A DNA stretch of 40,076 nucleotides, from contig JAJQHD010000039.1 in assembly GCA_021199855.1 (NCBI GenBank), positions 1-40,076 on the forward strand, written 5' to 3'. This document shows positions 1-40,076 of this stretch, piece after piece. How positions within the stretch are numbered: position 1 is the first letter of the stretch; the number at the start of each line of letters is the position of its first letter. The DNA comes from Oscillospiraceae bacterium. Its GTDB lineage: Bacteria > Bacillota > Clostridia > Oscillospirales > Ruminococcaceae. The position numbers and the translations under genes are program-made. A model generated the notes under the pieces. It worked only from the letters and a program-made list of their open reading frames with translations, was not told where the DNA came from and did no database searches.

Positions 1-358
1 CCCGAAGCTCCTGAATCAGCCGTATAACACCACTCAGAACCAGCATCAGGCTGATGATCAGGACCGAAGAAAGCCCTTGCCCGTATTGTTCCGGCATCAG
101 AATGTCCGTGAACAGCAGGATAACCGCCAACAGGAAAAGGATCACTGTGAAGGGGTTAATAAATGCTCTGCGGATGCAGTGCGGTATGGTGTTTTCCTTT
201 TTGTCGCTTACCGTCTGCTCATTTCCGCCATATTTTTTCCGATTCTGGCGCACCTGCTCCTGAGTCAAGCCCTTTTCTCCGGAATGGGTTTTCTGGGTGA
301 CAATCGAACAGGGAACGCAAGCATATTCCCGTATTCGGGGATGGATCATCTCTTTCAT
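1..358 (-). CDS. mgtA: Mg2+-transporting P-type ATPase, N-terminal part (runs off window)
   Basis: Magnesium-importing P-type ATPase of the inner membrane; only the first ~119 residues are present because the gene leaves the window on the left. The reverse-strand reading frame begins at an ATG (358-356) preceded by GAGGAG at good spacing. It contains the MgtA/MgtB N-terminal signature GLTQEQVRQNRKKYGGNE (cation-ATPase N-domain) followed by AFINPFTVILFLLAVILLFTD, the first transmembrane helix, and part of a second hydrophobic helix. A TATAAT-like -10 box is readable on the reverse strand at 402-397; I see no convincing -35. This looks like host chromosome or a neighbouring region beside the ICE. 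The family call is firm; the full product cannot be judged from this fragment. Confidence 0.85.
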   Translation of the reverse strand, partial: MKEMIHPRIREYACVPCSIVTQKTHSGEKGLTQEQVRQNRKKYGGNEQTVSDKKENTIPHCIRRAFINPFTVILFLLAVILLFTDILMPEQYGQGLSSVLIISLMLVLSGVIRLIQELR

Positions 359-465
359 GGGTCAAGTCTCCTCACCGCTCAAACTTTGCTGCTCTCATTA
401 TAACATAGAAAGCAAAGTGCAAATCTTGCTTTTTTCTTGTTCTTGAGTGCGATAGGAACGCAGCG

Positions 466-509
466 CAAAAAATGCCGCCGTACAGGGAAGTTTCCTGTAC
501 AGCGGCATT
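466..509 (-). terminator. Rho-independent terminator after the DUF6061 gene
   Basis: A long stem (about 471-487 with 494-509, arms AATGCCGC.GTACAGG and CCTGTAC.GCGGCATT, small bulges) is followed on the reverse strand by a run of six T. It lies 4 bases past the stop of the reverse-strand DUF6061 gene and upstream of the mgtA promoter region. Confidence 0.85.
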
Positions 510-512
510 CAT

Positions 513-758
513 TTAATCCTTCAATCCGTGTGTTCCCGCCATATCCCTGGCATACTGCGCCAATTCGCCGGAGAATACCAGCCTGGCGTAGGTCAACGGT
601 TCATTGTAAATCAGCCAGTCGATTTCTGTCTGCATGGGGATAGTGGGGCAAATCTCATCGTCCACCCCTGGGGTATAGATGCTGATTGCGGTTCCATCAT
701 CGAACCGCAACTCCACGCTGGCAGTGTCAATGTTAAACTCACAGTGTACCAGTTTCAT
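513..758 (-). CDS. DUF6061 family protein
   Basis: Small 81-residue protein that begins MKLVHCEFNIDTASVELRF and continues with an IDWLIYNEPLTYA segment, the pattern I know from DUF6061 proteins, which are common in Clostridia and often near mobile elements. No enzymatic motif, signal peptide or membrane segment is visible. The start ATG has GGAGG 8-9 bases upstream. The gene ends just before a strong terminator and has a hairpin (799-848) in its leader. Function unknown. Confidence 0.7.
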   Translation of the reverse strand: MKLVHCEFNIDTASVELRFDDGTAISIYTPGVDDEICPTIPMQTEIDWLIYNEPLTYARLVFSGELAQYARDMAGTHGLKD

Positions 759-798
759 AGTAGCATTCCTCCATTATTCCACAATGTAGTTCGATAAT

Positions 799-848
799 GC
801 AACAAGAACCGCCTGCTTTCTTGTTAGAAAACAAACGGTTCTAGTTGC
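799..848. repeat. 13-bp inverted repeat in the DUF6061 leader
   Basis: GCAACAAGAACCG (799-811) and CGGTTCTAGTTGC (836-848) form a stem with one mismatch; the 24-base loop is itself partly self-complementary. It sits about 40 bases upstream of the DUF6061 start and could be a leader structure or a terminator of left-going transcription. The stretch 849-996 holds no gene that I can see and should contain the ICE end and attachment site. Confidence 0.5.
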
Positions 849-996
849 ATCGCTTCTGCTATGCACACCCGATTTTGTCGGCTAACAGTTGATAAGTTTG
901 ATTAGTTCCTTATCACTGTTAATCCAAGCGTTTACGGGCTTTTAGCTTTTAATTAAGCGTTTAAGTGCTTTGCTTGGAGAACACGATTTTTTTGTC

Positions 997-2163
997 TTAA
1001 CAGTCAGACTCCATGCCCAAACCACTGAGCATTGCATCTGCTGAGTTGAGTTTGGAACTATAGTCGAGATGGGCATAGATGTTTGCCGTCGTTGAAAAGT
1101 CACTGTGACCGAGCCGCTCTTGGATCTGCTTCATCGGAACACCGTTCGCCAAGAGAAGCGAGGCGCAACTATGCCTCAAGTCGTGGAAGAGGATGTGCCT
1201 GGCCTGAAGCCGTTGCTCTCAAGAAATCGTGAAAAGCCACTTGTGACTGCCTGTGGCGTTATAATATCGCCAAGCTCGTTTACGCAGACGTAATCAAGAT
1301 ATTCTTTGCTGTAGCAACGTCCGCAAAGGCGACGGTCTTCCTCTTGTTCTTCTCTTTTAATCAAAAGTCTCTCTTACAAATGGAACAAGCGGAAGCGTTC
1401 TCATGCTTGACTTTGTTTTCATTGTGTCTGATGCAACAAGAATGAACTTTCCATCCAGATTGCAGGATGTAACTGTGTGCTGGACGGTGATGGTGTTACG
1501 CTCAAAGTCAATGGCATCCCATTTCATTCCTATTGCTTCACTCCGTCTGAGTCCATAGAATGCGCCAAACATAATGGGCAATTCAAGATTAGTTCCTTTT
1601 GAAGCTTCAAAGAGCACATTGATTTCATCAGCATCATAAAAACTTCCGACGAAGCGTTCTTTCCTTGGACGTTCAACCTTGTCCGCCGGATTCACGTCTA
1701 TCAGGTCCGTCTTCACGGCATACTTCAATGACCTATGAATGTTTGCGTGATAGTGAATTACCGTCGAAGCACTGACACGTTCCAATTCATGAAGATAAAA
1801 CTCCTGAATGTCGGTAGCTCTCAGATCCTTGAGAGCTATTTGTTTTTTACGGAAATACGGTGCAATAACATCCTTTACCGTCATCGAGTAAGAAGAATAT
1901 GTCGGAACCGCCACAATGCTTTTTACAATCTCAAGCCACTGTTCTATGAAATCGGCGAACAATATGTCGCCATTCATGGTTTGTAGTTCGTCGGGAACAA
2001 AGCTGCGTCTGGCATCCGCAAGGAATGCTTCGGCTTTCTTTTTGTTTCCCTTTACGGGGAGACCGGTTTTGAGACACTTGGTTTTCCTCTTTCCAAGAGA
2101 ATCGGTATAACTCAACACGGCGTAATAATAGCCGCTTTTTTCACTTAAATGTCTTGCTACCAT
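997..2163 (-). pseudogene. int: Tyrosine recombinase/integrase, two frameshifts
   Basis: Tn916/Tn1549-type site-specific recombinase for ICE excision and integration. The start ATG (2163-2161) has GGAGG 8 bases upstream. The N-terminal part holds an AP2-like arm-binding region (MVARHLSEKSGYYYAVLSY) and SAM-like core-binding domain; the catalytic domain shows R in YGLRRSEAIG, the H-x-x-R box (HDLRHS), LGHS, and the tyrosine in NIYAHLD. Three frames are needed to read it. Near 1367 the frame breaks after VRETFD; near 1185-1190 an extra CCAGG beside an identical CAGG shifts the frame just before the H-x-x-R box. No single product carries all catalytic residues, so the enzyme should be inactive unless these are sequencing errors. 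Confidence 0.88.
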
Positions 2164-2292
2164 AAATGTAACCTCCTTCTTTGTGTAGCAGATACACCTA
2201 CTTATGCCGGGTTCCATTATACCAGGACCGGGTTCAAAATGGAGGACGTTCTGACACACTTTTTTGCAAATTTTTTGTGTCCAAAAAATGGG

Positions 2293-2526
2293 TCATGCTG
2301 ATTTCGCACAACCGATGCAGAGATAAGTAAAAAGATGAGCCTTCGGAATACGATATGCTCTGCCAACCTTTAGACAACAGATTTTGCCTTCACGCAAAAT
2401 GCGATAACCTGTTTTAGTGCTGATGCCGAGTATTTCACACATCTGCTCAATACTCATTACGTCGAGATAATCCTTAAGCATGAGCCTATATGCTTCTCTC
2501 TGAGATATTTTTGAAGCGGTATTCAT
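2293..2526 (-). CDS. xis: Excisionase-like helix-turn-helix protein
   Basis: 77-residue DNA-binding protein with a MerR/excisionase-type helix-turn-helix: MSIEQMCEILGISTKTGYRI followed by LREGKICCLKVGRAYRIPK, the winged-helix pattern of ICE excisionases that steer the integrase towards excision. I chose ATG 2526 because AGGAGG lies 8 bases upstream; a GTG three codons earlier overlaps the Shine-Dalgarno. It lies upstream of int, as usual in Tn916/Tn1549 relatives, and directly after a small ORF whose stop overlaps its ribosome binding site. The reading frame is intact although its integrase partner is broken. Confidence 0.85.
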   Translation of the reverse strand: MNTASKISQREAYRLMLKDYLDVMSIEQMCEILGISTKTGYRILREGKICCLKVGRAYRIPKAHLFTYLCIGCAKSA

Positions 2527-2531
2527 CCGTC

Positions 2532-2648
2532 TCACCTCCTTGAAAATTTTTGCTTATCAGCATAATGATAGGCAACGACATTAAGCCACTGCCCATAGTT
2601 TATACTGATAACCCTTTCGGGAATATTACAGTGTTTTGTTTTCAACAT
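2532..2648 (-). CDS. Small 38-residue ICE protein upstream of xis
   Basis: Reverse-strand ORF starting at ATG 2648 and ending ...ADKQKFSRR, with the final codons AGG AGG TGA forming the ribosome binding site of xis, so the two would be translationally coupled. The core (INYGQWLNVVAYHYADK) looks like a conserved small protein rather than random sequence. No strong Shine-Dalgarno at its own start (AGGGG about 14 bases upstream). Function unknown; possibly a regulatory peptide for excision. Confidence 0.45.
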   Translation of the reverse strand: MLKTKHCNIPERVISINYGQWLNVVAYHYADKQKFSRR

Positions 2649-2790
2649 ATTTGCAGCTTGCACCCCTGCTGAAATGAGCTTTAAGCTCAGGGAATACTAC
2701 TGACTACCGACGGTTTATCGGTATCATGGGAGTCTCACCCCTCAGGAGGATCTCTCCGAGCCGCCCCCCGGAAAATTCGGGACGGAAGTA

Positions 2791-2880
2791 TCATTGTACC
2801 AGCTTTTCCATCATCGCAAACAGCAGCACCACACGGCTGTTCTGTCTCTCTGTTGATCGCTCGTTCATGTTGGAGGTCAT
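2791..2880 (-). CDS. Possible 29-residue ORF
   Basis: Reverse-strand ORF MTSNMNERSTERQNSRVVLL and nine more residues ending LVQ. The composition is protein-like and I associate similar short peptides with Clostridial ICEs, but no clear ribosome binding site precedes the ATG, and the frame stays open upstream, so it may be the tail of something larger. Low confidence. Confidence 0.3.
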   Translation of the reverse strand: MTSNMNERSTERQNSRVVLLFAMMEKLVQ

Positions 2881-2979
2881 GGCGGCAGAAAACAAGTCGC
2901 TTCGAGAAAAGAGGAAAGATCTGTAGCACTGAACTATTCAGTTTTCAAGTTGCAAATGAGAGAACTAAAATTTATCCCT

Positions 2980-3468
2980 CTACTTTACAACGGACATTTT
3001 TTCGGCGTTTGTTGAGTACCCCTCAAAAATTTTTTCAAATTTTTTCTGCACAACTGCCTTTGTATCAAAAACGCTACGGATATTGATTTTGTTTTTACGA
3101 GCATATTCACGAAAAGACATACCTCCGAGAAGACATTCCTCATAGACATCAAGCTGGCGGTTTGCTAGCGATTTTCTGAACTCCACCTCAAGAAACTTCA
3201 TTGCAACCTCATCCATGAGGTCTTGTGGATCGACTAACCATGCAGGCGACTTGACGTCTTCGGGAAGTTCGTCAAGCGAGAGGATAGTTTAACCGTTTTT
3301 GGTTGAATCACCTGCAAACGAACGTCTCATTTTATTTTCTTCCGCTCGAAGAAGCTTCATGACATCACGAGCTACCTTCGTCACCTCGCCGGTGAGCTTA
3401 ACTCTTACCATGCACTTGCCGTCCTCCGTAGTCCAAAGGTAGTAGACAAATTCGATTGGGGTTTTCAT
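2980..3468 (-). pseudogene. Sigma-70-like ICE regulator, internal stop
   Basis: One continuous reverse frame from ATG 3468 (MKTPIEFVYYLWTTEDGK, AAAGGA upstream) to the stop at 2980, interrupted by a single TAA at 3291-3289. After the stop the same frame continues LDELPEDVKSPAWLVDPQDL and then a region-4-like helix-turn-helix (LLGGMSFREYARKNKINIRS). The match of both halves to one protein family supports a nonsense mutation, leaving a 59-residue N-terminal piece; an ATG at 3216 could reinitiate the C-terminal part. Likely an ICE transcription regulator; family name uncertain. Confidence 0.6.
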
Positions 3469-3518
3469 TTTGTTTCCTTTCCGCCGGAACGGAACAGCGG
3501 AAGGGTGAACATAAAAAG

Positions 3519-3594
3519 AGCCGCACGACGGAGAGCTTTAATCCCAAACCGATAAAACAGATGCTTCTTTAACAGAAACTCTGTCCATGCGGCT
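3519..3594 (-). terminator. Possible attenuator hairpin
   Basis: AGCCGCA and TGCGGCT (3519-3525 and 3588-3594) pair across a long loop, followed on the reverse strand by CTTTTTAT. It lies between the zinc-ribbon gene and the sigma-like gene and could reduce readthrough. The long loop makes this weak. Confidence 0.3.
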
Positions 3595-3662
3595 TAGGAA
3601 GACTCACCGTTCAGCGGATCCATAGCGCAGCTATAAATATTTATTTTTTGTTATCTCCACAT

Positions 3663-3911
3663 TCAGCTCTTATAGCCGTTAGGGAGTTGTAACCGTCTCA
3701 CGTTGAGAACATCAAACACTGTCTCACGTCCACAAGCCTTGCACTTGGCTTGGACATGACCCCGTGTGTCCTCAAATACTGCTATTGAATTGTGATGGCA
3801 ATACGGGCATTTCACCATTCTCTTTTTCTGCGATGCAATAGCATTGCAAGCCCGCTGGATTTTCATCTGCATCTCAGCAGATGGTTCAGTTATGCGAATT
3901 TCTCTCCTCAT
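3663..3911 (-). CDS. Zinc-ribbon ICE protein
   Basis: 82 residues with two CxxC pairs, CPYC (about 38-41) and CKAC (about 57-60), separated by a DTRGHVQAK segment: a small zinc ribbon. Such proteins occur beside the regulator block of many Clostridial ICEs; a DNA-binding or transcription-linked role is inferred only. Its ATG overlaps the stop of the ImmA-like gene (ATGA at 3911-3908), so the two are translationally coupled. Confidence 0.6.
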   Translation of the reverse strand: MRREIRITEPSAEMQMKIQRACNAIASQKKRMVKCPYCHHNSIAVFEDTRGHVQAKCKACGRETVFDVLNVRRLQLPNGYKS

Positions 3912-4639
3912 GCAATCGCCTCTATTGGGCCGTAAAACTCTGATCGTGGGCGGTCGTCGAGATAACCGAGATGTCTCAGTCGGATGATGACAGCAGTTCT
4001 TGAAACACCGAACGTGTCACAAAGCTGGTCAAGAGTTATCTGGTCACGACAACAGAACTTTTCTTCAAAGCTCGTTAGATTTTTGCCGTTTGAATAAAAG
4101 AGCATTGCAAGCTCAATTTCTCTCTGTGGAATAAGAATCGCTGCGCCTAATACGTTTGCTTGCCACTCATTCCAGTCTTCACGGGTTTTGAGATTCCGTG
4201 GAGAATAAGATTTGCGAGCAGCATATTGCTTCCGACAGGCACACTTATTTTCCTCAGATTCAAACTGATAGAGAATCTGATGGGCGCATTCATGTGCAAG
4301 AGTAAATCTCCGCTTTCCGCAAAGCTTTTCAACCTGTCCGGGACGCATGAAGCTCTCGTCTAAAAGAACCTGATTCTGCTTGAGTGGAATTGACCATTTT
4401 CCTTCCTTGGTGTCGATCTCATACCATGTGTTGACATATGCTGTGAGACCGCATATGCTACCGTCGGGAGAAAGCTTTGCAAATGAGACATCAAGTCCGA
4501 GATAGTCAGTTGCAAACTTCTCAATAGGGGTACACCAAGGACGACGGACACCCTTGCCGGGTTTATAGTCAAAGACTCTGTAGAGGTCTTTCGCGACGGC
4601 GACTGCAATTTCTTCGAGATTACCATAGGATAAAATCAT
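3908..4639 (-). CDS. ImmA/IrrE-type metallopeptidase
   Basis: 243-residue protein with the zinc-protease motif HECAH at about 116-120, followed by a long C-terminal half. ImmA/IrrE peptidases cleave cognate XRE-type repressors and so switch mobile elements on after DNA damage. I chose ATG 4639 over the upstream one because GGAGGG is 6 bases before it. The C-terminal part (about 200-235) looks like a second helical DNA-contact region (ITLDQLCDTFGVSRTAVIIR). It overlaps its neighbours on both sides and is divergent from the XRE regulator at 5098, a likely target (inference). Confidence 0.75.
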   Translation of the reverse strand: MILSYGNLEEIAVAVAKDLYRVFDYKPGKGVRRPWCTPIEKFATDYLGLDVSFAKLSPDGSICGLTAYVNTWYEIDTKEGKWSIPLKQNQVLLDESFMRPGQVEKLCGKRRFTLAHECAHQILYQFESEENKCACRKQYAARKSYSPRNLKTREDWNEWQANVLGAAILIPQREIELAMLFYSNGKNLTSFEEKFCCRDQITLDQLCDTFGVSRTAVIIRLRHLGYLDDRPRSEFYGPIEAIA

Positions 4640-4896
4640 CCCAAGCCCTCCTTCGCTTCTATAAACCACCTGTTACCTTCTTGAAACAGAAACGACTCCT
4701 GCCCTTTAATCAGAACAGTATACCGTATGCCTCCACCGCTGACCACCATCGAAGCGGCACGGCATTTGTAGAGAACCTTTTCAATGTGATAGACAAGTCC
4801 GTTTTTCCATATGACAAAGCACGGCATGATGTTGCCCTGCTCGTCGATGTTGACGTTTACTGAAACGTAGGCTTTTTTACGCTGAACGTTATTCAT
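4636..4896 (-). CDS. Hypothetical protein, first gene of the left-going regulator operon
   Basis: 86 residues from ATG 4896 (GGAG 8 bases upstream; the longer start at 4935 lacks this). Beta-rich composition (AYVSVNVNIDEQGNIMPCFV, GGGIRYTVLIKGQESFLF), no recognised motif, no membrane segment. Its stop overlaps the start of the ImmA-like gene. It is the first gene after the divergent promoter region, so it should be controlled by the operators at 4927-5075. Function unknown. Confidence 0.55.
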   Translation of the reverse strand: MNNVQRKKAYVSVNVNIDEQGNIMPCFVIWKNGLVYHIEKVLYKCRAASMVVSGGGIRYTVLIKGQESFLFQEGNRWFIEAKEGLG

Positions 4897-4926
4897 GAGC
4901 GTTCTCCAATCTTTTAAATTTACCGG

Positions 4927-5075
4927 CACGAACAAAAATTTTCATTTTGCTATTGACACACGCCTTGTTCGTGTGGTATTATATTCACGAACGGCTCGTT
5001 CGCGTAACTGAAGTGCAGCAAGAACATAATATTCGTGTCAAGCGCTTCTGCGAAATTTCTGTTCGTGTTCGCAAA
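4927..5075. promoter_or_regulatory. Divergent promoters with a cluster of GTTCGTG/CACGAAC operators
   Basis: A forward sigma-A promoter TTGACA (4953-4958), 18-base spacer, TATTAT (4977-4982) points at the XRE gene. On the reverse strand a TATAAT overlaps the same place (4984-4979) for the left operon. CACGAAC at 4927-4933 and 4986-4992, GTTCGTG at 4968-4974, GTTCGCG near 4998, ATTCGTG near 5031 and GTTCGTGTTCGC near 5061 form repeated half-sites; 4988-5002 is the palindrome CGAACGGCTCGTTCG. They overlap both promoters, the expected layout for repression by the neighbouring XRE protein. Confidence 0.7.
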
Positions 5076-5097
5076 AACAATTTGAAAGAGGTGCCTT

Positions 5098-5520
5098 ATG
5101 GGATTTAAGGAACGACTAAAAGAAAAGCGACTTGAAGCCGGTTTGACACAGGTGCAACTTGCGGAAATGGTTTCTGTAACTGCGAGAACAATTCAGAATT
5201 ATGAGCTAGGAGCGAGGAAGCCCACTAAGCTTGAGATTGTAGAAAAAATAGCTGCTGCTCTGAATACAACAACAGATTACTTGCTCAGCAGTTCCGAGAT
5301 GTATGTACTCGAAGCTCAGGAGCAAGGTGGTACGAAAGCAGCAAAAGATATTGATGCCCTTGTGAGTGAAGTAACTGGTCTCTTTGCTGGTGGCGAATTG
5401 AGTGAAGAAGCTCTTGAAGGTGCTATGAAAGCACTGAATGATGCTTACTGGATTGCAAAGGAAAAGAATAAGAAGTACACACCCAAGAAGTATAGGGAGA
5501 GTGGAGAAAAGACAGACTGA
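5098..5520 (+). CDS. XRE-family (Cro/CI) repressor
   Basis: 140-residue regulator with an N-terminal helix-turn-helix at about 5-65 (LTQVQLAEMVSVTARTIQNY then LEIVEKIAAALNTTTDYLL), the lambda-repressor/SinR type. The C-terminal half is helical and ends in a basic tail. It is the first gene right of the divergent operator region, followed 48 bases later by an ImmA/IrrE peptidase, the standard ImmR-ImmA arrangement of ICEBs1-like control: the repressor keeps the element silent and the peptidase removes it after damage. The pairing is inferred from family knowledge and order. Confidence 0.85.
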   Translation: MGFKERLKEKRLEAGLTQVQLAEMVSVTARTIQNYELGARKPTKLEIVEKIAAALNTTTDYLLSSSEMYVLEAQEQGGTKAAKDIDALVSEVTGLFAGGELSEEALEGAMKALNDAYWIAKEKNKKYTPKKYRESGEKTD

Positions 5521-5568
5521 GATTCTTCTACTACATGGTATTATTTTCTCAGAGACGGAGGTGGAACG

Positions 5569-6078
5569 ATGGACGCTGAATATCTTTCGAAGGTTGCTGA
5601 CAACATTGTAAAGCGCTGTGGCACACGAGATCCTTTTCGCATTGCCGAGGAATTGGGCATAGAGGTTCTTTTCTCTGAAAACCTAAGTTCTCTCAAGGGA
5701 ATGTACAGAGTAATCAAACGCAATCGCTTTATTTTCATCAACAGTGATTTGAGTCCTGAGATGCAGAAGATTGTTTGCGCTCATGAAACCGGGCATGACC
5801 AGTTGCACAGAAATCTGGTAAAGGACGGTGCCATCAGTGAGTTTATGCTGTATTATTTGGCGACGAAGCCGGAATACGAAGCAAGCATCGTTGCCGCCGA
5901 GATTCTTCTGGACACAGATACTATTCTGGAATACATCCGTGAATACAAATATACCTCAGTGCAAATCGCACAGGCAATGAATACAGACATAAGCCTGGTT
6001 GCTTTGAAGGTTTCTCATCTGGCAGAGTCGGGCTATGACTTCAGCCGTGTTGAATACCAAAGAGATTTCTTGAAGTAG
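5569..6078 (+). CDS. immA: ImmA/IrrE family metallo-endopeptidase
   Basis: 169 residues with HETGH at about 72-76 in the context IVCAHETGHDQLH, the zinc-binding active site of ImmA anti-repressor proteases. Length and architecture match the compact ImmA family. The start ATG has GGAGG 6-8 bases upstream. It follows the XRE repressor directly and probably cleaves it. A second, larger ImmA-like gene lies on the other side of the shared promoter region (3908-4639). Confidence 0.85.
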   Translation: MDAEYLSKVADNIVKRCGTRDPFRIAEELGIEVLFSENLSSLKGMYRVIKRNRFIFINSDLSPEMQKIVCAHETGHDQLHRNLVKDGAISEFMLYYLATKPEYEASIVAAEILLDTDTILEYIREYKYTSVQIAQAMNTDISLVALKVSHLAESGYDFSRVEYQRDFLK

Positions 6079-6130
6079 TGAGGAGCTATCACGCAAAGGA
6101 CCGCATCTCGCAGATTGGAGGGCATAAGGC

Positions 6131-6706
6131 ATGAAGAATATCGAACACCGCTGTTCATATGTGAATATGAAAAATCCGCTCTACATCAGCTATCACGATA
6201 CAGAGTGGGGTGTTCCGGAGCATTCCGACCAGAAGCTTTACGAGTTTCTTATTCTTGAGTTCTTCCAAGCCGGTCTGTCGTGGGAGTGTATCCTGAACAA
6301 ACGGGAAAATTTCCGCATTGCCTTTGACGGTTTCGACATCGACAAAATCTGTACTTACGATGAGGCAAAGTATGCAGAGCTGATGAACAATTCCGGCATC
6401 ATACGCAACCGGCGGAAGATTGTGGCGGCAATCAACAATAGCAAAATCTTCAAAGAAATTCAGCAGGAATTCGGCTCTTTCGGTGCGTATATCTGGGGCT
6501 TCACTGATGGCAAAACCATTGTGGAGGATTATCACATTCACACCACTTCTCCGCTCTCCGACGCTATCTCGAAAGATTTGAAAAAGCGTGGCATGACGTT
6601 TGTCGGTTCCACCACCATTTATTCTTACCTGCAAGCCATCGGAATCCTGAATGCGCACGGTTCGGAATGTGATTTGTGTCCCGGTAAATTGGAGGCGAAG
6701 CAATGA
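6131..6706 (+). CDS. tag: DNA-3-methyladenine glycosylase I
   Basis: 191-residue base-excision repair enzyme that removes 3-methyladenine from alkylated DNA. The N-terminus has a Cys in RCSYV and the signature YHDTEWGVP (about 21-29), then LFLEFFQAGLSWECIL-like helices (SWECILNKRENFR), and a C-terminal zinc-ligand segment NAHGSECDLCPGK. Full length for Tag. It follows immA and overlaps the start of the YolD-like gene by ATGA, so it is carried within the XRE/ImmA regulator operon. An intact repair gene in an otherwise decaying ICE suggests some selective value, or simply recent decay. Confidence 0.93.
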   Translation: MKNIEHRCSYVNMKNPLYISYHDTEWGVPEHSDQKLYEFLILEFFQAGLSWECILNKRENFRIAFDGFDIDKICTYDEAKYAELMNNSGIIRNRRKIVAAINNSKIFKEIQQEFGSFGAYIWGFTDGKTIVEDYHIHTTSPLSDAISKDLKKRGMTFVGSTTIYSYLQAIGILNAHGSECDLCPGKLEAKQ

Positions 6707-7149
6707 GATATGATTATAGCGACATCATCAACCTCCCTCACCATGTCTCGAAAACCCATCCTCAGATGTCAACGCAGGACAGAGCCGCTCAGTTCTCACC
6801 GTTCGCCGCCCTGACCGGCTACGACGATGCTATTGACGAGACCGCCCGCCTGACCGGCAAGAAGCTTGAACTCGGTGAGGAAGCGAAAGAAATCCTCGAT
6901 AGGAAACTACAGTACCTTGGGAGAATAATCTCCGAACAGCCGGAAATCTCGGTCACTTATTTTGTGCCGGATGAAAAGAAGGATGGCGGAGAGTACGTTA
7001 CTGTGAGTGGGAATCTGAAGCGGATTGATGAGTATGAGAGGGTGGTTATACTGATTGGTGGGGAGAGGATTGGAATGGAGGAGATTATAGATATTGAGAG
7101 TGAACTTTTTACGGGGGATTTCTACGAGGGATACGATTTTAGAGAATAG
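6703..7149 (+). CDS. YolD-like family protein
   Basis: 148 residues with the YolD signature MSTQDRAAQFSPFAALTGYD near residues 22-41, then a helical segment and a beta-rich C-terminus (GGERIGMEEIIDIES). YolD-like proteins are small SOS-associated proteins that usually accompany Y-family polymerases (UvrX/ImpB type) on plasmids and ICEs. Here the partner is tag, with an ATGA overlap, and no polymerase gene is nearby. Role in DNA damage tolerance is inferred from the family. Confidence 0.8.
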   Translation: MRYDYSDIINLPHHVSKTHPQMSTQDRAAQFSPFAALTGYDDAIDETARLTGKKLELGEEAKEILDRKLQYLGRIISEQPEISVTYFVPDEKKDGGEYVTVSGNLKRIDEYERVVILIGGERIGMEEIIDIESELFTGDFYEGYDFRE

Positions 7150-7185
7150 CAAGCACAGCCGGTGTTGCCACACTCGGCGATTTTC

Positions 7186-7245
7186 GATTAAGGAAACCCT
7201 CCCCTTAATCTTAAAATTTGCTTGTTGGGATAGTCCCAACCCCTT
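7186..7245. other. Candidate oriT: two consecutive inverted repeats before mobC
   Basis: GATTAAGG/CCTTAATC (7186-7193 and 7203-7210) is followed by GTTGGGA-TAG-TCCCAAC (7224-7240) and a T-rich tract. The second hairpin could also terminate the yolD transcript. Position directly upstream of mobC and the MOBP relaxase is where oriT is expected in Tn1549-like elements. No nic site can be assigned from sequence alone. Confidence 0.45.
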
Positions 7246-7273
7246 TTTATTTTTGTGAGAGGATAGGATACTT

Positions 7274-7570
7274 ATGGCGAACAGAACGAGACCGATTGTG
7301 CTTCGTCTTGCGGTTACTGAAAATGAAAAGAATCTCATCGAGGGCAAGATGCAGCAACTCGGAACGAAAAACTTTGGAGCTTATGCACGGAAAATGTTGA
7401 TTGACGGCTACATCATAAAAGTAGATTACACCGAACAGAAAAAGCTTGCAGCAGCGGTCAGCAATGTTGCTTCAAACATCAATCAGGTTTGCAAGCGCAT
7501 CAACTCGACCGGGCATTTTTACGATGACGATGTTGCGGAATTGAAAGAGAGACAAAAAGAAATATGGTAG
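7274..7570 (+). CDS. mobC: MobC relaxosome accessory protein
   Basis: 98-residue ribbon-helix-helix type protein (RPIVLRLAVTENEKNLIEGK at the start, then AAAVSNVASNINQVCKRINS), the MobC family that bends and opens oriT for the relaxase. A Shine-Dalgarno (GAGGATAGGA) lies upstream. Its stop overlaps the ATG of the relaxase gene (ATGGTAG at 7564-7570). The frame is intact, in contrast with the relaxase. Confidence 0.88.
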   Translation: MANRTRPIVLRLAVTENEKNLIEGKMQQLGTKNFGAYARKMLIDGYIIKVDYTEQKKLAAAVSNVASNINQVCKRINSTGHFYDDDVAELKERQKEIW

Positions 7571-8932
7571 TTACCAAAATCAAGCCAATCCAAGGAACTG
7601 TAGACAAGGCGATTGCATACATAACCGACCCAAAGAAAACTGATGATACGGTTCTTGTATCTTCGTTCGGCTGTGCAGCTGCTGATAGTGTTTGCCAATG
7701 AATTTGAATGGACAAGAAATCTTGCCGAGCAACGTGGAGCAATACCTCCAAAAGTAATTGCGAGGCATCCCATACAATCTTTCGATGTGGGAGAGGTTTC
7801 GCCGGAGGTTGCACATGAAATCGGCAAGCAATTTGCGGATGAATTGCTGAAAGGAAAGCATGAATATGTAATTGCCACTCACATAGGCAAAGGTCATTGC
7901 CACAATCATATTATCTTCAATGCCGTCAACTTTGTAGACTATCATTGCTACAGAAGCAACAAGAGAACATACCAAGGGTTGAGGCAACTGAGTGATGATA
8001 TTTGCAAGGAGCATGGGCTGTCTGTTATTCCTCCGTCGCAAAGTAAAGGCATGGAATACAAAGAATATTCCGAAGCCAAGAAAGGCACGAACTGGAAGCA
8101 AAAGCTCAAGCAGACGATTGACCGACTGGTCATCACTGCGAAAGATTATGATGAGTTTTTAAAGCTCATGCAGGAAGCAGGATATGAAGCTAAGCCCGGC
8201 AAATACATTTCATTCCGGGCTGAGGGGCAAGAGCGTTTTACCCGTGCAAAAACTATCGGCGAGAATTACACCTAGGAGCGCATTAAGGAACGCATTCAGG
8301 GACGCAATCCCAAAAAGCAAAGACAGCTCACGGAACGCAAAGGCATCTCTCTTATTATCGACATTGAGAACAGCATCAAGGATCAGGAAAGCAAGGGCTA
8401 TGAACACTGGGCGAAGATAAATAATCTCAAGGAGACTGCCAAAACTCTCAACTATCTCACGGAGAATAATCTTCTTCAGTATTCAGATCTTGAGGCAAAA
8501 GCGGATGACATCCATAGTTCTTATGACCGCACCGGCGAGGAATTGAAAAGAGTTGAAGCGAGGCTCAGTGAAGTTCAACCACTCATCAAGAACATCGGAA
8601 ATTACAGGCAGCTCAAGCCAATCTATGATGACTACCAGAAGTCAAAAAATAAGCCCGACTTCCGGGCAAAGCATGAAGCCGAGCTTGTCATCTTTGAAGC
8701 AGCAAAAAGTTCGCTCCTCGCCACTCAAGGGAGCGAAAAGCTTCCAAGCCTGAAAGCTCTCCACGCTGAAAAGAGGCTGCTTCTTGAAGAACAGCAGAGG
8801 TTCTACGACGAAAGAGCCAAGCTCAAAAAACAGGTCAAGGAGATTGATACTATCAAGGCAAATGTTGATAGCTATCTGAGTCCGAATGCTTCACATGAGA
8901 GGGAGAATAAGAGGGGCAGCGAGTTGGAATAA
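7564..8932 (+). pseudogene. mobA: MOBP relaxase, one frameshift and one amber stop
   Basis: Relaxase that nicks oriT and pilots the strand during conjugation. The original start ATG 7564 overlaps mobC; the first 45 codons (VVTKIKPIQGTVDKAIAYIT then LVSSFGCA) end at TGA 7699-7701 after a frameshift. The next frame carries the histidine motif HIGKGHCHNHIIFNAVN and RTYQGLRQLSDDIC, then stops at TAG 8273-8275 where GAG (Glu) would fit the family (IGENYT-stop-ERIKERI). The same frame continues to 8932 with a coiled-coil C-terminus (LEEQQRFYDERAKLKKQVKE). Two independent lesions make a working relaxase unlikely. Confidence 0.9.
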
Positions 8933-8935
8933 ATA

Positions 8936-8975
8936 ACTGCTTACCAGATTGTGCAATCAACAACTGGTAGGCAGT
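8936..8975 (+). terminator. Hairpin after the relaxase gene
   Basis: ACTGCTTACCAG (8936-8947) and CTGGTAGGCAGT (8964-8975) form a 12-bp stem with one wobble pair and a 16-base loop, three bases after the relaxase stop codon. The following tract (ACTATATTATT) is only moderately T-rich, so termination may be weak. Confidence 0.55.
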
Positions 8976-8991
8976 ACTATATTATTACCAA

Positions 8992-9025
8992 TGCGAAATA
9001 TCCCTGATAATTGCGATTTTTCACA
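8992..9025. other. Imperfect palindrome, possible left attachment site of the cargo
   Basis: TGCGAAATATC (8992-9002) is an inverted copy (9 of 11) of GATTTTTCACA (9015-9025), with a 12-base centre. The left arm is the exact reverse complement of GATATTTCGCA at 21380-21390 on the other side of the cargo. This suggests an ancestral recombination site or hotspot; it also served as the target of the insertion sequence next to it. Confidence 0.4.
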
Positions 9026-9027
9026 AA
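9004..9027 (+). repeat. 24-bp direct repeat, left copy (target duplication)
   Basis: Starts CTGATAATTGCGATTTTTCA and ends CAAA. An identical copy lies at 10384-10407; the two abut the TTGT and ACAA ends of the insertion sequence exactly, so this is most simply a 24-bp target site duplication. That length is far above the 3-15 bp of IS3/IS481 but typical of the IS1202 group as I recall it. Confidence 0.8.
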
Positions 9028-9089
9028 TTGTTCGTTTGTCAATGATGTGAGACCAAAAAAGAAGAAAAAATAAGCTGGGAAGGGTAAAA

Positions 9090-9153
9090 AGTTTTGGGAT
9101 TAAGAAGAGAGGGCGAAGACGAAGTCGAGCCCGAACGGAGTAATCCCAAAACT
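9090..9153. repeat. Perfect 13-bp inverted repeat at the IS transposase 3' side
   Basis: AGTTTTGGGATTA (9090-9102) and TAATCCCAAAACT (9141-9153) flank a 38-base, purine-rich loop. It lies just downstream of the transposase stop (9174) and inside the IS. It may stop transcription leaving the IS or protect it from readthrough. Confidence 0.6.
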
Positions 9154-9173
9154 CGGCGGATGAATGAGAGCGG

Positions 9174-10277
9174 TTAAGTAGATTGAGCCTGAAGCTCACG
9201 GCGAATATCGAGGGGAGAACGCCAGCCGAGAATAGACATGGGAATGCGATTGGAACGTCTCAAATAGCGTTTCATTTGGAGCAGCAAATCATCGAGGGAG
9301 TAGAAGCTCAAGTGATTGTAAAAGCGCTCTTGGTCATTTCTGTGACTTCGCTCAACCTTGCCGTTGTGCCAAGGTGTCCTTGGACGAATTGTCTTATGGG
9401 TAATATGCAGTTCGGAGCAAAGGTGGCCGAGGGCATGAACCCTCTTTGTTTTTCTCGTATTTGTAAACTCACCTCCATTGTCGGTTTGTATGATTTCGGG
9501 AATATATCCGAAATATTTAATAGCCCGTTTTACAAAATCAACAGTGCTGTAACAGCTTACTTCTTTGTAGGGATAGATAAATCTTTCCCTTGTGGCTTCA
9601 TCAATCATGGTATATTGATAAAAACAGTTCTCATATTTGCCGACATAGCAGGCTTTGGGGACGTTTTAATCCGCAACTTTCGCTCGCGAAAGTTGCCGCT
9701 TATCCGGATTTATGTCCGGTTCCGCGAAGCGGAATCATCGCGCCTCCTTTTTGCGCGATGAAGGACATAAAACGAGAGTTAGAAAGATTTATCTTTCTAA
9801 CTTTTACGTCCATCTGGCACTTCTTGCCCGGTAGCGTTGGGGTATCGTAATGACCGAGGTGTTTTGACTTTTTCTTAGTAGACTCCGCCTTTTCGCGATA
9901 ACCGAGGCGAACAAACACTCTGTACAGTGATCCGGGATGTCGGCTATATCCCCTTTCAAGAAGCTTTCCGTACATCTCTCCCACGGAAATATGAGGATTT
10001 CTGCGGTGCAGATTTTTTATCATCCTCAGTTCTTCTTCTGTATGGCTTTTTGGGTGCGGTGTGTGCGGTCGATGTGATTTCGGCATCAGCGATTCTCTCG
10101 TTCCATCATACAGCTTATTCCATCTCGTCAGAGATGTCTCATCAGAGACGCTTTTGATATGTGATACCGCCGGCATACAAACCCTATATCCTTTGTTTGG
10201 CGATATAATTCCACAGAATGCGTTTTTGTTGTTATTTCGTGTGGACAATACCTCTTGTTCTGTGCTATAATATTCAT
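9174..10277 (-). pseudogene. IS transposase (rve/DDE type), disrupted
   Basis: Starts at ATG 10277 (MNIIAQNKRYCPHEITTKTH), helix-turn-helix region (VELYRQTKDIGFVCRRYHIS), then an IS481/IS1202-like linker (EEELRMIKNLHRRNPHISVG) and integrase core DDE pieces: QMDVK, TDNGGEFTN, and GKVERSHRNDQERFYNHL. Between ASLMRH and WNKLYDG a 14-base imperfect tandem copy (CTCTGATGAGA / CTCTGACGAGA) shifts the frame near 10130. Between DVK and VPKACYVGKYEN about 135 bases of hairpins are inserted (9669-9801). Both lesions destroy the gene. Confidence 0.85.
9662..9801. repeat. Cluster of five hairpins inserted in the transposase gene
   Basis: Consecutive stems: GCAACTTTCG/CGAAAGTTGC (9673-9682, 9687-9696); CCGGA/TCCGG (9704-9708, 9715-9719); TTCCGC/GCGGAA (9720-9734); CATCGCGC/GCGCGATG (9736-9743, 9753-9760); GTTAGAAAGAT/ATCTTTCTAAC (9778-9788, 9791-9801). 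In addition TTTATGTCC (9710-9717 region) pairs with GGACATAAA (9763-9771), enclosing stems three and four, and CGTTTTA (9662) pairs with TAAAACG (9768-9774). It interrupts the transposase between DVK and VPK. Nature unknown: a tiny non-autonomous element is my best guess. Confidence 0.75.
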
Positions 10278-10278
10278 G

Positions 10279-10338
10279 GGCTGAGGTTCCTTTCTGCTTT
10301 TATTGATTTGCCACATCTATTGTAGCAGTTCCTCAGCC
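10279..10338 (+). terminator. Possible terminator inside the IS right end
   Basis: GGCTGAGG (10279-10286) pairs with CCTCAGCC (10331-10338), followed by seven T on the forward strand. The loop is long (44 bases). It would limit forward readthrough into the cargo promoter region. Confidence 0.35.
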
Positions 10339-10383
10339 TTTTTTTCTATACCTTTCAGTCTCACTTTTATTGTAACGCTACAA

Positions 10384-10407
10384 CTGATAATTGCGATTTT
10401 TCACAAA
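10384..10407 (+). repeat. 24-bp direct repeat, right copy (target duplication)
   Basis: Second copy of the repeat at 9004-9027, abutting the ACAA end of the IS. It stands 6 bases upstream of the -35 box of the cargo promoter, so the IS landed right beside the control region of the defence-like operon. Confidence 0.8.
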
Positions 10408-10412
10408 TATTA

Positions 10413-10441
10413 TTGATTATTCGCGGATAGTGTGCTATAAT
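10413..10441 (+). promoter_or_regulatory. Sigma-A promoter of the cargo operon
   Basis: TTGATT (10413-10418), 17-base spacer, TATAAT (10436-10441): a near-consensus vegetative promoter. The small XRE gene starts about 50 bases downstream with AGGAAAG, and the four-gene operon follows with no other clear promoter in the 125 bases between. Confidence 0.8.
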
Positions 10442-10491
10442 GTGTCTTAGTTTGTGCGGTTACTATAGAGAATCAGAAAGGAAAGATTGGT

Positions 10492-10710
10492 GTGGCAGTT
10501 TCATACAAGAAATTATGACATTTGCTTATCGACAGGGATATGAAAAAGAAAGACCTACAAGAAGCAGCAAATATGACCAATCATGTGATGAGAAAACTAA
10601 GTCACAATGAAGCAATTACTAAAGATACCATTGCCAAAATATGCAAATGTCTCGATTGTAAGGTGGATGATATTATGGATGTAGTCGAATTAAGCAGTAG
10701 TGAAGAGTAA
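10492..10710 (+). pseudogene. Small XRE/HTH_26 regulator with nonsense codon at the conserved Trp
   Basis: GTG start 10492 with AGGAAAG upstream reads VAVSYKKL, then TGA at 10516-10518, then HLLIDRDMKKKDLQEAANMT and a full Cro/CI-type helix-turn-helix ending near CKVDDIMDVVE. In this family the peptide is normally SYKKLWxLLID, so TGA stands where TGG (Trp) belongs. A TTG at 10522 could start a version lacking the first nine residues. These ~70-residue regulators commonly sit before defence operons and autorepress. Loss may leave the operon derepressed or dependent on the shorter form. Confidence 0.75.
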
Positions 10711-10835
10711 GCGGATAATGCATTCAAATTAAATCGCCTAAACAGAAAACGTCAAATTGCCTTATAGCGTTGTAGCGACATTTCCACATCGCTGTTATGA
10801 CAAGCAAATTTCGCAATGAACAGGAAGATACATGT

Positions 10836-13800
10836 ATGACACCAAATAGAACTATCCCTTTTCGCCCTAAATTGGAGGGAGAGTTTAGAACAAGATTCTA
10901 TACAGTCGTTCAGCAAATCAATGAGGATACAAAAACCTCCGAACTGGAGGAAATCATTGCTCAGGAGGTTCACTGGACTGAACACGAGTGTACCGTAAAT
11001 CTTGTCCAAAGAAAAAAATACAGAGCGGTTTGGATGCTGCTTCGTGATCTAATGAGGGCTTCTTGGAAAGCGTGCTATCGTGAAGGTGTCCTTGAAATGC
11101 GTATGCCGACCTTAGATAAAAATGAACTCGAAGGTAGTTCCTTATCCGAAAAGAAAAGCCTTTTGAGGGGGTGGATGCAAGATAGCCGACTTGAAAGACT
11201 ACAAATTTATTCTGACTTCATCAATCGAATGGAAAAGGATACAGCAACGAAAAAATCCATCAGTCATTTAATTGCGGATGGAGAAGAACTGTATGCTCGA
11301 CTTCGTGCAATTTCTAATAACGAGATAAAAATAGGAGATGCGATTAAACCATATCTTCAGCTAGTCCAAGAGAATGAGCGTGACGAATATACAGGGCAAA
11401 AGCTTTCTGATATTTGGAGGTATTTTAGGCTCACTTGGTCAACACCTGCAGAAACAACTCCCGGCAGAACAATGCAGTATCTCATCCGAGATGCTGCACA
11501 TCCAAACCACGCTGTTATGGGAATTGCGTCGTTAGAAAATACTGCGGTCCAAATAACCTGTCGAGATGATTATATTGGCTGGAATGCTCCATCGTTTATA
11601 GACAAGCTTAAGGCTGAAGGAAATCATACTACAACTCGAAATGCATTCAAAAAGCTCCTGGAATATTTGGATGACGGTATTCAGGGAATTGATTATTTTG
11701 ACCTATGCGCTTCTGCGGACATCGATAATCCTTCTGAAGATGTTATTCGTAAATTACAATACATTGCTTTGACTGCAGAGGAAGAGCGTCAAGAACTACT
11801 TAAGGCATATCAGAGTGGAAATGCTGAAGCTATGTCAGAAGAAAAAAGTGAGTTAGGTAGCATTTCAAAAGAAATTGAGCAAGCACTCTATCGCAGAAAA
11901 AGAGCTGACCAGCTTGGAAAATTACTTGGAGCAAAAAAAGCTTTAACTGATCTTATTAGCAATGATAAGTTTGAAGATCTTTGGAAAACGTTTTGTGATA
12001 GCGATAATGGTAAATCTCACATTAGAACGTCTCTCATTGCTCAAAAAACTAAGCATATAGGTTCAAGTATGATGGAACTCAACGTCTGTGGTGCTATTCC
12101 TCCATATAACGAGATTCTTGGAGGAAAGCTTGTGGCTCTGCTTGCTACTTCGCCACAGGTCATTAGTGATTACCGAGATCGTTATTCTGGCAAAAAAAGC
12201 GAAATTGCCAGTCGACTAAAGGGAGAAGATGTTTATAGACCGGCAGACCTTGTTTATATAGGCACAACATCATTGTACTATGTAGGCTCAAGTCAATACA
12301 ACCGCTTAAAAATCCCTGGAAGCCTTTTCAATTCCACTCACGATGTTAAATGGGAAAAACTGGGGAAAACCGTTGGCTTTGGTACGCTTCATATAAGCAA
12401 AGCCACTACCATGTGTCTCACGGAAGCAACGAGTGATGGTTTCTCTAGGATCAATCATGTATTCGGAGAAGGCGCAAGTCCAAAAATGCGATTGATGACC
12501 ATGGCAATAAGGGAACTTCTCGAATCAGACGAAAATGATACGAAAGAATTCTCCAAACACGCAATGTCTAGAATTGTGTATGGTGCCGAATTAGCAAGTA
12601 ACACCAGGGATTATTTACTTGGAATCGATGAGTCGCCAAGCTATTACTTCAACACGAATGATTGCCAAAGTGAGACTCAAAAGATTGTTGATTTCTGGTT
12701 AAATCGTTGGGTCGCAAGTCGCTTGAATTACACTCCTATTTTTGAGCGAATCCGGTGCTTTGATAAGAAACATTTTTTGGTAAGTACTGATTTAAAAAAG
12801 GCATCAGAATGGAAATTTGAAAAGCTAAAGGAGCCTGAAAAGATGGAGCAAATACAGCATAGTAAAGCTGGACTCGATTCAATACGCGATTTTTACCGTG
12901 GTAGTAGCGGATACGCCGACTTTATGGACTATGGCTTTTTATCGAAGGTTCACGTTGCTACAGATTTGGATTCGTCAATTGTTGAAGCCGTAAATGCAGG
13001 AAAAGATGTGGTTCTTACTGGAAATCCCGGCGATGGCAAAACACACATAATTCGGATTCTCCAAGAGCAGTTAAGTACTCTCAAAGTTAATCCTATCATT
13101 GAACTGGATGCAAGTACAATGACAAACAAAGCTATTTACGAGAAATGGTTATCTGCTAGAGAAACGTCACATCCATTCGTAATCGCAATTAATGCAGCTG
13201 TTTTGCTTGCGTTAGCGCAGGAATTTCCATCATTTTCTCCTATCGTTGATGCAAAGGAACAGATGATTAGCGCGATAGTCTTTCATGATGAACAGATTGA
13301 AAATGACAAGGTATCAGTCTTCGATCTGAGCAAACGGGAAACTCTCGAACCATCTGTAGTCAAAAGTGTTATACTTAATATGACGAAAGCAGAGCATTTC
13401 GTGCAATGCGAGACTTGTCAATTCAAAGAACTATGCCCTGCTATCAAGAATGCGCAGCTAATTCAAAATGATTTGTTCCAGGAGAGACTCAATGTTATTT
13501 TAACCCAAGTTGCTCTACAGGGCTATCACGCCACATTGCGCGAATTGCAATCATTTGTTTCATTTTTAATTTTTGGCAATAGGAATTGTGCAACACTTAC
13601 CACAACCTCCGGCCAAGATGAGTACGATTTGTGTAACCTAATCTATCAAGGCGACGGTCGTTTATTCGGTGCAGTCAGAGGTGCTTTTGATCCTTCAAAG
13701 GTCTCTCATCCTGTTTGGGATGAAAAAATTCTCATGAACACATTGGAAGTAGAGTCGTGGATACCAGACTACAACGTCTCTCCTGAAGCGTTGAATCTAA

Positions 13801-14432
13801 ACAACACTGAACTGTTTGCGTTACGCAAAAGACAATTCTATTTCTTCAACTCCCATGGAAATGTATTGTTAGATATCAGCGATGATGCCGTTATTAAATT
13901 TCAACATTTCTTGGGCATGGAGGATAAGTCTATCATAAAAGATCTTATTCAAAAGCTGAATGCATTTTTCGGTACTTCCTCCACAAATTCCGAACTGGAA
14001 ATATGGATGAGCCACCGATATAACAATGCTCCCCGCAAGATACTTATTTCTACCGGAAAAATGAAGCGCTCCGATTTTAGAATTGGACACCCTAGACTAA
14101 ATTCTGTAATGGAAAATGGCATTAAAATGGTGGAAAATTATGTGCGTCTTGAGAAAAAAGACGCACCAGAGATCTTTTTAAAAATAGATTTTGATATGTA
14201 CAACTTTCTGCTTGAGGCGGAAAGAGGCGTTCCGGTATTGCTCATGGAATCCGATACAGTGAAGAAGGTTTGGCGCTTCGTAGAGCAACTCCAAAGTGAG
14301 AAGGCCTTAGAAACTGAGGAAGATGTGACGCTTTCCTTGTTTGACGTTCAAGGAAAGAAGGAAGTTACTGTTACGATTGACCGAGAAAGTAAATGCTATT
14401 CTAGTATCACTGTAAGGAAAAGCCACAACTGA
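10836..14432 (+). CDS. DruA (DUF4338)-like domain fused to DptF-like P-loop ATPase
   Basis: 1198-residue protein, first gene of the cargo operon. I chose ATG 10836 because AGGAAG ends 8 bases upstream; an ATG at 10797 has no ribosome binding site. Residues ~210-560 resemble Druantia DruA/DUF4338: GRTMQYLIRD...MGIASL...CRDDYIGWN (~210-248), CGAIPPYNEILGGKLVALL (~415), GTTSLYYVGSSQYNR (~475), INHVFGEGASPKMR (~538). The C-terminal ~480 residues form an NTPase with Walker A GNPGDGKTH (729-737), an FVIAINAA strand and a cysteine cluster CETCQFKELCP (~858), as in the Dnd restriction ATPase DptF. The domain calls come from memory of motifs. No signal peptide or membrane segments; presumably cytoplasmic. 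Likely a nucleic-acid sensor or motor regulator working with the FtsK-type protein. Confidence 0.6.
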   Translation: MTPNRTIPFRPKLEGEFRTRFYTVVQQINEDTKTSELEEIIAQEVHWTEHECTVNLVQRKKYRAVWMLLRDLMRASWKACYREGVLEMRMPTLDKNELEGSSLSEKKSLLRGWMQDSRLERLQIYSDFINRMEKDTATKKSISHLIADGEELYARLRAISNNEIKIGDAIKPYLQLVQENERDEYTGQKLSDIWRYFRLTWSTPAETTPGRTMQYLIRDAAHPNHAVMGIASLENTAVQITCRDDYIGWNAPSFIDKLKAEGNHTTTRNAFKKLLEYLDDGIQGIDYFDLCASADIDNPSEDVIRKLQYIALTAEEERQELLKAYQSGNAEAMSEEKSELGSISKEIEQALYRRKRADQLGKLLGAKKALTDLISNDKFEDLWKTFCDSDNGKSHIRTSLIAQKTKHIGSSMMELNVCGAIPPYNEILGGKLVALLATSPQVISDYRDRYSGKKSEIASRLKGEDVYRPADLVYIGTTSLYYVGSSQYNRLKIPGSLFNSTHDVKWEKLGKTVGFGTLHISKATTMCLTEATSDGFSRINHVFGEGASPKMRLMTMAIRELLESDENDTKEFSKHAMSRIVYGAELASNTRDYLLGIDESPSYYFNTNDCQSETQKIVDFWLNRWVASRLNYTPIFERIRCFDKKHFLVSTDLKKASEWKFEKLKEPEKMEQIQHSKAGLDSIRDFYRGSSGYADFMDYGFLSKVHVATDLDSSIVEAVNAGKDVVLTGNPGDGKTHIIRILQEQLSTLKVNPIIELDASTMTNKAIYEKWLSARETSHPFVIAINAAVLLALAQEFPSFSPIVDAKEQMISAIVFHDEQIENDKVSVFDLSKRETLEPSVVKSVILNMTKAEHFVQCETCQFKELCPAIKNAQLIQNDLFQERLNVILTQVALQGYHATLRELQSFVSFLIFGNRNCATLTTTSGQDEYDLCNLIYQGDGRLFGAVRGAFDPSKVSHPVWDEKILMNTLEVESWIPDYNVSPEALNLNNTELFALRKRQFYFFNSHGNVLLDISDDAVIKFQHFLGMEDKSIIKDLIQKLNAFFGTSSTNSELEIWMSHRYNNAPRKILISTGKMKRSDFRIGHPRLNSVMENGIKMVENYVRLEKKDAPEIFLKIDFDMYNFLLEAERGVPVLLMESDTVKKVWRFVEQLQSEKALETEEDVTLSLFDVQGKKEVTVTIDRESKCYSSITVRKSHN

Positions 14433-14443
14433 GGAGGAACATC

Positions 14444-15910
14444 ATGGAAACCATTTATTTGAAAGAAATAAGAAAGCAAGTAGACAAGCGATTTGTAGGC
14501 TTTGGTCCTAACGGTTCAGCCGTTAAGCCTGTTCATATATACAGTGGTGCCTCTCGCATTATCTATGGCGAAAGCGTTGATACACAAAATATAAAACGAC
14601 TTTCCTACGTAACCGGTTCAAAGGGAGAGGTTCCCAAAAGCAATACCCTTGATAGTGTCAAAGAATTTTTGCGTGAAAGCGATGCGCTCGATGAAGGAAT
14701 TCAAGATGATGATTTGACTTCTTTTAGAAATCTTTTGCAAAAATTGCTTGATGCGGACAATGGCGTGTTCTATAGTGTTAATGGTGATTTGGTTTCGTAT
14801 ACTGCTGGATCTAAATATTTCATTACCAATTACGTAATGTATGAGGATGCCGGCGAATTTGTTGGAAGCTTAATCAACAAATGCTGTCCTGAGCTTCGCA
14901 AGCATATAAAGGATATATTGGACAGTGAGAATGATCCAATTAGTATCCTCTTTTTGCCTGTTGCTGAAGCCAACACAAAAGCTATTGCCTCGGATCATCT
15001 TGATGAAATTGAGATATTTACTTCTCCCAACGACGAGTTTAACGATTTCACGACAGGCATTGCTGATGCTGGTAAATGCTTGTACAAGCATTTATGCAAT
15101 CATCCTAATCAACTCACGCAACTACGCATATTCAATTTCTTCTGCATTTATGTACTCATCAGATATTTAGCATCCTTGGAGTCATTCTATTGTGAAGGAA
15201 AAAAGCGACCGTTCCTCCTTGACTTTTCTGACGAAGCTTCTAGCAGTGTTGCGCAAGCTTCCGTTATGTCCTACACTCAAATTCACAGAGCTATTTCGAG
15301 ATTTTACTCGTGGGGATATGCACAGTGCCTGAAGGAAGAAGGCATGACAAAGGCTGACCTATTAGAGATAGACGCACCGATGCTAGATAAAAAAGGTAAA
15401 ACGAAGGTTGGAAAAGTCGATCTGTCCAGAATGTGGGATTTAGCAAAAGCAGACGCAAAAGAACTTCCGGAAGAAGATGCGCTTCTCGTTTTTGGAGCAA
15501 CGATATACGATATGCTTGCACTAGAAGCATCCTCTCATCCTGTTGTGTACCTTCGACAACTTGGTACACACGCTGGTCTGCTTTATCCGCCAACCAATTT
15601 TCATGTAAACAAGCGCTTCGTTATTTCTCAGGATATGCTTGAAATGATTATGCGTTCCTGTGTTGAGCCAAATGAATCACTCGTTGCCACCGAACTGAAG
15701 GATAGACTGTGGAATAGATTCGGAATTGTTATTGGAGGTGATGAAATCGACATGGAAAGAATTCATGTCACTGGTAGCATTATCTCTGCGGATGCAGACT
15801 CTCTTCGTAATAACTTTGCTCATTTTTCAGAAACACTTGAAGCCATTAACTTCGCTGATATTATGGCTGATGGTATATTACAAATTAGACTGGGAGGCGT
15901 TTCTAAATGA
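14444..15910 (+). CDS. Unrecognised protein in the DptG position
   Basis: 488 residues, no domain I can name. The start ATG has GGAGG 6-7 bases upstream, 11 bases after the previous stop; the stop overlaps the next start (ATGA, 15907-15910). Predicted mostly helical and soluble; segments such as GVFYSVNGDLVSYTAGSKYF and VVYLRQLGTHAGLLYPPTNF look like folded-core strands, and there is an acidic patch near residues 85-105. In Dnd/Ssp restriction loci the middle gene between the F ATPase and the H motor is DptG/SspG of about 400-450 residues; this gene has the same place and similar size, so I infer an analogous adaptor role, not proven homology. Confidence 0.5.
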   Translation: METIYLKEIRKQVDKRFVGFGPNGSAVKPVHIYSGASRIIYGESVDTQNIKRLSYVTGSKGEVPKSNTLDSVKEFLRESDALDEGIQDDDLTSFRNLLQKLLDADNGVFYSVNGDLVSYTAGSKYFITNYVMYEDAGEFVGSLINKCCPELRKHIKDILDSENDPISILFLPVAEANTKAIASDHLDEIEIFTSPNDEFNDFTTGIADAGKCLYKHLCNHPNQLTQLRIFNFFCIYVLIRYLASLESFYCEGKKRPFLLDFSDEASSSVAQASVMSYTQIHRAISRFYSWGYAQCLKEEGMTKADLLEIDAPMLDKKGKTKVGKVDLSRMWDLAKADAKELPEEDALLVFGATIYDMLALEASSHPVVYLRQLGTHAGLLYPPTNFHVNKRFVISQDMLEMIMRSCVEPNESLVATELKDRLWNRFGIVIGGDEIDMERIHVTGSIISADADSLRNNFAHFSETLEAINFADIMADGILQIRLGGVSK

Positions 15911-18900
15911 AAACTAAGCAGGAAATACTTGTCGATGCCTTGAGTGCAAAACTAGAAAGCGCCAAGATAGGCGTGATTGTTCGTGGAATTACTGATATAG
16001 ACCCTGTTGCCGCCGTTGAAACACTCTCTCAAAATAAAAAGACCAAATACTATGCTTCGATTGTCGGCTATAGTTTTTCCACGTCATATGAAACATCTTT
16101 GCTCGCAGTGTCTCACATGATTGAAGATGCCGTAAAATGGCGCAGTGATCCTTCTCTCACCGGAAAAATTGTTGTCTTTGTTAAAAGCGACAGCGACAAA
16201 CTGCACTCACTTGCTGAGTTTGATGAGGTTACGACAAGAGACCTATCACTCCAACTTGTTGAGGAACGCATCTCTGAAGCTCAAAATGCACCCTGTACAG
16301 AGTTTTGGAGTGCACTTAAGGAAACATCATCGTACTATTCCTTTGATATTCTTTATGAGTTTATAGAAGCAGTATGTCAGCGCCCTGATGAAAATGCTGC
16401 GATTCCTATGAATATGTGGCATTTGGGCTTACTTTGTGATTATCGCATCCTAAACACTAACATTAACCCAGAAGAAAGACTGTCGCGTAATAGAGACCTT
16501 ATTATCATAATCGGACAGTTGAGCGATGAATCAAGAAAGAAAATTAGCAGTTCATTGACTCGCAGCAACAATGAAAATAATGTCGAATTGCAAACTGCGT
16601 ATCGGCATCTGCAGGAGTATTTTAAGTATGGTAGAAAAGATACACTGAAGTTGTTATCCTATGATATTGTTCAGCAATTAATCAATCCTAAATCTAAGAA
16701 AAAGAAAATCACAAATGAGCAGAATAAGTCCAACAACAATGACAAAGAATCAACTACTATATCGCCGTTAAAAACTAAAGAAATCGACAAGCTAATTTCA
16801 GATGTCATTGTCAACCCTACAGAAGAGGGTCTGGAAACACTGCACGATTTCTTTGATGAACTCAAAAAAAGATATGATGAGAGCAGCAAAGAAAACAAGG
16901 ATACCTTCCCAACTATTGGAGGAGTATTCGAAAATCGACCGATTGTTCTGAATAACCACAATCCTCAGTTTAGGCGAATCATAGGGACCGCTTGCAATGA
17001 GGTAACTTGGGGAGGCATAATGGTTACTGAAGAAAGTGTTCTTCGTGATGCTATGTCTTCTGATTATGAGTCGTTTGATCCATTTATTCCAACAGAAATT
17101 GATTCTAAGACTAGTTTCGACGGTTCATCTCTTTTTGGGCTTATTCACAGATTTGATGAACAATTTACGGCAGAAAAACTAGAGGATATAGAGACTTTTA
17201 CTCCTATCATCGAAAAACTGTCTAAAGCAAGAAATTACTTAGTAAGTAATATCGATTTGATAATGTACCACCCTATATTGTCTTTTGGTATAGATGAAAA
17301 ACTCGGAACTGCTTTAGAGGATTACATGAACGCATGGACGGATTTACTTAGAGTATACTGTAGAGATGAAATCACCATGCATCAAATCAGTCCTAAAGTG
17401 ACTGTGTTCATCGCAAGGTCTCTCCTACTTTTAGACGTTTTGTATGTGAAAACCCCTACAGAATGGAAGGGTATGCTGCTTCCAACGCATCCTATGTTCC
17501 TGTGGCGCTATTATGAAGTTTTTAAAGAACTTAAAACCCATAGAAATCTAATGAGCGAAGAAGATGAAAAGGAATTAAAAGAAGCAATTTCCAATCTTCC
17601 ACAAATACTCAACTTCATCGTTGTGGATAAGTCTATAACCAATAGCGTTAGTGTTGCGCTTCCTTGTTCTGGAAGCATTGAGATGCTTCCTTCATATGAA
17701 AACAAAACAAACAGATATTTAGGATATGACGGTACTGAATCTATTCCAGAAATTCTTTCACGTTGGGTGGCGTTTGCGCCATACACTAGCAAAGAAGTAC
17801 GCATCTGTACTGTTGATGCCCCTGATATGTCAAGCATTCTCAAGGCATTCAAGGAAAGCATTGAAAAAGGAATATGTAGTCGAATTGTCTACGACGCATA
17901 CCTGACACGGTCACAAAATGGAAACAGTGAGTTATCAAGATTAGACTACATGGTTTCCGATTATGAGGTTAGTGAATATATCAAATCCGATAAGATTTCA
18001 ATCAGCATTCAGAATCTTGCTTCATCTACAGAGGTTAAATACGCTTTAGAAAAGCGACCTGTTCACCTTGCCTTCTATTTCGATCAGTCCTCTTATTCGA
18101 TCGAGTATGGTCCTACATCAAAGAACTTATATATCAGTCCTTTAGTTGTTACTTATGATTATGGCTTTGATGAAATAACTCAACGTGGCGAAATCTTTCC
18201 ATCTTCCAATATGGAATCTGGAATAATTGGAAACTATCACAAAATGCTTCGTTTCGCCGATGTTGTCTCTAACGACATGAGTCCTCGCCCAACATACAAT
18301 CCAGAGACTGATATTAGTGCTGTGCTGTCAACCATTCGTGACGGTGATACACAATGGTTAATTGCTGCCGATCGAACAACAAACAATTACCTACCGATTG
18401 ACACAATTCCTATTGGCGGAAAGCAATACGGAAAAAGAATGGTTAGTATTTGGAGTTCTCGCGACTCGCGTATAATTAGTCAATATCAATCCTTGCTGAG
18501 ACAATACAACCTTCATCCGAAAAAGGAAACTCTTATTGATATTCTTTCTCAGTTTGGACATATTTCGTCTGAAGGACTGATGAGCATTCCTCGCTACGGC
18601 ACTGACGCACAAACCATCGATAATCGTAAAAAAGGGTTTATTGGCACTGTATTTGTAGCCACATGGTACTCTAAACTGCATAAGAACTCTCTTGTAGCCT
18701 CTCTCGATACACCTGATGCTCGTCAGTGGCTTAATGATAGCCATTATCCCAACGATAGGGCAGACTTAATTGGCTTGTATTATGATGAAGAGGAACAGAT
18801 TCTTCATGTTCAGCCTATTGAGGTCAAGACAAGGGACGAATCCCCTGATGCAACAATTACAGTTGATGAAAAGACAGGAGACAAATATATTAACGGACAC

Positions 18901-20616
18901 GCAGCCGAGCAGGTAGCAGCCGTTGTTAGAATGCTTAAGGAAATCTTTGAACTTGTCGAAACCGATTCTTTAAATATGTTTGTCTCTGCGAGGCGCGAGA
19001 TACTGAAATATCAGATTGTTTCTGAATGTTTCCGCAATATACACGATCGTGTATGGCAAAAGGAATGGTATAAAATATTCAAGAAAGCCTTTGCTCCATC
19101 TGAAAACAGAACTATTAAAATCGATATATCAGGTATACTTGTCCATGTTAAGCTAAGTGAAACTGTAGCACAAAAACCGATTGATTGTGTAAATCCAAAG
19201 CTTGATGATTGCCATATTCGTTTTGTCGAACTGACATCCAAGGAAATTCAGGAACAGGTATTGGGCAACTGTGAAAGCATTGTTCCTGCTTGGACATCCG
19301 TTGATTACGACGATACCGAAATTAGAGTGGCAGAAGAAATCGAGCAAGAAGAAGACATGATTGACAACTCTGATAATGAGTTCGATACGCCTCAAGCACA
19401 GGTTGAGCTTTTTACTTCTACAGAAGAAACCATTGAGGGAGATGTTAAGCAAGACGAAACTGGAAGTGCAGACACAGCCACATCAACTAGTGATGAATCT
19501 TCTCCTGCAGAACACGTTTCTCTTGAAGAAATTGAGCAATTAGTGTCTGACTTTAAAAAATCGTGTCGTGATTACCATATCCAACTTAGAGAATGCTGCT
19601 CCGCGAGTGAAGCAGTTGTAGGACCGAGTGTTATCAGAATATACTTCAAACTCGCTCGTGGACAAGCCTTATCTGCGCTTAATAGCAATCTTGAAGATAT
19701 TTCAAGAGAAATGAAGCGTTCTGGTGCGTTAATCCAACAAATTCCAAACTCCGACAAACTAATTTTAGATGTGCCAAGGTCAAAGCGCGAAATGGTTCCA
19801 TTTTCAGAGGTTATTGAAAAGCTCCCATCAGTTGATTCTCCTGAAAAATTGTACTTCCCGCTTGGAAGAACTCCTGAGGGCAAGGACATTATCAAAGATC
19901 TTTCTGAATTGCCTCACCTTCTTGTCGGCGGTAGCACTGGATCAGGCAAAACTGTATTCTTGTTTACTATGCTTGCAGCTTTGCTTAAAACACACCCTAC
20001 TGCAAATGACCTACAGATAGTTTTATCCTCCTCAGGCTTGGAAGACTTTATTCGTTTCGAAGGAATTCCCCATTTGGTTGGCGGCAAGGTAATTTCTGAT
20101 GCCGAAGAAGCGACAGAAATCATCAAGAGCGTGGTATTTACGGAATTCGAGCGTCGTGAAAAGATATTAACAAGCGCAAGAGTTGCGAATATATCACAGT
20201 ATAATCAAAAATGCACACCAAAGATTGCCCCTATGGTAGTCGTCATAGACGAATTCGCTGACTTAGCAGATCAACTCGAAACTAAGAAAGATAAAGAGGC
20301 TTTCTTTACGCCGGTAAAGCGAATTGCACAAATCGGTCGTAAAAGAGGTATTCATTTGGTACTATGCACACAACGTCCTGCAGCCACCCTTGTTCCGTCC
20401 AACATCAAATCACAGTTTGGTGGCAGACTCGCCTTGCGCGTAAATGATGCTACCTCTTCGCGAATGATTTTAGAAGAAGGAGGCGCACAATATTTGCAAA
20501 ATCACGGCGACATGATTTACAAGAACGGTGCTGAAGTGGAAAGAGCGCAAGGCTATTTTATCTCTATTGATGAACTGGATGAAATTGTAGAAGGAATAAA
20601 GCGGCTCAATGAGTAA
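15907..20616 (+). CDS. DptH-like giant protein: PD-(D/E)XK-like motif plus FtsK/HerA motor
   Basis: 1569 residues. The C-terminal ~240 residues are a FtsK/HerA-type DNA translocase: Walker A GGSTGSGKT (1341-1349), Walker B MVVVIDEFADL (1443-1453), then IGRKRGIHLVLCTQRPA and SQFGGRLALRVNDATSSRMI, all classic FtsK motifs. In the middle, RADLIGLYY and PIEVKTRDE give D953...E972-x-K974, a possible PD-(D/E)XK nuclease core. An acidic, Ser/Thr-rich linker lies at about 1140-1210. The long N-terminal half (1-940) has no domain I recognise. Size and layout match DptH/SspH, the motor protein of phosphorothioation-dependent restriction. It starts in the ATGA overlap with the previous gene (GGAGG upstream) and its stop overlaps the nuclease gene. 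Probably tracks along foreign DNA. Confidence 0.7.
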   Translation: MKTKQEILVDALSAKLESAKIGVIVRGITDIDPVAAVETLSQNKKTKYYASIVGYSFSTSYETSLLAVSHMIEDAVKWRSDPSLTGKIVVFVKSDSDKLHSLAEFDEVTTRDLSLQLVEERISEAQNAPCTEFWSALKETSSYYSFDILYEFIEAVCQRPDENAAIPMNMWHLGLLCDYRILNTNINPEERLSRNRDLIIIIGQLSDESRKKISSSLTRSNNENNVELQTAYRHLQEYFKYGRKDTLKLLSYDIVQQLINPKSKKKKITNEQNKSNNNDKESTTISPLKTKEIDKLISDVIVNPTEEGLETLHDFFDELKKRYDESSKENKDTFPTIGGVFENRPIVLNNHNPQFRRIIGTACNEVTWGGIMVTEESVLRDAMSSDYESFDPFIPTEIDSKTSFDGSSLFGLIHRFDEQFTAEKLEDIETFTPIIEKLSKARNYLVSNIDLIMYHPILSFGIDEKLGTALEDYMNAWTDLLRVYCRDEITMHQISPKVTVFIARSLLLLDVLYVKTPTEWKGMLLPTHPMFLWRYYEVFKELKTHRNLMSEEDEKELKEAISNLPQILNFIVVDKSITNSVSVALPCSGSIEMLPSYENKTNRYLGYDGTESIPEILSRWVAFAPYTSKEVRICTVDAPDMSSILKAFKESIEKGICSRIVYDAYLTRSQNGNSELSRLDYMVSDYEVSEYIKSDKISISIQNLASSTEVKYALEKRPVHLAFYFDQSSYSIEYGPTSKNLYISPLVVTYDYGFDEITQRGEIFPSSNMESGIIGNYHKMLRFADVVSNDMSPRPTYNPETDISAVLSTIRDGDTQWLIAADRTTNNYLPIDTIPIGGKQYGKRMVSIWSSRDSRIISQYQSLLRQYNLHPKKETLIDILSQFGHISSEGLMSIPRYGTDAQTIDNRKKGFIGTVFVATWYSKLHKNSLVASLDTPDARQWLNDSHYPNDRADLIGLYYDEEEQILHVQPIEVKTRDESPDATITVDEKTGDKYINGHAAEQVAAVVRMLKEIFELVETDSLNMFVSARREILKYQIVSECFRNIHDRVWQKEWYKIFKKAFAPSENRTIKIDISGILVHVKLSETVAQKPIDCVNPKLDDCHIRFVELTSKEIQEQVLGNCESIVPAWTSVDYDDTEIRVAEEIEQEEDMIDNSDNEFDTPQAQVELFTSTEETIEGDVKQDETGSADTATSTSDESSPAEHVSLEEIEQLVSDFKKSCRDYHIQLRECCSASEAVVGPSVIRIYFKLARGQALSALNSNLEDISREMKRSGALIQQIPNSDKLILDVPRSKREMVPFSEVIEKLPSVDSPEKLYFPLGRTPEGKDIIKDLSELPHLLVGGSTGSGKTVFLFTMLAALLKTHPTANDLQIVLSSSGLEDFIRFEGIPHLVGGKVISDAEEATEIIKSVVFTEFERREKILTSARVANISQYNQKCTPKIAPMVVVIDEFADLADQLETKKDKEAFFTPVKRIAQIGRKRGIHLVLCTQRPAATLVPSNIKSQFGGRLALRVNDATSSRMILEEGGAQYLQNHGDMIYKNGAEVERAQGYFISIDELDEIVEGIKRLNE

Positions 20617-21304
20617 CTCTTCTGTTTATTCATCTGAGTTAAAAGCCGGACAATTCATTAGTGAAAGCAAAAACAGATTCCTCTGTACTGTAAAGATTGA
20701 TGGTATAGAGGAAGTCTGTTATATTGCGTCGTCCTGTCGCCTAGATAATTTTATTGATTTGCGAGGCAAAAGGGTCCTTTTGCTGAAAAATAAAGGAGCG
20801 AAAGGAAGAACGAAGTATTCTGTTGTCGGTGTGAAGTATAAGCGGAGTTACATAATTCTGAACAGTTCTTGGGCGAATAAAGCAGTCGGCGAAGGCTTTT
20901 TGAAAAGAAAATTTTCTTTTTTAGGCAAGCGAAAGGATTATCGAGCAGAAACTGATGTTAATGGCTACAAAGCAGATTTTTTCATTCCGAGTTCTAAAAC
21001 TTTAATAGAAGTCAAGAGCGTTATATCTACAAGTGAAATCGCAGCATTCCCTACGGTGTATTCTGAACGCACATTAATTCAGTTAGAAAAGATAGCCGAA
21101 CTAATTGATGAAGGATATAAAGGCTATTTTCTTATAGTCTCGCTAAATCCTTATGTCAAGGAAATTAAGCTTATTCAAGATACCGAGGTTGCAAGGCAAC
21201 TAAGTGAATGTATTGTACGGGGGCTGATTGTTAAAGGCTTCCGCTGCCGTCTTTCCGACAACGGATTACCACAGATTACAAATGAAATACCAGTTCAAAT
21301 ATAA
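20609..21304 (+). CDS. SfsA-like DNA/RNA nuclease
   Basis: 231 residues, the usual SfsA length. The N-terminal OB-fold half reads GQFISESKNRFLCTVKIDG...SSCRLDNFIDLRGKRVLLL; the typical NTGRL is changed to SSCRL. The C-terminal half has the restriction-like active site: ADFFIP (D123) and LIEVKSV (E134, K136), followed by AAFPTVYSERTLIQLEKI, matching the SfsA pattern IEVKSVT..FPD..(T)ERG..H. SfsA proteins are Mg-dependent nucleases of poorly known role. The gene starts inside the end of the FtsK-motor gene (20609 versus stop 20616), so the nuclease is translated together with the motor: likely the effector of this system. Last gene before a terminator. Confidence 0.8.
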   Translation: MSNSSVYSSELKAGQFISESKNRFLCTVKIDGIEEVCYIASSCRLDNFIDLRGKRVLLLKNKGAKGRTKYSVVGVKYKRSYIILNSSWANKAVGEGFLKRKFSFLGKRKDYRAETDVNGYKADFFIPSSKTLIEVKSVISTSEIAAFPTVYSERTLIQLEKIAELIDEGYKGYFLIVSLNPYVKEIKLIQDTEVARQLSECIVRGLIVKGFRCRLSDNGLPQITNEIPVQI

Positions 21305-21305
21305 A

Positions 21306-21345
21306 AAGCCCCAGCCGACACCCAAACCGGGCATCGACTGAGGCT
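21306..21345. terminator. Bidirectional terminator between cargo and conjugation operon
   Basis: AGCC.CAG.CGA..CCC pairs with GGG..TCG.CTG.GGCT (21308-21344) with A-C mismatches. Right after the SfsA stop; on the reverse strand it is followed by TTTTTAT, so it also ends the left-going conjugation operon. Confidence 0.75.
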
Positions 21346-21373
21346 CTCTTGCTGTTATTCAAAACCACTCGAA

Positions 21374-21390
21374 AATTGCGATATTTCGCA
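21374..21390 (+). repeat. Degenerate copy of the left cargo-boundary sequence
   Basis: AATTGCGATATTTCGCA matches AATTGCGATTTTTCACA (9009-9025, also 10389-10405) in 15 of 17 positions, and its last 11 bases are the exact inverse of the arm at 8992-9002. It lies just past the operon terminator and before the conjugation genes, as expected for the right junction of an inserted cargo. Confidence 0.5.
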
Positions 21391-21452
21391 CGATGCGTCT
21401 TTGTGACAGCTATATAATATCTCGTCCCGTGGCTCTGAGGGGCAAAAAATCG

Positions 21453-23392
21453 TCATTTTCGACCTTTATTCCGACAGTAAATCTCATCTTCAGAACGTAG
21501 CGAGACATAATGCGGACAGTCTATGAGGATTGTTCGGAAGTTTTGTTTGCAGTTACGAGCGCAACGGCGACAAGTCTCATTGTGCTTGCGTCGTCCGTCA
21601 CCGTCTAGGTAAAAGCTCCATTTGAGATTCCATTTTTCGCTCTTGCTCATATGTTTCTCCGGCTTTCGTTCTTTCTGAGGCATAGCCTTTTCCTTTGGAA
21701 TATCAGACTTTACAGACTTGAGTCTGTCCATGATTGATGATTTACCAGCTTTTTCCTCAGGCTTCTCATCTTTCTTCCCGTTGTTTATGATGCCATCTAT
21801 CATGCCGTAATCGTCCTCAAGAGACACCTCTGCATTTTTAAGATGGTTTTCTTTTTCAAGAACAGCCATCCAATCTGTCTTTTCAATGCCGAAGATACCT
21901 CCCTTGGCAGCGTGTTCCTTGATTTCGCTCGTGTCTGTAACACGACTCTCAGTATTATCCCCGTATAGGCAATAGATGGTGTTTTCTTTGCCAGCCTCTG
22001 ATGCAGCTTCCTCTCGCATTGGCAGCATACCACCCCATGAATAGCCATATTCTTTCATATCATCTACGGAAATAGTCTCATCAGGCATCCCGTCAACAGG
22101 CATAACCTCAAGTTCAAGAAGGCTGACGGTATGTTCATCAAAGCCGTCATAAACATCGGCGAGCGACAGCTTGTCTTCTTCGTCGATGATAACGCAAGGC
22201 TTTTCGTTTCCAAAGTCGTTATGCTCCATCAAAAAGAAGGTGTGTCCGTCAACCTCTCTTTGGTCAATAGGATGCCACATCGCATAGTAACCGGCAACGG
22301 AAATGTCGTCGGTATCGACTGTAACTTCTTTTGCTTCTTGCTTTTGCTGTTCCTCGGAAATCATCGGGATTGCGACAATTTTGTCTCCAAGCATAGCAAA
22401 CTGTTCCGGCTGTTCAAATAGCTTTGAATACTTTTCTACAAGACTGCTGTCGAGTGACCCGAAGCTGTCATCGGTCAAGCCGACAACAGCAAAGGTTCCG
22501 GCTAATATGTCATAGATTTCGCCGTTTTCATCACGCAAGGCACGGTTAAGAGGCAATCCTGAAAGCTTCGATTCTTCGTTGCAGACTATAGCCACGGGGT
22601 CATCATATGGATAAACCGCCTGAATATATCCGCCTACTAATGCTTGTAAACTTCAAGACTTGAGCCGATTTCCTTGATTTCCGGCTTCTTCTCAGGCTCT
22701 ACAACAACTGCTGTAAGGGTCGTTTCCTGTTTCTTTTCTTCTTTGCCACCGGTAATGCGATACTTATCCGAAATATCCTCAAGTGTTCCGTCAAACTGAA
22801 TTTCCCACTTGTCCCAATTATCGCAGACATAACCCTTGTCTGTGAAATGATCGTCCTGATCGAATGCAACGTCATGCCCAAGAGATTCATAGTCTATGTA
22901 GTTTGATAGCATTCCCAGTTATCTTGTGGCATTGGAATAGATACCGATCTCATGAACGTAGTAGTAACCCAGAGAGTAGTCATCTGTAGCATCAGGAACG
23001 AAGTCATAGCAATCAAGATTAAGCGTCAGATTTATAAGGTCGTCTATATTGTTGACCTTGTCGCATCCTCCTGCTACGATAGCAGAAAGCTTGTCTTGGT
23101 CATACTTGGGCAAATCTTCAATGAGCGCAGCAAGGTGGTTGAACTTGTCAAGACTCTCATACTCACCGAGTACTCTTTTGACATAGTATGCCGGGCAATC
23201 ATAATCTGTAATGAAAAGTTCTTTATATGGCTGACCATGTTCATCTGTTGTGTCAACACCAATGCTCTCACAGATTCTGCTGAGTTCCTCCTGAGTCGTC
23301 GGAAACTTAACGTATTCTCCTACAAGCTCATTATTATTGTACTCGTCAAGATTGGTTACAAAGGCTTCAAAAACTCTTTCAGGTTCAGGCAT
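21453..23392 (-). pseudogene. ardA: ArdA antirestriction / DUF3846 / DUF4316 fusion, stop plus frameshift
   Basis: Starts MPEPERVFEAFVTNLDEYNN (ATG 23392, GGAGG upstream). The ArdA part continues LVGEYVKFPTTQEELSRIC and FITDYDCPAYYVKRVLGEYE, a DNA-mimic family that blocks type I restriction. A TAA (22921-22919) interrupts it after YSNATR; the same frame resumes LGMLSNYIDYESLGHDVAFD. Near 22640 a single base is missing (EVYK-stop versus ALVGGYIQAVYPYDDP), where a DUF3846 domain begins (VAIVCNEESKLSGLPLNRAL). The C-terminus has DUF4316 (YGMIDGIINN) and a Cys-rich tail (ETCRRCARNCKQ). The ORF 22595-21453 could still be made separately. Confidence 0.75.
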
Positions 23393-23405
23393 AAAGCCTC
23401 CTTTC

Positions 23406-23618
23406 TCAGTCATCAATCAAGAAGTCCGGTGTGATATATAACGCATCGAACTCCTCATCTGTCATCTTTTCAAGACGCTTCACCATACGGCACAGCATCT
23501 CCGCCGTTTCATTATCCATGTCACTGAGAACCGTTGTTTGCATATCTGAGATAAGTGCCTCACGACTAGATGTATCAAAATAGCTCATGAAATTGGTTTC
23601 CTCTACAGTAAAAATCAT
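23406..23618 (-). CDS. Transposon-transfer assisting family protein
   Basis: 70 residues starting MIFTVEETNFMSYFDTSSRE and containing MVKRLEKMTDEEFDAL, the pattern of the small transposon-transfer assisting family of Clostridial ICEs. Its ATG overlaps the original TGA of the upstream LtrC-like gene (ATGA 23618-23615), which also shows which LtrC frame is ancestral. Function in conjugation is not established. Confidence 0.7.
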   Translation of the reverse strand: MIFTVEETNFMSYFDTSSREALISDMQTTVLSDMDNETAEMLCRMVKRLEKMTDEEFDALYITPDFLIDD

Positions 23619-26215
23619 AGTTCCATATCCTTTCCTTTGGATTTTGCCGAAGTTTTCTTTTCTGGTTGAGACTTGCTTGCTGTTTTAGTTGTTCACGGAT
23701 GGATGGCTTCTCCTGCTTCTGCTCTTTCTTAATGTATTCAAGGGTAGGCGTCAGTTCACGGTAGCAGCCTTTTGTCTTCTTTGCGGAATAACGGCGGTGA
23801 ATGGCAAGCACAGGTTCTCCGTTCTGAGTAACCGTATCACCCTCAATTCTGACTTTGTGCTGTCCCATTATTCTGAGCGATTGATCTGGTACACGGTAAG
23901 TGGAAAGCATACCATCATTATTTCGGGAGATTTCTCCCTTGAGAACATCCATAGCCGCATTTTTAATCAGTTTGTATGAATCAGGTACTTTTGGCTTTGT
24001 AGTTCGTTCCTTTGGCTTTACTTCCTTTGCAACCTCGACATTCTTCTGATTGATTTCATTCAATGCTGCCTTTGCTTCTTCCATAGAATCAAAAGTCGGC
24101 ATCCAACCACTGTTATCATAGTAGTATTCATCCAGCTTGTTGTCATAGATGGCGTATGGCGATTCAAAAGCATCAGGGGTTTCAACTACAGTTAAGCGTT
24201 CTTGTTGCTCTGCTTCTTTCTCATCGAGATACTTCTCCGCATTTTTCGAGGTAATCTTCAAGTGAGCCTGTTTTCTCCGTTGAGATTGGGTTCATATCTA
24301 TTGGAACATCGGCGACTGACAAATCTTCTTCATGAAGCAGATTGTAGAAAGCATCCTCGCTTATGTTCCCTGAATATGAGATAACCACGTCTAAGTCTAA
24401 TGTATTTGAGTATAGTCCTTCACGGGTTCGGCTTCCGTAAACCCTTGCTCCGTGTAGCTGAACATCATCATGCAAACCAATTTCATCAATCTCAGCTTGT
24501 GCATACTTCAAAACAGCTTCTTCAATGTCAGCCATGCTCTTGCCATTCATGAATGCAACGGGTTCTGTGCGGTCAGAAACTGACGGTGTGACTTCAATCT
24601 GCTGCTCTGCCAAGTAAACTTTGTCCATCAGACCTTCGTAGTCCACAATCGTGCGGTCTTCAGGCAATGTAGATATTCCTACTCCTGAAAATATTTCTTC
24701 AATCGCTTTCTCGGCGGAAATGTCAGGGCTATCTAATACACCTCCGTTAATTACTTTGAAGGAGTTATCGTAGAAGGTGTAATCATATCCTTCTGACGAC
24801 GTCTGAATTGCAAAATACCTATCTTCCTTATTCAGATGAAAAGCTATCTCAACATCATTGACGACTGATTCTACTTCCACTTCACGACTGTTCTCCAGCT
24901 CACTTCTGACCATATCCACAAACCCATCCAGAACCGCAGTGTGGCTCTGTACAGCCCATTCGGTTTCTTATGTCGTTTCTGGGTTTATTTCTGCCAATGT
25001 CGGAACGGATGCCGCCCAATCCTTATTTGATTGCGAGAGCCGTCCATCCCAGTCTTTCACCTGAATAGTTGAGGCAAGCACGAACGCAACTCGTTCTTCG
25101 CCGAAGCTCTCTATAACCGGCTTAACCGCATCAGGGCTTAAGTGCATCCCGTCGAAATTATCCGAAATAGCTTTCTCGATTGCTTCCTTACAAGCTATGT
25201 TCTCGTTCTTTGACTGACGGTATTGATCCAGTTCTCCATGTTCATGAGCGTAAGAGCCCGTTTGTGTATAGATGGGCAAAAGGTCTTTCTCCGTTGACTG
25301 TTCTTTTTCTGCCACAAGTAGCTTGAGCTTTTCATCTATGCTCTCAATCATATCAGAGGCAGTGTTGCGGATAGTCTCAAGAGAACCTTTCAGCTTCTTT
25401 GTATCCTTGTCCGAAGACCAACCGGCGATATATCCGAAATAATAATCTGAGGTTTCAAGACCGTAGTGCTGGCATACCGTGTATGCTACAGACTCCGTCT
25501 CGACTTCCTTTGTTCGTCTGTGCTTTCTGTCTTCGGGAGCAATCTTTTCGCCGGGTTCAATAGCGTGCAGCTTTGCGTGGGCTATTTCGTGAATCAGCGT
25601 CTTGATGTTCTGCATCTCACTCATTCCCTCGTCGATAGCTATTCTTTTTTCAACGGTGTTGTAGTATCCGTGTGCGCCACTCTCGATTTTCTCGAACTCT
25701 ACCGGCACGGGAGATATTTCCTTGAGAACTCCGAAAAGGTCATCATAGTGTTCTACATCGCCGGTCAACTTATCTACCATGATGTCGGGAAGCTCTTTTC
25801 CGTCTATCTGTGAGACCTCGAACACGCCGACTACCTTGAACGCCTGTCGCACAACCTCAACCGTCTCCATGACAGGCTTGCCGTCTGCATCCATAATAGG
25901 CTTCTGGGGTTTGGGATCAAGCTTTTCTTGCTCAACCATATCCTTGTACGGTGCAGGAGCAAGAAGCTTTATACCTTTCTCGCCTTTCATAACGTGTCGG
26001 TCAAAGTTTCGCTGCCACGAGGTGTAACCGGCAACCAACGTTGCATCCGGCTTCTGCATTGATATGAGAAGCGTGTTGTTGACCGAGTAATTATAGAACT
26101 TCGACATCGTTTGGAGATACTCCTTGAACCGTTCAGATTCAAAAAGATCCTTTATTCATTGTTCCAACTTGTCGGTGATTTCCTTGACTTGCTGGGCGTT
26201 TTTGTTTTCTGCCAT
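23615..26215 (-). pseudogene. LtrC-like / ArdC-type protein, four lesions
   Basis: About 866 residues when repaired. Start ATG 26215 (GGAGG 7 bases upstream): MAENKNAQQVKEITDKLEQ, then TGA at 26158-26156 where Gly (GGA) fits, then IKDLFESERFKEYLQTMSKF and an ArdC-like single-strand DNA-binding region (DATLVAGYTSWQRNF). A metallopeptidase motif HEIAHAKLH follows. TAA at 24970-24968 precedes ETEWAVQSHTAVLDGFVDMV; near 24250 one A is missing from a run (DYLEK|NAEKYLDEKEA); near 23655 another shift hides the true end KSKGKDMEL. A nucleotidyltransferase-like patch (HGARVYGSRTREGL) and YodL-like regions are also seen. Not functional as one chain. Confidence 0.8.
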
Positions 26216-26226
26216 TTCAAACCTCC

Positions 26227-28297
26227 TTACTTAGTGAACTCCATCTTGAAGCTCACATACTTGCCGCCGGTGTCATCCAGCTTGACTATTGCATCATAAA
26301 GCTGTGGTCTCTTTGGCGTGTAAAGCCCTGTCACATAGCACTGTCCTTTTTCAAGCAGTTCCTTGACAATCTTCTTTGTGAGCTTCTTTTTCTTCGATGA
26401 GAAGAACTTGTTGTCCTCCCACAAGCAGAAGGAGCATTCCTTGCTTGAACAATAGAAATTGCCCTTGCCGACATAGACCGGTGACCCGTAACGTGGACAT
26501 TTGCCGATGACTTCCTTATCCGTATCAAAGTGGGATGTCTCAGCCTCAGATAAAAATGGATACGCCTTTACCAGTGATTCGGTCATCTTGATAATGCCGT
26601 CAAGAAACTCACCGGCATCAGCCTGACTACGTTCAATCTGCATAAGGGTATTCTCCCACTCAGCGGTCATAGACGGAGAAGTAATCTGCTCAGGTAGGAC
26701 GCAGACAAGGTTGTTGCCGTCCTTTGTAGGTGCTAAAGACTTACCATTGCGCTCTATAAACCCACCCTTGACCAGCTTTTCGATGATCCCGGCACGGGTC
26801 GCCGGAGTGCCGAGACCCTTTTTCTCAGTCTCATCATCAAATTCTCCATTTCCGGCTGTCTCCATAGCAGAAAGCAAGGTGTCTTCAGTAAACGGCTTCG
26901 GAGGTGTTGTGAAATGCTCAGTAACGTTTGCTTCTACAGAATCCAAAACGTCATCTTCGCAGACATCAGGAAGCACTCTTTCAGTTTCCCCCTTGTCCTT
27001 ATTTCCGAAAGCAGCTTTGAAACGCTGCTCAATTCCTTTCCAACCATCTTGAGTGACAGTCTTGCCCTTTGTCCTGAACTCATAGCCTTCACAGGTAACA
27101 GTTATCTTAGTTTCGTCATAGATATGCTTCTCGCCGGTTGCAGCTAAAAGTCGCATACTGACCAACGACAAAATCTTCTGCACAGATGCGGGAAGTGCAG
27201 AGATGTCCTGCTTTTCAAGTTGTGCCGTAGGGATAATAGCGTGATGATCAGTTACTTTTGAGTTATTGGTTATACGGGCAATATCCAGCTCATGCTCCTT
27301 TTCGACGAAATCCGGCATTTTCCGGCAAACGATAGAGATGGCCTGACGTACCGTATCCTCCATATCTTCGGTTATAAACTGACTGTCCGTTCTCGGATAG
27401 GTCAATAACTTCTTCTTATAGAGTGTCTGCACGAGTTCGAGAGTCTGCTGTGCTGTAAAGCCGAAATACCGATTGGTTTCACGCTGTAGAGTAGTCAAAT
27501 CGTAGAGCTTCGAGGGACTTACCGACTTTGTTTCCTTGTGAACAGAAGAAACGACGGCTTGCTTTTTATCACAAGTTGCCGCTATGGTTTTTGCTTCTTC
27601 TTCGGTTTTAATCTTCTCAAGGTCAGCCGTCAGACCGTCTTTGTCTATATGGATATTGAAATACTTCTCCTTGTGGAAGCCGTTAATCTTGCCTTCCCGT
27701 TCTACCAGCATAGCAAGTGTCGGAGTCTGGACTCTCCCGATTATCAGCTTTTTGTTGTAAAGAGTGGTGAAAAGTCTGGTGCCGTTTATTCCGACAATCC
27801 AGTCAGCCTTTGAACGTGCAAGTGCTGCCTCATAGAGCCTGTCGAAATCCTTACTGTCACGAAGGTGATTGAAGCCCTCTCGGATAGCTGAGTCTTCAAG
27901 AGAACTGATCCATAGTCTTTTGAATGGCTTTTTGCATCCGACTTTGTTGTAGACAAGTCGTAATATAAGCTCACCCTCACGTCCGGCATCGGTAGCGCAG
28001 ACAAGCTCTGTGACTCGAACTATCATTCATGAGATTTTTAAGAACCTCAAACTGCTTCTCCTTGTCCTTTGGAACTTCAAAAAGCCATTCCGCCGGTACG
28101 ATTGGTAAATCTGAATATCTCCACTTGGTATAGTGTTCATCGTAGGAGCTTGCATCCGCAAGCCCTACAAGATGACCGACACACCATGAAACAATGTAAT
28201 TGTTGCCCTCCATGTAGCCGTCCCGACGAGTAGTTGCGCCGATAACTTTAGCAATGGATTGCGCCACACTGGGCTTTTCTGCAATGACTAAAATCAT
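26227..28297 (-). pseudogene. topB: DNA topoisomerase III, one-base insertion
   Basis: Type IA topoisomerase typical of Tn1549/CTn conjugation modules. Toprim start MILVIAEKPSVAQSIAKVIG and CATDAGREGELILRLVYNK; the catalytic tyrosine lies in LTYPRTDSQFI; later motifs GLGTPATRAGIIEKLVKGGF; C-terminal zinc ribbon with CPRYG...CSSKECSFC. Between LMNDS and RVTELVC an extra T (AGTTCGAGTC, near 28018) shifts the frame within the Toprim domain. The downstream ORF from 28026 is complete but lacks the first Toprim glutamate region, so activity is not expected. Confidence 0.9.
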
Positions 28298-28370
28298 GTT
28301 TGTATACATACCTCCTTAGAAAAAATGTGTTTTTGTCCCTCAAAAACTCAGAAAAAATGTAGTTTCTGCC

Positions 28371-28408
28371 TTGTAAAATCTGAGAAAAAGTGTTATACTA
28401 TTCTCAGA
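28371..28408 (+). promoter_or_regulatory. Promoter of the AAA/DUF4143 cassette with an operator-like repeat
   Basis: TTGTAA (28371-28376), 17-base spacer, TATACT (28394-28399). TCTGAG (28379-28384) and CTCAGA (28403-28408) form an inverted repeat around the -10, and the GAAAAA-TGT motif occurs twice more upstream. It points forward, against the surrounding operon. Confidence 0.65.
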
Positions 28409-28428
28409 GCTTACGAGGCGGTGATTTT

Positions 28429-29721
28429 TTGAAACGAAATGCAATTAAAGACCTGATAAACTGGAAAACAAGCGAAACCCGCAAGCCGCTTGTTCTGAAA
28501 GGTGCCCGGCAGGTCGGAAAAACTTGGCTCACGAAAGAGTTCGGGCAGAATTATTACGACAGCTACGTCTATTTCAACTTCGACGAGGAAGACGAACTGA
28601 AATCAATTTTTGAGGTGAACAAGAATCCAACCCGGATTATCGAGCTCCTTTCGCTGATTGCCGGAGAGAAGATTCTCCCGGAGAAAACGCTTATTATCTT
28701 TGACGAGATTCAGGAGTGTCCGGAAGCTTTAAACAGCCTCAAATACTTCAAGGAAAAGGCGAACGAGTACCATGTGATTGCGGCAGGAAGCCTTCTTGGC
28801 ACGCTTCTTGCTCAGCCGAAGTCCTATCCCGTCGGGATGGTGAACCTACTCGACATATATCCGCTCAAGTTCGATGAGTTCTTGGAAGCGGTTGACCCGT
28901 CACTGTTCTCTTATTACGATAGTATCAGAGCTGGTACGCAGATTGAGGAGATCTTCCACAACCGACTCTTGGAAGCCTACAACAACTACCTCATAATCGA
29001 TGGGATGCCGGAGTGTGTTGACTCCTGGATTAATTACAAAGACCCGGCGAAGATAAGCCAGATTCAAAGGGAGCTTGTCGAGGTGTACGAAAACGACTTC
29101 TCGAAGCATAATGGCAAGGTCAACAGTGGACGGATTCTGATGGTTTTCAGGAGCATTGTGACCCAACTCGCCAAACCGAACGAGAAGTTTATGTACGGTG
29201 CAGTCCGTGAAGGCGGAAGGGCAAAGGATTTTGAGGAAGTTATTGAGTGGCTTGTCTCGGCGGGAATGCTCAACCGGGTTTATAACGTCTCGAAAATGGA
29301 ACATCCGCTGTCGGCGTTTGATAAATTAGACCAGTTCAAGCTTTTTGTCTTCGATACGGGGTTACTAAAGCACATGGCGGGAATCGACAACAGTGCGATT
29401 CTCCTAGAATCCGACTATCAGTTCAAGGGTGCACTCACCGAAAACTATGTCCTGCAACAGGTTAAAAGGCGGTTCGAGGTAGAGCCGAGGTATTATTCCG
29501 ACAAGAACAGTGAGATCGACTTCGTCATCCAGAACGGCACGGAGATAATCCCCGTGGAAGTAAACGCCGGTGAGGACAAATCCGCACCGTCTTTCAAAAA
29601 ATATGTTACCGATAATAAACCCGCACACGCCATCCGGTTTTCAAAGCGAAACTACAGAACCGACGGCGGGATCACGAATCTGCCGCTGTATCTGGTTGGG
29701 AAGACAAAAGAATTTCTATAA
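28429..29721 (+). CDS. AAA ATPase with DUF4143 domain
   Basis: 430-residue ATP-binding protein. I chose TTG 28429 (GAGGCGGTGA upstream) giving MKRNAIKDLINWK, the usual N-terminus. Walker A GARQVGKTW (about 25-33), Walker B TLIIFDEIQE, then AAGSLLGTLL and a C-terminal DUF4143 with a restriction-like patch EIDFVIQNGTEIIPVEVNAG (D and E-x-N). Proteins of this common prokaryotic family have no settled role; some act as toxins' partners or defence ATPases. It is the only forward gene inside the left-going conjugation operon and has its own promoter and terminator, so it is an independent passenger. The reading frame is intact. Confidence 0.9.
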   Translation: MKRNAIKDLINWKTSETRKPLVLKGARQVGKTWLTKEFGQNYYDSYVYFNFDEEDELKSIFEVNKNPTRIIELLSLIAGEKILPEKTLIIFDEIQECPEALNSLKYFKEKANEYHVIAAGSLLGTLLAQPKSYPVGMVNLLDIYPLKFDEFLEAVDPSLFSYYDSIRAGTQIEEIFHNRLLEAYNNYLIIDGMPECVDSWINYKDPAKISQIQRELVEVYENDFSKHNGKVNSGRILMVFRSIVTQLAKPNEKFMYGAVREGGRAKDFEEVIEWLVSAGMLNRVYNVSKMEHPLSAFDKLDQFKLFVFDTGLLKHMAGIDNSAILLESDYQFKGALTENYVLQQVKRRFEVEPRYYSDKNSEIDFVIQNGTEIIPVEVNAGEDKSAPSFKKYVTDNKPAHAIRFSKRNYRTDGGITNLPLYLVGKTKEFL

Positions 29722-29725
29722 TTAT

Positions 29726-29757
29726 GTACCCTCACATTGTCGTGAGGGTACTCTTTT
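29726..29757 (+). terminator. Terminator of the AAA/DUF4143 cassette
   Basis: Perfect 10-bp stem GTACCCTCAC/GTGAGGGTAC (29726-29735, 29742-29751), six-base loop, then TCTTTTAT. Four bases after the ATPase stop codon; it also lies at the end of the convergent DUF4366 gene. Confidence 0.9.
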
Positions 29758-30532
29758 ATCCGGCATCTTCGTCTTCTGGTTCTTCCTCATCTTCTGCAAA
29801 TTCCGGCTCATCGTCCTCGTTTATATACGGTTCCTCGTCGTTATCCGTGGTTTCGTTCGCTTCGTCTTCGGTGGGTTCTTCGGTCTCCGTAACCGTGCCT
29901 TTGCATTCGCTCATATTGTTTTTGCATACAGGGCAGTCGGTGTTTGCCGCCCCGACTTCACAATGAGTGTCGCAGGTACAGGTGGTCAACTCCTCAACCG
30001 TTTCATCATCCAGAAGTGCAAACAAATCGGTTTCATCAACCGTGTTGAGGAAATATGTCTGATACTGTTCCTCGTCTTCGTTTGTTGGTGAATCATAGTC
30101 AATGATGATGTAGAAGGTGTTGCCGTTCTTCGTCTGTATGGTTATAAACTGCTTGTTCGTAGTTTCGTCATAGGATATGTCTTTGGCATAAGCATTGCTT
30201 TCGTCCTCGGTTTCTTCAACAGATTCTTCGACAACTGTGTCATCTGTAACTTCCTCCGACTGAGGTTCCTCTATCTCGCTAATCTCCTCGCTGGTCTCCA
30301 CCGGCATATTTACTTCGGCTTCGTGAAGACTTTCGACAACGCTACCCGGCAGAACCGTTTCGATTTCGTCTGCTTCCTCGGCGATTTCTTCCGAGAGAAT
30401 GACTTCATCTTCATCGTATAGATCTACACTGTCTTCGTCTTCAATAGCAAAAGCCGTTATGGAGAGACTGCATACGAGAAGAATGCTGTGTGCGAGGGCA
30501 ACTAAAAGGCGAAAAAGCTTTCTGTTATTCAT
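29756..30532 (-). CDS. DUF4366 family secreted or surface ICE protein
   Basis: 258 residues with an N-terminal signal peptide ([20 protein letters not shown] then AFA at ~29), a long acidic region, a folded part ([20 protein letters not shown]) and a Cys-rich motif CTCDTHC...[11 protein letters not shown] as in DUF4366. Family members normally end with a C-terminal membrane helix; here the tail is only acidic (ending DEDAG), so the anchor seems lost, perhaps when the neighbouring ATPase cassette was inserted at this 3' end. Its ATG overlaps the end of DUF4315. Probably a cell-surface part of the conjugation machine. Confidence 0.8.
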
Positions 30533-30785
30533 TTTCAGATACCTCCGATTTCATAGTGTCTTGACTAAACTTCTGCTGTGGATGCTTGCCGTTCCTGATA
30601 CTGTCAAGAAGCTCAAATATCTGGTTCCTGTCCATTACGGACTCACAGACGGCGTTGATTATTTCAAGATTTTCAAGCTCAGTCTTCTTATCCTGCAAAG
30701 TGGAAAGCCGATCCCGAAGCTCTGTTATTTTAGCTTCGGTCTTCTCAATGTCTGAGCAGACCTTGATATATATTTTGGGTTCAAT
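30525..30785 (-). CDS. DUF4315 family protein, ATT start
   Basis: 86 residues: (I)[20 protein letters not shown] followed by [20 protein letters not shown], the coiled-coil DUF4315 pattern that always sits between CD1108-like and DUF4366 genes. There is no ATG, GTG or TTG in frame between the previous stop and this region. GGAG lies 7 bases before ATT (30785-30783), where MEPKI would be expected, so either ATT is used as a rare start or ATG has mutated. Too unconventional for ordinary ORF callers. Confidence 0.65.
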
Positions 30786-30816
30786 AAAATATCTCCTTTC
30801 ACTGATGGGTATTTGA

Positions 30817-32391
30817 TTACTGCTGTGTTACATATTCGGAATAAGGGAACAGGTCCTCACGATTGCCGAGAACGGACATATAGCTCTCGTACAATTCAAG
30901 CTGGTCTTCAGATAAGACATTCGCCACAACCTGACTCAGGTCAATGCTCTCAAGAGTTACGTTTATGATGTAGTAGTCATAAAGAACTTCTGCCTCATAG
31001 GTGTAATACTGAGTGTACAAAGCACCCCGTATAAGGGTCGATGGCAAGATAACTTCCGACCTGTGTCTCGATTCTGTAACGAACCTCTGTTGTCACCTCC
31101 GTTGTCAGAGTGTACTGCATCTCAAAAAGCATTGTCAGCTCTCTTTGTATCTTGGAAAGTGTAAACTCGCCCTCATGCAATGCGGAAAGAATGGATATGA
31201 GGACATAAGGGTCATGTTCAATCTCGCCGAGATTGAAGTTATACTCGTCATTACCGGGGTAATAGAGCATGAAGTTGTTGAGTTCGTCCTGCAACATTGC
31301 TTCCATGATGCTGTACTGTGACTCGGCATTAAGCATATCCTCGTCTTCACTGAGATACGAAGTTGTAATAACAGATTGTCCGACGGATGAAATCATGGCA
31401 GTACAAGAGCTTATACCGGCAGCAAACAGGATAAGAACCACCAAACCCATTCCAATCCAGATGAAGACGCTTTTGTTTTCAGAAAAGAACTCTTTCAGCT
31501 TCTCTCCGATTACCTCACCGACCTTCTTGCCTGTATCGGATGGTGCGGTTGAGGCTGTCTGAGTTCCGGACTTACGGGCAGCAGCATACTCTTTCTTGAT
31601 TGAAGACTTCTGATAGTACTTGTTCATATCTATATCCTTGCGACCGAACTTTATCTCAGGATGCTCCTCACAGGTCTTCTCGTAGTGAAGCTTGGTATCC
31701 ACAGCCTGAGCCTCTTGCTCAAGCTTTGGAACTCTCTCAGATGGCTTGTTTGACTAAGAACCTTGGTGATGGCTATAGTGCCGAACGGTGGACTCTGCAA
31801 GTATTTCCGCGCGGTGAGCCGCCTCGACGGCTGAGTTCTCCTGTTCAACCTCGTGGATTTTGCATGGATATTGGTTACAAGCGTGTCGTCGACCTTGCGG
31901 ATGGGTTTGGTAACTTCAAACTGTAGCTTACTTTCCTCTTTTGATTTCTTGAGTTCATCGTCAAAGAATAAGCGTGATTTGCCTTTGCCTGTTTCTTCGT
32001 CAAAGACACGTTCTTTCTTTATGACCTTTCGGGTATGTAGCTTTTCACGAGCGGAATCAAGACGCGCATGAGCCTTTTCCGACTTTCTCTCAGGGCATTC
32101 AACCTTGCTTGTTGCATCAGGAAGGGAGTCGTCGGAAAGAATTTCTTCTTGAATCTCTGTCGGTTCCGGCTGCTCCGGCTCTTTCCACTGAAGCTAATGC
32201 CTTTTTCGGAGCTTTTCTTCTTCAACGGGAGAGACAAGAGTGGCATCCTCACTTGGTTTTACAAGTTGTGCATCCTCAAGTCGCTTCGTTATCTTTTCAG
32301 AAGTGCCTTCGGTAAGATTCTCCTCGACTGCACCGCCCTTCGTCATTTTCAGAACAACCTTGTCTTTTGACTTGAGCTGTTCGTGAGGCAT
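30817..32391 (-). pseudogene. CD1108-like conjugation protein, two stops and two frameshifts
   Basis: One ancestral chain read through four lesions. MPHEQLKSKDKVVLKMTKGG and VEENLTEGTS open it; TAG at 32196-32194; then EILSDDSLPDATSKVECPER and KKERVFDEETGKGKSRLFFD; a missing A near 31853; TAG at 31756-31754 in HHQGS-stop-SNKPSER; then KKVGEVIGEKLKEFFSENKS and one membrane helix (VFIWIGMGLVVLILFAAGIS); a shift near 31030 between IDPYTG and YTQYYTYEAEV. Relatives often continue into an NlpC/P60 or lysozyme domain for peptidoglycan opening; that is absent here, since the chain ends at NREDLFPYSEYVTQQ. Confidence 0.7.
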
Positions 32392-33359
32392 CAGATTGCA
32401 CCTCCAATCCGACGATATGCCATCTCGGTGAACTCAGGATTTAACTCAATGCCGACGTAATGCCTGTTCATCTGCTTGGCGGCCATGCCGGTTGTGCCAC
32501 TTCCCATGAATGGATCAAGCACAATTCCGCCCTCCGGGCACCCGGCAAGAAGACAGGTCTCAACCAGCTTCGGCGGGTATACTGCGTAGTGATTGCCCTT
32601 GAATGGAACGGTGTTGATTACCCAGACATCCCGCTTATTTCTCAACGGATTTATTTCGTCGTCGGAAATTGAGCCATGCTCACGAGGACGGTTAATCGGC
32701 TGTGACTGAGGCTGACCGGGTATTGCTTTTCCAAACTTGTTGTTTTCACCTACGGCACACTTGAGCCTTTTCCTTGTTGCGGGTGCAATCGGTTCGGATA
32801 TTGCCTTGTAGTCGAAGTGATACTTTCGAGACTTTGAAAAAAGAAAGCTATGCTCATAGCATCTGGCGCAGCGGTCTTTGACACTTTCTGGCGTTGGATT
32901 CTTTTTTATCCAGATTATGTCGTTTCTTGGGTACCGGCCTGAATCACGAAGTGCAAAAGCAAGCATCCACGGAATACCTATCATGTCTTTGGGCTTGCAG
33001 CTCCCAACCTTGTTGTTGAGAGCTACAGTCTGACCGTTTCTGCCCTTCGGATTCTTTGGATCGATGGAGCTTCCTTGATTGTTCTTTCCGGCATGGGTGT
33101 CGGAAATATTCAGCCAGAGTGTTCCGTCAGAACGCAAAACTCGCCTGACCTCCGTAAAAACATCAGTCAAGCGAGAGATATATTCTTTCGGCGTTTCCTC
33201 TCTGCCAATCTGTCCCTCAATACCGTAATCACGCAAGGCGTAATACGGAGGAGATGTAACGCAGCAGTTTACGCTTTCTTCGGGAAGTGTTTTCAACACA
33301 TCAAGACAGTCGCCGGTGTAAATGGTATCAATCTGAATATGTATCATCTCCCTTCGCAC
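32391..33359 (-). CDS. Site-specific DNA methyltransferase (beta class, N4-C or N6-A)
   Basis: 322 residues. Catalytic motif IV TSPPYY at 35-40, SAM-binding motif I DPFMGSGTTG at about 282-291, order IV...I as in beta-class enzymes of the D12/N6_N4_Mtase type; VGIELNPEF follows. The middle (about 150-250) is the likely target recognition region. No restriction endonuclease gene adjoins, so it is an orphan methyltransferase, common in these ICEs where it protects the element from host restriction. Start uncertain: GTG 33359 or ATG 33347. Its stop touches the CD1108-like gene. Intact, unlike most neighbours. Confidence 0.88.
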   Translation of the reverse strand: MRREMIHIQIDTIYTGDCLDVLKTLPEESVNCCVTSPPYYALRDYGIEGQIGREETPKEYISRLTDVFTEVRRVLRSDGTLWLNISDTHAGKNNQGSSIDPKNPKGRNGQTVALNNKVGSCKPKDMIGIPWMLAFALRDSGRYPRNDIIWIKKNPTPESVKDRCARCYEHSFLFSKSRKYHFDYKAISEPIAPATRKRLKCAVGENNKFGKAIPGQPQSQPINRPREHGSISDDEINPLRNKRDVWVINTVPFKGNHYAVYPPKLVETCLLAGCPEGGIVLDPFMGSGTTGMAAKQMNRHYVGIELNPEFTEMAYRRIGGAI

Positions 33360-33558
33360 AAATATCGTAAAGCTCGGTTAGTTTCTCAAGGTCGCTGAGG
33401 ATTTCATCTGCCTTGTCGCAGGAATCCTCGTAGACGTTCAAGCGGTTACGCATAAAGAGGTAAAAGCCTCCGTAACGCTTGAGTCCTCTTGTATCCTCCA
33501 TTCGCATTTCTGTTACCGTGGATACAAACTCTACCAGAGTGATGATGTCGTCAATCAT
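33328..33558 (-). CDS. Hypothetical ICE protein
   Basis: 76 residues, helical (VTEMRMEDTRGLKRYGGFYL, then CDKADEILSDLEKLTELYDI). ATG overlaps the stop of the previous gene (33558-33555) and the end overlaps the methyltransferase start, so it is translated as part of the operon. No recognised motif; often seen next to the methyltransferase in such elements. Confidence 0.55.
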   Translation of the reverse strand: MIDDIITLVEFVSTVTEMRMEDTRGLKRYGGFYLFMRNRLNVYEDSCDKADEILSDLEKLTELYDICAKGDDTYSD

Positions 33559-33929
33559 GGTGTCGAGTCTGTCTTCTTGACTACCACCAAGTCGTCTTCA
33601 TCATCGTCTTCTTCTATTACGGCGAAGGGAAGCCTTTGATACCTGTCTACAGAATGTGTGTCTTCTTCAGCAAGCTGTTCGCCGATGGCATTCATCACAG
33701 CATCAGCGGCTCTTACCAGTTCATCATGAACATGAAGATATGCTCTGTGATGCTTCTTGAGTTCGTCCTCTTTCTTTATGAGTTCAATAAGATTCATGGT
33801 CATACCTATCAGCTCAAAGTATTTCGTCATTCCCTCCATCACATCTTCAAGGGACAATGTGACTGTCTCAGGGGCACTTCTGCCGGTGGTCTCGTGGGTA
33901 AAGTTCATGATGTTTTCTCTTTTGGTCAT
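33555..33929 (-). CDS. Hypothetical acidic ICE protein
   Basis: 124 residues from ATG 33929 (AGGAGG 9 bases upstream; a TTG two codons earlier is too close). Helical with an acidic cluster EEDDDEDD near the C-terminus. Lies between virB4 and the methyltransferase; no function known to me. Confidence 0.55.
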   Translation of the reverse strand: MTKRENIMNFTHETTGRSAPETVTLSLEDVMEGMTKYFELIGMTMNLIELIKKEDELKKHHRAYLHVHDELVRAADAVMNAIGEQLAEEDTHSVDRYQRLPFAVIEEDDDEDDLVVVKKTDSTP

Positions 33930-33943
33930 ATTCAATTTCCTCC

Positions 33944-36266
33944 TTAGTTTTGCTTTATTTCTTCGGGCTTTGTGGTCATGATTCGATAGAGCTGAGTATC
34001 CTTTGGGAAGTCGTCCTTGAAAGGAACGGTGGTAGATCCATAGAATATCAAGCCCTCACCGGCATTGGAATTGGTTACATAGTTCTGCTGACTCGGCGGG
34101 ATATTCAAGGCAGATGAGAGAATCTTTCTGTCTCCGCTTGCCTGATTCGGAAGATAGACAAAATCTGAGTTTTCAAAGATATTCTCAACTTCACGGGATG
34201 CCAAAAGGTCTTTGACGTTCTGGGTGATACCCGTCGGGTTCCGCCCCATTTTCTGAAACGCTTCCAGATTTCCACACTATATGCTGCTGTCTGTTCCCCC
34301 TTCAGAAGAAGGTGGAACTCATCCATATAGTAGCGAGTGGATTTATGCTGTGAGCGATTCAGCGTGACTCTGTTCCAAACCTGATCCTGAACTATGAGCA
34401 TACCGAGCTTTTTAAGCTGCTTTCCAAGCTCCTTGATGTCATAGCAGACGAAGCGGTTATTTACATCCACGTTTGTTCTGTGATTAAAGACATTCAGTGA
34501 ACCGTGGACGTAGATTTCAAGAGCAGTTGCCAAGTGCTGTGCCTCCGGCTCTTTCTGATTACGCAGGACGTTATACAGGTCTTCGAAAATAGGCATCTTC
34601 TCCGGCACGGGATCTGCAAGATATTCCTGATAAACCCTTCTGACGCTTCGGTCAATGATGGTTTTCTCAACCGGCTGCAAACCGTCCTTGCCGCCGACTA
34701 TTAGCTCACACGTTGAGAGAATGAAATCGGATTTCAGGTCAGAGGGCTTTCTTCCTCCGAGTAGTTGAGGTTGATGTCAAGCGGATTTATGTAATCCGAG
34801 CTTACCGGCGACACCCGAACCACCTGACCGCCGAACTTCTCAACCAACGGTGAATACTCCGATTCCGGGTCACACACGATGATGTCATCCTCGGTTATGA
34901 GGAAAGCATTTGTCATTTCTCTTTTTGCTGAGAAGGGTTTACCGCTGCCGGGAGTGCCGAGAATCAAGCCGTTCGGATTCTTTAGCTGCTTGCGGTCTAC
35001 CATAATCATGTTGTTGCTGAGAGCATTCAGTCCGTAGTAGAGTGCCTGACCATCCTGAAAAAGCTCCTGAGATACAAACGGGATGAAGACTGCCGTTGAA
35101 GAAGTGGTCAAGCCTCTTTCAATCTCAATCTGGTTAAGACCGATGGGAAGACTGCTCATCAGTCCTTCTTCCTACTGGAAATCCAACCGCTTAAGCGAGC
35201 AGTTGTACTTCTGAGCGATAGAAGCAGTCTGGAATATAGTATCTTCGAGCTTCTGACGTGTCGGCGCAGTGTTCATAATGATTATAGTAACAAGGAACAT
35301 TCTCTCGTTTCTCGTCTGTAGATCCTGTAGTAACTTCTTTGCTTCGCCACCGAAGGTCGCAAGGTCAGAGGGTATGATGTCCATATCGTAGCCGGAACGG
35401 ACTGCTTTCTTCTGCTCCTCGATCTTCATCTTGTCGAGGTCGGTTATTTTCGACTTGATGGACTTTATAGCCTTTGCCTGGTCTATGGTGCGGATATGGA
35501 AGTTGACTGTGATGTTGCTGTCCATGCCAAGAAAGTCGGCAAGCATATGGTTACTAAGCTCCGGCGCAAGAATCTGCAAGAAACTCACAGCTCCGATGGT
35601 TTTGCCCATCTTAAAGCATTTGCCTTCACTGAAGTCAAAAGAAGTGGGTGCGATGAAATCCTTTGTGCTGAGTCCCGTGCGTACCATATCGAAAGAGAAG
35701 CGGAAGGTTTCATTTGTGTCCATATTGAAGACATCATGCAGAACCTTTAACCGCTCATAGCCGGTAAGCGGCTTGGCCTTGACTCCGAGGGGTTTGAAGT
35801 TATTGAGAATGTCAGTCTCAATCCTTGAAAGCTTTGACTTCGCAGTGCGTAAGTCGTCTGCCTCAATTCCGAAGGTGATATACTTGCGCTTGAGCAAGTC
35901 GTTGATGCTTGTCTTCTGGTTTATGAATGAGAACTGAACAAAGATAGAACTGTCGAAGTAGTTGAGAAAGTCACACCAATTCTCAAAGATTGCAGTCTTG
36001 TCTTCATTCTGAGCCAACTGATAGTTTATATCGTTGAAACGGATTGTTTTTGTGTATAGCCGGGTGTTCACTTTGCAGATGCCGTCTTTACACATCTCGA
36101 TATATGGAATCGTCTGCTGTGCGGATTTGGCAATTTTCTTTGCCTTCTTGTCCTTTTTCTTCTTTGAGACGATATTCTGCTTTTCCTGAGCGGAAAGAGC
36201 ATCACTGTAAACCTTGCTGCCTTTGTTTTCAGGCTTAGGACGTGCCTTTGCCGCATTGCTGTTCAA
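33944..36266 (-). pseudogene. virB4: VirB4/TraE-type conjugation ATPase, stop, two deletions and a Walker A change
   Basis: The ATPase that powers the type IV secretion channel. TTG start 36266 with AGGAGG upstream; N-terminal part MNSNAAKARPKPENKGSKVY to SLKRLDFQ, then TAG (35174-35172) where Gln fits, then EEGLMSSLPIGLNQIEIERG. Walker A reads GTPGSGKPF: the essential Ser/Thr is replaced by Pro (CCC 34937-34935). Near 34743 one G is missing (SPL|DLKSDFILS), and near 34240 one T (KWGG|PTGITQNVKDLL). STRYYMDEFHLLL is the Walker B region; QASGDRKIL follows. Four independent lesions. Confidence 0.9.
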
Positions 36267-36615
36267 TCTTAAGTTCCTCCTTTTCTTTTATTTCCTGCTG
36301 TATGACAGCATAGATATTGTTTGTGCGATATACCCGCACCTTATCTCTCAGGAACATGGACTTTATAACATGACCGAGGATTTTTTCTGCCGGTTGTCCG
36401 TCTTTCTTATAGAGTGCAAGGAAGATAAACGGAAGTATAATCACGACCATCAGCATATCTGCTGCCGTTATGCCGAGACCGGGTTTTGTGAGAAAGTACA
36501 CGGGAACACCGACCGCAGCAGCAAGTGCAAAGCAGATTAGCTGCCTCTTGGTCAGGCTGAACATGACCTTTGTTTTCACACGATTCAAGTCCTTCGGGAC
36601 CGGTACATATGCCAT
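36235..36615 (-). CDS. PrgI family protein (VirB3-like)
   Basis: 126 residues: MAYVPVPKDLNRVKTKVMFS, two adjacent membrane helices (LICFALAAAVGVPVYFL and MLMVVIILPFIFLALY), then an amphipathic tail. PrgI is the small inner-membrane part of Gram-positive type IV secretion systems that partners VirB4, whose TTG start lies within its last codons. GGAGG precedes the ATG. Intact. Confidence 0.88.
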   Translation of the reverse strand: MAYVPVPKDLNRVKTKVMFSLTKRQLICFALAAAVGVPVYFLTKPGLGITAADMLMVVIILPFIFLALYKKDGQPAEKILGHVIKSMFLRDKVRVYRTNNIYAVIQQEIKEKEELKIEQQCGKGTS

Positions 36616-36637
36616 GGTAAACCTCCTTTCTCAATGA

Positions 36638-37495
36638 TCATATTGATTTGGCGAGCGACCCCGTCTTGAACAGAGAGAAGCACAGAATGACTGTGTACGC
36701 TGCCACGGAGAACAGTGCCGAGTGGATGTTTGTAGCAATTATCATGTTGTTGATGAGAACGGCATAGATGCCGACACATATCATGATAAGAAAGCCTTGG
36801 AATGCCAGAGCAAAAAGCCCTTTCAGATAGTTCGTGCCGATGCTGCCCCATTCACGATTGCTCATAGTAGCGATAGGAATAGGGGCAACACTGACGGTAC
36901 AGTAAATCTCAATCATTCGACCGTATAGGATGACCGTGATGAGAATTGACATTATCTTGAGGCATAGGCTTATAATCAGTGTCTCAATCGACAAGCCAAG
37001 CAGTTCTCCAATGCCCATTGCTTCCATACTCGTCCGCATGGAGGCGAGTGTTGATTCGATGTTGATGCTTGTGCTTCCGGAAATATAGCCTCCGGCTCCT
37101 GCCACGACGTTCTGTCCGATGTCGAAGACCGCCATCACGATGTCAAAGGTATTGGTTACAAGGTAGATAGCTATTGCCGCTTTGAAAAACCACTTGAAGA
37201 ACATCCAAGTGTCCATATCGTGCATATTGTTTTTCTCTGTTATCATGGAAATCAGTTCATAACATAGCACGAAGGTTATGATGATACCGGCGATAGGGAC
37301 TATCACGCTCTCGGATAGTCCCTTAATCATCGAGTATATACTGCTGTTCCATGTCGAAGGCGTTTTACCGACCTCTGTGGCAATAGTACCGACCTTTTCA
37401 TTGACATCGGTGAACATATTGGTCAGGTTGCTCTCAATCCATCCGATCAGGAGATCCTTTATTGCTTGCTCGATTTTTTCTAAAATACTGCCCAA
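36638..37495 (-). CDS. VirB6/TrbL-like conjugation membrane protein (CD1112 type)
   Basis: 285 residues with at least six hydrophobic helices (VIVPIAGIIITFVLCYELIS, FFKAAIAIYLVTNTFDIVMA, LSIETLIISLCLKIMSILIT, CTVSVAPIPIATMS and two near the C-terminus), the layout of the VirB6-like channel component in CTn elements. N-terminus MGSILEKIEQAIKDLLIGWI is amphipathic. TTG start 37495 with AAAGGTGGTG upstream. Lies between Maff2 and PrgI, as in C. difficile-type CTns. Intact. Confidence 0.85.
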   Translation of the reverse strand: MGSILEKIEQAIKDLLIGWIESNLTNMFTDVNEKVGTIATEVGKTPSTWNSSIYSMIKGLSESVIVPIAGIIITFVLCYELISMITEKNNMHDMDTWMFFKWFFKAAIAIYLVTNTFDIVMAVFDIGQNVVAGAGGYISGSTSINIESTLASMRTSMEAMGIGELLGLSIETLIISLCLKIMSILITVILYGRMIEIYCTVSVAPIPIATMSNREWGSIGTNYLKGLFALAFQGFLIMICVGIYAVLINNMIIATNIHSALFSVAAYTVILCFSLFKTGSLAKSI

Positions 37496-37529
37496 TATTT
37501 CACCACCTTTCGGTTAGCAGTCGGAAGAC

Positions 37530-37742
37530 TTAGAACAAGCCGGAAAGCAAAGGAATAAGAGTTGTTCCGATGACAAAAACACCACCGCCAGCCATAAGCT
37601 GCTTGATGCCTAGAGACTTAACTCCGGGTTTGTCATTGCCGTAACCCTCCATGAGGTTGACTACACTCCAGACTGCCAGATCGGCACCGAGGGCGATAAC
37701 GAGTGTTTGCAGTACTGTGACTGCCTGAGTAATAAACGAAAT
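37530..37742 (-). CDS. Maff2 family protein, ATT start
   Basis: 70 residues: (I)SFITQAVTVLQTLVIALG, then VWSVVNLMEGYGNDKPGVKS and GIKQLMAGGGVFVIGTTLIP: clear Maff2, a two-helix VirB2/pilin-like ICE membrane protein. The family begins MAFF/MAFI; here the codon at that place is ATT (37742-37740), with AGGAGG 6 bases upstream and an in-frame TAA four codons farther up. No normal start exists, so this is a rare ATT start or a mutated ATG. Sits between virD4 and virB6-like as expected. Confidence 0.75.
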   Translation of the reverse strand: MSFITQAVTVLQTLVIALGADLAVWSVVNLMEGYGNDKPGVKSLGIKQLMAGGGVFVIGTTLIPLLSGLF

Positions 37743-37788
37743 AAATTTCCTCCTTAGAGATTATTTAGCAATGACGTGGGCAAAAAAT

Positions 37789-37833
37789 AAGCCCGGTTTT
37801 TGTTCTGCAAATTGCAGGCATTAAACCGGGCTT
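37789..37833 (-). terminator. Hairpin between virD4 and Maff2
   Basis: AAGCCCGGTTT/AAACCGGGCTT (37789-37799, 37823-37833), with an inner CTGCAAATTGCAG palindrome, followed on the reverse strand by ATTTTTTG. Likely an attenuator that lowers expression of the membrane genes or marks a processing site. Confidence 0.7.
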
Positions 37834-37835
37834 TA

Positions 37836-39075
37836 TCAGGCTTCGATCTCTCCCACGTCGTAGAGGTCGAATATATCCGAAGGCTTGAGAACCAACTTTC
37901 GGGATTGGTACTTTTCGATGTCAAAGGCATTTCGTTCGTCGTAATCAGATAACTGCTTGTATTTTGGATGCTTCGTTATATCGTATTTGTCACTGAGAAA
38001 AGGTCTCACACCTCTAAGCTGTAAAATACACTTGCTGCCATCCATGACTGTGATTTCGTCCTGAGACATTAAGTCTTTCCCGACCTTCTGGTAGTTCAGA
38101 CCATAGGAGTTGTTTGTAGAGCGTGTTTCGCTCGTGTTGTAAAGGTCGATGGTCTCCTTGCCAAGAACCTCACTTAGTTCTTTCAGCGGGGGGTCTCTTT
38201 GCCACCGAGGAATAGGGTTGTGTCACAGTTTCCGACAATGGTGTCGGCAGCATCCTTGTAGATGGTTTTAATCTGTGACTGGGACTGTAGAATAATTGAA
38301 GCGGAAATTTCCCGACTTCGGATAGTCGCTATGAGTTTATCGAACTTCGGAATCTGCCCGATATTCGCAAACTCATCAAGCAGACATCTCACATGGACGG
38401 GAAGTCTTCCGTTGTAGACATCATCTGCCTTATCGCAAAGCAGATTGAAAAGCTGGGAGTACATGATAGCAACCACAAAGTTGAACGTATCATCCGTGTC
38501 CGAGATAATAACAAATAGTGCTGTTTTCCTGTCTCCAAGGGTATCTAATTCCAGCTCGTCGTAGCTCATCAGCTCCCGTAGCTCCGCAATGTCAAAGGGA
38601 GCAAGCCTTGCTCCGCAGGAAATGAGGATGGACTTGACTGTCTTTCCTTCTGCAAGTTTGTATTTCTTATATTGCTTGACATTGAGGTGATCCGGCGAAC
38701 GGCTTTCCAACTCATCAAACATGAGGTCAACGGGATTCTTGAAGGTCTCGTCATCCTCTCTGGCTTCGGAAGCATTGATCATTTCGAGCAGAGTAGTAAA
38801 GTTTTTCTCGTGTTCCGGTGCTTCGTACCAGATATATCCGATAAGAGCTGTGTAGTAGAGCTTTTTCTGCCTTCACCCAAAAGTCCTCGCCGGATTTATC
38901 GCCATCTCCCTTCGTATTGACGAGCTTGAGGATGTCTTTTTCGCTGCGGATGTAGGCAAAGGGGTTGTAGTGCATCGACTTTCGGAAGTTGATGGTATTC
39001 AGGGACTTAATGATGTAGCCGTTTTTCTCAAGCATCCTGCCACACTCTACTAATACTGTACCTTTCGGAAGCGTT
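37836..39075 (-). pseudogene. virD4: VirD4/TraG coupling protein, N-terminus lost, two frameshifts
   Basis: Coupling ATPase that hands the relaxase-DNA complex to the channel. The readable part starts at PKGTVLVECGRMLEKNGYII (the DPKGT motif after Walker A), continues LNTINFRKSMHYNPFAYIRS, FWVKAEK, then an extra A in a run near 38860; next frame MINASEAREDDETFKNPVDL to LLDEFANIGQIPKF (Walker B) and FLGGKETP, where a C7 run has become C6 near 38188; the end ...DLYDVGEIEA follows. The N-terminal membrane helices and Walker A are gone at ~39075, where unrelated mobile DNA starts. Dead. Confidence 0.88.
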
Positions 39076-39125
39076 TTGTCAAGACAGAATTACAAAAAAG
39101 TTATATTAAGCCCGTATTTTCTTAA

Positions 39126-39335
39126 TTATTCCGCATCTTTTGCAATAATATCCTCGATATTTTTTCGGCAAATTTGATTAAATATATCTTTTCCGACAAG
39201 ACAGATAATCTTATCATTCATCATTTCTTTACTTTCCTGACTGAAATGAATATCCGCAATATAAGTTGTTCTGCCGAGCTTCATAATTATCCTCGACGGA
39301 CTTTGTTCTGTAAGCTGTATTGTTCTGTTTTCCAT
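39126..39335 (-). CDS. tnpW: TnpW family protein
   Basis: 69 residues: MENRTIQLTEQSPSRIIMKL, then GRTTYIADIHFSQESKEMMN and DKIICLVG: the TnpW family of transposon-encoded proteins. I chose ATG 39335, 8 bases after AGGAGG; earlier ATGs are too near or lack a site. It follows a relaxase gene on the same strand as usual. Function unknown. Confidence 0.8.
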   Translation of the reverse strand: MENRTIQLTEQSPSRIIMKLGRTTYIADIHFSQESKEMMNDKIICLVGKDIFNQICRKNIEDIIAKDAE

Positions 39336-39399
39336 TCTCATCACCTCCTCGTGCCAATCCGAATACGATTGGTATTTATTTTTGAGAACATTACTCATC

Positions 39400-40076
39400 T
39401 TAACGGTCAATATCTTGTTTTTTCTGTTGATTACGTTCGGTACTATCCGATTTTTCAACATCGGCCATATATTTTAATTTTTCGATAAGTGAATGTTTCG
39501 GTTCGGGTTTATTTTCGGCAGGCTGCTCTTTTGAAGCAATGACCTTATTAACCCAAAAGCGAACATCTTTTAAGGGCTGTAAATCCTTTTTCACAATTTC
39601 AAGCTCTTTTTGCTGTTCGGACACCTCCGTTTCAAGCCTTCGGTATTCAGCCTTTAACGGTTTTGAATCGATTGAAGCGTCAATGCCTTGCTTTCGCAAA
39701 TAACGGTCGGCTTTGTTGTAAGCGGCAAGCTCAGTGCTGTAATTTTCGGCAAATCTTTTTTGTTTTCCTTTCCATCCGATTTTGATATACTCATCATGAA
39801 CTGATTTATACCGCATGACAACCGAAACAGCTTTTTCCACCGATGCTATAGTTTTCATTCGGCTCTCTTTGCTTCGCATTGACTTGCGAATTTCTGTTGC
39901 TTTAGCGTTTTTCTCGTCAAGAACTTTTTCCAATTCATCAAGAGTCACTATGTTGTAATGTTTCAAATAAACGATAGCAGAAGATACGGCTTTCATATCT
40001 TTTAACTTGCCTTGCTGTTGTCCGTAGGCAGACCACTCCGAACGTTCCTCGGCTCTGAGTTTTGTGTAATCCATAA
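39400..40076 (-). CDS. Relaxase C-terminal region (runs off window)
   Basis: At least 224 residues, frame open to the window end. The helical, charged sequence DELEKVLDEKNAKATEIRKS, GWKGKQKRFAENYSTELAAY and KDVRFWVNKV match the C-terminal accessory region of Tn1549-type relaxases; the catalytic N-terminus would lie to the right. The ATG at the very edge (40074) may be internal. It belongs to the second element, distinct from the MOBP relaxase at 7564-8932. Confidence 0.65.
   Translation of the reverse strand, partial: MDYTKLRAEERSEWSAYGQQQGKLKDMKAVSSAIVYLKHYNIVTLDELEKVLDEKNAKATEIRKSMRSKESRMKTIASVEKAVSVVMRYKSVHDEYIKIGWKGKQKRFAENYSTELAAYNKADRYLRKQGIDASIDSKPLKAEYRRLETEVSEQQKELEIVKKDLQPLKDVRFWVNKVIASKEQPAENKPEPKHSLIEKLKYMADVEKSDSTERNQQKKQDIDR

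Follow-up and report, generated by a model that had tools for sequence, protein, structure and literature searches.

The four-gene operon analysed here would, on balance, seem to encode a standalone restriction machine that is built on a DndFGH-type core, in this case among conjugation genes, with a DruA domain fused to the F subunit (Table 1). The sequence examined, in the following called the window, is one complete contig of 40,076 nt. A preliminary description of this DNA had reported four intact genes in a single operon, and the ORF coordinates agree with this as well as with the 11-base gap and the two subsequent overlaps (4 and 8 bases). Its view that parts of Druantia (DruA) and of DndFGH/SspFGH are mixed also held. 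The designation of the system as undescribed could, however, not be upheld, as Rakesh, Aravind and Krishnan name DUF4338, in one clause, among the variable N-terminal domains fused to some DndF proteins and, in the part of their paper considered here, make the case for DndFGH as a standalone system (Rakesh et al., 2024; PMC10853773). The terms "DruA", "Druantia" and "SfsA" are absent from the main text of that paper, and among the papers listed in a search that had supplements and most subscription papers outside its scope, it is the only one in which DUF4338 occurs together with DndH or DndF.

Table 1. Positions of the genes and domains of the operon and of the small gene upstream of it in the window.
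Feature	Position	Strand	Basis
HTH gene, Cro/C1-type (HTH_26)	10522..10710	+	Pfam HTH_26 1.9e-14
Gene 1, DruA (DUF4338) fused to DndF/SspF-type P-loop ATPase	10797..14432	+	ORF, 1211 aa
DruA domain, gene 1 residues 14-690	10836..12866	+	PADLOC DruA 3e-126, residues 55-654
DndF/SspF-type core, gene 1 residues 691-1211	12867..14429	+	hhalign to DptF set, AAA+-like matches
Gene 2, divergent DndG/SspG-like protein	14444..15910	+	ORF, 488 aa; hhalign to SspG-type G
Gene 3, SspH/DndH-like translocase-nuclease (predicted)	15907..20616	+	ORF, 1569 aa
Predicted REase (PD-(D/E)XK) region, gene 3 residues 934-1033	18706..19005	+	D953, E972, K974, Q1002
FtsK-type motor, gene 3 residues 1202-1562	19510..20592	+	SspH 4.2e-59 (PADLOC)
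Gene 4, SfsA-type nuclease, D123/E134/K136	20609..21304	+	ORF, 231 aa; Pfam

The proposed fusion of a DUF4338-like protein with a P-loop ATPase in gene 1 is borne out by a full-length DruA match (PADLOC, 3e-126; Pfam DruA, 2.6e-33), which is followed by an SspF match (PADLOC, 6.5e-18, residues 737-951). Within the DruA domain C431, P436, Y437, G443, K444, Q500 and Y501, among others, are identical in 89/89 rows, the window sequence being counted twice. The F core aligns with the combined DptF set over 434 columns (hhalign 99.7%, 1e-26) and has a Walker A motif at residues 741-749, of which K748 is kept in 71/71 rows, and Asn799 in the place of Walker B, kept in 70/71. An Asn at Walker B is named as a feature of DndF (PMC10853773, as seen in part). 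A structure search, in which unrelated folds would have spoken against the preliminary description, gave AAA+-like matches for gene 1, and the matches listed span the F part alone. If read from the ATG at 10797 the protein has 1211 aa, and from the ATG at 10836, the start given earlier, 1198 aa; the latter is the likely start, since it is in the vicinity of this second ATG that the reading frame begins in close relatives.

Gene 2, previously described as an unknown protein, had no match in the Pfam search and a weak one to SspG (0.0081), but its C-terminal domain aligns over 107 columns with SspG-type G (hhalign 96%, 2e-9; G of loci L033 and L034, 96% and 94%). No alignment was obtained with canonical DptG (L118, L119) or with a combined set of four G proteins (0.4%). 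Judging from the C-terminal alignment gene 2 is a divergent DndG/SspG, and by homology its product is predicted to be a winged-helix DNA-binding subunit; DndG has three winged helices, and the alignment covers the C-terminal domain of gene 2.

The 1569-residue protein encoded by gene 3 carries the FtsK motor attributed to it earlier, as indicated by SspH (Table 1), FtsK_SpoIIIE (Pfam, 9.7e-30) and solved FtsK (profile search, 1.2e-79), with Walker A at residues 1342-1349. Compared with DptH, only residues 771-1015, with the REase region, align well (hhalign 95%, 3e-8), whereas the motor aligns weakly and matches nearer the N-terminus, where DndH has a SWI2/SNF2 part, a beta-sandwich, a TRD and an inactive methylase, stay at or below 5%. 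The four REase residues listed in Table 1 are identical in 54/54 rows, and gene 3 keeps the residues of a predicted REase and of an FtsK motor. For DndFGH, DNA nickase and translocase activity has been reported (PMC11662687, as seen in part).

Gene 4 is SfsA-like, as had been stated, and has both Pfam domains (SfsA, 4.6e-14; SfsA_N, 4.3e-9), the residues D123, E134 and K136 (kept in 38/38 rows) and a relationship to solved SfsA (4dap, 1.3e-14). It differs from the SfsA equivalog TIGR00230, a DNA/RNA nuclease, in that it remains below the curated cut-off (63 vs 126.45 bits) and is operonic with DruA-F-G-H.

Just upstream of gene 1 we further observed a small HTH_26 gene, which had been missing from the earlier list of genes. 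Homologues precede DruA in 18 other loci, some of them near-copies. It is possible that its product regulates the operon. Since TTG is its sole start codon and its 5' end is short compared with that of locus L035, the gene is perhaps truncated in this genome.

To see how far the arrangement extends, 80 DruA loci (the window and 79 others) were compared. F is present in 65 of them, a figure that is enriched because the loci were collected with a profile of FGH-linked DruAs, and in 57 the full order DruA-F-G-H is kept. Of the 15 loci that are devoid of F, 11 have at least 3 kb of downstream sequence (including L048, a chimera), one (L090) has 2.3 kb and three lie at contig ends. Distances between DruA, F, G and H sequences correlate with Spearman coefficients of 0.60-0.78, which none of 500 shuffles reached, and together with the conservation across loci this argues that the gene order is not due to chance. 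SfsA behaves differently: its distances correlate weakly with those of DruA, F, G and H (0.19-0.28), and it is present in 35/65 loci with F and was not found in 30/65, some of these absences being explained by the ends of contigs. Of the four-gene order looked for elsewhere, DruA-F-G-H recurs, and SfsA is a frequent but exchangeable partner and no constant fourth gene. The DruA-F-G-H loci occur across bacterial phyla and in haloarchaea, and this recurrence in bacteria and salt-loving archaea suggests a self-contained function in the destruction of invading DNA. Full operons are also found in the cultured organisms Anaerotruncus colihominis DSM 17241 (L062), Exiguobacterium sp. s193 (L068) and Cohnella sp. 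REN36 (L039).

With DndFGH/SspFGH (Dpt) the operon shares F, G and H in this order, an F core with Walker A and the Asn in place of Walker B, the C-terminal domain of G and an H in which putative REase residues precede a HerA/FtsK-type motor. It differs in the divergence of G outside the C-terminal domain, in the linked DruA that it has in common with Druantia I, in the recurrence of SfsA beside DruA-F-G-H loci and in that phosphorothioation genes, which are typical of those systems albeit not universal, are mostly absent from the genomes with the module. The DruA of type I Druantia belongs to this family of long DruA proteins and has its invariant residues, but in the operon FGH stands in place of DruB-E: no ORF of the window, and hence of the whole contig, matched the DruB-E queries from L085, with one profile round included. 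Three loci of the sample (L084, L085 and L090) encode DruB, C, D, E and A, with SfsA in addition in L085, and DruE adjoins the module in 6/8 haloarchaeal loci. The MADS system (mad1-mad8) resembles the operon in gene 2 weakly (MAD7, 0.11) and in the motor of gene 3 (mad8, 4e-22), and differs in that neither a methylase nor another mad model is among the matches listed for the four proteins.

From our point of view, it is plausible that DruA is the target recogniser and that the operon acts against phages. DruA together with G would recognise a feature of foreign DNA, such as a site that lacks a host mark or an intermediate of replication or transfer; the F ATPase could act as a switch that is triggered by this recognition and loads or licenses H, which would then pump along the DNA and nick or cut it, and SfsA may degrade the products of H or serve as a back-up effector. 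In Druantia I, DruA might have the same role, the machine behind it being the DruE helicase with DruB-D. We tentatively propose that DruA is a portable recognition subunit that, without phosphorothioation, serves two unrelated machines, namely DruE (a YprA-type helicase) and FGH (an FtsK translocase-nuclease), and that haloarchaeal loci in which one DruA lies with both DruE and FGH would be dual-effector systems.

Alternatively, DruA could be an optional GNAT-like back-up effector attached to an ordinary DndFGH, in which F, G and H alone perform the recognition. This would be in line with Rakesh et al. (2024; PMC10853773, as seen in part), who read the variable N-terminal DUF4338 domain of DndF as a GNAT co-effector and assign parts for DNA binding and for sensing to DndF, DndG and DndH. 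However, a gene-2 profile, which yields a small but unbiased sample, had four strong matches in 398 genomes (the window included), and DruA adjoins all four; moreover, DruA is often a separate gene, in one large group of loci directly before F, its distances track those of G and H while SfsA comes and goes, and Druantia I is headed by this long DruA as well. We consider a back-up role of DruA on an ordinary DndFGH rather unlikely.

The operon might also be a restriction arm that relies on a separate methylase, of the same element or of the host, to mark self. Modification-based protection is conceivable because an N6_N4 DNA methylase is encoded on the same contig (32394-33359), and phages are said to evade type I Druantia through site-specific methylation (PMC12904381, as seen in part). 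Nevertheless, that gene lies some 11 kb from the operon, is read from the other strand and is in none of the listed flank clusters (at least 4 loci each), and among the matches listed the flank representatives include MTase_II in 2/92 and IIG in 2/97, the recurrent clusters being annotated in part. We consider this reading unlikely.

Similarly doubtful is the idea that the operon serves a mobile element in the control of competing elements and not in defence against phages. Conjugation genes surround it in the window, carriers of related modules include plasmids and IMG/VR sequences, and motors of the FtsK type handle transferred DNA elsewhere. Against this, relatives adjoin Tn7-like genes (beside a glmS-like gene in L031/L032) and other defence genes, with restriction, Lamassu and candidate-defence models among the matches listed for their flanks; this mobile and defence context speaks for the standalone restriction machine.

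Lastly, the absence of phosphorothioation genes noted earlier for the window was followed up in a search for DndC in 49 module genomes, some of them MAGs that may be incomplete: DndC exceeded the cut-off in two, on contigs other than that of the module, and did not do so in the window genome, which has BrxP as its sole DndC-like match. PbeA models, which belong to a phosphorothioation-linked system, match 3/97 flank representatives among the matches listed. Despite the homology of F, G and H to parts of DptFGH/SspFGH and the two genomes with DndC, an ordinary phosphorothioation-dependent Dpt/Ssp module with modification genes elsewhere in the genome is very improbable, as 47/49 genomes have no DndC over the cut-off.

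Overall, a standalone DruA-FGH machine would bear on the question how DndFGH-type machines without a modification module choose foreign DNA, which is raised in the part of PMC10853773 considered here. Since cultured bacteria carry full operons of the clade with DruA fused or directly linked to F, the targeting of DndFGH and the role of DruA in Druantia I may become testable together.

The gene coordinates, with a gap of 11 bases followed by overlaps of 4 and 8 bases, bear out the four-gene operon layout of the preliminary description, and the window that carries it is the entire contig C7 of a genome of 58 contigs and 2,313,355 bases. Residues 55-654 of gene 1 match the DruA model of PADLOC (3e-126) and residues 737-951 match SspF (6.5e-18, subunit F); gene 2 matches SspG weakly (0.0081, subunit G) and no family in Pfam; gene 3 matches SspH (4.2e-59, subunit H) and, at its C-terminus, FtsK; gene 4 matches SfsA. 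The fold predicted for gene 1 from the start at 10836 and an alignment of 43 rows had a mean pLDDT of 87.6 and a pTM of 0.59, and VIA-align 2 placed residues 677-955 of this model with modest Z among AAA+ ATPases such as the STAND protein Avs5, TnsC and ORC. An HTH_26 gene lies upstream of DruA, as do homologues in 18 further loci, and the window also contains genes of conjugation type (relaxase domain, TrbL/VirB6, topoisomerase, ArdC-like) and a DNA methylase gene.

Features of the window and of the loci (L) and genomes (G) compared with it
Feature	Location	Remark
Gene 1 (DruA + F)	window, 10797-14432	start likely 10836
Gene 2 (G)	window, 14444-15910	
Gene 3 (H)	window, 15907-20616	
Gene 4 (SfsA)	window, 20609-21304	
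N6_N4 DNA methylase	window, 32394-33359	strand opposite to operon
BrxP gene (L117)	G000:C54:25802-26272	window genome
Two-gene pair	L041:6433-9620	upstream of module
Chimeric frame	L048:10037-14455	
Second DruA gene	L072:9785-11836	after SfsA
Druantia I operon	L085:1-12572	

Profiles of the three subunits were compared with their counterparts in Priestia (L118), Levilactobacillus (L119) and L033, and for G also with L034. F matched its combined Dnd set with 99.7% (1e-26), as did H residues 771-1015 with 95% (3e-8), the H motor reaching 82% against that of L033 and 18% and 13% against those of the other two. G matched through its C-terminal domain alone, to L033 (96%) and L034 (94%), and had no profile match in its combined set or in L118 or L119 individually.

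In the Priestia record, dndB, dndC and dndD adjoin dptFGH. The claim that no dnd modification genes accompany the present operon is supported by a search for DndC (TIGR03183) in 49 genomes, comprising that of the window and 48 representing the remaining 64 F-bearing loci: it exceeded the cut-off in two (L040, L050), in both cases away from the contig with the module, the window genome not being among them. Weak hits occurred in 12 further genomes, and the two weak hits examined had BrxP as their best match; one of these is a BREX-type BrxP gene elsewhere in the window genome. When 241 flanking ORFs of at least 250 aa, reduced to 189 representatives, were compared with PADLOC models, no Dnd or Ssp modification gene was found among the first 25 of 113 and the first 25 of 203 PADLOC families, and representatives matched models of PbeA (at least 3/97), type II methylases (at least 2/92) and IIG (at least 2/97).

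A profile made from six aligned DruA rows yielded four loci on viral contigs and a further 75 distinct loci from the top 80 of 128 matches in genome contigs, which together with the window form a sample of 80 that is enriched because the profile was built from FGH-linked DruAs. F is encoded in 65 of these loci and G also in 59 of the 65; 11 loci lack F despite at least 3 kb of downstream sequence, and four more lack it with less room. The idea that the same gene order recurs in other genomes holds for DruA with F, G and H (57/80, some loci being truncated by contig ends), but not for SfsA, present in only 35 of the 65 F-bearing loci. The sample also contains near-copies: dropping rows less than 5% apart left 72 of 79 DruA rows. 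According to record titles, many of them of MAGs, members of the Bacillota, Chloroflexota, Acidobacteriota, Verrucomicrobiota, Pseudomonadota, Bacteroidota, Spirochaetota, Actinomycetota and haloarchaea are among the F-bearing rows of the tree. One large tree group has DruA fused to F and another has them as neighbouring separate genes, with exceptions: L097 and L106 differ in this respect despite being close kin.

Between DruA, F, G and H (for H, residues 1-1150), pairwise distances correlate at 0.60-0.78, a level that 0 of 500 shuffles reached; for SfsA against the other genes the correlation is only 0.19-0.28, reached by 0 to 3 of 500. Each pair was compared over 27 to 55 loci. Mapped onto a FastTree phylogeny built from 46 H rows, SfsA requires at least four gains or losses; its usual place is last, but it comes first in L039, L040, L042 and L056 and lies on the opposite strand in L078.

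In alignments that include near-copies, the L048 chimera (for H) and two SfsA rows entered in duplicate, D934, D953, E972, K974 and Q1002 of H are identical in 54/54 rows and D123, E134 and K136 of SfsA in 38/38. In F, counting the window twice, all 71 rows keep the Walker A lysine and 70/71 keep Asn799, and in DruA, counted the same way, C431, P436, Y437, G443, K444, Q500 and Y501 are among many residues identical in 89/89, the invariant residues being common to FGH-linked and unlinked rows. Walker A is present in all 54 H rows and deviates in sequence and position in L060, L088, L100, L102, L105 and L112, a variability that fits the 'HerA/FtsK capture' described in the DndFGH paper of Rakesh et al. 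(PMC10853773).

In the inverse direction, a gene 2 profile run against 398 genomes of the phylum matched in 13. Four matches were strong (474-576 bits; window, G212, G309, G039), all with DruA adjacent or fused; the nine weak ones (24-51 bits) aligned from profile position 258 onwards, and their genomes had no match in the DruA part at 1e-10, matches in G274 and G243 being confined to the F part. Within the family to which the window belongs (197 genomes), the only genome with gene 2 was the window's own.

L048 has a single frame joining gene-1 residues to ~720 with gene-3 residues from ~822 (L044 numbering), so that G is missing entirely, along with most of F and the N-terminal half of H; this frame is either a natural mini-form or an assembly error of a MAG contig. 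L072 carries a second DruA gene behind its DruA-F-G-H set, and a stop inside the first DruA frame. Short DruA-type frames (374-450 aa) occur in several genomes of the phylum (L005-L012, L014, L015, L019), G344 having two whose DNA is 68% alike across 434 bases. The module is flanked by a glmS-like gene and Tn7-type genes in L031/L032, and preceded in L041 and seven other loci, near-copies among them, by two genes for PDC-M68A/B-like proteins of 437 and 560 aa, the second also LmuB-like.

The same long DruA occurs in L085, a Druantia I operon that encodes DruB, DruC, DruD, DruE and DruA and then an SfsA-type nuclease, but no FGH; L084 and L090 carry homologues of the five Dru genes and no SfsA. 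DruE of L085 is a helicase of 1857 aa, of a cluster called DruE1 by PADLOC in L023 and L026. A DruE homologue adjoins DruA-F-G-H in six of eight haloarchaeal loci. It lies upstream in divergent orientation in L023, L024, L081 and L133, which look like near kin, and downstream in L135 and L086 (partial, contig end); it is absent at L104, and also at L134, a locus with broken frames. These six could possibly be dual-effector systems. FGH-less DruAs are few, and a test did not reject their single origin. One protein family, MzaB-like in L026, recurs beside them (also L027, L038, L095, L096, L098, L101, L107, L108, L109, L111), as in some loci does DruE, and together with DruA it perhaps forms another DruA-led system.

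That a DUF4338 domain can be fused to DndF has already been published (PMC10853773). In our literature search, with supplements and most subscription papers outside it, we found no earlier report of the constant DruA-FGH linkage in the clade and its separate-gene form, the SfsA partnership, the DruA common to module and Druantia I, or the haloarchaeal double loci. We read the module as a DndFGH-type set led by DruA, in which the SfsA nuclease is optional. For each functional step we infer that, most likely, DruA and G would provide recognition, F would act as the switch, H would pump and cut DNA, and SfsA would serve as a second nuclease.
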